This document shows, piece by piece, positions 1 through 64,000 of a stretch of 64,000 bases of DNA (positions are counted from its first letter, which is position 1; the number at the start of each line of letters is the position of its first letter). The notes below the pieces were generated by a model that worked only from the letters and a program-made list of their open reading frames with translations, was not told the DNA's origin and searched no databases. The stretch is from Paucibacter sp. DJ2R-2 (GTDB taxonomy: Bacteria; Pseudomonadota; Gammaproteobacteria; Burkholderiales; Burkholderiaceae_C). Made by a program: the position numbers and the translations under genes. Where the stretch lies: contig NZ_JAJIRT010000006.1 of assembly GCF_025717675.1 (NCBI RefSeq), positions 1 through 64,000 on the forward strand. The letters run 5' to 3'.

Positions 1-68
1 ATGTTCGGAGCGATCGGTACCTTTGGCTATTCATGGTGCGGAGGCAATGTGCACACTTTGCACGCGAG
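1..68 (-). other. Start of a further cassette, truncated by the window edge
   Basis: Downstream (minus strand) of the GTTGAGC crossover core at 69-75 the next cassette begins. A possible ATG lies at 32-34 and its frame stays open to the window edge (11 codons). Nothing can be said about its product, and the start has no clear ribosome-binding site. Confidence 0.3.
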
Positions 69-125
69 GCTCAACGTCGGCGCTCAGCGGGCGGCGGAGC
101 CGTCCGCTGCAGCAAAAGGTTGAAC
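69..125 (-). repeat. attC site of the 127-aa cassette
   Basis: On the minus strand the site opens with GTTCAAC (119-125) and closes with GTTGAGC (69-75). The arms CAGCGG and CCGCTG inside it form the stem. The length of 57 bp is typical of short attC sites. Confidence 0.75.
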
Positions 126-129
126 CGAT

Positions 130-513
130 TCATCGAATATCGACTCGCATAAAACTGAACTCCACCGCTCCTTCGCACGGGAGCTCGCCTACGTCGATGC
201 GGAAGCCGAGGACTTCGATGATGCCGGCCGCTCGATCCACCACATGGCCGACGCCACGATACGCATAGGGGCCGGTCTTCTCCATTCGCTCTATGGATCG
301 TTGCTCTTGCAGATCTTCAGGCCAGTCCGAAAGGCAAGCTGCTTTAATCTCAGCGTCGAGCGCAGCCAATGCGTTGTCCACCCGTTCACCCTCAACCAAG
401 TCGCGCGCGAAGCAAAAAGCGTCAATCTGGCCCTGCGTGCTGCGCAACGTCACAGACGAACACTCGTCGCCCTGGGAATAGGGTTCAACGCGATCAACGA
501 GCAGCGTTTGCAT
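130..513 (-). CDS. Cassette-encoded hypothetical protein (127 aa)
   Basis: The ATG lies only a few bases after the GTTGAAC crossover core at 518-524, and the stop falls just before the next attC at 69-125, so the frame fills the cassette exactly. The protein is acidic, has no signal peptide or membrane segment, and contains two or three cysteines (for example in DECSS and DAFCFAR). The C-terminal part, with GVGHVVDRAAG and EVLGFRIDVGE, looks beta-rich. I do not recognise a family and assign no function. Coding is supported by cassette position and an unbroken frame. Expression would depend on a promoter in the cassette or upstream in the array. Confidence 0.7.
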   Translation of the reverse strand: MQTLLVDRVEPYSQGDECSSVTLRSTQGQIDAFCFARDLVEGERVDNALAALDAEIKAACLSDWPEDLQEQRSIERMEKTGPYAYRGVGHVVDRAAGIIEVLGFRIDVGELPCEGAVEFSFMRVDIR

Positions 514-517
514 AGCG

Positions 518-575
518 GTTCAACGTTGAAGCTGAGCCGGAGCCGCAGGCGATCGGCTCGAGCGACCGGTTATGC
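518..575 (-). repeat. attC site
   Basis: On the minus strand it starts with GCATAAC (569-575), one base off the RYYYAAC consensus, and ends with GTTGAAC (518-524). The inner GCTCGAG and CTCAGC blocks match those of the other sites in the array. Confidence 0.75.
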
Positions 576-861
576 AGAGCCACTTCGAAGGCACTGCGGT
601 GGAGGTGGCCGACAGCATACCGAAGCTGTACCCATGAGGCGATCGGCTGAGGCGGCAAGCGCGGTTTTCGCGGCGCAGGTGGCGGCGAACCAAGAAAAGA
701 GAACGAGCATCCTGGCCAAGACCGGCAAGATCAGGGCGGCCGGAGGCTGGCAGTGTGCGGGAAGTCTCCGACTCCGAGAGAATCACGGCGCAATACGCAG
801 CGCACTCATGGCGGTCGCCAGACCGAAAACGGGCCTTCATGCCTTTCTTAGCTTGCTGCAT
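520..861 (-). CDS. Possible cassette ORF, DUF1010-like, coding status uncertain
   Basis: The frame opens at an ATG overlapping the crossover core GTTATGC (858-864) and reads 113 codons, running into the attC at 518-575, so the last residues are attC translation. The cassette is a diverged copy of the one at 1736-2136, and the shared stretch (SRSPxGYSFGMLSATSTAVP) is kept in the same frame in both. Other frames are also open across the same DNA. The composition recalls DUF1010-type entries, which I believe often include attC read-through; that resemblance is from memory. It may be a real small basic protein or a non-coding cassette. Confidence 0.35.
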   Translation of the reverse strand: MQQAKKGMKARFRSGDRHECAAYCAVILSESETSRTLPASGRPDLAGLGQDARSLFLVRRHLRRENRACRLSRSPHGYSFGMLSATSTAVPSKWLCITGRSSRSPAAPAQLQR

Positions 862-914
862 AACGTGAAAGTGAGCGGACGCCGGAGGCGGTCCGCTCGA
901 ATGACTGGTTGGGC
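858..914 (-). repeat. attC site of the 115-aa membrane-protein cassette
   Basis: On the minus strand it runs from GCCCAAC (908-914) to GTTATGC (858-864). The arms GAGCGGACCGCC and GGCGTCCGCTC pair to form the hairpin. Confidence 0.75.
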
Positions 915-948
915 CACACTTCGTCCCGGACTCGTAGAAGGCTATCGC

Positions 949-1296
949 TCATTGCGATGTTCCACCCAAGAACCAACCAAGCACACAAGTCCAGAGAATG
1001 GCAACGACCCCAGCGCATAGAAACCAGACCAGCATGCGATGGATAACCAGACCGTATCTGGCACGCTCGTCGGGATCAAGAAACCAAGTGCGACTAAACG
1101 GTTCAGTGTCTCGACCGAGAACCAAGAAGTAGACCGGAACAAACAGAAACACGGCAAACGCCAAAAGCCACACCGCGTTCTGCCCAATTGTCGCGCTCGG
1201 TGCGTGCTGACTCATCCAGCCGTCAAAGGACACAAGGCCAAACGCGGCCCAAGCGCCCGCTACTGCCGCAGTCTTTCGAGTAGCAACAATGCTCAT
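949..1296 (-). CDS. Cassette-encoded small membrane protein (115 aa)
   Basis: The start is the ATG at 1294-1296, seven bases after the GTTGAGC core at 1303-1309. The frame is open further upstream, but that extension only translates the attC site. The protein has three predicted membrane segments, near residues 8-25, 39-60 and 88-111, separated by a charged loop containing GRDTEPFSRTW and DPDERAR. It ends about 35 bases before the next attC. No family is recognised. Small multi-pass proteins are common in chromosomal cassette arrays, but the role is unknown. Confidence 0.7.
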   Translation of the reverse strand: MSIVATRKTAAVAGAWAAFGLVSFDGWMSQHAPSATIGQNAVWLLAFAVFLFVPVYFLVLGRDTEPFSRTWFLDPDERARYGLVIHRMLVWFLCAGVVAILWTCVLGWFLGGTSQ

Positions 1297-1302
1297 TGTG
1301 TG

Positions 1303-1413
1303 GCTCAACGTTGAAGCTGAGGGGCCGCAGACAGCTGGCCGCGCGGAGCTGAAAATATACAAGCAGCGTAGCGCGGCCAGCTGGCGTAGGTCCACTCGAG
1401 CGACCGGTTAGGC
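1303..1413 (-). repeat. Long attC site with an extra inverted arm pair
   Basis: On the minus strand it starts with GCCTAAC (1407-1413) and ends with GTTGAGC (1303-1309). Within its 111 bp the arms AGCTGGCCGCGC and GCGCGGCCAGCT pair around an AT-rich tip. It is close to 90% identical by eye to the site at 2130-2240. Confidence 0.8.
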
Positions 1414-1414
1414 A

Positions 1415-1729
1415 TCATTGCCGCTCCCAAATCTCTTGAATAGTGGAGGTAATCGTCGCCTCCACTCGATCTTGATCCGGACCCACTGCGACCTGGTATT
1501 TTTGAAATCGACCGTTGCTCCAGTGGACTGCGAACAGCAACGACATATCCTTCTCCTGCCACTTAACTCCGAAAATCTCCGGACGCTCGCCATCTGACGT
1601 ATCGACTACGTCAACTCCAAGATCATCGCCATCTGCCGTGATCGTGAATTCGATGTCTGAAAATCCATCGCGGAACTTCCATCGACCCGCAATTCGGACG
1701 CGTTGACTGAGTGGCATGACATTGCTCAT
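1415..1729 (-). CDS. Cassette-encoded hypothetical protein (104 aa)
   Basis: The ATG lies directly after the GTTAGGC crossover core (1736-1742), and the stop falls one base before the attC at 1303-1413, so the frame fills the cassette. The protein is soluble-looking and rich in predicted beta strands (GRWKFRDGFSDIEFTITADG, then KDMSLLFAVHWSNGRFQKYQ), with a short C-terminal helix ending EIWERQ. There is no signal peptide. It could be a small beta-barrel or immunity-like fold, but that is only shape-based inference. No named family is recognised. Confidence 0.72.
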   Translation of the reverse strand: MSNVMPLSQRVRIAGRWKFRDGFSDIEFTITADGDDLGVDVVDTSDGERPEIFGVKWQEKDMSLLFAVHWSNGRFQKYQVAVGPDQDRVEATITSTIQEIWERQ

Positions 1730-1735
1730 GATGAT

Positions 1736-1846
1736 GCCTAACGTTGAAGCTGAGCCGGCCGCGCCGGCAGGACGCGCAAGGCCCAGAATGAAATGAGGGC
1801 CTGAAGCGGCGTGCTGGTGAGGGTCGGCTCGAGCGACCGGTTATGC
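1736..1846 (-). repeat. Long attC site
   Basis: On the minus strand it runs from GCATAAC (1840-1846) to GTTAGGC (1736-1742), 111 bp. The outer arms are shared with the neighbouring sites, but the internal segment differs from those at 1303 and 2130. Confidence 0.75.
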
Positions 1847-2133
1847 AGAGCCAAATTCGAAGGCACTGCGGTGGATGTGGCCGAAAGCATACCGAAGCTG
1901 TACCCACGTGGCGATCGGCTGAGGCGGCAAGCGGGTTGTTCTTCTGCGGGCGGACGGTGAACCAAGAAGAGAGAACGAGCAACCGGGCCAAGACCGGCAA
2001 GATCACGGCGGCCGGAAGCTGGGCCGAAGCGGCCGCAGCCCGACTCCGAGGAAATCACGGGAGACTGCTCCGCGTGGCCGAGGCGAACGCCCGACCGAAA
2101 ACGGATATTCAAGCGTTGCTTAGCTTGCTGCAT
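1738..2133 (-). CDS. Possible cassette ORF, DUF1010-like, second copy, coding status uncertain
   Basis: This is the sister of the frame at 520-861. It opens at the ATG inside the GTTATGC core at 2130-2136, begins MQQAK as the sister does, and keeps the same central block, but its last third is translated attC (1736-1846). A second minus-strand frame, starting near 2006 with MILPVLARLLVLSSWF, is also open and looks like a hydrophobic peptide. The two cassettes are roughly 80% alike at the DNA level by eye, with small indels, so neither frame is clearly protected. Confidence 0.35.
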   Translation of the reverse strand: MQQAKQRLNIRFRSGVRLGHAEQSPVISSESGCGRFGPASGRRDLAGLGPVARSLFLVHRPPAEEQPACRLSRSPRGYSFGMLSATSTAVPSNLALHNRSLEPTLTSTPLQALISFWALRVLPARPAQLQR

Positions 2134-2240
2134 AACGTTGAAGCTGAGGGGCCGGAGCCAGCTGGCCGCGCGGCGCTGAAAATATACAGGCAGCGTAGCG
2201 CGGCCAGCTGGCGGAGGTCCACTCGAGCGACTGGTTGGGC
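2130..2240 (-). repeat. Long attC site of the first cassette
   Basis: On the minus strand it starts with GCCCAAC (2234-2240) and ends with GTTATGC (2130-2136). It has the same extra arm pair as the site at 1303-1413. Confidence 0.8.
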
Positions 2241-2268
2241 GTCATCGCGACTCGGTACATACAAGGCC

Positions 2269-2538
2269 TCATTGGACGCCCACTCCTGCGACAAGTGCTG
2301 CCGCGGCAGCGACGAAATTGATGAGCAAGAGTACCGTGGCCAGTGTATTGAGGCGCTGTTCGCTCAGCAATGCGCCAGCGGCAAGGGAGAGCAAGCCGAA
2401 GCCCCCAAGAAAGCAAGCAACACCCCAGCTACCACGCCAAAAGTGCCAGGCCGCGTAGGCGACGAAGCCGATGCCACAAGCGACGAACAGCGTGCGATCA
2501 CGAGAGCGCTCTTTACTTAGGAAGGAACGCAACGACAT
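2269..2538 (-). CDS. Cassette-encoded small membrane protein (89 aa), first cassette of the array
   Basis: I place the start at the ATG at 2536-2538, three bases after the GTTGGGC core (2542-2548). A TTG nine bases upstream lies inside that core and is less likely. A basic N-terminus (KERSRDR) precedes three hydrophobic segments near residues 15-33, 38-57 and 63-86, rich in alanine and glycine. No conserved domain is recognised. As the cassette nearest the attI side it would be the best expressed if an array promoter exists upstream. Confidence 0.65.
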   Translation of the reverse strand: MSLRSFLSKERSRDRTLFVACGIGFVAYAAWHFWRGSWGVACFLGGFGLLSLAAGALLSEQRLNTLATVLLLINFVAAAAALVAGVGVQ

Positions 2539-2541
2539 GAC

Positions 2542-2548
2542 GCCCAAC
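2542..2548 (-). other. Crossover core of the attI-proximal end of the array
   Basis: GTTGGGC on the minus strand fits GTTRRRY. It directly precedes the first cassette ORF, and no paired arms typical of attC are obvious to its right, which suits an attI or a degraded boundary. Confidence 0.5.
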
Positions 2549-2872
2549 GTGTTGTATATCGATAGCTAACGCCGTATATCACGGCAAGTGTCGTAATAAC
2601 CGACTGCGAGCAAGGCCAGGCAAGTGCTTGTCGGAGTTAGGTTATCTGTCCAAACGACGGCTTCTCATGGCCCATTAATTGAGACGCCAAAAGCCGCGCT
2701 TGTTACAAAAACCTGCCCGGTACGCATGGCATAGGCCAGTGACTGACTGGGCCGCATATTGCCATCAAATCATGGCGGCTTTGACGTCTCACAACTGAAA
2801 TGGGTGGCCACGTTTCGGTGGCCTCGGCCCATGGCTGTCGCTTCGGATGCCCAGCGCCGCGACACCCCAGAC
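2549..2872. other. Intergenic region between cassette array and acetyl-CoA hydrolase gene
   Basis: There is no convincing gene here. It holds a direct repeat of GTATATC (near 2554 and 2573), the second copy inside the small inverted repeat GCCGT-ATATC-ACGGC, and a hairpin at 2806-2823. GC content falls between about 2550 and 2760 compared with the flanking genes. This is where an integrase gene or attI would be expected if the array were a complete integron. Confidence 0.5.
2806..2823 (-). terminator. Hairpin downstream of acetyl-CoA hydrolase gene
   Basis: GGCCAC and GTGGCC pair around a six-base loop, about 50 bases after the stop at 2873. On the minus strand only a short T-containing stretch follows, so it is a weak terminator candidate. 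Confidence 0.35.
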
Positions 2873-5071
2873 TCAAAGATTGCTCGAGAACAGCCGCCGT
2901 AGAAACAGCTGCTTGAAGCTGTGCGCCTCATTGAGGCCCAGGCGCTCCAGCCAGGCCTCGGGCACCGGGGTTTGCGGCCCCAGGCTTTTGACGATGAGCT
3001 TGACCAGCTCGACCGGGTGGTGGCTGGCGTGCTTGAGCTTTTTGAGCGCGCGCACGATCTGCATTTCCTCGTCGCTGAGGTCGGTGCCGAAGGGAAAATC
3101 GGGCAGCACGCCGCTGTTGCGCCAGGGGCGCAGCTGCTCGCGCAAGGCCTCGGGCAGATTGCGCCGGGCCGCTGCCGGCAGCTGGTAGTCGGCCGGCAGC
3201 TTGCCATGGGCTTTGGCCTCGTCCATCAAGCCCTGTTGGAAACGCGAGTCACAGACCTGCAGCAGGCGCGAAATCACCTCGGCATCGCTGCAGCCGCGCA
3301 AGTCGGCCACGCCGTATTCGGTGACGACGATGTCGCGCAGATGGCGCGGGATGGTGCAGTTGGCGTAGTGCCAGACGATGGAGCTGCTCAGGCCCTGGGC
3401 GTTGTCATGCGTGGCCCGCAGCAGCAGGATGGAGCGTGCCCCCTGCAGCGCATGGCCCATGGCGACGAAGTTGTACTGACCGCCCACGCCCGAAACCATC
3501 TGGCCCGAGTCATAGCCATCGGACGAGGCGGCGCCCAGCAGCGTCATCTTCATCGTCGTGTTGATGAAACGGGCATCCCGGCGCTGCGCGCGCTTGAGCG
3601 CTTCCGAACCCAGGGCGTCGCCGTAGAGCTCGTTGATGAAGTGGATGCGCGTCATGGCGATGCGCTGGCGCAGGCCTTCGGGCAGCTCGCGCAAGCGTTG
3701 GTAGAAATCGCGCGGGCCGAGGAAGAAGCCGCCATGCATCAGCGTGGCCCGTCGCCATGCCGGGCCGATCAGCTCGGGCGCCATGGCCTCGCAGCAGTTC
3801 GGCCAATGCTGGCCGGCATAGGCCAGCCGTCCATCGGCCTGCAGCTCGACCTCGGGCTTCAGCAGACCCTGGGCCTGAAGAAACTCCAGGTCGCAAGGAC
3901 GAAGCGGCGACGCGATGCGGCCGCGCTCCTGCAGTGCACGGATCACGCCCGCTTCGGGCTGCGGGCCCAGCTGGCCCGCCAGGGCCAGCGCTTGCAAATC
4001 CAGATCGTCGAACACCAGGCGGCGGATCAGCCCGGCATCGATCAAGCGCATGAAGCCGTTGACGAACATCTCCGAGCAGCCGTACAGGCCCTGCTCGAAG
4101 CGGCCCAGCTCGCGCCCTGCCTGTGGGTCGGACGGACTGCAGCCGCCCAGCCCGCACAATCCGCTAAGGATGGCCCGGTAGTCGGCATTGCGGGTCTCGC
4201 GCACGATCAGGGCCTGGGCAATGGCGTCACCGAGCGAGCCGATGCCGATCTGCAGCGTGCCACCGTCCTTGACCAGGCTGGAGGCATGCAGGCCGATGGC
4301 GTAATCGGCCCAGGAAATGGCGGCATTGGGCGGCGCGAACACGCTGTGGCTGCAGCCCGGCCCGCTCAGCAGCAGGCTGAACAAGCCGGCGTCGGCCACG
4401 GCCGGCCCGGGCATGAAGGGCAGGGCCTCGTTGACCATGGCCACGCTGAGCACCGGCTGCCCGACGGCGGCCTGGTGCTCGAGCAGATCGAAGCTGAGGT
4501 CGGGGTTGCAGGACAGGGAATACTCGCGCGCACCGGTCTCCGGGTTCAGGCGCGTGGCCACCGCCTGCATCAGCAGATTGATGCCCTGGCTGCACATGTC
4601 CCGCACGGCAAAGCTGTAGTTGGTGCAGATGAAGCCTTGCTGTGCCGCCTCGTTGCCGAGGTAGTCGGCGGTCTTGAAGAAGAACTCCTGCACCGAGATA
4701 TTGGGCGGCAGCTGGCCGGCGCGCAGTGGCGCCACATAGGCCAGGTCAGGGTAGTCGGCGAACACGCGCTCGACCAGGGGCGCCAAGAAATGCTGCTCCA
4801 GCTCGGTGCGACCCTTGGGCCGCTCCAGCGACAGCGCGGTGTAGATGTGCAAACGGCGCTCAGGCTGCGCCGCCACACGCCGGTAGAGCGCGTTCAGCAG
4901 CGGGTTGGGCTTGCCCACGCCCAGGGGCAGGGCCAGCCGGATCTCACCGGGCAGGCGGCGCAGGATCTCGTCCACCGCCGCCTCCACATCCGTCAGCAGC
5001 ACAGGCTGCGCCACTGCAATTGCCGCCGCCGCGGCCTCGTCCGTTCCCGGACCTTGGCTCTTTTTGTTCAA
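2873..5071 (-). CDS. Acetyl-CoA hydrolase/transferase family protein (732 aa)
   Basis: The family transfers CoA between short-chain acyl-CoAs and carboxylates or hydrolyses acetyl-CoA, in the cytosol. The protein carries the two-lobed CoA-transferase layout, with glycine-rich segments such as GGTLQIGIGSLGDAIAQ and, in the C-terminal lobe, SGVGGQYNFVAMGHALQGAR and VVTEYGVADLRG. At 732 residues it is about 200 longer than Cat1/Ach1-type enzymes. I choose the TTG at 5069-5071 because AGGAG sits seven bases upstream; the frame stays open to 5191 without a better site. Its substrate cannot be set from sequence. It stands alone beside the cassette array. Confidence 0.85.
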   Translation of the reverse strand: MNKKSQGPGTDEAAAAAIAVAQPVLLTDVEAAVDEILRRLPGEIRLALPLGVGKPNPLLNALYRRVAAQPERRLHIYTALSLERPKGRTELEQHFLAPLVERVFADYPDLAYVAPLRAGQLPPNISVQEFFFKTADYLGNEAAQQGFICTNYSFAVRDMCSQGINLLMQAVATRLNPETGAREYSLSCNPDLSFDLLEHQAAVGQPVLSVAMVNEALPFMPGPAVADAGLFSLLLSGPGCSHSVFAPPNAAISWADYAIGLHASSLVKDGGTLQIGIGSLGDAIAQALIVRETRNADYRAILSGLCGLGGCSPSDPQAGRELGRFEQGLYGCSEMFVNGFMRLIDAGLIRRLVFDDLDLQALALAGQLGPQPEAGVIRALQERGRIASPLRPCDLEFLQAQGLLKPEVELQADGRLAYAGQHWPNCCEAMAPELIGPAWRRATLMHGGFFLGPRDFYQRLRELPEGLRQRIAMTRIHFINELYGDALGSEALKRAQRRDARFINTTMKMTLLGAASSDGYDSGQMVSGVGGQYNFVAMGHALQGARSILLLRATHDNAQGLSSSIVWHYANCTIPRHLRDIVVTEYGVADLRGCSDAEVISRLLQVCDSRFQQGLMDEAKAHGKLPADYQLPAAARRNLPEALREQLRPWRNSGVLPDFPFGTDLSDEEMQIVRALKKLKHASHHPVELVKLIVKSLGPQTPVPEAWLERLGLNEAHSFKQLFLRRLFSSNL

Positions 5072-5351
5072 TCGTGTCTCCTGTCCGGCCTCTTGATGGC
5101 TCGTCTTTTGGGGCAGGTCTTGGGTGGCCGCGAAAGCACACCGTCGCCCGTGCCACAGTTTCACCCCCACTGCCAAGGGTGATCTTGACATTCAGCAAGT
5201 CCGCCACAAAAGCGGGGTTTGCCCCTCAAAAAGCGGGATAGTCCTCCCCCGGGCCTGCGGGGGGCGCTGTGCGCCCACACCTTGGCCTGTGCTGAAATGC
5301 CCGGCTGCACCGAGACCTGCTGTCGACGTACCCGTTCCTCATTCGCCTTTT

Positions 5352-6158
5352 ATGCACGAGCCCCTGGACTTGCCGGCCTGGTTGCCGCCCCTGCGCAGCG
5401 CCCTGCGGCGCCTCGGACCGCGCCCGGCGCACTGGCTGTTCTGCGCCTTCATCACCCTGGTCTGCGTGGCGCTGTCGCAATTGGTCGTGTCCCTGCTGGG
5501 GCGCGGTGACCGGCCGACGGCGGCCCTGATCGCGGCGCTCTGCGGCCTGTCCCTGGCGGCCGTGCTCAGTGCCTGCGTGCTGGCTCTGCTGGCCCATCTT
5601 GACCGGGCCCTGCGCTTCACCGCCCGCTACGCCACCCGGGACAGCCTGACCGGCTTGTGCAACCGCCGCCAATTCCTCAGCCTGGTCGAGCGGGAATGGT
5701 CGCTGGCCCGGCGCTACCAGACGCCTTGCGCCCTGGTGCTGATCGACATCGACCATTTCAAGCGCATCAACGAAGCCTTTGGCCACGCCTGTGGCGACAT
5801 GCTGTTGCGCCAGGTGGCCGAGGTCAGCGGCGAAACCCTGCGCCAGGCCGATGTTTTGTGCCGTTACGGGGGCGAGGAGTTCATGCTCTTCCTGCCGCAC
5901 ACCGACCCACTCGGCGCGCTCGATGTCGCAGAACGCATCCGCGAGCGCGTGCTGGCCATGGATTTCGCATGGAATGCCCACCCAGTGCCGGTCAGCGTCA
6001 GCATCGGCGTGGCCGTGCTCAAGAGTGGCCACGTCGGCCTCGACGACTTGCTCAATGAGGCCGATGAGGCCTTGCACCTGGCCAAGGCCGAGGGTCGCAA
6101 CTGCGTGCGCGCAGGGCCGGGCCTGCTGCCGGGAACGTTCAGCGCCTTGCAGGCCTGA
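5352..6158 (+). CDS. Membrane-bound diguanylate cyclase (GGDEF)
   Basis: It makes cyclic di-GMP from two GTP. Two membrane helices (about residues 27-49 and 57-82) anchor a C-terminal GGDEF domain. The domain has RDSLTGLCNRR at about 96-106, DIDHFKRIN at 122-130 and the active-site GGEEF at 163-167. An RxxD inhibitory site (RQAD, 154-157) lies five residues before it, so product feedback is likely. There is no recognisable periplasmic sensor domain, only the hairpin of membrane segments. The frame is open upstream to 5124; I take the ATG at 5352 because the protein there begins directly before the membrane region. It is not in an operon. Confidence 0.9.
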   Translation: MHEPLDLPAWLPPLRSALRRLGPRPAHWLFCAFITLVCVALSQLVVSLLGRGDRPTAALIAALCGLSLAAVLSACVLALLAHLDRALRFTARYATRDSLTGLCNRRQFLSLVEREWSLARRYQTPCALVLIDIDHFKRINEAFGHACGDMLLRQVAEVSGETLRQADVLCRYGGEEFMLFLPHTDPLGALDVAERIRERVLAMDFAWNAHPVPVSVSIGVAVLKSGHVGLDDLLNEADEALHLAKAEGRNCVRAGPGLLPGTFSALQA

Positions 6159-6188
6159 AACGCTCAGTACCGGCCGTACGGGCCGAGC

Positions 6189-7343
6189 TCAAATCCGCAG
6201 CGCCCCCGCATAGCCGGTCAATTCCAGATATCCGAGGCCGCTGCGCCGACCCTGGGCGTCGAGCAGCTCGGCCGCGCCTTCCCAGTAGCGCAGGCCACCG
6301 GTGATTTCCTGGTCGTCCAGCAGGGCGCGCAGGCGCTGCTCACCTTGCGGTGTGCGCAGCCTCCATTCCAGCGGGTAACGAGCGCCGCCACGCGGGCTGT
6401 CCCAGTGGCGCAGCGCCTGCATCTGAACATCCTCAGGCGCGAAGGTCAGCGTGCTGCCATCGGCCCGGCGCCAGCTGCCGCCACTCCAGAGCGTGCTGCC
6501 GTCGGCGCGGCGCAGACGAAACACGGTCAGCGCGCCGCCGTCGCCGAGGTTGATGCCGGCCCAGTCCCAGCCGATGGCGCTCTCAGCAGCTGCCGTGCCA
6601 GCTGCCCCTGCGTCCGAAGGCTTGCCCAGCAGATGCTCGCTCCACTCATGGTCCAGCCAGGAGCGCCCCTGCAGACTCAAGACCTTCCCGTCCAGCTGCA
6701 GCTGCGCCTGGCTGAGCAGCTGCACTTGGCTGTAGTAATGGCTGAACTGCTCGGGCTGCGGCCCTTTGCGCGAAAAGCCGCCGGCGCCTTGCAAAAGCAG
6801 GGCTTGGCTGGCCTGCAGCTCCAGCTGCAGCGCGAAACCGCCGCTGCGGCTGCTCAGAGCGGCCCGGTAGCGGTCCGGGCCGGAGCCCGGCACACGGGCC
6901 AGGCGCCAGTCGGCCATGCGGACAGCACAGTCCAGCTCGCTGGCCTCATTCAGGCCGGCCACAGCACGGCCCAGGCGCTGATCGTGACGCAGGCGTCCGC
7001 CCGGGCGCAGATCGCTGAGCGCGCCATGGGCCAGCAAAAGCTGGCGCGCGGCCAGCCGGCTCGGGTGCTCGGGTGCCGCCGGGCCGCGCCGGCGAAAAAA
7101 GGTCAGCTGGTAGCCGAACTCCGGCTCCGAGCGGCCCGGCCGCGACAGGACGCCGGTCAGGTACCACCATTCGATGGCCTGTTCGGGGTGCGCGCCAAAG
7201 TCGCGCGGAAAACTCAGCCGGGCAGGGCGCGCGGCGCCGGTCGAATCGAGCGCCAGGCTCGCCCCCGGCAGCAGGCCCAAAACTGCAGCTTGCATCAGCC
7301 AGGCGCGCCGGCCCGGCACCCAGTCGCCTGGCTCGCCCTGCAT
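6189..7343 (-). CDS. AttH/CrtC-like lipocalin-domain secreted protein
   Basis: The 384-residue protein belongs to the family of carotenoid 1,2-hydratase-like and AttH proteins with two lipocalin-like beta domains. Family signatures include IEWWYLTGVL near the N-terminus and SWLDHEWSEHLLG in the middle. An N-terminal export signal follows arginines (GRRAWLMQAAVLGLLPGASLA). Its ATG overlaps the permease stop by one base (TGATG), so the two are translationally coupled. With the ATPase and permease upstream it forms an AttEFGH-type export/assembly system. Its cargo is unknown in this context, and there is no sign of carotenoid genes nearby. Confidence 0.85.
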   Translation of the reverse strand: MQGEPGDWVPGRRAWLMQAAVLGLLPGASLALDSTGAARPARLSFPRDFGAHPEQAIEWWYLTGVLSRPGRSEPEFGYQLTFFRRRGPAAPEHPSRLAARQLLLAHGALSDLRPGGRLRHDQRLGRAVAGLNEASELDCAVRMADWRLARVPGSGPDRYRAALSSRSGGFALQLELQASQALLLQGAGGFSRKGPQPEQFSHYYSQVQLLSQAQLQLDGKVLSLQGRSWLDHEWSEHLLGKPSDAGAAGTAAAESAIGWDWAGINLGDGGALTVFRLRRADGSTLWSGGSWRRADGSTLTFAPEDVQMQALRHWDSPRGGARYPLEWRLRTPQGEQRLRALLDDQEITGGLRYWEGAAELLDAQGRRSGLGYLELTGYAGALRI

Positions 7344-9940
7344 CACCAATCCTCCTTGACCGCTTGCACCGCCTGCTGGGCCACGGCCCGGTAACCCGCC
7401 AAGAGCGAGGCCAGCACGCCGGCCACGAACACGGCGGCCAGCAGGGCAGCGAGGCGCCAGCCGGGCAGGCTCAGGTCCATGCTCCAGTGAAAGCTCTGCG
7501 GGTTGACCACCCAGATCAGCACCGCACTCAGGCACAGGCCCAAGGCCAGGCCGGCAATGGCGCCAACGCCGCACAGCAGCACGGCTTCCAAGCCCAGCAA
7601 TCGCAGCACATCGGCGCGTGTGAAGCCCAGATGCAGCAGCAGGCCGAACTCGCGCCGCCGCGCCAGGGTCTGGGCCGACGCGGCCGCGGCGATGCCGAAC
7701 AGACCGATCGCCAAGGCCACGGCCTGCAGCCAGACGGTGACGGCAAAGCTGCGGTCGAAAATGTGCAAAGAGATGGCGCGCAACTCGCTGACCGCGGCGA
7801 TCTCAAGATCCTGCGGCTCGGCGGCCAGGGCACGCAAGGCCTCGCTGCTGGCTTTGGGGTCGGCACCCGGGGGCAGCCAGAGGTAGAGCTCGGTGACGCG
7901 CAGGTCGCCACTCCAGGCCCGGTAGGCGGACAGCGGCATCAGCACCGCGCCGCTCTGGCGCGCATAGTCGCGCCAGACGCCGCGCACAAACACGGGCAGC
8001 GGTGGCCCGCCCGGCTGCAGGCGCAGCTGCACGGTCTGTCCCGGCCGCAGGCCCTGGGCATCGCGCAGGGCTTCGTTGATGTAGATGGGGGTTAAACGTG
8101 TTTGGCCCGCCGGCGCGGGCGCGAGGGCGCCGGCCAGGGGCAGGCTCTGCTCATCGAGCTCACGCGCTTGCAGGTCCAGCGGATCGGCCCCGGCCGGCAT
8201 GCCGTCGAGCCAGACCTGCTGGCTGCGTTGCAGCCTGATATCGCGGAGCTGAGCGCTGCCCCGTATCGCGTCCACAAGGGCCGGCGGCAGCGGAGCCTGC
8301 TGGCCGGCGCTGCCACGCAGGGCCGAGCGCAGGTAGAGATCGGCCGGCAGCATCTGGCTCAGCCATTGGTTCAGTGAATCGCGGAAGCTGCCCACCATGA
8401 CCAGCATGGCCACCGACAAGCTCAGCGCCACCAGCACGCCGGCCAGGGCCCGGCTGGCCTCGCCGGCCTGGTCGCGGGCGCGCTCGCGCAGCAGCAACAA
8501 GCTCGCCCCGGGCCGGCTCCAGGCTAGCAGCCCCAGGCTCAGGCGCAGCAAGGCGGGCACACAAGCCATGCCGCCGGCCAACACCGCCAGCATGGCGGCA
8601 TAGGCGGCGACCGGAACCCCGGCCAGGGCCGCGGGCCAAGAGATCGGCGGCAGCAAGGCCAGACCCAGGCCCAGCAAGAGCAGGGCCGGGCCCAGCCAGA
8701 CGGGCGGCCCCTCGCTCAATCGCTGGCCCAAGCCCTTGAGCACCTGGGCCACCGGCATGCGCTGCACACTGCGGGCCGGCAGCCAGGCACTGAGCAGGCT
8801 GACCGTCAGGCCCAGGCCGCCGAAGAGCAGGGCGGCCGGCAGCTGCGCGGCACTGAACTGCAGGGCCGGTCGCACACCACTGATGGCGGCCAGGCCCAGA
8901 TCGCTGCCCAGCACCCGCAGGCCCAGGCCTGCCAACTGCCAGCCGAGCAGCAGGCCCAGGGCACTGCCGAGCAAGCCCAGCAGCAGCCCCTCCAGCAAGA
9001 CCAGTGCCGAGCGCTCACGCGCACTCATGCCCAGCACGCCGAGCAGCGCCCATTGCGGCAGGCGTTGGGCCACGGACAGAGAAATCACGGCAAACACCAG
9101 AAAACTGCCGGTGAACAAAGCCATCAGCGAGAGCACGCCGAGGTTGACGCGGTAGGCCTGCGTCAGCCGGCCCAGGCGGGCGCTCTCGTCGGCCGGCGGC
9201 GTGGCGCTCAAGCCCGCTGGCAGGCGCTGGCGAGCCAGCCACTCGCTCGGCGAGACACCGGGGGCCAGGCGCAGGTCCACCCGATCGAGCTGCCCCAAAC
9301 GGCCGAACAAGACCTGGGCGGCGGCGATGTCCACCACCGCCCGCGGCGGCCCGCCGTCCGGGCTGCTCGGGCCGATGCGAAGGTCCAGGCTCTGCACCTG
9401 GCCGCTGTCGCTGCTGGCGGCGCGCAGGCGCAAGACCTGACCCTCGGCACCGGCCGGCCCGAGGCGGCGCAGCAGCGCGGCATTGGGGAAGACGCGGCCC
9501 GGGTCCAGCCCATCCAGCGGCGAGGCCAGGCGCGGCAGCAGATCGGGGTTGATGGGCCCCGCCTGCAGCATGTCCAGGCCGATCACGGTGACGTTGAAAG
9601 GCTGGCCCTTGGCATCAAGGGCTTGCGCCTGGCCGCCCAGCACCGGCGAGGCCTGCGCCACCTCGGGCAGGCCGGCGATCTGGGCATAAGCGTCTTCCTG
9701 GACGGTGCCGCCGGGCGCGCGCAGGACCAAGTCGGGCTGGCCATTGAGGCTGGCCGCGGCGCTGCCGAACTCGGCCAGGGCAGCTCCGTTCAGCAGATGC
9801 ACGCCGTAGGACAGGGCCACGCCCAGCGCGATGGCCAGCAGAGCCAAGGCCTGGCGCCCGGCCTGGTGGCGCAGAGCCGGCCAGGACAGGAAGCGCAGCC
9901 AGGCGATCAGGGCGCGCGGGCTCAAGGCGTGGGGGGTCAA
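7343..9940 (-). CDS. ABC transporter permease with two FtsX domains (AttFG-like)
   Basis: The 865-residue inner-membrane protein has the fused layout of two FtsX/MacB-type permease halves. An N-terminal membrane helix (ALLAIALGVALSYGVHLLNG) is followed by a periplasmic domain, then clustered membrane helices around residues 265-500, a second periplasmic domain and three final helices. The last of these (LAALLAAVFVAGVLASLLAG) precedes the C-terminus. Such permeases usually move lipids, lipoproteins or peptides out of the inner membrane. Its start overlaps the ATPase stop by four bases, and its stop overlaps the start of the lipocalin-like gene. Confidence 0.88.
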   Translation of the reverse strand: MTPHALSPRALIAWLRFLSWPALRHQAGRQALALLAIALGVALSYGVHLLNGAALAEFGSAAASLNGQPDLVLRAPGGTVQEDAYAQIAGLPEVAQASPVLGGQAQALDAKGQPFNVTVIGLDMLQAGPINPDLLPRLASPLDGLDPGRVFPNAALLRRLGPAGAEGQVLRLRAASSDSGQVQSLDLRIGPSSPDGGPPRAVVDIAAAQVLFGRLGQLDRVDLRLAPGVSPSEWLARQRLPAGLSATPPADESARLGRLTQAYRVNLGVLSLMALFTGSFLVFAVISLSVAQRLPQWALLGVLGMSARERSALVLLEGLLLGLLGSALGLLLGWQLAGLGLRVLGSDLGLAAISGVRPALQFSAAQLPAALLFGGLGLTVSLLSAWLPARSVQRMPVAQVLKGLGQRLSEGPPVWLGPALLLLGLGLALLPPISWPAALAGVPVAAYAAMLAVLAGGMACVPALLRLSLGLLAWSRPGASLLLLRERARDQAGEASRALAGVLVALSLSVAMLVMVGSFRDSLNQWLSQMLPADLYLRSALRGSAGQQAPLPPALVDAIRGSAQLRDIRLQRSQQVWLDGMPAGADPLDLQARELDEQSLPLAGALAPAPAGQTRLTPIYINEALRDAQGLRPGQTVQLRLQPGGPPLPVFVRGVWRDYARQSGAVLMPLSAYRAWSGDLRVTELYLWLPPGADPKASSEALRALAAEPQDLEIAAVSELRAISLHIFDRSFAVTVWLQAVALAIGLFGIAAAASAQTLARRREFGLLLHLGFTRADVLRLLGLEAVLLCGVGAIAGLALGLCLSAVLIWVVNPQSFHWSMDLSLPGWRLAALLAAVFVAGVLASLLAGYRAVAQQAVQAVKEDW

Positions 9941-10605
9941 GGCGAGGCGGCGCTCATCATCAGGTCTTCCAGGCGCAGGCAGCGGTCGGCCCGCTCGGCG
10001 GCCCGCTCGGAGTGCGTGACCAGCAAGCAGGCCGCGCCCTGGGCATGGACCTGATCCAGCAGCAGGTCGAGCACGGCGCTGGCACTGCGGCTGTCCAGAT
10101 TGCCGGTCGGCTCATCGGCCAGCACCAGGGCCGGCTTGTGCACCAGCGCCCGGGCAATCGCCACCCGCTGCAGCTGGCCGCCCGAGAGCTGGCGCGGCAG
10201 GCGCTCGGCCAGATGGCCCAGGCTCACCGCCTCCAGCATCTCCTGCACCCGGGCCGCGTCGGGCCGCTGCAGCAGCAAAAGCGGCAGGGCGACGTTGTCC
10301 CGCACGCTCAGATAGGGCAGGACATGGAAGGCCTGGAACACAAAGCCGAGCTGAGCTCGGCGCAGGCGGGCGCGCTCACCTTCGTTCAGGCTGCCCAGGT
10401 TCTGGCCCAGCAGCTGGATGCTGCCGGCGTCCACCTCGTCCAGGCCGGCCAGGCAGTTCAGCAAAGTGCTTTTGCCCGAGCCCGATTCGCCCAGCAGGGC
10501 GACCAGCTCGCCGCGCCGCAAGAGCAGGTCGATGCCGGCGAACACCGGCGTGGCGCCATAGCTCTTGGCAATGCCCCGGGCCAGCAGCAGCGGCAGCTCG
10601 GTCAT
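9937..10605 (-). CDS. ABC transporter ATP-binding protein (AttE/LolD-like)
   Basis: A complete 222-residue nucleotide-binding subunit. It has Walker [10 protein letters not shown] at residues 39-47, signature [15 protein letters not shown], Walker [13 protein letters not shown] and a switch histidine in LVTHSE. It powers the FtsX-type permease encoded downstream, with which it overlaps by four bases. The frame is open far upstream, but the ATG at 10605 gives the canonical N-terminus and overlaps the miaA stop as ATGA, so the gene is coupled to miaA. Confidence 0.92.
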
Positions 10606-11564
10606 GTCACGGGCTCCGCGGCATCGGCCTGCAGGATTTTTTGCAGCAGGGCCAGCACCTGGATCTGCGCTTGCGGGTGATCGCAGGCCACGATCTGGCG
10701 CTTCGGCATGCTGCGCAGCCAGGTGATCTGACGTTTGGCCAGCTGGCGCGTGGCGGCGCTGCCGCGCTCGGCCAGGCTGCTGAAATCGCCGCTGTCCAGC
10801 GCTTCCCAGCTTTGGCGGTAGCCGACGCAGCGCATGGACGGCAGGTCCAGGCTCAGGTCGCCGCGCGCGCGCAGGGCTTTCACTTCCTCGACCAGGCCGT
10901 CCTTCAGCATTTGCTCGAAGCGCTGGTCCAGGCGGCGATGCAGCCAGGCACGGTCGCTCGGCTCCAGCGAGATCAAGGGCCAATCGACCCCCTGGCTGCG
11001 CTGCTGGTGCAACTCGCTCATCGGCCGGCCAGCCAGCTGGCAGACCTCGAGCGCGCGCTGGATGCGCTGGGAATCGAGCGGCGCCAGGCGCGCAGCCGTG
11101 GCGGGGTCAAGTCTTGCCAGCTCCTCGTGCAAGGCCGGCCAGCCGAGTCGGGCGGCGCGCTCATCAATCTCGCGGCGCAGGCCTTCATCGGCCTGCGGCA
11201 TCTCACTGAGGCCGTCGAACAAGGCCTTGAAATACAGCATGGTGCCGCCGACCAGCAAGGGCAGATGGCCGCGCGCCAGGATCTCATCGCTCAAGCGCCG
11301 CGCCGAAGCCACGAACTGCGCAGCCGAATAGGCTTCGGTCGGCTCGATGACATCGATCAGATGGTGGGGCACGGACGCGAGCTCGGCCCGCGTCGGCTTG
11401 GCCGTGCCGATGTCCATGCCGCGGTAGACCAAGGCCGAATCGACGCTGATGATCTCGACCGGCAGGAACTCGGCCGCGGCCAGGGCCGCCGCCGTCTTGC
11501 CCGAACCGGTCGGCCCGGCGATGCAGATGGGCCGGTGAAAGCGAGAAAAAGCCGGGGCCGTCAT
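10602..11564 (-). CDS. miaA: tRNA dimethylallyltransferase MiaA
   Basis: It adds a dimethylallyl group to A37 of tRNAs reading UNN codons. The protein has 320 residues, the usual size. The P-loop GPTGSGKT lies at residues 17-24, followed by the family motifs [29 protein letters not shown] and [12 protein letters not shown]. The ATG overlaps the stop of the pseudouridine synthase gene by one base (TGATG), and its stop overlaps the ABC ATPase start. In many betaproteobacteria miaA follows mutL; here the pseudouridine synthase gene is inserted between them. Confidence 0.95.
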
Positions 11565-13333
11565 CAGTCGAAACGCTCCCAAGGCGTCAGGAAGCGCCAC
11601 TGGCCGACCGGCAGATTGCCCAGATTGATGCGGCCGATGCGCACACGCTTCAGGCCCACCACCTTGAGTCCGACCTGCTCGCACATGCGGCGGATCTGGC
11701 GCTTGCGGCCCTCGCGCAGCACAAAGCGCAGCTGGTCTTCGTTCTGCCAGCTGACCTTGGCCGGCTTGAGCTTGACGCCGTCGAGCTCCAGGCCATGGTT
11801 GAGCAGGGCCAGGTCTTCGGCCGGCAGGCGGCCGTCTTCGCTCTTGACGCCGTCGCGGCCCTGGTACTCGACCCGCACCAGGTATTCCTTCTCGATGGAC
11901 GAATCCTCACCGATCAGCAGCTTGGCGATGCGACCGTCTTGCGTCAGCACCAGCAGGCCGGTGGAGTCGATGTCCAGGCGGCCGGCCGGGGCCAGGCCGC
12001 GGGTGTGGCCGATGTGGTACTTGATGCCCGAGCTGTCCTCGGTCCAGTGGGTGTCGGTCTTGACCAGCACCGAGGCCGGTTCATAGCCGTCTTCGGCCTG
12101 GCCGGAGACATAACCGATCGGCTTGTGCAAGAGGATGGTGACGCGCTTGGCCTGCTCTTTGTGGGCCAGCGGGTCGATTTCGATCTTGACGTCGGGCGCG
12201 ACACGTTGGCCGAGCACGGCCAGCTTGCCGTCGACGCGCACCCAGCCGGCGGCAATCCATTCATCGGCTTCGCGGCGCGAGGCCAGGCCCAGCACGCCCA
12301 TGTGCTTGGACAGGCGCAGGCCTTCGCTGTTGGCGTCAACGAAGACATCGTCGCGGTCGTCGCCGTCATCGCCTTCGTCGAGCTGGCGGCGCAGCTTGGC
12401 GGCTGCTTCGCGCAGATGGGCAGGCAGTTGCTCACCGGCGCGGTGTTGGGCGGCGTTCGGCCGGCTGTTCTGCTGACCGTACTGCTGGCTGTCGGGCCGG
12501 GGCCCCTGGCCGAAACCAGGGCGCGGGCCGCTTGCGCAGCGCTGATCCTGGCGCGGTTCGCGGTAGCCCTCGCGGTTGGCTTCGCGGCCACCGCCAAAGT
12601 CACCCGGACCTCGGTCATGGCGCGGCTCCTGCGCATAGCTGGGCCGCTGGCCTTGCCAACGGTCTTCACGCGGGCCGGGGCCGCCGCGCTCGCTCGGATG
12701 ACGTTGTTGCTGAGCTTGGTTGTAGCCGCCCGACTGGGGCCGCTGTTGGCCCTGGCCCTGACCTTGCCCATAGGCGGGGCGACGATCGTCAAAGCGCGGG
12801 CGCTGCTCGTCGCGGCCATAGCCGCCACCGCCACCACCTTGCGGACGTGAGTCACGTGAATCGCGCGGGTCGCGTTGATCGCGATAGTCCGGCCGGCCTT
12901 GCGGGCCGCCGCGCGGGTCGAAGCGCGGGCCCTCATTGCGAGCATCGGGACGGCCCTCATGGCGACCCTCATGCCGGCTCTCGAAACGCGGGCCCTCATT
13001 GCGCCAACCGTCGCGTGCCGGCGGGCGTTGCTGGCCCGGGCCGCCGCGGCCGGGGCCGCCTTGATAGCCGCCGCCCTGGGGCGCCGGGCGGTCGCCACGC
13101 GGGCGGTCAAAACTGGCTCGCTCGGGCGGGCGACCGGGCCGGTCTTGCTCGCCACGGCGCTGCTCGAACTGGGCCTGGCGTTGCTCGCGTTCGGTCTTGG
13201 CAGCCTCGAGGCTCTGGCGCGGGCGCGACACGCCCTTGCCGCGGATCGGCGCTCGCCGTTCGCCATCGGCATTGCGTTTGTTGCTGGAACCGGGCGGGCC
13301 TGCAGTCTTCTTGTTGAGTTTCAAAGTGGCCAT
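11564..13333 (-). CDS. RsuA/RluF-type rRNA pseudouridine synthase with a long disordered N-terminus
   Basis: The C-terminal 250 residues are a complete small-subfamily pseudouridine synthase. An S4 domain ([20 protein letters not shown], from about residue 338) precedes the catalytic domain, which has [18 protein letters not shown], the catalytic aspartate in [12 protein letters not shown] (about 452) and [11 protein letters not shown]. The first 330 residues are low-complexity and rich in Gly, Arg, Gln, Pro and Asp, with RGG- and RPxYxxQ-like repeats, so they are probably disordered and RNA-binding. The exact rRNA position (RluB or RluF type) cannot be decided by eye. It lies 61 bases after mutL in the same direction and is coupled to miaA. 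Confidence 0.87.
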
Positions 13334-13394
13334 GATGCCTCCGGGTTTCCGTCAAAGAGAAAAGAGCGATCGTGGGCTGCGCTGCCAAAAGGCC

Positions 13395-15323
13395 TCAGCG
13401 CCCACGCAGGAAAAGGGCGTCGAGCTCGCGCATGCTGAGCTGGCGCCAGGTCGGGCGGCCATGATTGCATTGATCGGCGCGCTCGGTGCGCTCCATATCA
13501 CGCAACAAGGCATTCATTTCGTCCAGGCTGAGCTGGCGGTTGGCGCGCACGGCGCCGTGGCAGGCCATGGTGGCCAGGATCTCGTGCTGGGCGCGCTCGA
13601 TCGCATGGCTGGCGTCGAACTGGGCCAGCTCGGCCAGCACGCCGCGCGCCAGTTCCACGACATCGCCGCCGGCCAGGGCCGCCGGGCGTGCCCGCACCGC
13701 CAGCATCTTGGCCGACAGCGGCGCCACATCGAGGCCCAGGCGATTCAAGGCCTCGGCATGCGCTTCGGCCGTGGCAATTTCCTGGGCCGTGGCGGCAAAG
13801 GTGACCGGGATCAAGAGCGGTTGCGATTCGATCGCCGCAGCACCGAGGCTGGCTTTCAGGCGCTCGTAGACCACGCGCTCGTGGGCGGCATGCATATCGA
13901 CGATGACCAGGCCCTGGGCGTTCTCGGCCAGCACATAGACGCCCTGGATCTGAGCGATGGCCCGGCCGAGCGGCCAGTCGTGGTCAGGCAAAGGAGACAG
14001 CGGAGCGGGCGCCTGCTGGATAGGCTGAGGGCCAGGTCTTGCCTGGGCCGGCACACTTTGGCCGTAAAGCGCCGCCACTTCGGCCAGGCCCAGCGAAGCC
14101 TGGCTGTTGCTGCGCCAGCTGGGCGTGCCGCTGTAGAGCGGCGCCTGGGCTTCCTCGGCCCGCGCGGCAGCGGCAGCCGGGGCATTGAACCAAACCGGCG
14201 GCGAACCGGGTGCCGGGCGATGGCCGGGCACCTCGGCGGCGGCCGACTGAGCCACCAGCGCCTCGCTCACGGCGGGCTCGGCCGAACGCGAAGCCGCCAG
14301 CGCGTCCTGCACCGCATAGCGCACCTTCTGGTGCATCTCGCGGCCGTCACGGAAACGAACCTCGATCTTGGTCGGGTGCACATTGACATCGACCCGGTCG
14401 GGCGCGATCTCGATGAACAGCACATAGCAGGGCTGGCGGTGGCCGTGCAGCACGTCTTCGTACGCCGAGCGGATGCCGTGCGCAATCAGCTTGTCGCGCA
14501 CATAGCGGCCGTTGACATAGACGTACTGCATGTCGGCGCGGCTGCGCGCGGCCTCAGGCAGGCCGGCGCGTCCGTAGATGCGCAGCGGGCCGCTCTCGGC
14601 ATAGACCGCGCGGCTCTCGGCCATGAACTCGGTGCCCAGCACATCGGCCAGGCGCGCTTCCGAGCTGCCGGCACGCCATTGCTCGACAAGCTTGCCCTCA
14701 TGCCAGACGGTGAAGCCGACATCGGGCCGGGCCAGGGCATGGCGACGCACCGACTCCACGCAGTGCGCGAGCTCGGTGGCGTCGGTCTTCAAGAATTTGC
14801 GCCGCGCCGGCGTGCTGAAGAAGAGCTCGCGCACCTCCACGCTGGTGCCACGCGAGCGGGCGGCCGGCACCAGCTCGCCCGAGCGGGCGTCCAGGCGGTG
14901 GGCATGGGCCGCGCCTTCGAAACGGCTGGCCACCGCCATCTCGGCCACCGAGGAAATGGCGGCCAGAGCCTCACCGCGGAAACCCATGGTGGCCACCGAC
15001 TCCAGCTCGTCCAGCGAGCGGATCTTGCTGGTGGCATGGCGCTTGAGCGCCAGCGGCAACTCTTCGACCGGGATGCCCAGGCCGTCGTCTTCCACCACGA
15101 TGGCGCGCACGCCGCCGGCCATCAGCTTGACCTGGATCTGCGCGGCGCCGGCGTCGAGCGCGTTGTCCACCAACTCGCGCACGACTGAGGCCGGGCGCTC
15201 CACCACCTCGCCGGCAGCGATCTGGCTGATCAGTTCATCGGGGAGTTCGCGGATGGCGCGGCGCGGAGCCGAGGGCAGGGCCGGTGCAGCAGACAAGAAA
15301 GGCTCGGGGGCGGATACATCCAT
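13395..15323 (-). CDS. mutL: DNA mismatch repair protein MutL (endonuclease-type)
   Basis: The 642-residue MutL has the N-terminal GHKL ATPase: the catalytic glutamate in RELVDNALDAG near residue 50, then DDGLGI, and GFRGEALAAISSV. A proline-rich linker (about 350-440) leads to the C-terminal dimerisation domain. That domain contains DMHAAHERVVYE at residues 476-487, which fits the metal-binding endonuclease motif DxHA(x)2E(x)4E of MutH-independent MutLs, and a late CNHGRPT. It should therefore nick DNA itself. The ATG at 15323 is the first good start. It heads a long minus-strand gene set. Confidence 0.95.
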   Translation of the reverse strand: MDVSAPEPFLSAAPALPSAPRRAIRELPDELISQIAAGEVVERPASVVRELVDNALDAGAAQIQVKLMAGGVRAIVVEDDGLGIPVEELPLALKRHATSKIRSLDELESVATMGFRGEALAAISSVAEMAVASRFEGAAHAHRLDARSGELVPAARSRGTSVEVRELFFSTPARRKFLKTDATELAHCVESVRRHALARPDVGFTVWHEGKLVEQWRAGSSEARLADVLGTEFMAESRAVYAESGPLRIYGRAGLPEAARSRADMQYVYVNGRYVRDKLIAHGIRSAYEDVLHGHRQPCYVLFIEIAPDRVDVNVHPTKIEVRFRDGREMHQKVRYAVQDALAASRSAEPAVSEALVAQSAAAEVPGHRPAPGSPPVWFNAPAAAAARAEEAQAPLYSGTPSWRSNSQASLGLAEVAALYGQSVPAQARPGPQPIQQAPAPLSPLPDHDWPLGRAIAQIQGVYVLAENAQGLVIVDMHAAHERVVYERLKASLGAAAIESQPLLIPVTFAATAQEIATAEAHAEALNRLGLDVAPLSAKMLAVRARPAALAGGDVVELARGVLAELAQFDASHAIERAQHEILATMACHGAVRANRQLSLDEMNALLRDMERTERADQCNHGRPTWRQLSMRELDALFLRGR

Positions 15324-15350
15324 GCGCCTATTGTAAGAAGGGGCAGGCCC

Positions 15351-16178
15351 TCAAGACGGCAAGGTGGCCAGGAAGGCGGCCAAAGCCGTGTTGAAAGCCT
15401 CGGGCGCCTCCAGCGAGGGCAGGTGGGCCACGCCCGGCAGGACGGTGCGGCGGGCGCCGGCCATGCGAGTCACCATGGCCTCGCAGCGCGGGAAAAAGTA
15501 GCCGAGGTCCAAGTCACCCCAGAGCAGCTCGCTGGGCGCGCTGATGTGCTCCAGGCGCGGCCAGATGGTCGGGGCTTCGAGCGCCGTGCCGGGCGGCGTG
15601 GCGCGCAGCATGCGTTCGTCCATGTCCAGAAACAGGGCACGAGCGGCGCCGCCGACGCGGCCCTCGGTGCTGCTGGGGCCGTCGAGCCACAAGGCGGCCA
15701 GGGCCCGGTTGGCGCCTGCCACATCACCGGCGTCCATGGCGGCATCGGCAGCAGCGTCCATGGCCAGCTCGCGTTCATTGAGCACAGGGGCCGGTCCTCC
15801 GGTCACCGACGGCGCCACCAGAAAGAGCCCGGCGACACGCTCGGGCCGGTCCAGAGCGGCCTCAAGGGCCAGGCGTCCGCCCAGGGAGCAGCCCACCAGC
15901 ACCGCCCGGCTCAGGCCGGCCGCGTCCAGCACGTCCCACAGATCGGCCAGGTGGGAATACTCGCTAGCCGCTTCGATCCGAGCCTGGCCGTAGCCGCGGC
16001 GGTCATAGGCCAGCACAGTGCGCTCGGCCGCAAAAGCCTGCAGCTGCTGCAACCAGAGCCGGTGATCGCAGACGCCGGCATGCAAAAACACCAGCGGCGG
16101 CAGGCTGGAGCTGGCATGGCGCAAGAGCAGGCAGGGCAGTTGGGCGCCGTTTACGGGGATCCAGGTCAGAGAATTCAT
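15351..16178 (-). CDS. Alpha/beta-fold hydrolase
   Basis: A 275-residue soluble hydrolase of the esterase/haloperoxidase type. The oxyanion region is LVFLHAGVCDHR. The nucleophile is Ser98 in GCSLGG, the acid is probably in the LLWGDLDLGY loop, and the histidine is in GVAHLPSLEAPE near the C-terminus. The substrate is unknown. The ATG at 16178 starts a normal-length protein, although the frame is open much further upstream. The gene diverges from the DedA gene, with about 100 bases between. Confidence 0.85.
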   Translation of the reverse strand: MNSLTWIPVNGAQLPCLLLRHASSSLPPLVFLHAGVCDHRLWLQQLQAFAAERTVLAYDRRGYGQARIEAASEYSHLADLWDVLDAAGLSRAVLVGCSLGGRLALEAALDRPERVAGLFLVAPSVTGGPAPVLNERELAMDAAADAAMDAGDVAGANRALAALWLDGPSSTEGRVGGAARALFLDMDERMLRATPPGTALEAPTIWPRLEHISAPSELLWGDLDLGYFFPRCEAMVTRMAGARRTVLPGVAHLPSLEAPEAFNTALAAFLATLPS

Positions 16179-16280
16179 GGGGTGCAAGTTGGCAGCGAGG
16201 CTGTGAAGCGCTGATTCTGACCCGGCGCGCGGTCCCGGGCCCTCCGCAGCGGTCATCAAGCGCCCGCATAATCCGCCGCC

Positions 16281-16928
16281 ATGGAATTCCTCAGCTTCTT
16301 GATCGACTTCATCGTCCATGTGGACAAGCACATCGCCGCTTTTGTGGCGACTTACGGCGCCTGGGTCTATGCCCTGCTGTTCCTGATTCTCTTTGTCGAG
16401 ACCGGAGTGGTGGTGATGCCCTTTCTGCCCGGCGACTCCTTGCTCTTTGTCGTCGGTGCGCTGTGCGGTGCGGGCCTGATCAATCTGCCCATGGTGCTGG
16501 TGGTGATGCTGGTAGCGGCCATTCTGGGCGACCAGTGCAACTACATGATCGGGCGCTATTTCGGCCCCAAGGTCTTCCAGTGGGAACAGTCGCGCTTCTT
16601 CAACCGGCGCGCGTTTGACGCAGCCCATGAGTTCTACGAGCGCCACGGCGGCATCACCATCGTAGTGGCCCGTTTCATGCCGTTTGTGCGCACCTTCGCG
16701 CCCTTTGTGGCCGGCGTGGCGGCCATGAGTCGGGCCAAGTTCACCGCCTACAACGTCGGCGGCGCTCTGCTCTGGGTGCTGAGCATCACCTTGCTTGGCT
16801 ACGCCTTTGGCAACCTGGCCTGGGTGCAGGCAAATTTCTCCAAGATCATCTGGGCCATGATTCTGATCCCCGGCGTGATCGCCATTGCCGGCGGCCTGAA
16901 GGCACGCAGGACCAAAGCACAGGGCTGA
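16281..16928 (+). CDS. DedA family membrane protein
   Basis: The 215-residue protein matches the DedA/YqjA family of proton-dependent lipid transporters or flippases in the inner membrane. Family signatures are FVETGVVVMPFLPGDSLLF, the charged stretch GDQCNYMIGRYFG and the arginine-containing ARFMPFVRTFAPFVAG re-entrant motif. There are about five membrane segments and a basic C-terminal tail. The ATG at 16281 follows a short leader, and the gene is close (46 bases) to the tricorn-like protease gene, possibly co-transcribed. Confidence 0.9.
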   Translation: MEFLSFLIDFIVHVDKHIAAFVATYGAWVYALLFLILFVETGVVVMPFLPGDSLLFVVGALCGAGLINLPMVLVVMLVAAILGDQCNYMIGRYFGPKVFQWEQSRFFNRRAFDAAHEFYERHGGITIVVARFMPFVRTFAPFVAGVAAMSRAKFTAYNVGGALLWVLSITLLGYAFGNLAWVQANFSKIIWAMILIPGVIAIAGGLKARRTKAQG

Positions 16929-16974
16929 ACGCCCCCCCACGCCATCTCCTTTTCTCTCTTGAAAGCCTGCTGCC

Positions 16975-20367
<3,393 letters not shown>

Positions 20368-20378
20368 TTGCTGAAAGT

Positions 20379-21476
20379 TTAGGGCTGGGGTTTCGGCTGC
20401 TGTGCTCGCTCATAGAGCCAGCGCAGCAGCGGACCGAAGCAGGCCTGCGCTGAGAAATGGGTACTTGTGTAGCGCCGGGCCGCTTCACCCAGCGCGGCGC
20501 GCTGCTGCGGCTGCAACAGCAGCGTTCGGCAGGCCTCGGCAAAGGCCTGCGGCTCATCGGCCAGAAGAAAGGCGGTGCCGGCCCCGTCCAAGATGCCGCG
20601 CGCTCCTTCGGCCGTGCTGACCAGGGGCAGGCCGTGGCCCATGGCTTCCACGCTCTTGATCTTGAGCCCGGCCCCCCAGCGGACCGGGTTGATGGCCACG
20701 TCCATGCCGGCCCAGGCCTGCTTGAAATCGGCAACAAAACCATGGCGCTGGAAGGCTTTGAATTCGGGGCGCCAGCGCTCGCTGAGCCAGCCGTAGAGAT
20801 GCATTTGCAAGCCTTCGACCTGGCCTTCAAGCAAGGGCCAGACCCGGTCGGCAAACCAGTCCAGACCATGGAGATTGGCGGCCCAGTCACTGCCCACCAA
20901 GCCGAGGTGCCGGCGCTCGGCCTGCAGCGGCAGGGCAGCGAACTGCACTGGATGCGGGGCAAGCAGTGCGATTTCGCCCAAGCGAGCCTGCACCAGACCG
21001 TGGTCCTCGGCCTGGATCAGGAGCACCCGCTCATATCGCGACAGCAGGGCCATTTCCCGCTCGAAGCTGAGGGTGGTGTGCACGGCCACCGACTGACTGC
21101 GGCGTGACTCGGCCGCGCGGCTTTCCAGATCATGGGTATCCAGCACAGCGGCCACACCGGCCGGCAGGAACTCCCGCAAGCCATGCAGGGCCAGGCGCTG
21201 GAAGATGCAGGCGTCAAAGTCTTGAGCGGCACACAGGCGGACCAAGGCCTCACGTTCACTGGCCTCATTGACCGGCCCCTGGACGCCATAGACCGCTGCC
21301 TGGACGCGCAGACGGCGCAGCAGACTCAATTCGTCGGCGTGAAGCGCTCCCAGGTAGAGCAGGCTCAGCTGGCAATGAGCGCCCAGCACCCAGACCAGGG
21401 CCAGCACGCGGGTGCGCTCACCGGCGCCCATGCGCCAGAACGGGATTCGTGTGAGCAGCAGAACACGCGGCTTCAT
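20379..21476 (-). CDS. Glycosyltransferase, GT4-like
   Basis: A 365-residue GT-B-fold glycosyltransferase. The N-terminal lobe starts KPRVLLLTRIPFW and includes VLDTHDLESRAA. The C-terminal lobe carries the nucleotide-sugar loop GAGLKIKSVEAMGHGLPLVST followed by GARGI, typical of GT4-like enzymes. The ATG at 21476 overlaps the stop of the upstream glycosyltransferase gene by four bases (ATGA), so the pair is coupled. Donor and acceptor cannot be read from sequence. The gene converges with the tricorn-like gene, with only 11 bases between their ends. Confidence 0.85.
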   Translation of the reverse strand: MKPRVLLLTRIPFWRMGAGERTRVLALVWVLGAHCQLSLLYLGALHADELSLLRRLRVQAAVYGVQGPVNEASEREALVRLCAAQDFDACIFQRLALHGLREFLPAGVAAVLDTHDLESRAAESRRSQSVAVHTTLSFEREMALLSRYERVLLIQAEDHGLVQARLGEIALLAPHPVQFAALPLQAERRHLGLVGSDWAANLHGLDWFADRVWPLLEGQVEGLQMHLYGWLSERWRPEFKAFQRHGFVADFKQAWAGMDVAINPVRWGAGLKIKSVEAMGHGLPLVSTAEGARGILDGAGTAFLLADEPQAFAEACRTLLLQPQQRAALGEAARRYTSTHFSAQACFGPLLRWLYERAQQPKPQP

Positions 21477-22708
21477 CGGCAGGGCTCCGGCTGCAAGGGC
21501 GGCTCGCAAGCAAGCAGGGCCTCGCATTGCTGCACCACCGCAGCCACGCTGTCCTGCTGCCGGTAGTCGCGATGTTCATGGGCAAAGGCCTGGGCCGCCG
21601 TCCGGTAGCGCGGCGTATCGAGCATCTGGCGCAGGAGGCGCGGCAGATGCTCGGTCTGATCCACCAACAGCGTTTCTGAAACCCCCAGCGACTGCAGCCG
21701 CCGCGCCGCCATCCATTGCTCGGTCTGCATGGGCAGAAGCAGCAGAGGCTTGCCGGCCAGCAGCATGGCGGCCGTGGTGCCTGCGCCGCCATGGCTGAGT
21801 GCCAGGTCGCAGCTGCGACTGAGCGCATCCATGGCCAAGGGCTCAGCGCTGAGCTGCATGCGCCCGCCGCTGAACTGCGCCAAGGTCTTGCGCGAGGCGC
21901 CAGGCACATGCGCCAGCACCGAGGCCGGCAATTCTTGCAAGGCTCGAAGCACTTGCTCCAAAGGCGCGTAGCCCGGTTTCAGATAGGCAAAGATGCGCGG
22001 GCCGGGGCCATCGGGCCAGCGCGGCTCTTGCCCCTGTCCGAGTTGGAAGATCGGCCCCAAATAATGCGGCGCGGGCGCAAGCGCCGCGGAACGCTGTGGG
22101 TAGTGATCCAGTTCTGCAAAACTGCACAAGGCCTGCGCATCGCAGTGCAGCAGGTCGGCAAAGGCCGTGAGTGCCGGTACATGCAAGGCGGCAAGCACGT
22201 GGTTGGCGGTGGCCAAGGCATGGGCTTCGGAATCTTGGAGACGAGCGCTAGGCTGCGGCTGCCACCAAGCAAAGGGCGGCAGCGGCAGACAGGGGGGTGG
22301 CAGGCAAAAACCGTCGCCGAAATTCAGACGCGGCAGGCCCAGCCCCCGGGTGGCGAGCAGGGCGGTTGGTGCGTGATCGAGCACCAGCAGATCGGGTTGG
22401 ATCAGGGCCAGAAGATGGCGCCAGGCCCGACAGATGCCGGTGAGGGCGCGCGGATTGAGAAAACCGAAAGGCATCAGCAACTCGGGGTAGCTGATCGGAC
22501 TGGGCAGCTGGGTCAGGCGTCCCAACCACAGCGGCGCTTGCAGGGCCGGCACATCATGCGGGCTCAGCAGGGCCTCAGCGCCAAGCAGATCACGGAGCAC
22601 GAAGACCGGCCGGTGACCGCGTTCGCGCAGGGCCAGGGCCACGGGCAACAGGCGTGACAGATGACCGTAGTCACCTCCGAGCTCCCAGGCAAAAACAATC
22701 GTGGCCAT
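21473..22708 (-). CDS. Glycosyltransferase, GT1/MGT-like
   Basis: The 411-residue protein begins with the N-lobe glycine loop AWELGGDYGHLSRLLPVA of UDP-glycosyltransferase-like (MurG/GT1) enzymes. In the C-lobe it has LALSHGGAGTTAAMLLAGKPLLLLP, the donor-binding signature, followed by EQWMAARRL. It is cytosolic and may glycosylate a lipid, polysaccharide or small molecule. It is translationally coupled to the GT4-like gene. Upstream, past a strong terminator, lies a PEP-CTERM protein gene in the same direction. Confidence 0.83.
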   Translation of the reverse strand: MATIVFAWELGGDYGHLSRLLPVALALRERGHRPVFVLRDLLGAEALLSPHDVPALQAPLWLGRLTQLPSPISYPELLMPFGFLNPRALTGICRAWRHLLALIQPDLLVLDHAPTALLATRGLGLPRLNFGDGFCLPPPCLPLPPFAWWQPQPSARLQDSEAHALATANHVLAALHVPALTAFADLLHCDAQALCSFAELDHYPQRSAALAPAPHYLGPIFQLGQGQEPRWPDGPGPRIFAYLKPGYAPLEQVLRALQELPASVLAHVPGASRKTLAQFSGGRMQLSAEPLAMDALSRSCDLALSHGGAGTTAAMLLAGKPLLLLPMQTEQWMAARRLQSLGVSETLLVDQTEHLPRLLRQMLDTPRYRTAAQAFAHEHRDYRQQDSVAAVVQQCEALLACEPPLQPEPCR

Positions 22709-22766
22709 AAGGCGGTGGCACCCGGCAGCGGAGCCGCGGGCACAGTTTCAAAGTTCCGCAAGAGAA

Positions 22767-22786
22767 GCGGCGCCCGCAGGCGCCGC
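22767..22786 (-). terminator. Terminator after the PEP-CTERM gene
   Basis: GCGGCGCC and GGCGCCGC form a perfect 8-bp stem with a four-base loop. On the minus strand it is followed by a short T-rich stretch (TTCTCTT). It lies about 60 bases after the stop at 22850. Confidence 0.65.
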
Positions 22787-22849
22787 CAAAGAATCACCCG
22801 ATCCGCGAGTGCCGCGCAGGCTGCACTCGCGTCAGGTCGCGCAGACCGA

Positions 22850-23800
22850 TCAGGCCTGGCTCGCACCCTTGCGACGGCGCGTCGTGGCGGCCAGTCCGGC
22901 CAGGCTCAGGCCCAGCAGCGCCAGGGTATCCGGCTCCGGGACGGATGCCGTCGGGCTGATGTTGAAGTTGCTCGGATTGCCCCAACCAAACGGGTCACCG
23001 GAGCGCGCCGTGGCCGAACCCGAGCCGCCGTTGTTGCAACCCTCGAATGCCGGCACAAAGTCGCCCTTGGCCGCAAGCGTCGGGCAATCGCCGTAGCCGC
23101 CGCCGTCGCTCTGCAGATCACCGGAAACCGTGGCGACGATGTCGTAGTCCAGGGTGAAGCTCTCGCCCACGCCGATCATGCCCATGCTGACATTGAACAC
23201 CGCGTTGTTGGCATACTCGCTGCCGCAGCTCATATAGCTGGCGAGGCTGCCCAGGTCATCGCTGGCGCAGGTACTGGTGCCATCGACGGCCTGGGTGCGC
23301 GTCGTGTGATCGCGGGCCACGGCCACGCCGTTCTTGCTCACCTGCAGCAGCAGATCTGCAAAGCCCAGACCGGTGCCGCCGATGCCCAGTTCGCCGCTGT
23401 CCACATGGAAGGCGAAGTTGAAGAGCTGGGCCACACCGGTGGTGTTGGTGAAAGTGCGGCTGTAACGGGTGCTGGTCGAGGCCGAGAAGCTGCCGGTGCC
23501 GGTCACCCGGGCACCGAAATAGCTGGTTGCACCTGCATCGCCGTAGGTGTGGAAGAACACCGAACCGTCGGCCGTGTAGTCGTTGAGATAGAAGTCGGCG
23601 CCGGTGGCTGTGGTGCTGGGCGGGTTGGCGACCATGCCGTCTACGCTGCTGCCACTGCTGGGAAGGGCGTAATCGGCGGTCAGGCGGATCTGGCCGTCGG
23701 TCATATTGCCGACCACCACCGGTGCCGCCATGGCGAAGCCGGACAACAAGGCCAGCACGCCGGCGCTGACATGCTTGAGTTGGAAGTTGCTTTGTTTCAT
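22850..23800 (-). CDS. PEP-CTERM sorting-domain protein
   Basis: The 316-residue exported protein has a signal peptide (LLSGFAMAAP) and a threonine/serine/glycine-rich body. It ends with the exosortase sorting signal: VPEP at the start, a hydrophobic helix (TLALLGLSLAGLAA) and a basic tail (TTRRRK). PEP-CTERM proteins are processed by exosortase and linked to exopolysaccharide or biofilm matrix. No exosortase gene is in the window. Several cysteines (CASDD, YMSCGSE, GDCPTL, FEGCNN) may form disulfides. The ATG is preceded by GGAG inside the palindrome GGAGATCTCC. Confidence 0.9.
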   Translation of the reverse strand: MKQSNFQLKHVSAGVLALLSGFAMAAPVVVGNMTDGQIRLTADYALPSSGSSVDGMVANPPSTTATGADFYLNDYTADGSVFFHTYGDAGATSYFGARVTGTGSFSASTSTRYSRTFTNTTGVAQLFNFAFHVDSGELGIGGTGLGFADLLLQVSKNGVAVARDHTTRTQAVDGTSTCASDDLGSLASYMSCGSEYANNAVFNVSMGMIGVGESFTLDYDIVATVSGDLQSDGGGYGDCPTLAAKGDFVPAFEGCNNGGSGSATARSGDPFGWGNPSNFNISPTASVPEPDTLALLGLSLAGLAATTRRRKGASQA

Positions 23801-23979
23801 CGGGAGATCTCCGTTGTTTTCAGGCTGTGACTTAGTTCACAAATCCAAACATGCAAGATCCACGCCATGCGCAGCAAGTTCAACAGACATCAGGCCCGGA
23901 AGTCCAACATGCCGGTGAACGCCAAGTTTTCCGACACTGATGTTTACCCTAGAACCCAAAACCGGCCGCCAGCAGGACT

Positions 23980-25380
23980 TCAGCTGAGCGCGCGATGCCG
24001 CGCCAGCGGCGGGTTCTTGGCGAAGTAACGGGCGATGCCGGTGGCCAGGGCCTCGACCAGCTTGGCCTGGTAGTCGGCATCGCGCAGCTGGGCCTCTTCC
24101 TCGGGGTTGGAGATGAAGGCCGTCTCCACCAGGATGGAGGGCACATCGGGCGCCTTGAGCACCGCGAAGCCGGCCTGTTCGACCCGACGCTTGTGCAGGG
24201 TGCCGACACGGCCGATCTGGCCCAGCACCTCGCTGCCGAGCTTGAGGCTGTCCTTGATCTGGGCCGTGGTGCTCATGTCCAGCATGGCCTTGAGCACGCT
24301 GGCATCTTTGACGGCAGCATTGACCCCGCCGACCAGATCGGCGGCGTTTTCGCGGCTGGCCATCCATTTGGCGGCCTGGCTGCTGGCCGCACCGTCGCTG
24401 AGCGCGAACACCGAGGCACCGCGCGCCTTGGGCGTGAAGAAGGCATCAGCATGGATGGACACAAACAGGTCGGCCTGCACCCGGCGCGCCTTCTGCACCC
24501 GCTGCTGCAAGGGCACGAAGTAGTCGCCCTCGCGCGTCAACAGCACCCGCATATTGGGATTGCGGTTGAGCCGGTCGCGCAGCTGCTGGGCAATCGCCAG
24601 CACCACATCCTTCTCGCGCAAGCCGCTGGGGCCGATGGCCCCGGGATCTTCGCCGCCATGCCCTGGGTCCAGGGCAATCACGATCAAGCGATCGAGTTTG
24701 GCCTGCGAGGGCTCGGCCGGCGCTAATGCCGGCAGCGCGGGCGCCGGTGCGGGTGTGTTCTGCGCCTGCGGCGCAGACGCCGAGCTGGCGCCGGGTTTGG
24801 CCGAGGTCTGGGCATTCAGACTGGGCTTGTCGAGCTTGGCAATCAGATCACCGAGCGCATCCTGCACCGACTGCGCCGCCTCTTGCTCGGCCTGGACCTT
24901 GTCCTTGATCAGGGCCAGCAGAGGATCGACCGCCACCTTGGGGTAGAGATCAAACACCAAGCGATGCTGGTAGGCCGCCACCGGCGCCAAGGTGAAGATC
25001 TGCGGCGCCACCGGCTGTTTGAGGTCCAGCACGATGCGCACCACGCGCGGCGTGTTCTGGCCGACGCGCACGCCGGCGATGAAGGGGTCGTCGGCCTTGA
25101 CCTTGCCCAGCAGGCCGCGCAGATTGGGGCTCAGCTCCAGGCCGTCGACATCGATGACCAGGCGATCGGGGGCCTCCACCAGAAAATGCGTCGCGGCCAG
25201 GGACCGGTCAGACTCCAGCGTCACCCGGGTGTAGGCCTCGGCCGGCCAGACCCGCACGGCGACGATATTGCTGCCGGCGTGGGTGGCTGCAGCGGCATCC
25301 GCGGGCAGGGCGCGCAAGATCAGGGCCAGGCTGCCCATGGCGCGCAGCGCCTGGCGCCGTTCAGCGAAACCGGGCTTCAC
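23980..25380 (-). CDS. amiC: N-acetylmuramoyl-L-alanine amidase with AMIN domain (AmiC-like)
   Basis: It cleaves the stem peptide from septal peptidoglycan in the periplasm. I choose the GTG at 25380, which overlaps the tsaE stop (GTGA) and yields 466 residues with a twin-arginine-like signal (ERRQALRAMGSLALILRAL). Domains in order are the AMIN domain (about 35-140), an alanine/proline-rich linker, and Amidase_3 with zinc-site motifs ALDPGHGGEDPGA, SIHADAF and the glutamate in ILVETAFISN. The gap of about 170 bases to the PEP-CTERM gene carries no gene. Confidence 0.92.
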   Translation of the reverse strand: MKPGFAERRQALRAMGSLALILRALPADAAAATHAGSNIVAVRVWPAEAYTRVTLESDRSLAATHFLVEAPDRLVIDVDGLELSPNLRGLLGKVKADDPFIAGVRVGQNTPRVVRIVLDLKQPVAPQIFTLAPVAAYQHRLVFDLYPKVAVDPLLALIKDKVQAEQEAAQSVQDALGDLIAKLDKPSLNAQTSAKPGASSASAPQAQNTPAPAPALPALAPAEPSQAKLDRLIVIALDPGHGGEDPGAIGPSGLREKDVVLAIAQQLRDRLNRNPNMRVLLTREGDYFVPLQQRVQKARRVQADLFVSIHADAFFTPKARGASVFALSDGAASSQAAKWMASRENAADLVGGVNAAVKDASVLKAMLDMSTTAQIKDSLKLGSEVLGQIGRVGTLHKRRVEQAGFAVLKAPDVPSILVETAFISNPEEEAQLRDADYQAKLVEALATGIARYFAKNPPLARHRALS

Positions 25381-25871
25381 GACGCCTGCTCCAGCTGCTG
25401 CAGCAAGACCTGACCCCGGGCCGTGCCGGCGCGCAGCTCGACCTGGCGGCTGTCGTCGTCCTGTGCCTCGATCCAGACTTGCAGATCGGCCGGCGGCAGC
25501 ATGCCCTCGGCCTTCTCCGGCCATTCGCTGAGCTTGAGCCCGGGCGCGCTGAAGATGTCGCGAAAGCCGGCGTCCTCCCATTCGCGCGGGTCGCTGAAGC
25601 GGTAGAAATCGAAATGGCTGACGAGGCCGGCCGAACCCCAGTCGGCCAGGTCATAGGACTCTAGAACCGCGTAGCTGGGGCTCTTGATTCGCCCGGCGAC
25701 GCCCAGGGCGCGCAGCAGATGGCGCACCAAGCTGGTCTTGCCGGCACCGAGGCTGCCGTGCAGCTCCAGGCTGGCGTCAAGCAGGGCCGGGCAGAGCGCC
25801 AGGCGCTCCGCGAAGGCCTGGGTGGCGGCCTCATCGGGCCAGCGCAAAGAGCGAGTTTCTAGAATGCGCAA
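25377..25871 (-). CDS. tsaE: tRNA threonylcarbamoyladenosine biosynthesis ATPase TsaE
   Basis: TsaE helps TsaB-TsaD make t6A37 in tRNA. Walker A is GSLGAGKTSLV, followed by the family SPSYAVLESYDL and VSHFDFYRF (switch and substrate region) and SEWPEKAEGMLP. At 164 residues the length is normal. The start is unclear: a TTG at 25871 has GGAG about ten bases upstream and abuts the divergent queG ATG. An upstream TTG at 25892 would overlap queG by 21 bases. It is coupled to the amidase gene downstream, a common arrangement. Confidence 0.9.
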   Translation of the reverse strand: MRILETRSLRWPDEAATQAFAERLALCPALLDASLELHGSLGAGKTSLVRHLLRALGVAGRIKSPSYAVLESYDLADWGSAGLVSHFDFYRFSDPREWEDAGFRDIFSAPGLKLSEWPEKAEGMLPPADLQVWIEAQDDDSRQVELRAGTARGQVLLQQLEQAS

Positions 25872-27032
25872 ATGACGCAGGCTCCACAACAATCGAACAA
25901 GGACGACAAGTCAGCGGACTTTGACGCAGCGGCCGTGATGGCCGATCTGCAGCGCTGGGCTCATGAGCTGGGATTCTCACAGATCGGCGTGGCCGATATC
26001 GACCTGCACAGTGCCGAAGCGGGCTTGCTGGCCTGGTTGCAGGCCGGCTTTCACGGCTCCATGCACTATATGCAAAGCCATGGCCTCAAACGGGCCCGGC
26101 CGGCCGAGCTGGTGCCGGGCACGCTGCGCGTGCTGAGCCTGCGTATGGATTACCTGCCGCAGGACAGTGCGCCCGATTGGCAAACCGTCGAATGGCAGCG
26201 TTTGGGCGATCCGCAGCGCGCCCAGGTCTCGCTGTATGCCCGTGGTCGCGACTATCACAAGGTCTTGCGCGCCCGCCTGCAGCAGTTGGCCACGCGGCTG
26301 GGCGAAGCCGTCGGGCCTTTCGGCTACCGCGTCTTCACCGACTCCGCGCCGGTGCTCGAGGTGGAGCTGGCGGCCCGCTCCGGCATCGGCTGGCGTGGCA
26401 AGCACACCCTGACCCTGCACCGGGACGTGGGTTCCATGTTCTTTCTCGGCGAGATCTACATCGACCTGCCTTTGCCGCTCAGCAAACCGGTCACGGCGCA
26501 TTGCGGCCAGTGCACGGCTTGCCTGGACGCTTGCCCGACCGGCGCCATCGTCGCACCCTACCGCGTCGATGCTCGGCGCTGCATTTCCTATCTGACCATC
26601 GAGCATGAAGGCGCCATCCCGCTCGAACTGCGGCCCTTGATCGGCAACCGCCTCTATGGCTGTGACGATTGCCAACTGATCTGCCCTTGGAATAAGTTCG
26701 CCCAAAAGTCCCGCCTGGCCGATTTCGACGCCCGGCCGGCCATGGCGCACGGCGATCTGCTCGCGTTTTGGGCCTGGGACGAAGCTCAGTTCCTGCGCCA
26801 GACCGAGGGCTCGGCCATGCGCCGCATCGGCCATGCTCGCTGGCAACGCAATCTGGCCGTGGTTTCGGGCAATGCCTTGCGCCACAGGGATTGGCCGGAG
26901 CTGCGCGACCTGCTGCAGGCCATGCGGCCGGCGGCCAGCGAGTTGCTGGCGGAGCATCTCGACTGGGCGCTGGCGCAAGTGCCTGCCGTGCCTACACCCA
27001 GCGCAGCACCACCAGCCACAGCGGCAGACTGA
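25872..27032 (+). CDS. queG: Epoxyqueuosine reductase QueG
   Basis: It carries out the last step of queuosine tRNA modification, reducing epoxyqueuosine with cobalamin and two 4Fe-4S clusters. The 386-residue protein has the family N-terminal part (RWAHELGFSQIGVADID), a cobalamin-binding region around FTDSAPVLEVELAARSGIGW, and two cluster motifs: CGQCTACLDACPTGAI and YGCDDCQLICPW. It starts back-to-back with tsaE, so the promoters of both must overlap the coding starts. Its last 41 bases overlap the convergent AEC permease gene. Confidence 0.95.
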   Translation: MTQAPQQSNKDDKSADFDAAAVMADLQRWAHELGFSQIGVADIDLHSAEAGLLAWLQAGFHGSMHYMQSHGLKRARPAELVPGTLRVLSLRMDYLPQDSAPDWQTVEWQRLGDPQRAQVSLYARGRDYHKVLRARLQQLATRLGEAVGPFGYRVFTDSAPVLEVELAARSGIGWRGKHTLTLHRDVGSMFFLGEIYIDLPLPLSKPVTAHCGQCTACLDACPTGAIVAPYRVDARRCISYLTIEHEGAIPLELRPLIGNRLYGCDDCQLICPWNKFAQKSRLADFDARPAMAHGDLLAFWAWDEAQFLRQTEGSAMRRIGHARWQRNLAVVSGNALRHRDWPELRDLLQAMRPAASELLAEHLDWALAQVPAVPTPSAAPPATAAD

Positions 27033-27891
27033 GCATGCCAAGCAAGGTGGACAAGGTCACCAGGCCGGCCACAAAAGGCCCATTGCCGCCCATGCGGACG
27101 GCCAGCACATAGGCGCTGGAGGCCGTGGGCAGGGCGGTGAACAAGAGCAGCGTGGCGCGCTGCGGCGCCGGCAGCTGCAAGGCCAGAGCCAGGCCGAGCC
27201 CGACCAGAGGCAGGGCCAGATGGCGGATGCCCAGCAAAGCGGCGGCCAAGCCCGGCGCCTCACGCAGGGCGCCGAAACGCAGGCCTGCGCCGACTGCCAT
27301 CAGGCCAAGAGGCAGGGCGGCCAGGCCGATCCGGTGCAGGGTCAGGGCGGCGGGTTCGGGCAGCTTGAGGCCCAGCAAATTGCCCGTCAGGCCGGCCAAG
27401 GTGGCCAGGATCAAGGGATTGCGAGCGAGTTCGCGCAGGTAGCCATGACCGCCGTGTCGGGCCAAGGGCCAGACGGCGGCGATATTGCAGATCGGCACAC
27501 ACAGCGCGATCAGCAGCGCCACCCAGGCCACGCCTTGTGCGCCGTGCAGGCGCTCGGCCAGGGCCAGGGCGATGAAGGAGTTGAAGCGAAAGGCGGTCTG
27601 CGCCCCCGAGGCATGGAAACGGGCATCGACGCCGGGCAGGGCGCGCAGGCTGTAGGCCAGCAGCACGCCGATCACGCAGCTGAGCACGCCGCCCAGGGCC
27701 AGGTCGCCAGTGGCGCCGGGCTGCAAAGGTGTGCGCAGAATGGAATTGAACAGCAGCACCGGGAACAGCAGGTAATAGACAAGGCGCTCGGCGGCCTCCC
27801 AGACCGGGCGGTCCAGGCCGCTGTAGCGGCACAGCAGAAAGCCGCAGAGGATGAGCAGAAAGTCGGGCAGCAGCAGCAAGACATCGGGCAT
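26992..27891 (-). CDS. AEC family transporter (auxin efflux carrier-like)
   Basis: A 299-residue inner-membrane protein of the AEC/BART superfamily with about ten helices in two halves. The halves are separated near the middle, and the second helix set contains LILATLAGLTGNLLGLKLPEP. These proteins export or take up organic acids such as malate or malonate, but the substrate here is unknown. The ATG at 27891 gives a full-length N-terminus (MPDVLLLLPDFLLIL). The gene converges on queG and overlaps its 3' end. Confidence 0.87.
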   Translation of the reverse strand: MPDVLLLLPDFLLILCGFLLCRYSGLDRPVWEAAERLVYYLLFPVLLFNSILRTPLQPGATGDLALGGVLSCVIGVLLAYSLRALPGVDARFHASGAQTAFRFNSFIALALAERLHGAQGVAWVALLIALCVPICNIAAVWPLARHGGHGYLRELARNPLILATLAGLTGNLLGLKLPEPAALTLHRIGLAALPLGLMAVGAGLRFGALREAPGLAAALLGIRHLALPLVGLGLALALQLPAPQRATLLLFTALPTASSAYVLAVRMGGNGPFVAGLVTLSTLLGMLSLPLWLVVLRWV

Positions 27892-28018
27892 GGCCCGCAG
27901 TGTGCCAGGGGCCGACTGATTGGCCGCGCGGGCGAACGGCCGGGCGCATTCGCTGCTACCCCTCAGCGAAGCGGCGGGCAAATCGCTGAGGGCGCTCGAT
28001 GCGGGTATCGTTGCGACT

Positions 28019-28681
28019 ATGTCCAGATTTCAGCGATGCACCATGCCTGCAGCCAACGCCACACGCTCGACCCTTTCCGCCACCGCGCCCTCGCGTCGCC
28101 AGTGGCTGCTCCAAGCGAGCGCAGTGGCCGCCACCGTTTGCATGTCCGGCCCGGTGCTGGCTTTCAAATACGAAGACCAGGAATTCGAGGACAAGATCCA
28201 GCTGGCCGGCAGCGCCTTGCTGCTGAACGGCGTAGGCAAGCGTGCGGTGTCCATCTTGCGAGGCTATGTGGCCGGGCTGTACTTGAGCCGCAAGTCCACC
28301 ACGCCGGACGCTGTCTACGCCGCCAGCGGCCCGAAGCGGGTGCAGATCCGCATGCTGCTCGAGGTTGGCGCCGAGGAGTTCGTCAAGGCCGTCAACAAGG
28401 GCGTGGGACGCAATTGCAGCGAGGCCGAGAAAGAAGCACTGAGCACGCGCCTGCCCCTGTTCACGCAGAACCTGCAGTCGGTCGGCAAGGTGCGCAAGAA
28501 CGACCTGATCAATATCGACTACCTGCCCGAACAAGGCACAGTGCTCTACGTCAACGGCAAGCAATGGGGTCAGGCCGTGCCAGGCAACGACCTCTACACC
28601 GCCTTCCTAAAGGTGTTTCTCGGCGACAAGCCGGTGGACAAGCGGCTCAAGGCGGGCTTGCTGGGCGAGGCCACCAGCTGA
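28019..28681 (+). CDS. Chalcone isomerase-like exported protein
   Basis: About 220 residues with a twin-arginine-like export signal (SRRQWLLQASAVAATVCMSG). The body matches the bacterial chalcone-isomerase-fold family: FKYEDQEFEDKIQLAGSALL at the start, then GVGKRAVSILRGYVAGLYL, IRMLLEVGAEEFVKAVNKG and LYVNGKQWGQAVPGNDLY. Bacterial members are not known to isomerise chalcones and often lie near envelope genes. The start is uncertain: ATG at 28019 or 28043, neither with a clear ribosome-binding site. Confidence 0.83.
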   Translation: MSRFQRCTMPAANATRSTLSATAPSRRQWLLQASAVAATVCMSGPVLAFKYEDQEFEDKIQLAGSALLLNGVGKRAVSILRGYVAGLYLSRKSTTPDAVYAASGPKRVQIRMLLEVGAEEFVKAVNKGVGRNCSEAEKEALSTRLPLFTQNLQSVGKVRKNDLINIDYLPEQGTVLYVNGKQWGQAVPGNDLYTAFLKVFLGDKPVDKRLKAGLLGEATS

Positions 28682-28755
28682 GCTACGTAGAAATGCGTGC
28701 TTGAGGTTCCCTCGCTCGGGCTAGGATGGTGAAAAATCACCTCCTGGAGACCGGA

Positions 28756-29745
28756 ATGAAGCAGATCAATCGTCGCAGCGCCATCCGTTTGAGTGCCGCC
28801 GCAGCCGCCTGTCTGGCCCTGGGGCCAGTGGCAGCGCAGACGCCTTATCCGAGCGCCAAGCCGGTGCGCCTGATCGTGCCTTTCGCCCCGGGAGGCACCA
28901 CCGACATCATTGCCCGCGTCATGGCCGAGAAGGTCAATCAGGCCCTGGGTCAGAACATGCTGGTCGAGAACAAGGCCGGCGGCGGCGGCTCGGTGGGGGC
29001 CAACGAAATCTCCAAGGCCACGCCTGATGGCTACACCCTGGGCGTGGCCACGGTATCGACCACGGCGGCCAACCCGGCCATCAACCCCAAGATTCCGTAC
29101 AACCCGATCAGCGACTTCACGCCCATCATCAATATGGCGGCCACGCCCAATGTGATCGCCGTGCACCCGAGCTTTCCGGCGCGCGATTACAAAGGTTTTG
29201 TGGCCGAGCTCAAGAAGAACCCCGGCAAGCACAGCTTTGCCAGCTCGGGCACCGGTGGCATCGGCCACTTGCAGATGGAGCTGTACAAGAACCTGGCCGG
29301 CGTCTTCGTGCTGCACATCCCCTACCGCGGTGCCGGGCCGGCCTTGAACGACACCGTGGCCGGCCAGGTGCCGATGATTTTCGACAACCTGCCTTCGGCT
29401 CTGCCCTTCATCAAGGACGGCCGCCTGATCCCCATCGTCGTGGCCGCGCCGCAGCGCTTGGCCGTGCTGCCCAATGTGCCGACCTTCAAGGAAGTCGGGC
29501 TGGAGCCAGTCAATCGCATGGCCTACTACGGCGTGCACGGCCCCAAGAATCTGCCCAAGGACGTCGTCGCCAAGGTGCATGATGCGGTCAAGAAGACGCT
29601 GGAGCTGCCGGACGTCAAGAAGCGCATCGAAGACACCGGCTCCCTGATCATCGCCAACACCCCCGAACAGTTTGCCGCCCAGATCAGTGCCGAATTTGAT
29701 GTCTACAAAAAGGTCGTCGAGCAGCAAAAGCTCAAGCTCGACTGA
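28756..29745 (+). CDS. Tripartite tricarboxylate transporter substrate-binding protein (Bug/TctC)
   Basis: The periplasmic binding protein of the TctC/Bug family has 329 residues. It has a signal peptide ending near GPVAAQT and the family ligand-site motifs [14 protein letters not shown] and [13 protein letters not shown]. Further on are [19 protein letters not shown] and the dicarboxylate-binding segment [23 protein letters not shown] precedes the ATG at 28756 with good spacing. No TctA/TctB genes are nearby, as is usual for the expanded Bug families of Burkholderiales. The ligand is unknown, probably a carboxylate. Confidence 0.93.
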
Positions 29746-30688
29746 AGCAGGCGGCGGCGAGGCCGCGACGAGCTCGCCAGCGCAGCGCGCGGCCGAGCTG
29801 GCCAGCCAGCAGGCCATCGACGCCTTCGTCGAAACACTCTGGCTGGAAGATGGCCTGGCCGGCAACTCACTGCAAGCCTACCGCCGCGACCTGAACCTGC
29901 TGGCCCAGTGGCTGGCCAGCCAGGTGCAACGCCCGCTCGATGCCTGCAGCGAGGCCGATCTGCACAGCTACGCCATGGCCCGCCACGCCGGCAGCAAGAC
30001 CAGCAGCGCCAACCGCCGTTTGAGCGTCTTCAAACGCTATTTCCGCTGGGCCTTGCGCGAGCAGCGCCTCAGGCAAGACCCGACCCTCAAGCTGGCCAAT
30101 GCCAAAGCGCCCTTGCGCGTGCCCAAGCTGCTCAGCCAAGCCCAGGTCGAGGCCTTGCTGCAAGCGCCCGACGTCAGCAGCGAACTGGGCCTGCGCGACC
30201 GCGCCATGCTGGAGCTGATGTATGCCAGCGGCCTGCGGGTGACCGAACTGGTGACGCTCAAAAGCGTGCATGTGGGCTTCAAGGAGGCCGTGCTGCGCAT
30301 CACCGGCAAAGGCAGCAAGGAGCGCCTGGTGCCCTTTGGCGAAGAGGCGCACAGCTGGCTGCTGCGCTATTTGCAGGAGGCCCGGCCGCAGCTGCTCAAG
30401 GGGCAGGCCTGTGATGCCTTGTTCGTGACTGTGCGCGGCGAGGGCATGACGCGGCAGATGTTCTGGACCCTGGTCAAGAAGTACGCGCAGCAAGCCAGCA
30501 TATTGAGCCCCATGTCACCGCACACGCTGCGCCATGCCTTTGCCACCCATCTGCTCAACCACGGCGCCGATCTGCGCGTGGTGCAGCTGTTGCTCGGCCA
30601 CGCCGACCTGTCAACCACCCAGATCTACACCCATGTGGCCCGCGAGCGCCTGAAGCTGATCCACGCCCAGCACCATCCACGCGCCTGA
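29699..30688 (+). CDS. xerD: Site-specific tyrosine recombinase XerD
   Basis: It resolves chromosome dimers at dif with XerC. The phage-integrase core-binding domain ([20 protein letters not shown]) is followed by the catalytic domain with arginine in [10 protein letters not shown], lysine in [34 protein letters not shown] and the nucleophile tyrosine in [10 protein letters not shown]. The only good in-frame ATG near the family start is 29699, so the gene overlaps the last 47 bases of the binding-protein gene. A serine-rich N-terminal tail of about 20 residues precedes the domain. Confidence 0.93.
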
Positions 30689-30706
30689 GCGGGGAAACCA
30701 AACGCC

Positions 30707-31186
30707 TCAACGTGCCACCGGCAAAGGCGAGGGCGGCTTGATCTCTTCCAGGCAGATCATGGAACGGATGTCGGCAACGCCGCGGATCTGCATCAGGCGG
30801 TCGGTCAGAAACTGCGACAGCGACTTGAGGTCACTGGCCACGACCTTGAGCAGGTAGTCGCAGTCGCCCGAGACGGTGTGGCATTCCAGGATTTCGGGGA
30901 AGTCGCGGATCAGGCCTTCGATCTCGCGAACGCGGTCAAAAGCCTCACCGTCGATATTGAGGCTGACGAAGGCGGTGACGCCGAGGCCCAGACTCTGCGG
31001 CGCCACCAGGGCGCGGTAGCCTCGCAGCACGCCGCGTTCCTCCAGGGCTTTGACGCGCCGGAAACACTGCGGCGGCGACAGATGAACCTGGGCCGCCAGC
31101 TCCACATTGGAGGCCCGGCCGTCGCGTTGCAAGGCTTCGATCAGGCGGCGGTCGATGGTGTCCAGCTTGGGAGAAGCGTCGGTCAT
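30707..31186 (-). CDS. Lrp/AsnC family transcriptional regulator
   Basis: A 159-residue regulator with the N-terminal helix-turn-helix (LDTIDRRLIEALQRDGRASN, then SPPQCFRRVKALEERGVL). The C-terminal RAM domain (VSLNIDGEAFDRVREIE, CHTVSGDCDYLLKVVASDL) probably senses an amino acid. It converges with xerD (18 bases between stops) and diverges from the marC-like gene, with about 80 bases between the starts. It may regulate itself or that neighbour. The target is not visible in the sequence. Confidence 0.92.
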   Translation of the reverse strand: MTDASPKLDTIDRRLIEALQRDGRASNVELAAQVHLSPPQCFRRVKALEERGVLRGYRALVAPQSLGLGVTAFVSLNIDGEAFDRVREIEGLIRDFPEILECHTVSGDCDYLLKVVASDLKSLSQFLTDRLMQIRGVADIRSMICLEEIKPPSPLPVAR

Positions 31187-31268
31187 GGCGGGCTCAAGAC
31201 AAGGATTGGCAGACTTTCGCGGCTCAAGTTCGCTCCCGCGTCACAGCGGGGGCGCGACAATTGCGGCC

Positions 31269-31871
31269 ATGGATCATAGTTTTCTCTCCGCCTTCATCCT
31301 GCTCTTGCTGGTGCTGGACCCGCTCGGCAGTTTGCCCATCTTCATCGGCATCATGCGCGAGGTGCCCAAGGAGCGACGCGCGCGCGTCGCCACCCGTGAG
31401 GTGGGGCTGGCCGCCATCGTGCTGCTGGCGTTCATGTTCTTCGGCGACAGTTTTTTGCGAGTGATGCATCTATCGGAGCGCTCGCTTGAGGTGGCCGGCG
31501 GCGTGATCCTGCTGATCATCGCCATCAAGATGATCTTTGGCAGCGCCGGTGAGTCGGCTTACGGCCTGGAGCCTGGCAAAGAGCCTTTCATCTTTCCGCT
31601 GGCCGTGCCCTTGCTGGCCGGCCCCTCGGCCATGGCCACGGTGCTGCTGCTGGCTTCGCGCCAGCCCGAGCGCATCTGGGACTGGATCGGCGCGCTGTGC
31701 GCGGCCATGTGGGTCTCGGGCCTGACCCTGCTGATGGCCGACCGCATCCGCCGTTTGCTCGGCGATTCGGTGATCTCAGCGATCGAGAAACTGATGGGCC
31801 TGGTGCTCACCGCCATCGCAGTGGAGATGTGTCTGGCCGGCTTGAAGCGTTACTTCATCGGCGGCTTGTAA
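31269..31871 (+). CDS. MarC family integral membrane protein
   Basis: A 200-residue protein with six predicted membrane helices. Family motifs are LLLVLDPLGSLPIFIGI at the start, GGVILLIIAIKMIFG, and LAVPLLAGPSAMATVLLLAS in the second half. The family is widespread and its function unresolved; early links to multiple antibiotic resistance were withdrawn. The ATG at 31269 gives the canonical N-terminus. The reading frame upstream overlaps the regulator gene and is not credible. Confidence 0.9.
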   Translation: MDHSFLSAFILLLLVLDPLGSLPIFIGIMREVPKERRARVATREVGLAAIVLLAFMFFGDSFLRVMHLSERSLEVAGGVILLIIAIKMIFGSAGESAYGLEPGKEPFIFPLAVPLLAGPSAMATVLLLASRQPERIWDWIGALCAAMWVSGLTLLMADRIRRLLGDSVISAIEKLMGLVLTAIAVEMCLAGLKRYFIGGL

Positions 31872-32089
31872 GAACTGGTCAGGGGCGGAGCGCAGGGCTT
31901 GCGCTGTTTTCTGCCAAGCACAGACGCTTTTCTTCGTTCAAACCCTTAAGAGCAAACCCTAGAGTTGCGACTCCAAAAACGGTGCAGCCGGCGTGAGTCA
32001 CGCTGACTGACACCCGACATGCCAGCCGTCGCGGCACTCTGTTGCGGCCGGACTGGCAGACGTCAGCAACCGAGGGAAATTGCTCCATC

Positions 32090-34810
32090 ATGAAATCTCC
32101 GACCCTGTTTTCCAGCAGGCCGGCGCCCCTGGCCTTGGCTGTATTCCTGGCCTATGGCCTGCCACACGGTGCCGCCCTGGCCCAACAAAGCCCAGCCGCC
32201 ACCGCAGACAGCTTGCCCCAGGTGCAAGTGACCGGCTCGCGCATTTCACGTGCCCAGGCCGAAGGCCCGGCCGCCGTGACCGTGCTCAAGGCCGAGGACA
32301 TCACCCGACTGGGCTTCAAGAACGTGGCCGATGCGCTCGCGTCCCTGACCGAGAACACCGGCTTCACCCAAGGCGAGGACTTCGGCAACACCTTCACCCC
32401 GGCGGCCAATGCCATCAGCCTGCGCGGCCTGGGCCCCAACCACACGCTGACCCTGGTCAACGGCCGCCGTGTGGCGGACTACCCGACGGCCTACGAAGGC
32501 TCGGTCAACTTCGTCAACACCGCCAACATCCCGGCCGCCCTGATCGAACGCATCGAGGTGCTGAACGGCGGCGCCTCGGCCATTTACGGTTCGGACGCGA
32601 TTGCCGGCGTCATCAACATCATCCTCAAGAAGCATGCTGACAGCACGCAACTCAACCTCAAGCTCGGCGGCACCCAGCGCGGTGGCGGCGAGAATGCTCG
32701 CGCCCAGCTGACCGGCGGCCTGGAATCGGGCACGCTGAACCTGGTCTATGCCGTGGAGCTCAGCAAGCGCCAGCCGATCTGGAGCCGCCAGCGCGACTTC
32801 ATGGCCGACACCACGCTGACCGGCTCCGCGCCGACCGTGATCTTTGGCCGCAAGGATGCCAAGAGCAACAAGTACATCACGCCGGACGCAGGCGCTTGTG
32901 AAGGCGCGGCAGACCTGTTCGAAGGCTCGGTCAAGTCATTCACCACCGCCAAATCGGGCAGCTACTGCGGCAGCGGCCGCGGCTCGCCGAGCTTCTGGAC
33001 CACCCAGACCGGCAACCAAAGCCAGAACTTCGCGGGCCTGCTGAACTACGGCTTGAACGCTCACACCGAGCTCTATGCCGAAGCCCTGCTCGGTTTCACC
33101 AGCACCGAGAACAACACCCGTGGCCCGAGCTGGACCTCGCTGAGCGCCAGCAACGGCTACTTCGTCAACGCCAACACCGGCAAGCTGGAAACCTGGAGCC
33201 GCCGTTTCGCGCCCGAGGAGCTCGGCGGTGCCGAGGCCTTCAACCGCGAATGGAAAGACCGGGCCCACAACCTGGTGCTGGGCGTGCGCGGCGATCTGCA
33301 GGGCACGAGCTGGAACTACGACCTGGGCTTCAACAGCTCGGGCTACAAAAGCAAGCTTGACCGGCCGCGCCTGCTGGCCAATGTCGACAGCTTCTTCCTG
33401 GGCGCCCAGCAAGGCGTGAATGGCGACGGCGTGCCCATCTACAAGCCGGACAGCGCCCGCCTGTTCAAGGCCCTGACGCCGGCCGAGTACGGCGGCATTT
33501 CATCGTCCACCCAGGCCAACGACCGCGCCTGGACCCGCAACCTCAGCGCCACCGCCAATGGAGAAGTGCTGCAGTTGCAGGCCGGCCCGCTGCGCGCGGC
33601 CGTGCTGGCCGAGGTGGGCAGCCAAGGCTTCGAGAACAAGGCCGATCCGCGCCTGGGCCAGGGCGTGTTCTACGCCACCAGCGAGGTGGCCAATGTCAGC
33701 GGCGACCGCACACGCTGGGCCTTGGGCACCGAGTTGAACGCACCCTTGACCCGCGAAGTCACGGGCACGGTGGCGGGCCGATACGACAGCTACAAGTTTG
33801 CCGGCCGTGACACCAGCGCCTTCACCTACAACGCTGGCTTGGAATTCCGCCCGACCAAGGAACTGCTCTTGCGTGCCCAACATGCGACCAGTTTCCGCGC
33901 ACCGGACATGAGCTATATCTTCACGGCCGAGAGCCGCGGCTACTACGCTTCGGCCACCGACTACTACCGCTGCGCGCAAGCCGGTCAGCCCCTGGACAAA
34001 TGCGAGTTCGCCGGCATTCAGCCGAACTATGTCAAAAACGGTTCCAAGGACCTGAAGAGCGAGAAGGGCAAGTCCTGGGGCTTGGGCCTGGTCTGGTCGC
34101 CTAGCAGCGACTTCGATGCCTCGCTGGACCTGTGGAAGATCGCGATCAGCGATCTGGTCACCGACCTCAGCTCCGACAAGATCTTGCGCGACGAGTCCGA
34201 TTGCCGCACCGGGCAGCAGAACATCAGCTCGCCCACCTGCGTGGACGCGATTGCACGGGTGCGCCGCAACCCGGCCGACGCGGTGCTGCGCCCCGGCGAG
34301 ATCAAGGAGATCGTGGTCAACCCGATCAACGCGGCCGTGCAAAGCACCTATGGCTTTGACATCAGCACGCGCTACAGCCTGAAGACGGCGGTGGCTGGCA
34401 ACTACGTCTTCTCTGCCAAGTACACCCAGGTGCAGAGCTACAAGTACGCGCAGTTTGAGGGTGACGCGACCAGCAACCAGGTCGGCACCCGCAGCTTCAG
34501 TGACTGGCCCAACAAGCTGATCACCAGCGTGAACTGGCGTTACGGCGCCTTCAACACCACCCTGGCCGGCCTGCGCAACGGCAAGATCGTCAGCAGCGAC
34601 GGCAAGGGCTGGATCTCGCCGAAGTGGAGCTTCAATGCCAGCAGCAGCTATGAGCTGAACAAGAGCAGCAGCGTCACTCTGATCGTCAACAACCTGGCCA
34701 ACAGCGTGCGCAAGGACGCCACGGGCGGCTGGCCCTACTACCCGGTGGGCTACTACCTGCCGCATGGCCGGCAGTTCTGGGTCGAGTTCAACCACGTGCT
34801 GGGCAAGTAA
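32090..34810 (+). CDS. TonB-dependent receptor
   Basis: A 906-residue outer-membrane receptor with a signal peptide (cut near GAALAQQ). The plug domain starts LPQVQVTGSRISRAQAEG and includes SLRGLGPNHTLTLVNGRR and IERIEVLNGGASAIYGSDA. A large 22-strand barrel follows, with FRAPDMSYIFTAE and the final strand GRQFWVEFNHVLGK. The last residue is lysine, whereas most such barrels end in Phe. The plug resembles receptors for carbohydrates or other organic ligands more than siderophores, but the substrate is not deducible. The gene stands alone; a strong terminator follows. Confidence 0.93.
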   Translation: MKSPTLFSSRPAPLALAVFLAYGLPHGAALAQQSPAATADSLPQVQVTGSRISRAQAEGPAAVTVLKAEDITRLGFKNVADALASLTENTGFTQGEDFGNTFTPAANAISLRGLGPNHTLTLVNGRRVADYPTAYEGSVNFVNTANIPAALIERIEVLNGGASAIYGSDAIAGVINIILKKHADSTQLNLKLGGTQRGGGENARAQLTGGLESGTLNLVYAVELSKRQPIWSRQRDFMADTTLTGSAPTVIFGRKDAKSNKYITPDAGACEGAADLFEGSVKSFTTAKSGSYCGSGRGSPSFWTTQTGNQSQNFAGLLNYGLNAHTELYAEALLGFTSTENNTRGPSWTSLSASNGYFVNANTGKLETWSRRFAPEELGGAEAFNREWKDRAHNLVLGVRGDLQGTSWNYDLGFNSSGYKSKLDRPRLLANVDSFFLGAQQGVNGDGVPIYKPDSARLFKALTPAEYGGISSSTQANDRAWTRNLSATANGEVLQLQAGPLRAAVLAEVGSQGFENKADPRLGQGVFYATSEVANVSGDRTRWALGTELNAPLTREVTGTVAGRYDSYKFAGRDTSAFTYNAGLEFRPTKELLLRAQHATSFRAPDMSYIFTAESRGYYASATDYYRCAQAGQPLDKCEFAGIQPNYVKNGSKDLKSEKGKSWGLGLVWSPSSDFDASLDLWKIAISDLVTDLSSDKILRDESDCRTGQQNISSPTCVDAIARVRRNPADAVLRPGEIKEIVVNPINAAVQSTYGFDISTRYSLKTAVAGNYVFSAKYTQVQSYKYAQFEGDATSNQVGTRSFSDWPNKLITSVNWRYGAFNTTLAGLRNGKIVSSDGKGWISPKWSFNASSSYELNKSSSVTLIVNNLANSVRKDATGGWPYYPVGYYLPHGRQFWVEFNHVLGK

Positions 34811-34862
34811 GCCTGGGCAGCTTGTTGGGCGGGGGGGCACAGCCTGCGCTTCCCGCCGAGCC

Positions 34863-34900
34863 GGCCGCAAGCCTTCCGAGAGGAGGGCTTGCGGCCTTTT
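34863..34900 (+). terminator. Terminator after the TonB receptor gene
   Basis: GGCCGCAAGCC pairs with GGCTTGCGGCC (11-bp stem, 12-base loop) and is followed by TTTT, about 50 bases after the stop at 34810. Confidence 0.85.
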
Positions 34901-34928
34901 CCGTTCACGGCGGCGTCAGGGAGCTTTG

Positions 34929-34958
34929 CACGATGCGAAAAGTCGTTTTCACATCGTG
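34929..34958. promoter_or_regulatory. 30-bp inverted repeat upstream of aceA
   Basis: CACGATG and CATCGTG flank inner arms GAAAA and TTTTC around GTCG. The near-perfect dyad lies 255 bases before aceA and is a candidate regulator site. It is followed by a shorter dyad TTGCG-ccgc-CGCAA at 34972-34985. Confidence 0.5.
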
Positions 34959-35049
34959 AACTTTCTTCATGTTGCGCCGCCGCAAAATTTCTCATCATGG
35001 CGAAGCACTTTTCACAATCAGAAATTCTGAAGTTAAGTTATTGATTTTA

Positions 35050-35079
35050 TTGAACTAAAAATTAAGTCTTATATAAGAC
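35050..35079 (+). promoter_or_regulatory. Candidate aceA promoter overlapped by a perfect palindrome
   Basis: TTGAAC (35050-35055) and TATAAG (35072-35077), spaced by 16 bases, form a plausible sigma-70 promoter. The perfect 14-bp palindrome GTCTTATATAAGAC (35066-35079) covers the -10 element, as expected for a repressor operator. A further AAGTCTT half follows at 35082. The whole stretch is AT-rich in contrast to its surroundings. Confidence 0.55.
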
Positions 35080-35213
35080 ATAAGTCTTCCGCTGAGTGAG
35101 GCCTGGGGCTAATCTTGAGTCCAACAAAGCTTCTTTGTTTGGCCACCCGGCCGCCGGACCTGAACTGATTCATTTCCTCTGTTTTCGCCTTCACTCACTT
35201 GCAGGAGCACACC

Positions 35214-36512
35214 ATGAGCAACGCCACCCGTGAACAGCAGATCGCCGCCCTTGAGAAGGACTGGGCCGAGAACCCACGTTGGAAGGGCATCACCCGCGGC
35301 TACAGCGCTGCCGATGTGGTGCGCCTGCGCGGCTCCCTGGCCATCGAGCACACCCTGGCCAAGCGCGGTGCCGAGAAGCTCTGGGGCCTGGTCAACACCG
35401 AGCCCTTCGTCAACTCCCTGGGCGCCCTGACCGGCAATCAGGCCATGCAGCAGGTCAAGGCCGGCCTCAAGGCCATCTACCTGTCTGGCTGGCAGGTCGC
35501 CGGCGACGCCAACAGCAATGGCGAGATGTACCCGGACCAGTCGCTGTACTCGGTGGACTCGGTGCCCAAGGTGGTCAAGAAGATCAACGCCACCTTTGCC
35601 CGTGCCGACCAGATCCAGTGGAGCGAAGGCAAGAACGACATCGACTACTTCGCCCCCATCGTGGCCGACGCCGAAGCCGGCTTTGGCGGCGTGCTGAACG
35701 CCTTCGAGCTGATGAAGGCCATGATCGAAGCCGGCGCCGCCGGTGTCCACTTCGAAGACCAGCTTGCCGCGGCCAAGAAGTGCGGCCATATGGGCGGCAA
35801 GGTGCTGGTGCCGACCCGCGAGGCCGTGTCCAAGCTGGTGGCTGCCCGCCTGGCTGCCGACGTGATGGGCACGCCGACCGTGCTGCTGGCCCGCACTGAC
35901 GCCGAAGCCGGTGACCTGGTGACCAGCGACATCGACGACAACGACAAGCCTTTCTGCACCGGCGAGCGCACCGTCGAAGGCTTCTTCCGCACCAACAACG
36001 GCATCGAGCAAGCGATCAGCCGCGGTTTGGCCTACGCCCCCTACGCCGACATGATCTGGTGCGAAACCGGCAAGCCCGACCTGGCTTTCGCCAAGCAGTT
36101 TGCCGACGCCATCCATGCCAAGTTCCCGGGCAAGCTGCTGGCCTACAACTGCTCGCCGTCCTTCAACTGGAAGAAGAACCTGGACGACGCCACGATTGCC
36201 AAGTTCCAGCGTGAACTCGGTGCCATGGGTTACAAGTTCCAGTTCATCACCCTGGCCGGTTTCCACAGCCTGAACTACAGCATGTTCAACCTGGCCTACG
36301 GCTACGCTCGCAACAATATGAGCGCTTTCGTGGAGTTGCAGGAAGCCGAGTTCGCGGCTGCTGAGCGCGGCTTCACCGCCGTCAAGCATCAGCGCGAAGT
36401 CGGCACCGGCTACTTCGATGCCGTCACCACCACCATCGAGCGCGAGGCCTCGACCGCTGCGCTCAAGGGTTCCACCGAAGACGAACAGTTCTTCGAAGCA
36501 AAGCACGGCTGA
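35214..36512 (+). CDS. aceA: Isocitrate lyase AceA
   Basis: It splits isocitrate into glyoxylate and succinate, the entry to the glyoxylate shunt used on acetate and fatty acids. At 432 residues it is a class of normal bacterial size. The catalytic Cys190 sits in [11 protein letters not shown], with metal-site and substrate motifs such as [18 protein letters not shown] and [18 protein letters not shown] lies eight bases before the ATG at 35214. The long AT-rich leader with several dyads implies tight control. No malate synthase gene is in the window. A terminator follows directly. Confidence 0.97.
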
Positions 36513-36538
36513 TTCCCCGGATTTCGCCCTGTCTTGCA

Positions 36539-36572
36539 GGCCCGGTCTCCCACGAGGAGGCCGGGCCTTTTT
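36539..36572 (+). terminator. Terminator after aceA
   Basis: GGCCCGG pairs with CCGGGCC, extended by CTCC/GGAG around a short loop, and is followed by five T residues. It lies 27 bases after the aceA stop. Confidence 0.88.
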
Positions 36573-36607
36573 GTGCTCAATCGGCCGGGACTATGGCTGA
36601 CTGCTAG

Positions 36608-36776
36608 CGGCACTGAGCCGTCGTTCGCGGAGAGTTTTCAGCACGCAGAGTTCGCAGAGGACCGCAGAGGACGCTGAGAACACAAACCTCGCTCTTCTTC
36701 TCTCTCTGCGACCTCTGCGAGCCTCCGCGCACTCTGCGTTCGTGTTCAAATCTCAGCGAACGACGGTTCAGTGCCG
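36608..36776. mobile_element. MITE-like inverted-repeat element (169 bp)
   Basis: The ends are 26-bp terminal inverted repeats (36608-36633 and 36751-36776) with only two mismatches, beginning CGGCACTGA. The interior carries repeated CGCAGAG units on both arms, so the whole element can fold into a long imperfect hairpin. It has no coding capacity. It sits between aceA and the convergent iron alcohol dehydrogenase gene. No clear target-site duplication is visible next to the ends. Confidence 0.6.
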
Positions 36777-36820
36777 ACAGCTGACCACCCAAGCTCGGTC
36801 ATCCGGGCGTGTCCGCCTGT

Positions 36821-37969
36821 TCAGAGAGAAGACGCCAGCATCGCCAGATAGTCTTCACGGGTGGCCAGTCGTGGGTTGCTGCGGTGGCAGTGGTCGGCCA
36901 TCGCGCCCGTCACCGCGCGTTCGAACATCGACGGATCCACACCCAACTCGGCCAGACCGGCCGGCAAGCCTAATCTTTGATTGAGGCTCTGTACGGCCTC
37001 GGCCAGGGTGTGGCCCGCGGGGTCGCAATGCCCCAGTCCCATGGCCTCGGCCATACGAAGCAGGCGCCATTCCGCCTGCATGCTGGGCGCGCTGGCATTG
37101 AAGCGCAGCACGGCAGGCAGCAGCACGGCATTGAGTGTGCCGTGGTGCAGGCTCGCATCCAGGTTTGCCAAGGCGTGGCTCAATGAATGCACGCACCCGA
37201 GGCCCTTCTGCAAAGCCAAGCCACCCTGCAGGCTGCAGCTCATCATCTGCCAGCGCGCCTCGCGATCCAGACCGTTGCGGCAGGCGCGCTCCAGGTGGCT
37301 CCAGCCACGCCGCAGGCCGTCGAGGGCGATGCCATCAGCGGGCGGGTTGACGGCGGCTGACATGAAGGTTTCCATGCAGTGGGCGATCGCGTCCATGCCG
37401 GTGGCCGCCGTCAGTTCCGGCGGCAGGCTCAAGGTGAGCTCGGGGTCACACAGAGCGGCTCGCGGCATCAACTCAGCGCTGTGAAAGCCGAGTTTGCGCC
37501 CGTCTGCTACAACCAAGATCGCGCCGCGCGCCACCTCGCTGCCGGTGCCGGCGGTCGTGGGCACGGCAATCACTGGCGCCGTCGCCTTGCTGATCGAAAG
37601 GCTGCCGCCCTCAATGGTGGCGAAGGTCTTGAGCGGACCAGGATGGGTGGCGGCGATCGCCACACCTTTGGCCAGGTCCATGCAGGCCCCACCACCGACA
37701 GCGATCAGACCGTCGCAGAAATGCGCCCGATAGACCTCGACCGCGCGCAGCACGGCCGCCTCATCGGGGTTGGGCGGGGTCTGTGCAAACACCGGCGGCG
37801 GGTGCGCGCCCCAGGCCGCCAGGGCCAGCGCCAAGCCACCGGCGGCGCGCACGCCGGCATCGCTGATGACCAGCGGCCGCAGGATGCCGCAGCGCTGGCA
37901 TTCCTGCGGCAACAAGGCCACCGCACCGTACTCAAGGTGGATCTGCGTCAGGTACTGGATCAGGGGCAT
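36821..37969 (-). CDS. Iron-containing alcohol dehydrogenase
   Basis: A 382-residue group III NAD(P)-dependent dehydrogenase. The nucleotide-binding motif is GLIAVGGGACMDLAKGVA, with PTTAGTGSEVARGAI beyond. Metal ligands are the aspartate and histidine of GMDAIAHCMETF, a histidine in CVHSLSHALA and one in HHGTLNAVLLP. It oxidises alcohols or reduces aldehydes; the preferred substrate is unknown. The frame is open 14 codons further upstream, but the ATG at 37969 gives the usual family N-terminus. Confidence 0.9.
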   Translation of the reverse strand: MPLIQYLTQIHLEYGAVALLPQECQRCGILRPLVISDAGVRAAGGLALALAAWGAHPPPVFAQTPPNPDEAAVLRAVEVYRAHFCDGLIAVGGGACMDLAKGVAIAATHPGPLKTFATIEGGSLSISKATAPVIAVPTTAGTGSEVARGAILVVADGRKLGFHSAELMPRAALCDPELTLSLPPELTAATGMDAIAHCMETFMSAAVNPPADGIALDGLRRGWSHLERACRNGLDREARWQMMSCSLQGGLALQKGLGCVHSLSHALANLDASLHHGTLNAVLLPAVLRFNASAPSMQAEWRLLRMAEAMGLGHCDPAGHTLAEAVQSLNQRLGLPAGLAELGVDPSMFERAVTGAMADHCHRSNPRLATREDYLAMLASSL

Positions 37970-38096
37970 GGCCAGCCTTGCTCTCGACTCAGCGGGGTTC
38001 GCTGCTGGCAAGTGTCGGCCGGCGCGCTGCCTTCAGGCTTCACCTTTTGCCAACAGTTCGGCAAAAAGTTTGTGCGCTGTTCGCTCGCACAACCCA

Positions 38097-38123
38097 TAAA
38101 GTCGAAAGGTCTTTCTCCGAAAA
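38097..38123 (+). promoter_or_regulatory. Sigma-28 (FliA)-like promoter of the chemoreceptor gene
   Basis: TAAA (38097-38100), a 15-base spacer and TCCGAAAA (38116-38123) resemble the flagellar consensus TAAA-N15-GCCGATAA, with six of eight -10 bases matching. It lies about 80 bases before the chemoreceptor start. Confidence 0.45.
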
Positions 38124-38201
38124 CCATGAGCGGCGAGCTTCGATGCAGCTTCGCCCAACGCTCCTGGTTTTTCCTGTTCGTTGCCTTTGGAGTTTGCAGC
38201 C

Positions 38202-39752
38202 ATGAAGTTGAACCTCGCGCAACGCATCGTCGCTTCCAATGTGACCCTGCTGATCATGTTCCTGCTCATCCTTTCTACCGTGATGTGGCTGATGAGTCGC
38301 ATGGACACCATCAATGACGACATCATTGACAACAACATCCCCCAACTGACCGCCCTGTCCGCGCTCAATGACTCGATCAATGGGCGTGGCATTGCGCTGC
38401 GCAATCTGGGCCTCTTGCCCGAAGCCAAGCATGAGAACGAAATCCAGGCCCTGGCGAAGCTGCGCACGCAAGGAACGGCAGCCATGGCGGAGTTAGAGAA
38501 ACAGTTCGTGCCGGGCGACGCATCTGCCGAAGAGATCAACAAGGTCAAAGCCATCTTGGCCAAGAACCAAGCCTCGCGGGCGCTGGTGGACGAACTGGTG
38601 GCCCTGATCCAAGCCGGCAAGCGGGAGGCGTATGTCGAGCTGCTCTACAGCCGCTACGACGGCTTGGAGGATGAGCTCCTGAAAGAGCTGGACGAGATTT
38701 CCACGCAGATGGAAGAAGCTGCGCGCAAGGACGGAGCGACGGCAGCCGATGCCTACGACGAGGCACGCTACACCGCTTTGGCAGGCCTTGTACTCAGCAT
38801 TCTGGTGGCTTCTGGTCTGGGTTATGCCCTGCGCCGCTTTGTCATTCAGCGCCTGGGCGCTGACCCTACCGATCTGGCCGAGATCGCTCAGCGCATCGCC
38901 TCCGGCGATCTGCGCGCTCTTGAACATCGAGGCGTCACCTTTCAGGGCAGCGTGGTTCATGCCATGGCCACCATGCAGCAATCGCTGGCCAGCCTGGTGC
39001 GTGCCGTCGGCACAAACGTGGTGTCGATGGCGCACGCCAGCGAGGAGATCGCCCATGCCAGTCATGACCTGAGTACCCGCACCGAACAGCAAGCGGCCAA
39101 TCTGGAGCAGGTGGCCGCCACCGCTCAGGAGCTCAACAGCAGTGTGCAGCGCACCTCGACCTCAGCGCATGAGGCGCACCAGCTGTCCACAGCGACCAGC
39201 CAGGCCGCCGATGCCGGCGGCACCGCCGTGGGCAAAGTGGTGAGCACCATGGAACAGATCCAAGCCTCCTCGCGCCAGATTGGCGAGATCAGCTCGGTGA
39301 TCGATGGCATTGCTTTCCAGACCAATATCCTGGCCCTCAATGCCGCTGTCGAGGCGGCACGTGCGGGCGAGCAAGGCCGTGGCTTCGCCGTGGTGGCCAG
39401 CGAGGTGCGCAGCCTGGCCCAGCGCAGCGCCGAGGCGTCCAAGCAGATTGGCGCGCTGATCAGGCGCTCGACCGAGGCGGTGAATGACGGGGCGGGCTTG
39501 GTGGACAAGGCGCGCCAGACCATGGAGGACTTGCGCGGCTCGGTCCAGCAAGTCCAACACATGATCAGCGACATTTCGCGCGCCACCCAGGACCAGGCGA
39601 CCAGCTTGGGCGAGGTCTCGCAGGCGATCCGCCAGCTCGATGAGATGACCCAGCAGAACGCCGCCATGGTGGAGGAGACCACCGCCTCTTCGGACAATCT
39701 GCGCAGCATGGGTGCCGAACTGAAATCCCATGTGGAGCGATTCCAGGTCTGA
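38202..39752 (+). CDS. Methyl-accepting chemotaxis protein
   Basis: The 516-residue chemoreceptor has one membrane helix at about 10-30 and a periplasmic four-helix-bundle sensor (4HB_MCP type, about 31-188). A second membrane helix at about 191-211 is followed by a HAMP domain and the cytoplasmic coiled coil. The signalling tip, [20 protein letters not shown] and the residues after it (about 372-410), is highly conserved and contacts CheA/CheW. The C-terminus lacks the NWETF pentapeptide for CheR/CheB docking. The ligand is unknown. A FliA-like promoter upstream fits motility control. Confidence 0.95.
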
Positions 39753-39772
39753 GCCAGCAAGGAGCTTCAAGC

Positions 39773-40549
39773 ATGCAGCCTCATCATGTTCCGTCAGGCG
39801 CCATCGCCAACAGTCTCGTACCGGCGGGTGCAAGGCATGCTGCAGGGGGCTGCGGCCTGCTCCTGGGTCTGCTGCTGGCCATCGCTGCTCCTTCAGCTTT
39901 GGCCGGCCGCCCCCTGTCCAGCGATGACGCGGCCACTGCCCCGGCCGGCAGCTGCCAGCTGGAAGGCTGGGGCGAGAAAGCTGGCAGCAGCCGGGCCTGG
40001 GTGCTGGCCCCAGCCTGCGGCCTGACCGAGGGCCTGGAATTGGGCGGCGACTACAGCCGGCCGCAACCGCGCGATGAAATCCGCGGCGAAGCCAGCATCG
40101 CACTCAAATGGGCGCCCGCGAGTTGGCAGCTGCCCACGGCCCTCGGTCAACTGAGCTTCGGGCTGAAGGCGGGGCTGAGCTTTGAACGGCCTTCGACCAG
40201 CGGTTGGCGGCGCAGCGCCAGCGGGCTGCTGGGTCTGGCCACCTTGACGCTCAGCGAAGAGACGGCCTTTCACCTCAACCTCGGTCACCACAAGGAACGA
40301 TTGAGCGGGCAGGGGGGCACGGTGCTCAATCTTGCGGGCGTTTGGATGCCTGATCCGCGCGGGCTCTTGTTCGCGGAGATTCAGACCAACGACCGCCCCG
40401 CTTTGATGGGTACCGCGGTGCGCACCATAGGCGGCCTCTGGTGGTTGAGCCCCGACAAGCTGGGCCTGAGCATCACGGCCAGTCGCCAGAACGGCAGCTC
40501 GCAGACCTTGTGGACGGCAGGTTTTGGCTGGTACGGTCTGGAGTTTTGA
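39773..40549 (+). CDS. Putative outer-membrane or secreted beta-rich protein
   Basis: The 258-residue protein has a signal peptide (GLLLGLLLAIAAPSALAG). Its body alternates short hydrophobic and polar strands: ELGGDYSRP, EASIALKWAP, LSFGLKAGLSFERP, LATLTLSEETAFHLNLGHH. It ends in phenylalanine (TAGFGWYGLEF), as outer-membrane barrel proteins do. A small 8-12-strand barrel is therefore likely. No named family is certain. It lies 20 bases after the chemoreceptor gene and may be co-transcribed, though a functional link is not evident. Confidence 0.7.
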   Translation: MQPHHVPSGAIANSLVPAGARHAAGGCGLLLGLLLAIAAPSALAGRPLSSDDAATAPAGSCQLEGWGEKAGSSRAWVLAPACGLTEGLELGGDYSRPQPRDEIRGEASIALKWAPASWQLPTALGQLSFGLKAGLSFERPSTSGWRRSASGLLGLATLTLSEETAFHLNLGHHKERLSGQGGTVLNLAGVWMPDPRGLLFAEIQTNDRPALMGTAVRTIGGLWWLSPDKLGLSITASRQNGSSQTLWTAGFGWYGLEF

Positions 40550-40601
40550 GGCCCACATCGCCAGGGCTGCGAAAATACCGGGTTAACCCCGGGAGCCCTT
40601 G

Positions 40602-41549
40602 TTGAGCCGCACCACCTTGTTGACACCGCGCATGGCCGGTGTGCTGGAGAGAATCCACCGCGTCAAACGCCCGGCCTTCCACAGCCTGAGCCCCAAGCAG
40701 GCCCGCATCGCCTACCTCATGGGCGCCGAGATCCTGGACCTGCCGCGCGCGCCGGTGGCCCGGGTAGAGAACCTGCAAGTACCGGGTGCCAAGGGCCCGC
40801 TGGCCGCGCGCTTGTATGCGCCGCAGACGGCCGAAGAGGCCACACTGCCCGTCCTGCTCTATCTGCACGGCGGCGGCTTCACCATCGGCAGCATCGACAC
40901 CCACGACAGCCTGTGCCGCCAGCTGGCTTTGCGCAGCGGCGTGGCCGTGCTGTCCCTGAACTACCGGCTGGCACCCGAGCACCGTTTCCCCGCGGCCGTG
41001 GACGACTGCTGGGCCGTGATGCGCTGGCTGGCCGAGCACGCAGCCAGTCTGGGCCTGGACGGCAGCCGCCTGGCCGTGGGTGGCGACAGCGCCGGCGGCA
41101 CGCTGGCGGCGGTCTGTGCCCTGCATGCGCGCGACATCGGCCTGGCGCTGGCCCTGCAGCTGCTGATCACGCCGGGCGCCACGGCCCATGCCGACACCGC
41201 CTCGCACAAGCTCTTCGCCAACGACTTTCTGCTCGACGCCGCCTCGATCGCCTGGTTCTTCGACCACTACATCGAGCACGGGCACCGCCGCGACTGGCGC
41301 TTCGCGCCGCTGGAAGCGCCCGATCACAGCGATCTCGCGCCGGCCTGCGTCTTGCTGGCCGAATGCGACCCGCTGGTGGACGAGGGCATCGCCTATGCCG
41401 ATCTGCTGCGCGCCAACGGCGGGCAGGTACAGCTAGAGCTGTATCGGGGCGTGACCCACGATTTCATCAAGATGGGGCGTACCATCCCCGAGGCCTTGAC
41501 CGCCCTCGATGCCTGCGCTCTGGCCCTGCGCCAAGCGTTGCAGCCCTGA
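40602..41549 (+). CDS. Alpha/beta hydrolase, hormone-sensitive lipase family
   Basis: An esterase/lipase of about 315 residues. The oxyanion motif LYLHGGGFTIGS is followed by the nucleophile in GGDSAGGT, the aspartate in LAECDPLVDEG and the histidine in GVTHDFIKMG. GGGAG lies six bases before the TTG at 40602, so I prefer it. A TTG three bases upstream and an ATG at 40632 are alternatives. It is cytosolic and the substrate is unknown. The stop is followed within 45 bases by the thioesterase-acetyltransferase fusion gene. Confidence 0.88.
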   Translation: MSRTTLLTPRMAGVLERIHRVKRPAFHSLSPKQARIAYLMGAEILDLPRAPVARVENLQVPGAKGPLAARLYAPQTAEEATLPVLLYLHGGGFTIGSIDTHDSLCRQLALRSGVAVLSLNYRLAPEHRFPAAVDDCWAVMRWLAEHAASLGLDGSRLAVGGDSAGGTLAAVCALHARDIGLALALQLLITPGATAHADTASHKLFANDFLLDAASIAWFFDHYIEHGHRRDWRFAPLEAPDHSDLAPACVLLAECDPLVDEGIAYADLLRANGGQVQLELYRGVTHDFIKMGRTIPEALTALDACALALRQALQP

Positions 41550-41589
41550 ATCACAGCACCACAGCACCTCTGCGCTCCGCACCCTCGCC

Positions 41590-42447
41590 ATGAAACTGCA
41601 AGACTTCCGTTTTTTTGAGCCCCTGCGCGTGCGTTGGAGCGAGATTGATGCCCAGCAGGTGGTCTTCAACGCCCATTACCAGAGCTATTTCGACGTTGCT
41701 GTGGGTGGCTATTGGCGCGCCCTGGCCTTGCCCTACGTCGAAACCATGGCGCAAATGGGCGGCGATCTGTTCGTGCGCAAGGCCACGCTCGAGTACCTGG
41801 GCTCAGCGCGTTATGACGAGCTCTTGCAGGTCGGCGTGCGTTGTGAGCGCATCGGCCACAGCTCGCTGCAAGTGATCTGCGCGGTGTTTCGCGGTGCCGA
41901 GCTGCTGGTCCATGGCGAGCTGATCTATGTGTTCGCCGACCGGCAGGACCAGGCGCCGCGCGAGGTGCCCGCCGCGCTGCGCAGCCTGATCGAGAGCTTC
42001 GAGGCGGGAGAATCGGTGGTCGAGGTTCGGGTGGGCAGCTGGGCCGAGCTCGGCGCGCAGGCCGGTGCCATCCGCCAGGCGGTGTTCGTGGACGAACAAA
42101 AGATCCCGGCCGAGATGGAATGGGACAGCGCCGATGAGAGCTGCGTGCACGCCGTGGCCTTCAACCGCTTCGGTCTGGCCCTGGCCACCGGGCGCTTGCT
42201 CGAACATGTGCCGGGTGTGGCCAAGATCGGCCGCATGGCGGTCTTGCGCAGCATGCGCGGCAGCCGCATCGGTCGTGAGGTGCTGGAAGCCCTGATGCAG
42301 GCCGGCCGCCAGCGCGGCGAGCGCGAGGCGGTGCTCCATGCGCAGCTGTCCGCCGCCGGCTTCTACACCCGTGCCGGCTTCGTTCAGCGCGGCGCCGTGT
42401 TTGAAGAGGCCGGCATCGGCCATGTGGAGATGGTCAGAGCGCTGTGA
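41590..42447 (+). CDS. Acyl-CoA thioesterase (YbgC/FadM-like) fused to a GNAT acetyltransferase
   Basis: The 285-residue protein has two domains. Residues 1-140 are a 4-hydroxybenzoyl-CoA thioesterase-type hot dog: LRVRWSEIDAQQVVFNAHYQ with the catalytic aspartate, then ATLEYLGSARYDELLQVGV. Residues 150-285 are a GNAT/ElaA-like acetyltransferase, with AIRQAVFVDEQKIPAEMEWD and the acetyl-CoA loop KIGRMAVLRSMRGSRIGREV. The join falls at a short acidic linker (SFEAGESVVEV). The thioesterase part should release fatty acids from short acyl-CoAs; the acceptor of the acetyl transfer is unknown. Its stop overlaps the convergent DUF4936 gene by 14 bases. Confidence 0.88.
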   Translation: MKLQDFRFFEPLRVRWSEIDAQQVVFNAHYQSYFDVAVGGYWRALALPYVETMAQMGGDLFVRKATLEYLGSARYDELLQVGVRCERIGHSSLQVICAVFRGAELLVHGELIYVFADRQDQAPREVPAALRSLIESFEAGESVVEVRVGSWAELGAQAGAIRQAVFVDEQKIPAEMEWDSADESCVHAVAFNRFGLALATGRLLEHVPGVAKIGRMAVLRSMRGSRIGREVLEALMQAGRQRGEREAVLHAQLSAAGFYTRAGFVQRGAVFEEAGIGHVEMVRAL

Positions 42448-42727
42448 AGCACTCGCGGTGGCGCAGGCCCTGGACAAAGGGCGCCATCGCAGCCGCCACC
42501 CGCACTTCCAGGCCGACCGGATCACTCAGCCCAGGGCCGTAGACCTCCATCCAGGTCGGCAGGCTGCTGTCGCTGTCCTGGCGCTGGAGCACGCGCAGGG
42601 CGCTGACGGGCACACCTTCCGAGGCCAGTTGCTCCTGCAGCTCGCGAATAGCGGCCAGCGCCGCTGCACTGTCCGCCGCCCGAATGCGGTAGTAGACGAA
42701 GATTTCAGGCTGCATCGCGCTCGTCAT
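42434..42727 (-). CDS. DUF4936 family protein
   Basis: A small soluble protein of 97 residues with a ferredoxin-like look: EIFVYYRIRAADSAAALAAI, then LQRQDSDSSLPTWMEVYGP and a C-terminal helix with FVQGLRHRECF. It matches what I know of DUF4936, common in Burkholderiales next to ygfZ. The ATG overlaps the ygfZ stop by four bases (ATGA), so it is translated with ygfZ. The function is unknown. Its 3' end overlaps the fusion gene on the other strand. Confidence 0.75.
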   Translation of the reverse strand: MTSAMQPEIFVYYRIRAADSAAALAAIRELQEQLASEGVPVSALRVLQRQDSDSSLPTWMEVYGPGLSDPVGLEVRVAAAMAPFVQGLRHRECFTAL

Positions 42728-43635
42728 TCCAGGGCCTTCAGCTCATAGGGCAGGGCACGCGGCTGCAGCAGCGCACCGTCTGGCGACCCGAGATGCAGGC
42801 TGCCGGCGTCCAGTGCCGCAATCTTGGTCTCCGCCAAGATCAGGCTGCGGCCGTCGTCGCGCGTGGCCGCCAGGGCCACCAGACCCGCCGGTTGGCCCGG
42901 GTCTTCGCTGTGAAAGATCTCCTGGCCGGGCAAGGCCTGACCCTGCAGCTCGTACAAATAGGTGCGGCGCTTGAGCGTGCCACGGTACTGGCTGCGCGCC
43001 ACCACCTCCTGGCCGGGGTAGCAGCCCTTCTGAAAATTCACCCCGCCGAGCAATTCCAGGTTCAGCATCTGCGGCACGAACTGCTCTTGCGTGGCCGTCT
43101 GTACCCAAGCCAGACCGGCTGCAGCCTCCAGCCAAGCCCAGTCCTGCAGGCTCAAAGCGGGCAGGCTGGGTGCGGCCGCGCCAGCCGCCTGAGCCCACAG
43201 CCAGCGGCTGTGGCCGGCCGCATCGGGCAGGCGGATGCGCACGCCTGCCTCCTCGCGCTGCAGCGCCCAGCGCGCGCCTTCCTGCGCCGGAGCGATCTCC
43301 CCCCACAAGGCCCAGTCGGCACTGGCATCACTGAGCTTGCACTTGGCTCGCATCACGAACATGGATAGGCGTTTGAGCACGGCGGGCAGAACATCGGCGG
43401 GCAGGGCCAGCAACACGTCCTGCTCGCCGTCCTTCCAACCCACCAGGGTGGCCAACAAGCGCCCCTTGGCGGAGCAAAAACCCGCCAGACGCGCTTCATT
43501 CGGACCCAGCAGGGCGAAGTCCTGGGTCAGCTGGCTGTGCAAAAACTTGGCGGCGTCCTCGCCCTGGGCACGGATGACGCCCCAGTGGGGCAGGCGCAGA
43601 GCAGCGGAAGAAGGGAGTTCAAGGTTCGTCGTCAT
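42724..43635 (-). CDS. ygfZ: Folate-binding protein YgfZ
   Basis: YgfZ assists iron-sulphur cluster enzymes using tetrahydrofolate. The 303-residue protein has the family signature KGCYPGQEVVAR with its conserved cysteine, and the GcvT-like N-terminal part (VIRAQGEDAAKFLHSQLTQDF, then AGFCSAKGRLLAT). The frame is open far upstream, but the ATG at 43635 gives the normal N-terminus and is divergent from mltG, whose start is 51 bases away. Confidence 0.92.
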   Translation of the reverse strand: MTTNLELPSSAALRLPHWGVIRAQGEDAAKFLHSQLTQDFALLGPNEARLAGFCSAKGRLLATLVGWKDGEQDVLLALPADVLPAVLKRLSMFVMRAKCKLSDASADWALWGEIAPAQEGARWALQREEAGVRIRLPDAAGHSRWLWAQAAGAAAPSLPALSLQDWAWLEAAAGLAWVQTATQEQFVPQMLNLELLGGVNFQKGCYPGQEVVARSQYRGTLKRRTYLYELQGQALPGQEIFHSEDPGQPAGLVALAATRDDGRSLILAETKIAALDAGSLHLGSPDGALLQPRALPYELKALE

Positions 43636-43686
43636 GGGCCCGATTATCATCAGCGCCCGAAACAAATCGGCCGCGCAAGGGTTTTG

Positions 43687-44742
43687 ATGGCAAGGACGAG
43701 AAGCAAAACAAGAACAAGAACCAAGCGGGCAGGGCGAGGCTCCGGTCTGCTGGCCTGGATGCTCGGCCTGTTCCTGCTGGCCCTGCTTGCCGCAGGCGCG
43801 GCAGCCGGCGCCGCCTGGTGGTGGCTGCAAGCCCCCATGCAGCTGCGCAGCCCGACCGTGGAGCTGTCCATCGAGGCCGGCAGTTCGCCTCGCGAGGTCG
43901 CGCAGGCCTGGGTCCAAGCCGGTGTGGGCGAAGATCCGCGCCTGCTCTACCAATGGTTCCGCTGGTCCGGCCAAGCGCGCCAGATCCGCGCCGGCAGCTA
44001 TGAGATCCACCATGGCGCCACGCCGCGCGACTTGCTGGCCAAGATGGTGCGCGGCGATGAAGTGCTGGAGCAGCTGCGATTGATCGAGGGCTGGAATCTG
44101 CGCCAGCTGCGCGCGGCCCTGGCCCGCGCCCCCGCGCTCAAGCAGCAGACCGCGGGCTGGAGCGAGGCCGAGCTGATGGCCGCCCTGGGCGTGCCAGGCC
44201 AGGCGGCCGAGGGCCGGTTTTTCCCCGACACCTACGCCTACAGCCGGGGGGTCAGTGACCTGACCGTGCTCAAACGCGCGCATGCGGCCATGCAGAAACG
44301 CCTGGACAGCGCCTGGGCCGGCCGCAGCGAAGGCTTGCCGCTCAAGTCCGCCGACGAAGCCTTGATCCTGGCCTCCATCGTCGAGAAGGAAACCGGTGCG
44401 CCGGCCGACCGCCAGCTGGTGGCTGCCGTCTTCATCAACCGCCTGCGGATCGGCATGCCGCTGCAGACCGACCCGACCGTCATCTACGGCCTGGGCGAGA
44501 AGTTCGACGGCAATCTGCGCAAGCGCGACCTGCAGACCGACACGCCTTTCAACACCTACACCCGCGGCGGCCTGCCGCCGAGTGCGATCTCCATGCCCGG
44601 CGTCGCCTCCTTGCAGGCGACCTTGCATCCGGCGCCAAGCCGGGTGCTCTACTTCGTGGCCCGCGGTGATGGCAGCAGCGAGTTCAGTGAAGACCTGGCC
44701 GCGCATAATCGCGCGGTCAACAAATACCAACGTGGCCGCTGA
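43687..44742 (+). CDS. mltG: Endolytic murein transglycosylase MltG
   Basis: It cleaves nascent glycan strands and sets their length at the inner membrane. The 351-residue protein has a basic cytoplasmic tail ([16 protein letters not shown]), one membrane helix (about 20-48), a LysM-like subdomain and the YceG catalytic domain. The catalytic glutamate is Glu233 in [11 protein letters not shown], and the domain also contains [12 protein letters not shown] and [15 protein letters not shown]. The ATG at 43687 precedes tmk and holB in the order typical of proteobacteria. Confidence 0.94.
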
Positions 44743-44780
44743 AGCGCGCGAGCCTCAGTCGTCGAAATCGAAGCCAAGAA

Positions 44781-45422
44781 TTGCCCCGTTCCGTGAACCC
44801 AGCCCTTTCCTCCAGCGCCCGTTTCATCAGTTTTGAAGGCATCGATGGGGCGGGCAAGTCCACCCATATCGAGGCCCTGGGCGAGCGCCTGCGCCAGCGC
44901 GGCGCCGAGCTGGTCCACACCCGCGAGCCCGGCGGCACCGAGTTGGCCGAGAGCCTGCGCGAGCTGATCCTGCACCGCGGCATGGACAGCCTGACCGAGG
45001 CCTTGCTGGTCTTCGCCGGCCGGCGCGACCATCTGCAGCGCGTCATCGAGCCAGCCCTGGCCGCCGGCAAGACTGTCCTCTGCGACCGCTTCACCGACGC
45101 CAGCTTTGCCTACCAGGGCGGCGGGCGTGGCATGGACCTGACCGTGCTGGAGACGCTGGAGCAGTGGGTGCAGGGCGGTCGCCAGCCTGACTTGACCTTC
45201 TGGTTCGATCTGGACCCGGCGATCGCCGCCCAGCGCCGCGCCGCCGTGCGCGAGGCCGACCGTTTCGAGAAACAAGACCTGGATTTCTTCACGCGCGTGC
45301 GCTCAGGTTATGCCGCGCGCGCCGCCAACGCGCCGCAGCGCTTTGCCCGCATCGACGCCAGCCTCTCGGTGGCCGAGGTGGCCGCCCAGATCCACGCGGT
45401 TCTGGAGGCTCGAGGATGGTGA
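44781..45422 (+). CDS. tmk: Thymidylate kinase
   Basis: It phosphorylates dTMP to dTDP. The 213-residue enzyme has the P-loop [11 protein letters not shown] at 18-28, the DR(F/Y) motif in [18 protein letters not shown] and the LID region with [10 protein letters not shown]. The start is not certain: TTG at 44781 or GTG at 44793, both with weak ribosome-binding sites. Its stop overlaps the holB start by seven bases, so they are coupled. Confidence 0.95.
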
Positions 45423-46483
45423 ACGAAGCGCTGAACGAAACGCTGAACGAAGGCGGCGCCCAGCGTCCGCTGCCCTGGCTGGCCGAGCCCTTGCGCCAGG
45501 CCCTGGCCACGGCGCGCTCGCATGCCTTGCTGGTGCAGGGCCCGGCCGGGGTCGGTCAGCTCGATCTGGCCTTGCTGCTGGCCCAGGCCTGGCTGTGCGA
45601 GGCGCCGCTGGACGGCGGCTTCGCCTGCGGCCACTGCGCCAGCTGCAAGCTGCTGCATTCCCACACCCACCCGGATTTCATGCTGCTGCTGCCCGAAGCT
45701 TTGCGCGAGCAGCTCGGCTGGGGCGCCGAGGCCGAAACCGGCCGTGACGGCGAGCCCAAGGCCAGCAAGACCAAGCCCAGCCGCGAAATCAAAATCGAGG
45801 CCGTGCGCCAGATGCTGTCCTTTGCCCAAGGCACCAGCTCGCGCGGCCGCGCCAAGGTCGTCGTGGTCTACCCGGCCGAGGCGCTCAACACCGTGGCGGC
45901 GAACGCCTTGCTCAAGACCCTGGAAGAGCCCGGCGGCAGCCTGCGCTTCGTGCTGGCCAGCAGCGCGCCGGAAGGCCTGCTGCCCACCATACGCAGCCGT
46001 TGCCAGCCCGTGCCCCTGGCTTTGCCGCCCGCCGCGCCCTGTCTGCAATGGCTGAAAGAGCAGGGCGTGGAATCCCCCGAGGTGCTGCTGGCTGCGGCCG
46101 GCGGCCGGCCACAGGAAGCGCGCGACTGGTTCGAGGCTGGACTGCGCGCCCAGGCCTGGACCCAGCTGCCACAGCGCCTGGCCCGGGGCGAGGCGGCGGC
46201 GCTGAGCGACTGGTCGCAGCCACGCGCCATCGACGCCTTGCAGCGCCTTTGCCACGACCTGCTGCGCCGGGTGCATGGCGCCGCGCCCAGCTATTTCCCG
46301 GCCGAGTCCTTGCCCAGCCCCAAGCTGGCCGGTCCGCTGCACGAGTGGGAGGCCGTGCTGCGCCGCGCCGCCCGCCATGCCGAACATCCGCTCAATGCCG
46401 GCTTGCTGATGGAATCTCTGTTTGCTCAAGGGCAGCAGGCCTTGCAGGCGGCCAGCCGATCAACGGCAGCACGCCGGGCCTGA
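45416..46483 (+). CDS. holB: DNA polymerase III delta-prime subunit HolB
   Basis: A 355-residue clamp-loader subunit. The P-loop position reads [11 protein letters not shown], without the lysine, as in other delta-prime subunits that do not bind ATP. The zinc module is CGHCASC plus an earlier cysteine. Later motifs are [24 protein letters not shown] and the arginine-finger-like TIRSRCQ. A charged insertion (about residues 105-125, [12 protein letters not shown]) lies after the zinc module. The gene overlaps tmk and is followed by pilZ. Confidence 0.92.
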
Positions 46484-46525
46484 TTGACGCTTCGGGCCGG
46501 TACGCGCTTCGCTACACTGGCGGCC

Positions 46526-46963
46526 ATGGACAACTCCGCCGCCAAACCCGCCTCGCTCGGCCTGACCACCTCGCTCGGCGCTGCCGCGCCCGCCAATGGT
46601 GCCGCCGCTGCTGCCGCCGCGGGCCCACGCCCCAGTGTGATTCAGCTGGTGTTTCGCGAGAAGGGCGCGCTGTACGCCGCCTACATGCCGCAATTCCTCG
46701 ACGGTGGTCTGTTCGTGCCAACCACGCGCGAGTACCGCCTGGGCGAGGATGTCTATCTGCTGCTGGCCCTGCCCGATGACAACCAGCGTTATCCCGTGGC
46801 CGGCAAGATCGCCTGGCTGACGCCGGTCAATGCCTCGGGCGGGCGCACCCAAGGCGTCGGCGTGCGCTTTCCCGCCGATGAGAAAAGCCGTTTGATCAAG
46901 CTGCGCATCGAAGAAATCCTCGGCACCCAGATTTCGTCTGCCAAGCCGACCCAAACCATGTGA
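46526..46963 (+). CDS. pilZ: PilZ domain protein, type IV pilus assembly type
   Basis: A 145-residue protein with an alanine-rich N-terminal tail of about 40 residues followed by a PilZ domain: VIQLVFREKGALYAAYMPQF, GGLFVPTTREYRLGEDVYLL, GKIAWLTP and GVGVRFPADE. The RxxxR and D/NxSxxG c-di-GMP-binding residues are not evident, as in the pilus-assembly PilZ that works with FimX or PilB and does not bind the nucleotide. The position between holB and tatD is the standard one. The ATG at 46526 fits the domain. Confidence 0.85.
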   Translation: MDNSAAKPASLGLTTSLGAAAPANGAAAAAAAGPRPSVIQLVFREKGALYAAYMPQFLDGGLFVPTTREYRLGEDVYLLLALPDDNQRYPVAGKIAWLTPVNASGGRTQGVGVRFPADEKSRLIKLRIEEILGTQISSAKPTQTM

Positions 46964-47029
46964 AGCGGGCAGGCGTCCTGCACTGGGGCGCCTTGTTTAA
47001 GCTTTCACGCCCACCTTGTTTCCCGCCCC

Positions 47030-47812
47030 ATGTTCATCGATTCGCACTGCCACCTGAGCTTCCCCGAGCTGCACGCCCGCTTGCCTGAAATCCTCGGAGA
47101 AATGATGGTCGCGCAGGTGGAACAGGCCATCTGCATCTGCACCACCATGGAGGAATTCCCCCGGGTGGCTGCGCTGGCAGCCGAACATGAGCAGCTCTTT
47201 GCCACCGTGGGCGTGCACCCGGACAATGAAGACGTGCATGAGCCCAGCGTCGACGAGCTCGTGCAAGGCGCACAGGCGCCCAAGGTGGTGGCCATCGGTG
47301 AAACCGGCCTGGACTATTTTCGCCTCAATGGCCGCAGCATCGAGCACGATATGGAGTGGCAGCGCGAGCGCTTTCGCACCCACATCCGGGCCGCACGTGC
47401 GGTGGCCAAGCCCCTGGTGATTCACACCCGCAGCAGCGCCGCCGACACCTTGCGGGTGCTGGACGAGGAGGGCGGTGAACAAGCCGGCGGCGTTTTCCAT
47501 TGCTTCACCGAAAGCCTGGCGGTGGCGCAGGCCGCGGTTGAGCGCGGCTACTACATCTCCTTTTCCGGCATCCTGAGTTTCAAGAATGCGCAGGACCTGC
47601 GCGATATGGCCAAAGCTCTGCCGGTTGAGCGTTTGTTGATCGAAACCGACAGCCCCTATCTGGCGCCAGTGCCTTACCGCGGCCGGACCAACAGCCCCGC
47701 CTATGTGCCCCATGTGGCGGCGGCTTTGGCGGCGGCCAAGAATATGTCCATCCCCGAGCTGGCCGCGCAGACGACGGCCAACACGCGGCGGCTGTTCGCA
47801 CTGCCGGCCTGA
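47030..47812 (+). CDS. tatD: TatD family metal-dependent hydrolase
   Basis: A 260-residue TIM-barrel nuclease/hydrolase. Metal ligands are in FIDSHCHLSF, IGETGLDYF, LVIHTRSSAADT, FHCFTESL and LIETDSPYLAP. TatD-like enzymes act as 3'-5' exonucleases or D-aminoacyl-tRNA hydrolases. It is the last gene of the tmk-holB-pilZ-tatD run, and the ankyrin gene begins five bases after its stop. Confidence 0.93.
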   Translation: MFIDSHCHLSFPELHARLPEILGEMMVAQVEQAICICTTMEEFPRVAALAAEHEQLFATVGVHPDNEDVHEPSVDELVQGAQAPKVVAIGETGLDYFRLNGRSIEHDMEWQRERFRTHIRAARAVAKPLVIHTRSSAADTLRVLDEEGGEQAGGVFHCFTESLAVAQAAVERGYYISFSGILSFKNAQDLRDMAKALPVERLLIETDSPYLAPVPYRGRTNSPAYVPHVAAALAAAKNMSIPELAAQTTANTRRLFALPA

Positions 47813-47817
47813 GGCAC

Positions 47818-48471
47818 ATGGGTCGGTACGCTGCCTGGCTCTGTTTGGGTCTAGCCCTGACGGCCGGCCTCGCGCAGGCCGGCCCAGCCGATGATCTCGT
47901 GCTGGCTGCCGAGCTGGACAACGGCCGCGAAGTCATGCGCTTGCTGGTGCGCGGCGTCGACCCCAATGCGGCCGATGCCCGGGGCCGCAAGGCCCTCGAA
48001 GTGGCCTTGCGCGAAGATTCCGGGCGGGCGCTGGACAGCCTGCTCAGCCACCCGGGTAGCGATGTCAACGCCGCCAACGCCGCGGGCGAAACGCCGCTGA
48101 TGCTGGCCGCGATTCGTGGCCGCCTGGACTGGGTGCAAAAGCTGGTGCGCCGCGGCGCCCAGATCCACAAAGAGGGCTGGACACCTTTGCACTACGCCTG
48201 CAGCGGCCCGGACAACGGCGTCGCCCTGTGGCTGCTCAGTCAGGGCGCCGAGCTGGAGGCGCGTTCGCCCAATGGCAGCACGCCGCTGATGCTGGCCTCG
48301 CGTTATGGCGCCATGGACTTGGCCGAGGCCTTGCTGGAAGCCGGCGCCGACCCAGCGCTGCGCAACGAACAGGGCCTCAGTGCGCTCGAGTTTGCCCAGG
48401 CGGCCGGGCGCAACAAACTGGTTCAGCGGCTGCGTCAAGGACAGCAAAGTCGCGCCGGCAAACTGCCGTAA
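47818..48471 (+). CDS. Exported ankyrin-repeat protein
   Basis: The 217-residue protein has a signal peptide (WLCLGLALTAGLAQAG) followed by about five ankyrin repeats covering nearly the whole mature chain: GVDPNAADARGRKALEVAL, GSDVNAANAAGETPLMLAAI, GWTPLHYACSGP, GSTPLMLASRYGAMDLAEAL and a final GLSALEFAQAAG. It should act in protein-protein contact in the periplasm. The partner is unknown. It starts five bases after tatD and is likely co-transcribed with it. Confidence 0.88.
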   Translation: MGRYAAWLCLGLALTAGLAQAGPADDLVLAAELDNGREVMRLLVRGVDPNAADARGRKALEVALREDSGRALDSLLSHPGSDVNAANAAGETPLMLAAIRGRLDWVQKLVRRGAQIHKEGWTPLHYACSGPDNGVALWLLSQGAELEARSPNGSTPLMLASRYGAMDLAEALLEAGADPALRNEQGLSALEFAQAAGRNKLVQRLRQGQQSRAGKLP

Positions 48472-48648
48472 AGCCGGACCAATGGCTTGCTTTTTCGCCA
48501 GCGCGCGCAGCAAGCACCTAGGAAGTTCACTGACAAGGCCTTTGGCTACCAGCCGACTGTCGAACACAAGCCCGGGCTCCTAAAGTTGCTTACATCTTGA
48601 GACGCATACAGCGACTCGACAGCGACAGACCCACAGGAGACCGACATC

Positions 48649-48894
48649 ATGTTCAACGCACAAACCCACAGCCTCATCAGCCCCTTCGCCATGCTGATCG
48701 ATCCCGAGCAGGTGGTGCGCGCGATGGAGCATTCCGAGCGCCTGAACCGCCTGCACAGCCGCGTCTACCGCCCGCTGGACAAGCCCTTGATCGCCAAGAG
48801 CGCCGTCGCTGCGGCCGACTTCGACCGGCTGATTGAAGATGCCGCCGACGAAGGTGATGACGGCATCGACCTCGTCGCCAGCGCAGGAAACTGA
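48649..48894 (+). CDS. Small hypothetical protein (81 aa)
   Basis: CAGGAGACC precedes the ATG with good spacing, and a strong terminator follows 52 bases after the stop, so this is probably a real single-gene transcript. The protein is soluble, with a helical N-terminal half (DPEQVVRAMEHSERLNRLHS) and an acidic C-terminus (DRLIEDAADEGDDGID). I do not recognise a family. There is no signal peptide or membrane segment. Confidence 0.75.
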   Translation: MFNAQTHSLISPFAMLIDPEQVVRAMEHSERLNRLHSRVYRPLDKPLIAKSAVAAADFDRLIEDAADEGDDGIDLVASAGN

Positions 48895-48946
48895 GCGCTG
48901 CGTCCAGACTTCGGCCAGCTCTAGCCGAAGTATCGCCATATTCTTT

Positions 48947-48982
48947 GCCGCTTGATCCTGCAAAGGGGTCAAGCGGCTTTTT
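48947..48982 (+). terminator. Terminator after the 81-aa gene
   Basis: GCCGCTTGA pairs with TCAAGCGGC (9-bp stem) and is followed by TTTTT. Confidence 0.85.
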
Positions 48983-49218
48983 CAATGGTTCTGCCAGGTT
49001 CGCCATGAGCAGCGAAGGCTGGTCCCTCCAGCGCAGGCTCAGCCCCTTATTATCGACAATGTGTATTATGTAAAATCACATTTCGAGTTTATGCGGCTGA
49101 ATCTGAGGCTGATCGCACTACTTGCGCCACTGCGAATCTACTTCATCTACAAGGGCGAACCCGACTGGACTGCTGTCCGGCCGACACACCAGGCGCAAGG
49201 ACTACCGCAGACTGAGAA

Positions 49219-49237
49219 TGGCGACACCAAGTCGCCA
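49219..49237 (-). terminator. Hairpin after the VIT-type gene
   Basis: TGGCGAC pairs with GTCGCCA around a five-base loop, a few bases after the stop at 49243. The T-run on the minus strand is weak. Confidence 0.4.
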
Positions 49238-49242
49238 GTGCC

Positions 49243-50022
49243 TCAGGCCACCGCACCAAACAGGATGCCCGCGCCTGCGGTGATCGCCATCGCGAGCGCC
49301 CCCCAGAATGCAACACGCCAGGTACCGCTCCACAGGGGCGCGCCGCCGAGCCGCGCCGAGGCGGCCCCGAGCCCGGCCAAGAAGGCCAAGGAAGCCAGAG
49401 ACACCCAGGGAATCAGCTGCGCCGGTGAGGCCACGGCGACGACAGCAATCGGCAAGACCGCGCCCACCGAGAAGCTGGCCGCCGAGGCCCAGGCCGCTTG
49501 CATCGGGCGCGCAGCGGTCGTGCTTGAGAGCCCCAGCTCGTCACGGGTGTGGGCATCCAACGCATCGTGGGCCATCAACTGGGCCGCCACCTGCTCGGCC
49601 AGCGCCAGGTCCAGGCCCCGGGCCACATAGATGCCCGCCAGTTCATGATGCTCACCCACCGGGTCCTGCTTCAGCTCCTCACGCTCCCGCGCAAGGTCAG
49701 CCTTTTCCGTGTCTTCCTGCGAGTGCACGGACACGAACTCGCCCGCCGCCATCGACATGGCACCGGCGATCAGGCCCGAGACACTGGTCAGCAGAATGGT
49801 CCTGTGCTCCGCCCCTGCGCTGGCCACGCCCAGCACCAAGCTGGCCGTCGACACAATGCCATCGTTGGCACCAAGCACCGCCGCGCGCAACCAAGCGATG
49901 CGATCACCGCGGTGCCGTTCGGCATGGCCACTCCCAGGTCTGGCCTTCACAGCGTCCGTTTCAACGTGTTCATAGGCTGCGGCTGCGGCCTGCAGTAATC
50001 CGTCGAATCTTGGGTCTAGCAA
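49243..50022 (-). CDS. VIT1/CCC1-family iron/manganese transporter
   Basis: A 259-residue inner-membrane protein with five helices. Family motifs are RAAVLGANDGIVSTASLVLGVA and SGLIAGAMSMAAGEFVSVHSQ in the first helices. Then comes a cytosolic metal-binding stretch rich in glutamate and histidine (SQEDTEKADLAREREELKQD, EHHELAG), and later helices LIPWVSLASLAFLAGLGAA and WGALAMAITAGAGILF. It moves Fe2+ or Mn2+ out of the cytosol. It is the last gene of a three-gene minus-strand operon behind a small metallochaperone and an unknown protein. Confidence 0.9.
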   Translation of the reverse strand: MLDPRFDGLLQAAAAAYEHVETDAVKARPGSGHAERHRGDRIAWLRAAVLGANDGIVSTASLVLGVASAGAEHRTILLTSVSGLIAGAMSMAAGEFVSVHSQEDTEKADLAREREELKQDPVGEHHELAGIYVARGLDLALAEQVAAQLMAHDALDAHTRDELGLSSTTAARPMQAAWASAASFSVGAVLPIAVVAVASPAQLIPWVSLASLAFLAGLGAASARLGGAPLWSGTWRVAFWGALAMAITAGAGILFGAVA

Positions 50023-50031
50023 TTGCGACGG

Positions 50032-50238
50032 TCATGCTGCGACCGGCGAGTACCCTGCTCGCTTGATCGCGTCGCTGAGCTGGCGGGCCGTCGCGCTGCT
50101 GGGTTCGATCTCGACCGTGAAGGTGGCCAGATCCACCCGGACCAGCGCGCCGTGGTCCACCTCCTTGAGCGCCTTCGTCACCGCACCGGCACAACGACCG
50201 CATGTCATATCACTGACCTGAAAAGCAATCATGGCCAC
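50032..50238 (-). CDS. Heavy-metal-associated (HMA) domain protein
   Basis: A 68-residue CopZ-like chaperone: FQVSDMTCGRCAGAVTKALK has the CxxC metal site, and AIKRAGYSP is the usual C-terminal end. It would carry Cu+ or another soft metal in the cytosol. The gene begins immediately after the stop of the 116-aa gene and ends ten bases before the transporter gene, so all three are one operon. The pairing with a VIT transporter is unusual, since HMA chaperones mostly serve copper ATPases. Confidence 0.9.
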   Translation of the reverse strand: MAMIAFQVSDMTCGRCAGAVTKALKEVDHGALVRVDLATFTVEIEPSSATARQLSDAIKRAGYSPVAA

Positions 50239-50589
50239 TCAGCCCTCCAAGGTTTCAATGTCAGCCAGGTTCCGACCCGCTGAGGGCGCACCGTCGAAGG
50301 CCAGGTACTCTCGGCCATCGGCCTGTTCGACGATCGTGAAGCTGCGCGCAGGGCAGCGTTCCTGGGAACTGAACACCGCGACGACTTGGGCGCCGTCATG
50401 CATGGCGTCCACGACCTCGGAAGCAGCGGCCACGACGCGAGTGCCGAGTGCATGGTCTGAGCCCATGCTCACCTCACACCAGAGCACTTCGCTGACCTGC
50501 CCATCGGCGCCCATACGGAGCTTGGACACTTCAAAGTAGCGGCCGTTCTCAGTGGCCATCGGTCGGGAACGTTCACCCTGGTAGGTCAT
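50239..50589 (-). CDS. Hypothetical protein (116 aa), first gene of the metal operon
   Basis: The protein alternates strands and helices: NGRYFEVSKLRMGADGQVSE, VLWCEVSMGSDHALGTRVVA, and a short DAMHDGAQVVAVFSSQE. It ends with EYLAFDGAPSAGRNLADIET. It has two cysteines and no CxxC site, signal peptide or membrane segment. I recognise no family. Its stop abuts the HMA gene start, so it is likely co-expressed with the metal genes. The ATG at 50589 is preceded by no strong ribosome-binding site; an internal ATG ten codons later is an alternative start. Confidence 0.7.
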   Translation of the reverse strand: MTYQGERSRPMATENGRYFEVSKLRMGADGQVSEVLWCEVSMGSDHALGTRVVAAASEVVDAMHDGAQVVAVFSSQERCPARSFTIVEQADGREYLAFDGAPSAGRNLADIETLEG

Positions 50590-50956
50590 GGTGCGGACTC
50601 CGTTGAGACAAGCTTGTAGATAAAGCGGGTTCGGGCAGGCAGGGGCTCAAAGGCATGGCGAATGCATCGCGGTCTCGTCCGACGCTGGACCTGAGGAAGG
50701 AACAGTCGGCGCCCGCCCCAGCTGCGGCGCAAACTGACCCAACACGCGCCTCAGAACACCGAACCTGGGTGATGGGGTTTCCACCGCGCCGCGCTGCGTC
50801 GAGAGGCTGGAGCTTGGTGATGCGTGAGCGGGATTCATGATGCAGTCTGGGCCCAGGATCGCCCCCGCACCGTTCGTTGCCGCACCGAATGCACAAAGCC
50901 GGCACAAGCGCCATCGCTCATACAACCCAAGCACCGGTGGGCGGCAAGTCCTTCAC
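50590..50956. other. Intergenic region, no gene supported
   Basis: About 370 bases between the SOUL gene end and the start of the metal operon. Short frames exist on both strands but have no start context or recognisable product. It should carry the promoter of the metal operon; I see no convincing operator. Confidence 0.5.
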
Positions 50957-51703
50957 TCATTGCGGCGCGAGCAAGCGCAACCAGATCTCATTGCGGCGCA
51001 TGAACCAAGGCGTGAAAGGCGCGTTGTAGCGTGAGTACACCGGCGCGCCCTGCCATGCCAGGTCGGCCGCGCGCAGCGCCGCCTCCAGCTTCGCGAGATG
51101 CTCACCGTCGTTCGAGGCCGACCAGAAACCCGAGTAGCGAATCACGGCGACCTGCTCGGGCAGCACCTCGCGAAGCTGGACACGCGCATCCAGCGGTTCC
51201 GGCGCGTTGGCGGCCGTCACGCCTTTGGGCAAAACAAACTGCACCAGGAAACCGCCCGGTGCAGCGCTCTGAGTGACCGGCGCCGTCATCTCGAGCTTCA
51301 TCGGCACAGCAGCCTGTGTCACGGGCGCCGTCATGGCGAATTTCCGCTCGCCCTTGTTCTTGCCGAAGATATAGCCGGCCAGGATGGGAAATGCCTGGCT
51401 ACCGGCCTCACCCGCCGGGCCGGGCACCACGACCTCGGCCACTGCATAGGCGGCGTACTGGCGCAGCTCGATGCCCGCGACTTCGCGCAGGACTTGGTAA
51501 TCGGGCTCTTCGGTGGCGTGGCTGGGCATGGCGATGGTGGTCAAACACAGGGTTGAAAACAGGACGGCGGCGCCCTTCGAGCGCGCGCGACGGGACGGCA
51601 CTCGGCGCAGCAACGCCAGCGCAGGCATGCGAAGCCCTAGCTGGGGAGACGCCAGAGCCTTGGCGACATTGAAAATACTGAGGGGCCAAAGAGATCCACT
51701 CAT
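50957..51703 (-). CDS. SOUL/HBP family haem-binding protein
   Basis: A 248-residue exported protein. The signal region follows a basic stretch (RRVPSRRARSKGAAVLFSTL) and ends near MPSHATEEP. The SOUL domain has YQVLREVAGIELRQYAAYAV, two copies of MTAPVTQ (about 30 bases of coding apart), VIRYSGFWSASND and NAPFTPWFMRRNEIWL. Members bind haem or tetrapyrroles; here the location would be the periplasm. The start may be ATG 51703 (AAGG upstream) or an internal ATG at 51628. Confidence 0.88.
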   Translation of the reverse strand: MSGSLWPLSIFNVAKALASPQLGLRMPALALLRRVPSRRARSKGAAVLFSTLCLTTIAMPSHATEEPDYQVLREVAGIELRQYAAYAVAEVVVPGPAGEAGSQAFPILAGYIFGKNKGERKFAMTAPVTQAAVPMKLEMTAPVTQSAAPGGFLVQFVLPKGVTAANAPEPLDARVQLREVLPEQVAVIRYSGFWSASNDGEHLAKLEAALRAADLAWQGAPVYSRYNAPFTPWFMRRNEIWLRLLAPQ

Positions 51704-51865
51704 TGCAAGACCTTTTCTGTGCTTGTGTGCCTGCCTTGGAATGGGTCCGGTGCAGGGTCGAAGCGGGCGCAGAAATTGCGAACCTGGCTGGCATTCGCCA
51801 GGGCTGGATTGGCTTTTACAGGAAACGCGAGATCACGGTCGCAAGCGAAGCACTGCACCCGGTTT

Positions 51866-52900
51866 TCAACGTGGGGAAAAATCGATCACCACGCGTGAAG
51901 GCACTTCGCCCTTGGCCAGGCGCTCAAAGACCTGGTTGATCGCTGACAGCGGCTGCAACTCGATGTCGGCCTTGACCTTGCCGTCGGCGGCGAAGGCCAA
52001 GGCCTCAGCCATATCGCGCCGGTTGCCGACGAAGGAGCCGCGGATGGTGATGCACTTGGCCACCACCTCGAACAGCGGCGTCGGGAACTCGCCGGGCGGG
52101 ATGCCGACCAGCACGCAGCAGCCATGTTTGCGCGTCATGCGCACACCTTGCTCGAAGGCGGGCAGCGAGGGTGCGGTGATCAGCACGCCGTGCGCGCCGC
52201 CACCCGTGGCCTGGACGACCGCGGCCACGGCGTCCGCCTGCTTGGCATTCACGACCGCATCGGCACCCAGGCGCGTGGCATGCGCCAGCTTGGCATCGTC
52301 GATGTCCACCGCGCACACATGCAGGCCCATGGCCTTGGCGTATTGCACCCCCAGATGGCCCAACCCGCCGATGCCTGAGATCACCACCCACTGCCCGGGC
52401 CTTGCTTGGGTTTCCTTCAAGCCTTTGTACGAGGTGATGCCGGCGCAGATCAACGGCGCGGCCTCGACCGCAGACAGGCCGGCGGGGATGTGGGCGACAT
52501 AATTCGGGTCGGCGAGGATGTATTCGGCAAAGCCACCGTTGCGCGTGTAGCCGCCAAACTGCGCGTCGGCGCAGACCGGCTCTTGGGCGGCCAGGCAAAA
52601 CTCGCAGTGCCCGCAAGCCGAGTAGAGCCAGGGCACCCCGACGCGATCGCCCTCCTTCACCGCCCGCACACCGGCGCCGAGCGCGGTGACGATGCCGATG
52701 CCCTCATGCCCCGGTGTGAAGGGCAATGGCGGCTTCAGCGGCCAATCGCCGTTGCGCGCATGCAGGTCGGTGTGGCACACGCCGCAGGCCTCTGTCTTGA
52801 CCAGAATCTGCCCGGGGCCGGGCGTGGGCACCTCGAGCTCCTTGAAAACCAGCGGCTGGCCGAACTGTTCGACCTGCGCGGCTTGCATCGTGTGTGTCAT
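51866..52900 (-). CDS. adhP: Zinc-dependent alcohol dehydrogenase, AdhP type
   Basis: A 344-residue medium-chain dehydrogenase. Catalytic zinc ligands are in EACGVCHTDLHARNGDW and in TPGHEGIGIV; the structural zinc site is CGHCEFCLAAQEPVC. The Rossmann motif is VISGIGGLGHLGVQYAKAMG. It oxidises primary alcohols with NAD+ or runs in reverse. The start at the ATG 52900 leaves 56 bases after the aldehyde dehydrogenase stop, so the two probably form an operon converting alcohol to acid. Confidence 0.93.
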   Translation of the reverse strand: MTHTMQAAQVEQFGQPLVFKELEVPTPGPGQILVKTEACGVCHTDLHARNGDWPLKPPLPFTPGHEGIGIVTALGAGVRAVKEGDRVGVPWLYSACGHCEFCLAAQEPVCADAQFGGYTRNGGFAEYILADPNYVAHIPAGLSAVEAAPLICAGITSYKGLKETQARPGQWVVISGIGGLGHLGVQYAKAMGLHVCAVDIDDAKLAHATRLGADAVVNAKQADAVAAVVQATGGGAHGVLITAPSLPAFEQGVRMTRKHGCCVLVGIPPGEFPTPLFEVVAKCITIRGSFVGNRRDMAEALAFAADGKVKADIELQPLSAINQVFERLAKGEVPSRVVIDFSPR

Positions 52901-52956
52901 GGCTGTGTCCTTGGCTTTACGGTGGTCGGGCAGCGATCGGAGGCCGAGATCGGAGC

Positions 52957-54339
52957 TCAAGCCGGCGCCGGGGCGTCGCCGGAGCGCACCAGCTTTTTGT
53001 TGACGAACTCATGGATGCCCAAGCTGCCCAGTTCACGGCCGTAACCGGAACTCTTGATGCCGCCGAAAGGCAGTTCGGCATCGGCCCAATCGATGTTGTT
53101 GACGAACATCATCCCGGTGTCGACGCAGCTGGCGACGCGTTTGCCGCGCGCTTCGTCTTGGGTCCATACCGAGCCGCCCAGGCCGAAGTCCGAGTCGTTG
53201 GCCAGGGCGATGGCTTGCTCCTCCGTCTTCACCCGGAAGAACGAGACCACCGGGCCGAAGAACTCGTCGCGGAATGCCGGGTTGTTGGGAGCGATGTCGG
53301 TGAGGATCGTGGGCTGCATGAAGGCGCCGGGCCGGGCCATGCGCCCGCCTCCCAGCAGGAGCTTGGCGCCGCCCTGCACCGCGGCGTCCACCTGAGCCAG
53401 CAAAGTCAGCAATGCCGCCTCGCTGGACAGCGGGCCTAGCGTGGTGTCCTCGTCCATGGGGTCGCCTGGACTCAGGGCTTGCAGTGCGCGCTTGAATTTG
53501 GCCAGAAACTCGTCGGCAACCGACTCCATCACGATGAAGCGCTTGGCCGCGCAGCAGGTCTGCCCCGCGTTGTACATGCGGCCCCAGACGGCCCAGGGAA
53601 GCGTCTTGTCGAGGTCGGCGTCGTCCAGCACGATGAAGGCATCGCTGCCGCCCAACTCCATCGTCGACTTTTTCAGGTTCTGGCCGGCGCGGGCCGCCAC
53701 CTTGCGCCCGGCCGCCGCGCTGCCGGTGAGCGCCACGCCCTTGATGCGCGGGTCGTCAATCACGAGGTCGGACTGCTCGTAGGAGATCCGCAGATTGGTG
53801 TAGACACCGACGGGGGCGCCCGCGTCGAGCAGCAGCTTCTCGAAGGCGATGGCACATTGCGGCACGCTGCCTGCATGCTTCACCACCAGCACATTGCCGG
53901 CCATCAGCTGCGGGCCGGCGACGCGAGCGAGCTGGTAATACGGAAAGTTCCAGGGCTCAACACAGAACAACACGCCGAGCGGAGAGCTTTCGATGTGGGC
54001 CTGGCCATGCTTCGGGTGCAGCTTCTGGTGGGACAGGAGCACTTGGGCATGCTGGGCGTAATAGGCCAGGATGTCAGCACTGAACTTGACCTCGGCGCGC
54101 GCCTCATCGATGCGCTTGCCCATCTCCAGCGTCGCCAGCTTGGCGAAGTCATCGACATGGGCATGCAGCAAGCTCGCCGCCTGTTTCACGATGGCGGCCC
54201 GTTCGGCGTAGCTCTTTCGCTTCCAAGTCTCGAAGCCGCTCTGCGCTTGCGCCAGGGCCTGTTCAAGCTGCGCAGGACTCATGTGCTCGAAGCTCTGCAG
54301 CAGCTTTCCGTTCGTGGGGTTGATGCTTTGGTAGGCCAT
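52957..54339 (-). CDS. NAD-dependent aldehyde dehydrogenase, succinate-semialdehyde type
   Basis: A 460-residue enzyme. Motifs are PWNFPYYQLARVAGPQLMAG, GSAAAGRKVAARAG, the general base in MELGGSDAF and the catalytic Cys262 in GQTCCAAKR, with EFFGPVVSFFRVK and ELPFGGIKSSGYGRELG. It resembles the short succinate-semialdehyde dehydrogenases of the Sad/GabD-like branch, but the substrate may be a longer aldehyde. It is the first gene of the pair with the alcohol dehydrogenase and is divergent from the oleate hydratase gene. Confidence 0.92.
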   Translation of the reverse strand: MAYQSINPTNGKLLQSFEHMSPAQLEQALAQAQSGFETWKRKSYAERAAIVKQAASLLHAHVDDFAKLATLEMGKRIDEARAEVKFSADILAYYAQHAQVLLSHQKLHPKHGQAHIESSPLGVLFCVEPWNFPYYQLARVAGPQLMAGNVLVVKHAGSVPQCAIAFEKLLLDAGAPVGVYTNLRISYEQSDLVIDDPRIKGVALTGSAAAGRKVAARAGQNLKKSTMELGGSDAFIVLDDADLDKTLPWAVWGRMYNAGQTCCAAKRFIVMESVADEFLAKFKRALQALSPGDPMDEDTTLGPLSSEAALLTLLAQVDAAVQGGAKLLLGGGRMARPGAFMQPTILTDIAPNNPAFRDEFFGPVVSFFRVKTEEQAIALANDSDFGLGGSVWTQDEARGKRVASCVDTGMMFVNNIDWADAELPFGGIKSSGYGRELGSLGIHEFVNKKLVRSGDAPAPA

Positions 54340-54684
54340 GGTGATGGATCCTTGGGTACAAGTGGGTCAGGCCGCCATGGCGGAAGCGTCGGTGTCGATC
54401 GTGGCGCCGCTCGAGTAGAAGATCGCCATCCATGCGTCCGACTTGGGTGCGGTGGAGTGAGCAGCCTGCGCGCCGCCCGGCTTCGGGTCTGTTCGACGGC
54501 GCACCCTGCATGGGGTGCCGCTTGTACAAGCCGCTTGCGAGGCTCTTGTGTGAGCTAGCGCACTGACGCTAGTGGCCGGCATCCCTAGGGTGGGTACTGC
54601 AGTCGAGAAAGCCAAGGGCGCCGCAGCCCAATTGAGCCAAGGACCGCAACTGACGTTCCAGGCTCACACAAGGACTCCGACCCC
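54340..54684. other. Divergent intergenic region of the oxidation locus
   Basis: It holds 345 bases between the aldehyde dehydrogenase and oleate hydratase starts. The inverted repeat CTAGCG-cactga-CGCTAG lies at 54555-54572 and is a candidate operator. A minus-strand frame at 54367-54615 starts at TTG without a ribosome-binding site and is not supported as a gene. Confidence 0.5.
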
Positions 54685-56268
54685 ATGACTTCGACACGCA
54701 AGGCCTACTTCATCGGCGGGGGCATCGGCTCGTTGGCCGGTGCGGCATTCCTGATCCGCGACGGCGGCATGCCGGGCGCCAACATCCGCATCCTGGAAGC
54801 CGGGCTGCTCATGGGCGGCAGCCTGGACGGTACGGGCGACGCCGAGCGCGGCTATTCGATGCGCGGCGGTCGGATGCTGACCACCGACAACTACGAGTGC
54901 ACGTGGGAGCTCTTCAAGTCCATTCCGTCCATCACCCGCCCCGGCCTCAGCGTTTTTGACGAGACCATGGAGTTCAATGAGGCTCACGTCTCCAAGGCGA
55001 TGGCGCGGCTGGTGGACGGCAGGCGGGCCAAGGTGCCCGTGGCCTCGATGGGGTTCTCGATGCACGACCGGCTGGAGCTGCTCAAGCTGGCCAATGCCGA
55101 TGAATCGACCTTGGGCGCGAGCTGCATCACCGACCATCTGTCACCCGCCTTCTTCCAGACCGAGTTCTGGTTCATGTGGGTCACCACCTTTGCCTTCCAA
55201 CCCTGGCACAGTGCCGTCGAATTCAGGCGCTATCTGCACCGCTTCATGCTGGAGTTCTCACGCATCGAAACGCTGGCTGGCGTCAAGCGCACGGTGCTGA
55301 ACCAGTACGACTCGCTGGTCGTGCCCCTGCTGCGCTGGCTGGAGGCGCAAGGCGTTCATCTGGTCAATGACTGCACGGTGACCGACATCGACGCCCGGGA
55401 GGAGTCTGGCCGCCTCGAAATCTTCAGCCTCAGCTGTGAAGACAAAAACGTCGGCCGTGATCAGGTGACGACCATGCTCTCGGTCAAAGACGAGCTCGTG
55501 TTCCTGCAGAACGGCTCGATGACCGATGCCTCCAGCCTGGGCTCCATGAGCACAGCGCCGGCGAAATTGAAGAAGTCCCATAAGAGCAGCTGGACCTTGT
55601 GGGAAAAGCTTGCCAAGGGCCGGCCCGCCCTGGGCCGACCCGAGGCTTTCAACAGCTGCGTCGCCCAGTCGGACTGGGCCTCCTTCACCGTCACGCTGAA
55701 GGACCCGGCCTTCTTTGACCAAATGCAGCGCTTCACGGGCAACGAGGCCGGCACCGGCGGCCTGGTGACCTTCAAGGACTCGAACTGGCTGATGTCCATC
55801 GTGCTGGCGCACCAGCCGCATTTCGCCAATCAACCGGCGGACGTGCAGGTGTTCTGGGGCTACGGGCTCTTTCCCGATCGCATCGGTAACTTTGTGGCCA
55901 AGGCCATGGCCGACTGCACTGGCGCGGAACTGCTGCAGGAGCTCTGCGGCCACCTGCGCTTCGACCCCGAGACAGTGGCCAGTGCCAACTGCATTCCCTG
56001 TCGCATGCCCTACATCACCAGCATGTTCATGCCACGCGCAGCAGGCGACCGCCCCTTGCCCGTGCCGGAGGACACAGCGAATTTCGCCTTCATCAGCCAG
56101 TTTGTCGAGATCCCCCTGGACACCGTCTTCACCGTGGAGTTCTCGGTGCGCGCGGCGCAGATGGCGGTCTACCAGCTGCTCGGCATCACGAAGCCGATTC
56201 CCGCGGTGAGCGCGCATGACAAGTCCTTGCACGCGCAGTTCGAAGCGCTGGTCAAGGCGCTGAAGTAA
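54685..56268 (+). CDS. ohyA: Oleate hydratase
   Basis: This FAD enzyme adds water to the cis-9 double bond of oleate or palmitoleate, giving 10-hydroxy fatty acid. The 527-residue protein has the FAD motif FIGGGIGSLAGAAFLIRDGG at the N-terminus, GGRMLTTDNYECTWELF and MGFSMHDRLELLKL. Further on are TEFWFMWVTTFAFQPWHSA and NCIPCRMPYITSMFMPRAAG, all typical of the family and of usual length. It starts the plus-strand side of the locus; a cytochrome c gene begins 12 bases after its stop. Confidence 0.93.
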   Translation: MTSTRKAYFIGGGIGSLAGAAFLIRDGGMPGANIRILEAGLLMGGSLDGTGDAERGYSMRGGRMLTTDNYECTWELFKSIPSITRPGLSVFDETMEFNEAHVSKAMARLVDGRRAKVPVASMGFSMHDRLELLKLANADESTLGASCITDHLSPAFFQTEFWFMWVTTFAFQPWHSAVEFRRYLHRFMLEFSRIETLAGVKRTVLNQYDSLVVPLLRWLEAQGVHLVNDCTVTDIDAREESGRLEIFSLSCEDKNVGRDQVTTMLSVKDELVFLQNGSMTDASSLGSMSTAPAKLKKSHKSSWTLWEKLAKGRPALGRPEAFNSCVAQSDWASFTVTLKDPAFFDQMQRFTGNEAGTGGLVTFKDSNWLMSIVLAHQPHFANQPADVQVFWGYGLFPDRIGNFVAKAMADCTGAELLQELCGHLRFDPETVASANCIPCRMPYITSMFMPRAAGDRPLPVPEDTANFAFISQFVEIPLDTVFTVEFSVRAAQMAVYQLLGITKPIPAVSAHDKSLHAQFEALVKALK

Positions 56269-56280
56269 ACGGAGCAGCGC

Positions 56281-57582
56281 GTGATCCAACGTATCTTGAT
56301 GGGCTCGGTGATGGTGCTGCTCCTCGTGGGCTGCGTCGGTATCAGCTGGCGGCCAAGCATGGCGCCGGTCGCGCCGCCTGCGGCCACCAGCTTCACACCG
56401 ACGCAGGTGGCATTCGGCGCGCAACTCGCCGCCGCCGGCAATTGCGCAGCCTGCCACACGGCTCCGGGTGGAGCCGCCTTCGCCGGCGGCCTGGGTCTGG
56501 AAACCGGCTTCGGCCTGGCCTACAGCAGCAATATCACACCGGACCCGCAGACCGGCATCGGCGGCTGGTCGGAGGCCGCCTTCGCCCGGGCGATGCGCGA
56601 GGGCGTGGACCGCGAGGGCTCGCACCTGCTGCCAGCCTTCCCCTACACACACTTCACCAAGCTGAGCGACGCGGATGTGAAGGCGCTCTACGCCTTCTTC
56701 ATGACGCGCCCTGCCGTGGTCGCCGAGGAACGCGAGAACACGATCAAGTTCCCCTTCAATGTGCGCGCCTTGCTGGCCGGCTGGAAGCTGCTCTTCTTCG
56801 ATCGCGGCGTTTATCAGAACGTCAGCGGCAAGAGCGAGGTGTGGAACCGCGGCGCCTATCTTGCCGAAGGCCTCACCCACTGTGCGGCCTGCCACACACC
56901 GCGCAACCGCTTCGGCGCCGAACAAAGCCAATTGGCCTATGCCGGCGCGCCCTTTGAAGGCTGGCTGGCGCCGGCACTGAATGCTTCCAACCCAGCCCCC
57001 CTGCCCTGGATCCAGCAGGACCTGTACGACTACCTGCGCAGCGGTGAGTCAGAAGCGCACGGCGTCGCGGCCGGCGCCATGGCCAGCGTTGTCCACGATG
57101 GACTGGCGAAGTTGCCCGATGCCGACCTGAGGGCGCTGGCGACCTACTTTGCCGACATCAACGGGTCGGCAGCTCGGGCGCCCACGGCTGCAGCCGCCTT
57201 GGCCCTGGCCGCTTCGCGCAGGCTGGTCGATGCCGGCCGCGAGAGCGAACCCGGCGCAAACCTCTACCTGGCCGCTTGCGCGTCTTGCCACTACAGCGCC
57301 GCAGCCCCAGCGCCGGCGGTGCGCGGCAGCCTGAGTTTGAGCAGCGCCCTCACGTCCGACGACCCGGCCAACTTCATACAGACCGTGATGCACGGCGTCG
57401 GCGGCGCCGCTCAAGGCAGGACCACGGGCCCCTATATGCCTGGCTTTGCACTTGCACTGACCGACACCGACATCGCCCTGCTGGCCGCCTACTTGCGGCG
57501 CACGCGCAGCGACCAGCCGGCCTGGCTGAATTTGCCCGCCGCCATTGCGGCGCGCCGCCCCCCAACCGCCGCCACACCATGA
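56281..57582 (+). CDS. Tri-haem c-type cytochrome, electron acceptor of a periplasmic dehydrogenase
   Basis: A 433-residue protein with a lipoprotein-like signal ending LLLVGCVGI. It has three CxxCH haem sites: CAACH from Cys55, CAACH from Cys201 and CASCH from Cys333. This three-domain layout is that of the cytochrome subunits of alcohol/aldehyde dehydrogenase complexes. The GTG at 56281 has GGAG upstream. Its stop overlaps the 2Fe-2S gene start as ATGA, so it is coupled to the hydroxylase subunits and should pass their electrons to the respiratory chain. Confidence 0.92.
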
Positions 57583-58079
57583 GCACAGCAACGACACCCG
57601 CCACCAGCAGCACCTTTCATCTCAATGGCCAAAGCATCATCGTGACGGCCAGCCCGGACACGCCTTTGCTGTGGATCATCCGCGACGTGGCAGGCCTGAC
57701 CGGCACCAAATTCGGCTGTGGCATCGGCCTGTGCGGCGCCTGCACCGTGCACCTGGGCCGGCGGGCGGTGCGCTCCTGCATCACGCCGCTCAGCGCCGTG
57801 GCCGGCGCGCAGATCACCACCATCGAAGGCTTGTCGGCCGACGGCCAGCACCCGCTGCAAAAGGCCTGGGTCCAGACGCAGGCGCCGCAGTGCGGCTACT
57901 GCCAGTCGGGCCAGATCATGCAAGCGGCGGCGCTGATCCGTCGCTTCCCAAAGCCCAGCGATGAGGACATCGATTCGGTGATGAACGGAAACCTCTGCCG
58001 CTGCATGGCCTATGTGCGCATCCGCCAGGCCATCAAGATTGCAGCGGCCGAAGTCCAGGGGGCAGCGTCCCATGGCTGA
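57579..58079 (+). CDS. 2Fe-2S subunit of a molybdenum hydroxylase (IorA-like)
   Basis: A 166-residue protein with the two 2Fe-2S domains of the xanthine dehydrogenase family. The first cluster uses [15 protein letters not shown] and the cysteine in RSCITP. The second uses QCGYCQSGQ and NLCRCMAY. It moves electrons from the molybdenum centre to an acceptor. The start overlaps the cytochrome gene stop, and its end overlaps the large-subunit gene by eight bases. Without a twin-arginine signal of its own it would be exported together with the large subunit. Confidence 0.93.
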
Positions 58080-60339
58080 CATCGCCGACCAGGTGCCGGA
58101 CCCAAGGCGGCGCGTCTTCCTGATCAGCGCGACCGGCAGCGGCTTCGCCATGGCCTTCGCGCTGCCGCAGCAGGCTCGGGCGGCCGACAAGGCCGGCGCC
58201 GCTGAGAACAGCGCCCTGCCCTTTGAACCGACGATCTGGTACGAGATGGACCGGGACGGCATCGTCACGGTCAACATCATCCGCGCCGAGATGGGCCAGC
58301 ATGTGGGCACGGCGCTGGCGCGCATCGTCGCTGATGAGTTGGAGCTCGACTGGGATTCGGTGCGGCTGCGCTATGTGGACACCGATCCCAAATGGGGCAC
58401 CATGGTGACCGGCGGCAGCTGGTCGGTCTGGCAAAGCTTTCCCTACCTCAGCCAGGCCGGTGCCGCGGGGCGCATGGCCTTGATCGCCGAAGGCGCGAAG
58501 CTGCTGCGCGTGGGCGAGGCCAGCTGCACGGCACGCAATAGCAGGGTCAGCGGCGCCGGTCAGTCCATCAGTTATGCCGACATCGTGCGGCGCGGCCAAC
58601 TCGCCCGCAGCTACACGGCCGATGAACTCAAGGCCATGCCCATCAAGGCAGCCGCCGAGCGCCGCCTGATCGGCTGGCCCACGGCTGCCATCGACATCCC
58701 CGGCAAGACCACCGGCGCGGCACGCTACGGCCTGGACGCGCAAGTGCCCGGCATGGTCTACGCCCGGCCCAAGCTGCCGCCCACGCGCACGGGCTGCCGG
58801 GTGAGCGCCATCGACGACAGTGCGGCGCGCAGCATCCCGGGCTACCTGAAGAGCCTGGTGCTGGAGGACCCCTCAGGCACCGTACCGGGCTGGGTGGTGG
58901 TCTGCGCCGATTCGTTTTTCGCGGCCAGCCGCGCGGCCGATCGGGTGCAGGTGACGTGGACGAGCAGCCCTGCGGCCGCGGTGTCGGAGGCCGACCTTCA
59001 GGCGCGCGGGCTGAAGCTGGTCTCGGACGCGACAGGCGGCTCGCTGGTGGTCGAGGACGCCGGGGTCGATGCCGCCTTCAACACTGCAAAGTCGACTTTG
59101 GAGCGCGACTACACGACGGCCACCGTGCTGCATTTCCAGCTCGAGCCGCTGAATGCGTTGGCCTTTCTGAAGGACGGGCGCTGGGAGATCCACACCGGCA
59201 ACCAATGGCAGTCGCTGATCCTGCCGACCCTGGCCAAGGCGCTGGGCGTGCCCGAAGCGCAGGTGCTGATGCGCAGCTACCTGATCGGCGGAGGCTTCGG
59301 CCGGCGCCTGAACGGCGACTACGCGGTACCCGCCGCACTGGCCGCCCAAGCCCTGGGCCGGCCGGTGAAGCTGGTGTGGACGCGCGCCGACGACGTGCGC
59401 TTCGACTCGCCGCGCTCACCCTCGGTGCAGCGCCTGCGCATGGCCTTTGGCGCCGACGGCCAGGTCACCGGCATGCAGCACCACGCCAGCGCCGGCTGGC
59501 CCACGCGGGTCATGGTTCCGGCCTTCATGCCCAAAGGCAAGAACGGCGCGCCCTACGACCCGTTCGCGATCTCAGGTGCCGACCATTGGTACTCGGTCGG
59601 CGCACAACGCGTGCGCGCGATTGCTAACGACCTGGCCAACAACACGTTTCGCCCCGGCTGGCTGCGCTCGGTGGGGCCAGGCTGGACCAACTGGGCGCTG
59701 GAGTCCTTCATGGACGAAGCGGCCCGAGCAGCGGGCATGGACCCGCTCGCCTTCCGCCTGCGCCTGCTGGCGGGCAATGGCAAGAACGGCATCGGCGGTG
59801 CGGTTCGCCAGGCGCAGGTTTTGCAACGCGCGGCAGACAAAGCCGGCTGGGGCAGCAAGATGCCAGCAGGCACCGGCTTGGGCCTGGCCACCACCTTCGG
59901 CCAGGAACGCGACATGCCCACCTGGTGTGCCTGCGTCGCGCGGGTGCGGGTGGAGCGCAGCAGCGGGGTCGTGAAGGTCGAGAAGCTCACGGTGGTGGTC
60001 GACGCCGGCACCATCGTCCACCCCGATGGCGCGCTCGCGCAGGTCGAGGGCGCCTCGCTCTGGGGCTTGAGCATGGCTTTGTTCGAAGGCACCGAGTTCG
60101 TCAAAGGCCAGGTGCGCGACACCAACCTCAACACCTACACACCGCTGCGCATGCGAGACGTGCCGCCCATGGACATCGAGTTCATCGCCAGCACCCTGCC
60201 GCCCACCGGCCTCGGCGAACCCGCCACCACGGTCGTCGGGCCCGCCATCGGCAATGCGCTCTTCGCCGCCGTCGGCGTTCGCCTGCGCCACCTGCCGATG
60301 CGCCCGGCCGATGTGCTGGCCGCGCTGAAGCAGGGTTGA
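58072..60339 (+). CDS. Molybdopterin-binding large subunit (IorB/aldehyde oxidoreductase type)
   Basis: A 755-residue catalytic subunit with a twin-arginine signal ([20 protein letters not shown]). Cofactor motifs are [37 protein letters not shown] and the active-site glutamate in [14 protein letters not shown]. The GGGFGRR form is typical of isoquinoline 1-oxidoreductase-like and periplasmic aldehyde dehydrogenases. With IorA and the cytochrome it should form a periplasmic oxidase of N-heterocycles or aldehydes; which of the two is not clear. It lacks its own FAD subunit, as in the IorAB class. Confidence 0.92.
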
Positions 60340-60361
60340 TCCACCACCCCAGGGATTCACC

Positions 60362-61396
60362 ATGACACAGAGCCCCAGCATCAACCGGCGCATCGTCCTG
60401 AATGCGAGGCCTCGCGGCGCGCCAACGGCCGCAGACTTTCGCCTCGACACCGTGCCCGTCCCGAAGCCTGAGGCGGGCCAGGTCTTGTTGCGCACGCTCT
60501 ACCTCTCGCTCGACCCTTATATGCGCGGGCGCATGAGCGATGGCCCGTCCTACGCCGAGCCGGTGGCCCTCGGCGAGGTGATGGTCGGCGGCACGGTGTC
60601 GCGCGTCGAGGCTTCAAAACATGGCGACTACAAGGTGGGGCAGCTGGTGCTGGGCTACGCGGGCTGGCCGGACTATGCGCTGTCCGACGGCACGGGCCTC
60701 AGCCCCATCGCCTACGAGGAACGTCATCCCTCGCGAGCTCTGGGCGTGCTGGGCATGCCGGGTTTCACGGCCTACATGGGCTTGTTGGACATCGGGCGCC
60801 CGGTGGCCGGCGAGACCGTCGTCGTGGCGGCCGCCAGCGGCCCGGTCGGCTCGGTCGTGGGCCAGATCGCGAAGCTCAAAGGCTGCCAGGTCGTGGGCAT
60901 CGCGGGCGGCGAGGACAAATGCCGCTATGTCATCAACGAGCTGGGTTTCGATTTCTGCGTCGACCACCGTGCGAACGACCTGCCCCGTCACCTGGCGGCG
61001 GCCTGCGCCCAGGGCATCGATGTGTACTTCGAGAACGTGGGCGGCGCCGTGTTCGATGCGGTGATGCCGCTGCTCAACAACAAGGCCCGCGTCCCGGTGT
61101 GCGGGCTGGTCTCTGCCTACAACGCCACCGCGCTGCCGTCCGGCCCGGACCGTCTGGGCCAGCTGGTCGGCACGCTGCTGCGCAAGCGCATCAAGATGCA
61201 GGGCTTCATCGTCTTTGACGACTACGGATCGCGCTGGAGTGAGTTCGCCGGTGCGATGGGCGAGTGGGTACAGCAGGAGCGCATCAAGGTCCGGGAGGAC
61301 ATCATCTTCGGCCTGGAAAACGCAAGCGAGGCCTTCATCGGTCTGCTCGAAGGCCGGAACTTTGGCAAGCTGGTCATTCAGCTGGCCCACGAGTGA
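60362..61396 (+). CDS. NADP-dependent medium-chain oxidoreductase (CurA/YncB-like)
   Basis: A 344-residue zinc-free MDR enzyme of the prostaglandin-reductase/YncB group: INRRIVLNARPRGAPTAADF, YLSLDPYMRGRMSD and the nucleotide-binding segment VVVAAASGPVGSVVGQIAKL. YFENVGGAVFDAVMPLLNN and EGRNFGKLVIQL follow. Such enzymes reduce the double bond of alpha,beta-unsaturated ketones or aldehydes. It follows the hydroxylase by 22 bases and is likely in the same operon. The product may be a reduced aldehyde or ketone. Confidence 0.92.
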   Translation: MTQSPSINRRIVLNARPRGAPTAADFRLDTVPVPKPEAGQVLLRTLYLSLDPYMRGRMSDGPSYAEPVALGEVMVGGTVSRVEASKHGDYKVGQLVLGYAGWPDYALSDGTGLSPIAYEERHPSRALGVLGMPGFTAYMGLLDIGRPVAGETVVVAAASGPVGSVVGQIAKLKGCQVVGIAGGEDKCRYVINELGFDFCVDHRANDLPRHLAAACAQGIDVYFENVGGAVFDAVMPLLNNKARVPVCGLVSAYNATALPSGPDRLGQLVGTLLRKRIKMQGFIVFDDYGSRWSEFAGAMGEWVQQERIKVREDIIFGLENASEAFIGLLEGRNFGKLVIQLAHE

Positions 61397-61950
61397 GGCG
61401 AGCAGGGGCGGTGTGAGCGGCACGGCCACGCTTGGTGGCGCGCAAGCGGACGCCGCCCTTTGCTTTGTGAACTTCATTCCGCCTCGTGCGGCGCCGTAGA
61501 GAAGCACGAGTTCGACGACGGCTTCAACGGCGTCCTGCAGATCGAGCCCGAGCATGGCTGGGGCTCCCATCATGTGAGGCTGGACCTCTGCCACACCGGC
61601 CTGCATGTGACAGGGGCCCCTCGCCTGCGGCAGGCCGGCTTCTGCTGCCATGAGTTCAAACGTCTGGGCCTTGGTGCAGGCCGAACGCAGAACCGCCTTG
61701 TAAGGTTCGCCGCTGCAGCGAGCTAGGGCTCGCGGACGAGCAGCACTGCTCCATTCCTCACCCCTGCCTGGGGCCCAGGACTGGAATCTCCAGCGGTATC
61801 CGCAAAAACACTGATGCCGCCGGCGTTCCAGATCGGCTAAATTGCGTTCAAACAAAGGTTAATCGTTTAACCCATTAACTGGAAGACACAGTTGATGGGT
61901 GAAACACCACAAAACCAGACAAGCCACGGGCTTGCAAGCGAGAGACAAGC
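61397..61950. other. Long intergenic region before the galactanase gene
   Basis: About 550 bases with no supported gene. Open frames across its left part on the minus strand run into the oxidoreductase gene and have no start context. The right end (61840-61950) is AT-rich and carries the LacI-type operator; the rest looks like ordinary GC-rich spacer or gene remnant. Confidence 0.5.
61857..61872. promoter_or_regulatory. LacI-family-type operator
   Basis: GGTTAATCGTTTAACC is a near-perfect 16-bp palindrome with a central CG, the form of operators bound by LacI-family sugar repressors. It lies 80 bases before the galactanase start in an AT-rich patch. The regulator gene is not in the window. 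Confidence 0.6.
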
Positions 61951-63219
61951 TTGAACGCTATACATACACGACCGAGCCACGGGCTGAGCCGACGCCAGCT
62001 TTTGCTGGCTTGCACCGCGGCCAGCGCCTGCCCGGTGCTGGCAAACCCGCCCGACTGTACGGCGGCAACTAGCACCCGCTATGCCGACCAGTTCATTCTC
62101 GGCGCTGACGTCTCAACCCTGGACGCGGTGGAGCGCGGCGGTGCACGCTTCAGCACGGCAGATGGCCGAGCCGGCACCGCGCTGCAGATCCTTCGCGCCT
62201 CCGGGGTGACGTGGGCGCGGCTGCGGCTCTGGCACACACCCATCAACTCTCGCGACGTGATCGACGGCGAGCGCATCATCTCGCGCCACGGGGAACCCGT
62301 CGGCGGTGGCAACAACAGCCTGGAGCTGACACTCGCTCTGGCCAAGCGCCTACGCGCGCAGGGCATGAAATGGCTGCTGGACATCCACTACAGCGATTTC
62401 TGGACCGATCCGGGCAAGCAGGAGAAGCCTGCCGCCTGGGCCAAGTTGCGAGGCAAGGCACTTCAGGACGCTGTGCAGCGCTACACCGTGGATGTGCTGA
62501 CCGCCTTGCACCGCCAGGGCACCGACCCGGACATGATCCAGGTCGGCAATGAGATCAATGGCGGCATGTTGTGGCCGGACGGCAAGACCTGGCGCGAGAC
62601 GCCGGACGAAGCCATCGGCGGCGACCAGGCCTTCATCGAGCTGCTGCGCGCCGGCATCCGCGGCGTGCGCGAAACCGATGCGCTTCGCGGCAGTCGCCTG
62701 CCCCTGATGCTGCACCTGGCGCATCAAGGCGATGGCAAGAGCGAGGCCACCTTCCGGCGCGTCTACGACCAGTTCGAGGCGGCCAAGCTCGATTACGACC
62801 TGATCGGCCTCAGCTGGTACCCCTACCACCATGATTCCATCGACGGCCTGCGCGCCAATTTGCGCATGCTGTCCGAGCGCTACCGAAAACCGCTGGTGGT
62901 GGTCGAGACCGCCTATGGCTACCAACTGGACAACCCAGATGGCGGCCCGGCTGTCTTCAACGCCGAAGGCGCGAAGCGCTCCGGCTATCCGGCGACACCG
63001 GAAGGCCAGGCCGCATTGCTGCGGGATGTGGTCCAGGCCGTTGCCGCCGTGCCGCAGGGCCTGGGCGTTTTCTACTGGGAGCCCGCCTGGCAATCCGCAC
63101 CGGGCGCCGGCTGGCGCACGGGTGAAGGCAACGCCTGGGCCAACCAGACCCTGTTCGATGCCAAGGGCCGTGCCTTGCCGGCCCTGAAGGCGTTCAAGGC
63201 GGCCGCCCCCTGCCGTTGA
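61951..63219 (+). CDS. GH53 arabinogalactan endo-beta-1,4-galactanase
   Basis: A 422-residue secreted enzyme that cuts beta-1,4-galactan side chains of pectin. A twin-arginine-like signal (GLSRRQLLLACTAASACPVLA) leads to the GH53 TIM barrel: FILGADVSTLDAVERGGARF, WARLRLWHTP, WLLDIHYSDFWTDPGKQ. The acid/base is Glu201 in QVGNEINGG, the nucleophile Glu319 in VVETAYGY. It begins at TTG with GAGAGA upstream. A TonB receptor gene follows 47 bases downstream, and a LacI-type operator lies upstream, so the set is probably galactan-induced. Confidence 0.93.
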   Translation: MNAIHTRPSHGLSRRQLLLACTAASACPVLANPPDCTAATSTRYADQFILGADVSTLDAVERGGARFSTADGRAGTALQILRASGVTWARLRLWHTPINSRDVIDGERIISRHGEPVGGGNNSLELTLALAKRLRAQGMKWLLDIHYSDFWTDPGKQEKPAAWAKLRGKALQDAVQRYTVDVLTALHRQGTDPDMIQVGNEINGGMLWPDGKTWRETPDEAIGGDQAFIELLRAGIRGVRETDALRGSRLPLMLHLAHQGDGKSEATFRRVYDQFEAAKLDYDLIGLSWYPYHHDSIDGLRANLRMLSERYRKPLVVVETAYGYQLDNPDGGPAVFNAEGAKRSGYPATPEGQAALLRDVVQAVAAVPQGLGVFYWEPAWQSAPGAGWRTGEGNAWANQTLFDAKGRALPALKAFKAAAPCR

Positions 63220-63266
63220 ACGCTGTCCTTTTCTTTCCAAAAACAATCGCTGGAGACATAAGCACC

Positions 63267-64000
63267 ATGACCCAAGCCCACTCACGCGCTCGTCCGCACG
63301 CTGCCCCCATCAACCTGGGACCAGTGGCCCTGGCCTGCGCCGCGCTGCTGGCACCGCTGACTGCCGCCGCCCAGCCTGCCGCTGCGCCAGAGACAGACAA
63401 GCTCGACACCGTCGTCGTGCAAGGCCAGCGCTCCAGCCTGATGAAGGCCCAGGACATCAAGCGCAACGCCGAGCAAGTGGTCGACTCCATCGTGGCCGAC
63501 GACATCGGCAAGCTGCCCGACGCCAATGTGGCCGAGGCGCTTCAGCGAATCACGGGCGTGCAGATCTCCCGCAATCGCGGTGAAGGGGACCGCGTGCAAG
63601 TGCGTGGCTTGCAGCAAACGCAGACCCTGTTGAACGGCCGCGTCATCTTCAGTGCCGGCAAGGAGCGAGGCCTGTCCTTCCAAGACGTGCCTTCCGAACT
63701 CTTGGCCGGCGCCGACATCTACAAGACTCCCACGTCCGAGCTGATCGAAGGCGGCATCGGCGGTGTGATCGACCTGCGCACCCGCCGCCCCTTCGACTTC
63801 GCTGGATTCAAGCTGGCCGGCTCGGTCAAAGCCACGCAGGCCCAGCTGGCGGACAAGAACAATGGCGAGGGCTCCTTGCTGATGTCCAACCGCTGGCGCA
63901 CCAGCGGTGGCGAGTTCGGCGCTCTGCTCAGCCTGTCCACCCAGAAGCGGAACTACCGCTCGGACACGCAGGAACTGGACAACCCGGCCGCTGTGGCGGA
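63267..64000 (+). CDS. TonB-dependent receptor, N-terminal part (cut by window edge)
   Basis: The frame is open from the ATG at 63267 (GGAG upstream) to the edge, 244 codons. A signal peptide (ALACAALLAPLTAAAQP) is followed by the TonB box region DKLDTVVVQGQRSS and the plug: DDIGKLPDANVAEALQRITG, QVRGLQQTQTLLNGR and IEGGIGGVIDLRTRRPFDF. The plug is that of the large sugar-uptake receptors of Xanthomonas and Caulobacter type. With the galactanase gene it likely imports galacto-oligosaccharides. Confidence 0.9.
   Translation, partial: MTQAHSRARPHAAPINLGPVALACAALLAPLTAAAQPAAAPETDKLDTVVVQGQRSSLMKAQDIKRNAEQVVDSIVADDIGKLPDANVAEALQRITGVQISRNRGEGDRVQVRGLQQTQTLLNGRVIFSAGKERGLSFQDVPSELLAGADIYKTPTSELIEGGIGGVIDLRTRRPFDFAGFKLAGSVKATQAQLADKNNGEGSLLMSNRWRTSGGEFGALLSLSTQKRNYRSDTQELDNPAAVA

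Follow-up and report, generated by a model that had tools for sequence, protein, structure and literature searches.

An oleate hydratase gene linked to carbonyl and redox enzyme genes, and a predicted CRP/FNR-type operator before both divergent operons, in Paucibacter sp. DJ2R-2

Gene content and layout of the block

The DNA analysed here (the window) is a stretch of 64,000 nucleotides at the start of contig NZ_JAJIRT010000006.1 of Paucibacter sp. DJ2R-2. Within it, positions 51866-61396 hold a block of seven genes in two divergent groups. The minus-strand group consists of ALDH (52957..54339), an NAD(P)-type aldehyde dehydrogenase resembling succinic-semialdehyde dehydrogenases, and ADH (51866..52900; the longest open reading frame extends to 52960), a zinc-dependent, AdhP-like alcohol dehydrogenase. 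ALDH matches PF00171 with 454 bits, carries the GQTCC and ELGG motifs and has 3vz0 as its closest solved relative (522 bits). ADH has the PF00107 and PF08240 domains and a CGVCHTD zinc motif; it scores 331 bits against the AdhP model, under the cut-off of 344, and its closest solved relative is 1llu (457 bits).

The plus-strand group begins with OHY (54685..56268), an oleate hydratase of 527 amino acids, and continues after a 12 bp gap with CYT (56281..57582), a tri-haem cytochrome c subunit that has a GTG start, three CXXCH motifs and a lipobox-like LVGC in its N-terminal hydrophobic stretch. CYT overlaps by 4 bp with IORA (57579..58079), the [2Fe-2S] small subunit of a molybdenum enzyme (PF00111, Fer2, and PF01799, Fer2_2; eight cysteines), which in turn overlaps by 8 bp with IORB (58072..60339), the molybdopterin large subunit (PF02738 and PF20256, with a GLGEP motif); for IORB, the start at 58072 is likely to be preferred over that at 58012. 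A 22 bp gap separates IORB from CURA (60362..61396), an NADPH-type ene/enone reductase. Coordinates and families thus bear out the order that an earlier note on this DNA had given, with a hydratase, a cytochrome, IorA-like and IorB-like subunits and an MDR oxidoreductase at short or overlapping junctions, and both dehydrogenase genes do lie divergently, as it had said. A promoter scan found no sigma-70-type promoter in 54300-54720 or in 56200-62000, and the latter interval holds three terminator-like matches against 3.6 expected. The gene content, the operon-like layout and the proposed functional tie of the hydratase to carbonyl/redox enzymes are all supported.

The hydratase

Assignment of OHY to the oleate hydratase (MCRA) family is supported by PF06100 (663 bits, cut-off 23) and by the oleate hydratase model NF010584 (672 bits, cut-off 567). 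The usual catalytic glutamate of the activation loop, for which E82 of the Staphylococcus aureus enzyme and E122 of that of E. meningoseptica served as references, is replaced by Met64, and methionine is found there in 87 of 88 aligned sequences. In addition, the FAD lid is short (GGSLDG), with GG in 87/88 and the final G in 82/88 of the alignment. According to the portion of PMC8994360 available to us, HFam3 hydratases likewise have methionine in place of glutamate and are active nonetheless; consequently, the name oleate hydratase stands for OHY despite the absent glutamate. However, HFam3 is described there with an extended lid of 25 or 27 residues containing GxxxG, which OHY lacks, whereas HFam2 and HFam11 are described with a short GGxxxG lid, as in OHY, and with the catalytic glutamate (PMC8994360). 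Judged from its sequence, OHY therefore combines methionine and a short lid in one type of hydratase, unlike HFam2, HFam11 and HFam3 as that portion describes them. No export signal is evident in OHY, and the enzyme looks cytosolic.

The molybdenum enzyme

When compared with solved structures, IORB matches chain C of 8gy3 over residues 32-774 with 944 bits, the runner-up being PaoC with 111 bits, and the closest solved relative of CYT is chain A of the same structure (393 bits). We take 8gy3 to be the membrane-bound molybdenum aldehyde dehydrogenase of the acetic acid bacteria type. Its three-subunit make-up, a tri-haem cytochrome, a [2Fe-2S] subunit and a molybdenum large subunit, is present in the window, where IORB shares the GLGEP motif and the gene trio is arranged as in locus L185. 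The subunits are indeed of the molybdenum hydroxylase type, as the earlier note said, but in place of IorAB, a molybdenum aldehyde dehydrogenase of the 8gy3 type is a better name, at least among the solved chains compared, which did not include IorAB. A Tat-like signal, RRRVFL, spotted by eye at residue 12 of IORB, suggests that the enzyme is periplasmic. The window enzyme, for which aldehydes are putative substrates, differs from 8gy3 in its genetic setting, behind a hydratase gene and within a proposed stress-type regulon. The CYT-IORA-IORB genes are also found without OHY, in L142 and L185 and, within the limits of a short contig, in L131.

The CurA-type reductase and conservation of the block

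CURA belongs to the family of CurA, prostaglandin reductase and 2-alkenal reductase. It exceeds the cut-off of the CurA equivalog model NF058644 (564 bits against 440), and its closest solved relatives are 5zxn (499 bits) and 4b7c, followed by plant double-bond reductases and leukotriene B4 dehydrogenase. What sets it apart from the known members is its gene linkage to the hydratase. In 16 of 81 loci, gene calling placed a CurA-type gene in the neighbourhood of OHY, so that in relatives an oleate hydratase gene, which had been thought usually to stand alone, does not always do so. All 16 lie on the OHY strand, 14 with at most three genes between and eight directly adjacent; in L086, there is a 4-base overlap. 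This linkage spans at least four phyla (Pseudomonadota, Acidobacteriota, Verrucomicrobiota and Planctomycetota). The vicinity of OHY is enriched in carbonyl enzymes relative to the background frequency of PF16884, which has 52 matches across 150 genomes from the phylum. Furthermore, an ene reductase of another kind, Oxidored_FMN, adjoins OHY in L030 and an ALDH-SDR-ADH group in L134.

The related loci are the best 80 of at least 577 relatives, that is, the closest relatives rather than a random sample, and many of their contigs are short; neighbour families are Louvain clusters, which may split or merge families. Among these 80, the full order OHY-CYT-IORA-IORB-CURA is found only in L022. OHY-CYT-IORA-IORB recurs in L021, L022 and L024, indicating that the arrangement is more than chance; L021 and L024 are without CURA, the contig of L024 stopping 1.4 kb past IORB, and the contig of L020 ends inside CYT. 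The divergent ALDH is absent in L020, L022 and L024. Linkage of the molybdenum enzyme to OHY is limited to one OHY clade and two Janthinobacterium loci, in which it lies about 4 kb from OHY on the opposite strand. Elsewhere, ADH, SDR and ALDH genes diverge from OHY-CURA without the molybdenum enzyme (L028), or OHY-CURA-ALDH-SDR lie on one strand (L042). Conservation of the whole block, to which the earlier note had tied its proposal, therefore holds in part: the complete block is rare, but parts of it recur jointly.

The wider neighbourhoods of OHY contain genes for cation ATPases, PPK2, PRC, BON, YflT and Crp/Fnr proteins. A light/singlet-oxygen regulon was considered and dropped because the recurrent neighbours are Crp/Fnr, PPK2, P-type ATPase and general stress proteins. 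Arginine deiminase genes beside the L021 block were weighed as partners and judged unrelated.

Operators and promoter geometry

A 21-base operator-like motif precedes both divergent operons. The site before ALDH-ADH, GGGTGCGCCGTCGAACAGACC (54486..54506, minus strand), is followed by a -10-like CAGGCT at the expected spacing. It is the best match in the window with three matrices (24.0, 23.2 and 23.4), it exceeds all 20 shuffled windows with the strictest of these (23.4), and in the search of the bacterium's own genome, it matches the operator pattern exactly. The site before OHY, GTGTGAGCTAGCGCACTGACG (54548..54568, plus strand), aligns with a site conserved before OHY in relatives and is the second-best match with the same matrices (21.6, 20.5 and 15.5). 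The score of 20.5, set against shuffled-window maxima of 10.8-18.1, comes from a matrix trained on non-block sites, which had themselves been chosen by an OHY-seeded matrix. The shuffled windows for this matrix and for the strictest one preserve only the single-base content. With the strictest matrix, built without OHY seeds, the score of 15.5 compares with shuffled maxima of 9.9-19.4, and 8/20 shuffled windows equal or beat it; consequently, the case for the OHY site is one of conservation and spacing. Thus, the ALDH site is a strong candidate, and the OHY site is a weaker one when taken alone and leans on conservation.

The spacing rule derives from 102 sites, in which the -10-like hexamer, an element outside the matrix used for scoring, starts 17 bases past the motif in 68 cases and 18 bases past it in 15. 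Since these two spacings account for 83/102 sites, the dyad is placed at about -41.5. The -10-like hexamer of the OHY operon, TAGGGT (54586..54591, plus strand), has this spacing as well, and, relative to predicted start sites, the putative operator has the geometry of a class II CRP/FNR promoter. Unrelated regulation of the genes, a prospect that the earlier note had raised, was checked and the opposite was found, namely the same kind of operator at both promoters, with the qualification that the OHY site by itself is unexceptional under the strictest matrix.

Other boxes of this regulator family occur before hydratase genes. FNR-type boxes precede OHY in 14/80 loci (again the best 80 of at least 577) against 0.9 expected. 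Before the window OHY, a TTGAT-N4-ATCAA FNR/FixK2 box was not found, the best match having three mismatches; the second OHY copy of the genome carries TTGATCCGGATCAT. With at most one mismatch, the E. coli CRP-type TGTGA-N6-TCACA was found in none of the 80 closest loci (0.65 expected) and TTGAC-N6-GTCAA in two (0.6 expected); the controls for all three box types kept dinucleotides. In Bradyrhizobium diazoefficiens, the available part of PMC9104804 reports that the oleate hydratase gene blr1289 is expressed 23.1-fold lower in a fixK2 mutant, with the site TTGATCCAGCGCAA, and that of PMC6515984 reports that it is raised in microoxia. As far as these parts go, the two systems share an oleate hydratase tied to a CRP/FNR-family activator, a predicted one in the window, where OHY has a GTnCG-type operator in place of the FixK2-type box.

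The operator across genomes and the regulator c22

A matrix built from 10 OHY promoter sites scored at least 14 in 48 of 1037 upstream regions, compared with 2.3 in mononucleotide shuffles, which keep single-base content only. After retraining, 108 of 939 regions were found (104/925 without the duplicate locus L141) against 0.33 in such shuffles. Among OHY promoters themselves, 63/88 score below 14. The operator lies before ALDH in the window and in L021, L027 and L028, before CURA, at a promoter of its own, in L026 and L035, before a CYT-IORA-IORB operon without OHY in L142 and before the FMN ene reductase in L030 and L134. Many other carriers are stress genes (BON, PRC, USP, DnaJ, ferritin, catalase, glyoxalase, MlaE and MCP). 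The regulon being this wide, shared control is no proof of a shared task.

The operator also precedes the gene of a CRP/FNR-family regulator, c22, including that of the Paucibacter genome, where this gene is located on a separate contig (C44:67472-68188). An ortholog of c22 with at least 75% identity is present in 11 of 16 genomes. These 11 contain 53 exact operator sites (reversed control, 3), and the five without it, one of which (G016) is 79% complete, contain one (reversed control, 2). Over the 16 genomes, operator counts thus track the presence of c22 (one-sided rank test, p 0.001). In G207 and G112, the regulator is present, yet there is no such operator before OHY. In the open-licence literature searched, mostly at listing level, no description of the gene block or of the operator was found.

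Interpretation

Taken together, gene content, operon-like layout, protein families, the hydratase-CurA linkage, the class II operator and the co-occurrence of the regulator, all obtained by computation, have led to a model in which the two divergent operons belong to one stress regulon under a CRP/FNR-family activator and provide a parallel defence rather than a linear pathway. We give this model a probability of about 0.6. Under an inducing condition, a c22-type activator would turn on both operons. Cytosolic OHY would hydrate free unsaturated fatty acids, and the CurA-type reductase would saturate electrophilic C=C bonds adjacent to a carbonyl. An aldehyde dehydrogenase of the cytosol would be made alongside, together with an alcohol dehydrogenase, and the periplasmic molybdenum aldehyde dehydrogenase would pass electrons via the tri-haem cytochrome to the respiratory chain. 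The common target would be unsaturated lipids and the reactive aldehydes and enones derived from them. Here, we infer the binding of the regulator to the operator, activation and the inducing signal, as well as the substrates and the role in defence.

Alternatively, the genes might form a linear lipid pathway, in which the hydroxy fatty acid made by OHY is oxidised to a keto acid by ADH or an SDR and the CurA-type enzyme reduces a conjugated enone, the molybdenum enzyme being an addition with another role. The conjugated linoleic acid route of Lactiplantibacillus plantarum, which such a scheme would resemble, combines a hydratase, an SDR dehydrogenase, a decarboxylase-like isomerase and an enone reductase. 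Its enzymes, as given in the part of PMC9241672 at hand, include CLA-HY, CLA-DH and CLA-DC. The window likewise has a hydratase and an ene reductase, although the latter is from another family, and the SDR missing in the window block is present in L022, L028 and L042. The adjacency of OHY and CURA in several phyla, together with an SDR or ADH plus ALDH alongside in L028, L042 and L045, favours such a pathway. However, the window is without the SDR of L028, the proteins scanned yielded no isomerase of the acetoacetate-decarboxylase type, the nearest relatives of ADH are ethanol-type AdhP enzymes and the scheme has no step for the aldehyde dehydrogenase, so that we regard it as unlikely. Far less probable is the direct route of the earlier note, in which hydration supplies alcohols or aldehydes for energy-yielding oxidation via the molybdenum enzyme and cytochrome c. 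The tight operon from OHY to CURA and the match of CYT and IORB to the respiratory aldehyde dehydrogenase 8gy3 would suit it, but the product of oleate hydration is a secondary alcohol rather than an aldehyde, and the CYT-IORA-IORB genes occur without OHY. Furthermore, the hydratase looks cytosolic and the molybdenum enzyme periplasmic, so this linear sequence is unsupported; the better fit is a co-regulated defence directed at unsaturated lipids and at reactive carbonyls.

It is also conceivable, though quite improbable, that the block is a loose neighbourhood of broad stress-regulon members that chance and shared control have brought together, with no substrate in common. That idea accords with the cation ATPase, PPK2, PRC, BON, YflT and Crp/Fnr genes in the surroundings, with an operator found before many unlike genes and with a fluid gene order. 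It accounts poorly for a CurA-type gene that is always on the OHY strand, mostly within three genes and overlapping in L086, or for the excess of carbonyl enzymes over the PF16884 frequency.

The co-regulated defence can be cast more broadly, and here we are tentative, holding the wider version at somewhat under even odds. In Burkholderiales and relatives, a CRP/FNR-family regulator acting through GTnCGnnRnCGnACAGACC at class II promoters may run a general stress regulon with a lipid/carbonyl arm, which would comprise the Met-type short-lid hydratase, the two unrelated types of ene reductase, along with aldehyde dehydrogenases and the cytochrome-linked molybdenum enzyme.

To our knowledge, what oleate hydratases do in the physiology of bacteria other than Gram-positive and gut species is little understood. 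The conserved linkage of a hydratase with ene reductases and with enzymes that oxidise aldehydes, under a common operator, provides a concrete and directly testable hypothesis. If the wider version is true, fatty-acid hydration would be a routine part of the stress response, with FNR/FixK2-type boxes as the switch in some lineages and this operator in others. Should the operator and its regulator be confirmed, they would define a stress regulon whose members could be listed from genome sequence and would include genes of unknown function.

The gene block and its conservation

The gene block described in the earlier note is genuine, with all seven genes in place and two families over their model cut-offs; its conservation is modest. 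The genes for an alcohol and an aldehyde dehydrogenase, ADH (51866-52900) and ALDH (52957-54339), lie on the minus strand, divergent from a plus-strand operon of OHY, the oleate hydratase (54685-56268; 672 bits, cut-off 567), CYT (56281-57582; three CXXCH), IORA (57579-58079; eight cysteines), IORB (58072-60339; Tat-like start, GLGEP motif), and CURA (60362-61396; CurA model, 564 bits, cut-off 440). The junctions within this operon are +12, -4, -8, and +22 bases. Further along, a glycosyl hydrolase family 53 gene and the start of a TonB-receptor-like ORF (61951-63998) are apparently unrelated to the block.

Conservation of the whole block, as the note envisaged it, holds for its parts rather than for the full order. 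When the window and the best 80 of 577 OHY relatives were compared, the window, L021, L022, and L024 had CYT-IORA-IORB after OHY (the L020 sequence ends inside CYT, downstream of OHY), and only in L022 among those 80 does CURA complete the five-gene order. Other parts recur separately: in L028, ADH, SDR, and ALDH are divergent from OHY-CURA and the molybdenum enzyme is absent; L042 has the single-strand order OHY-CURA-ALDH-SDR; and two Janthinobacterium loci (L090, L098) carry the trio on the opposite strand, about 4 kb from OHY. A CURA-type gene is among the called OHY neighbours in 16 of these 81 loci, always on the OHY strand (16/16) and usually with at most three genes between (14/16), in Pseudomonadota, Acidobacteriota, Verrucomicrobiota, and Planctomycetota. 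For comparison, a set of 150 genomes from the phylum gives 52 PF16884 matches, and PF16884 is present in 7/7 genomes with PF06100 versus 37/143 others, raw counts uncorrected for genome size and kinship. OHY and CURA are separated in two Acidobacteria loci (L043:1892-3001 and L088) by the gene of a 370-residue protein that matches nothing in Pfam.

Within the genus, 14 of 18 genomes have an OHY match (13 strong, plus G001, which has a strong one and a second match of 30 residues at E 8e-4), and a copy more than 80% identical is found only in the window's genome and G010. In G001, an ADH-SDR-ALDH set adjoins OsmC and an FMN ene reductase, at a place that lacks a full OHY. IORB relatives of at least 70% occur in 3/18 genus genomes and, at E 1e-150, in 3/250 family and 2/399 order genomes, the window's genome being counted each time.

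The hydratase itself is closest, among solved structures, to those from Rhodococcus and Stenotrophomonas (377 and 376 bits), 5odo being one of the two. At the position of the usual catalytic Glu, 87 of 88 aligned relatives have Met and one has Leu, and the group has a short GGxxxG lid. Met is shared with HFam3, whose lid, however, is extended, whereas HFam2 and HFam11 have Glu; by the available part of a review, Met with a short lid would fall outside the three structurally described groups (PMC8994360). A second OHY of the same genome (G000:C34:45432-46994; L018, L133), 70% identical but of a different clade, has a Crp/Fnr-like gene and an FNR-type box, TTGATCCGGATCAT, upstream.

A putative shared operator

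Of the best 80 loci of 577 relatives, 14 have an FNR-type box with no more than one mismatch ahead of OHY, versus 0.90 expected, but a scan of the region upstream of the window's OHY found none. Alignment of the block-clade upstream regions revealed a different conserved element, a 21-base GTnCG-type operator. A matrix from ten block-clade sites scored at least 14 in 48/1037 upstream regions, about half of which belong to genes other than OHY, versus 2.3 in shuffles; after retraining, the figures were 108/939 versus 0.33, or 104/925 without a duplicate locus, the shuffles keeping single-base content only. A -10-like hexamer, at positions outside the matrix, lies downstream at offset 17 in 68/102 sites and 18 in 15/102. 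This spacing would correspond to a dyad near -41.5, the class II CRP/FNR promoter arrangement.

With a matrix trained on non-block sites, which an OHY-seeded matrix had picked, the ALDH (54486-54506, minus) and OHY (54548-54568, plus) promoter sites are the two best of 127,960 window positions. No shuffled window reaches the score of the ALDH site, either with this matrix or with a strict one built without OHY seeds. The OHY site scores 20.5 with the former (at most 18.1 in all 20 shuffled windows) and 15.5 with the latter, which 8/20 shuffled windows equal or exceed; it is supported because its position is conserved in orthologous promoters. Among OHY promoters, 25/88 score at least 14, two of these (14.4) being FNR-type in look, and the remaining 63 score at most 8.8. 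A weaker overlapping pair (50867-50890) lies between an ORF (50239-50559) and a SOUL haem-binding gene (50957-51703); a SOUL gene is near OHY in L022 and L026 too.

The operator also precedes CURA at its own promoter (L026, where OHY has one as well, and L035), the CYT-IORA-IORB operon (L142), an FMN ene reductase (L030, L134), an SDR (L022), a VIT-like gene (L031), the regulator gene c22 (L020, L027, L058, L067), and BON, PRC, USP, DUF1003, crystallin, catalase, glyoxalase, DksA-like, and MlaE genes. The window's own genome has seven exact matches; allowing one mismatch gives 30 sites versus 20 with the reversed pattern, and such hits are thus mostly noise. Own-genome sites lie upstream of the regulator's own gene, of a DnaJ-type, an OmpA-type, a BON, and a fatty-acid-hydroxylase-family gene, and of a ferritin and an MlaE operon.

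The candidate regulator

The Crp/Fnr protein of L020 has its best own-genome match, 77%, at C44:67472-68164 (c22; bounds 67472-68188 in the ortholog survey), which is only weakly similar to solved Crp/Fnr proteins (30 bits). An ortholog of at least 75% is found in 11/16 genomes. These 11 have 53 exact sites (7, 5, 5, 5, 8, 9, 2, 4, 1, 2, 5; reversed control 3), versus 0, 1, 0, 0, 0 in the five lacking it (reversed control 2). Since these 16 genomes are few and related, and further Crp/Fnr paralogues are present in each positive one, we only infer that a c22-type regulator binds the operator.

That a CRP/FNR-family activator can control an oleate hydratase is already known from the available parts of work on Bradyrhizobium diazoefficiens, because its oleate hydratase blr1289 is raised in microoxia (PMC6515984) and is 23.1-fold lower when FixK2 is missing, TTGATCCAGCGCAA being the site listed for it (PMC9104804). 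What is added here is a different operator, a regulon, and a carbonyl-enzyme block. An operator of this kind is absent from the portions available of published accounts of Burkholderia low-oxygen loci and Herbaspirillum Fnr.

The molybdenum enzyme and a model

The best solved match of IORB is the large subunit of aldehyde dehydrogenase 8gy3 (944 bits, residues 32-774), with PaoC second at only 111 bits. CYT matches the 8gy3 cytochrome subunit at 393 bits, above glucose, fructose, and alcohol dehydrogenase cytochromes, and a Sinorhizobium plasmid is annotated with the cytochrome, [2Fe-2S], and molybdenum trio without OHY. Because both subunits match 8gy3 and the trio recurs without OHY, CYT-IORA-IORB is classed by homology to solved structures as the three-subunit molybdenum aldehyde dehydrogenase type; an aldehyde is its predicted substrate. 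Elsewhere, L130:2413-5191 holds an IORB-IORA pair (71-79% to the window's) without an adjacent cytochrome gene, adjoined by a SOUL gene. Beside the regulator gene, G000:C44:61387-65535 (L173:7387-11535) is a minus-strand run of ferritin, an RcnB-domain protein, IorA-like, and IorB-like genes. The IorB-like protein is 34% to the window's IORB, and because an operator-like site lies upstream of the run, this second molybdenum hydroxylase may belong to the same regulon.

The proposal that the hydratase product is oxidised via cytochrome c was not borne out: OHY would be cytosolic and the molybdenum enzyme periplasmic, so a direct transfer between OHY and the cytochrome is disfavoured. No published description of this arrangement and regulon of known enzyme types was found in the open-licence literature searched, and of these findings the regulatory result is the one that merits follow-up. 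Most likely, both divergent operons are induced together within a stress response. In the cytosol, OHY would hydrate unsaturated free fatty acids, and CurA, ALDH, and ADH would handle enones, enals, and aldehydes, while the molybdenum enzyme would oxidise aldehydes in the periplasm.
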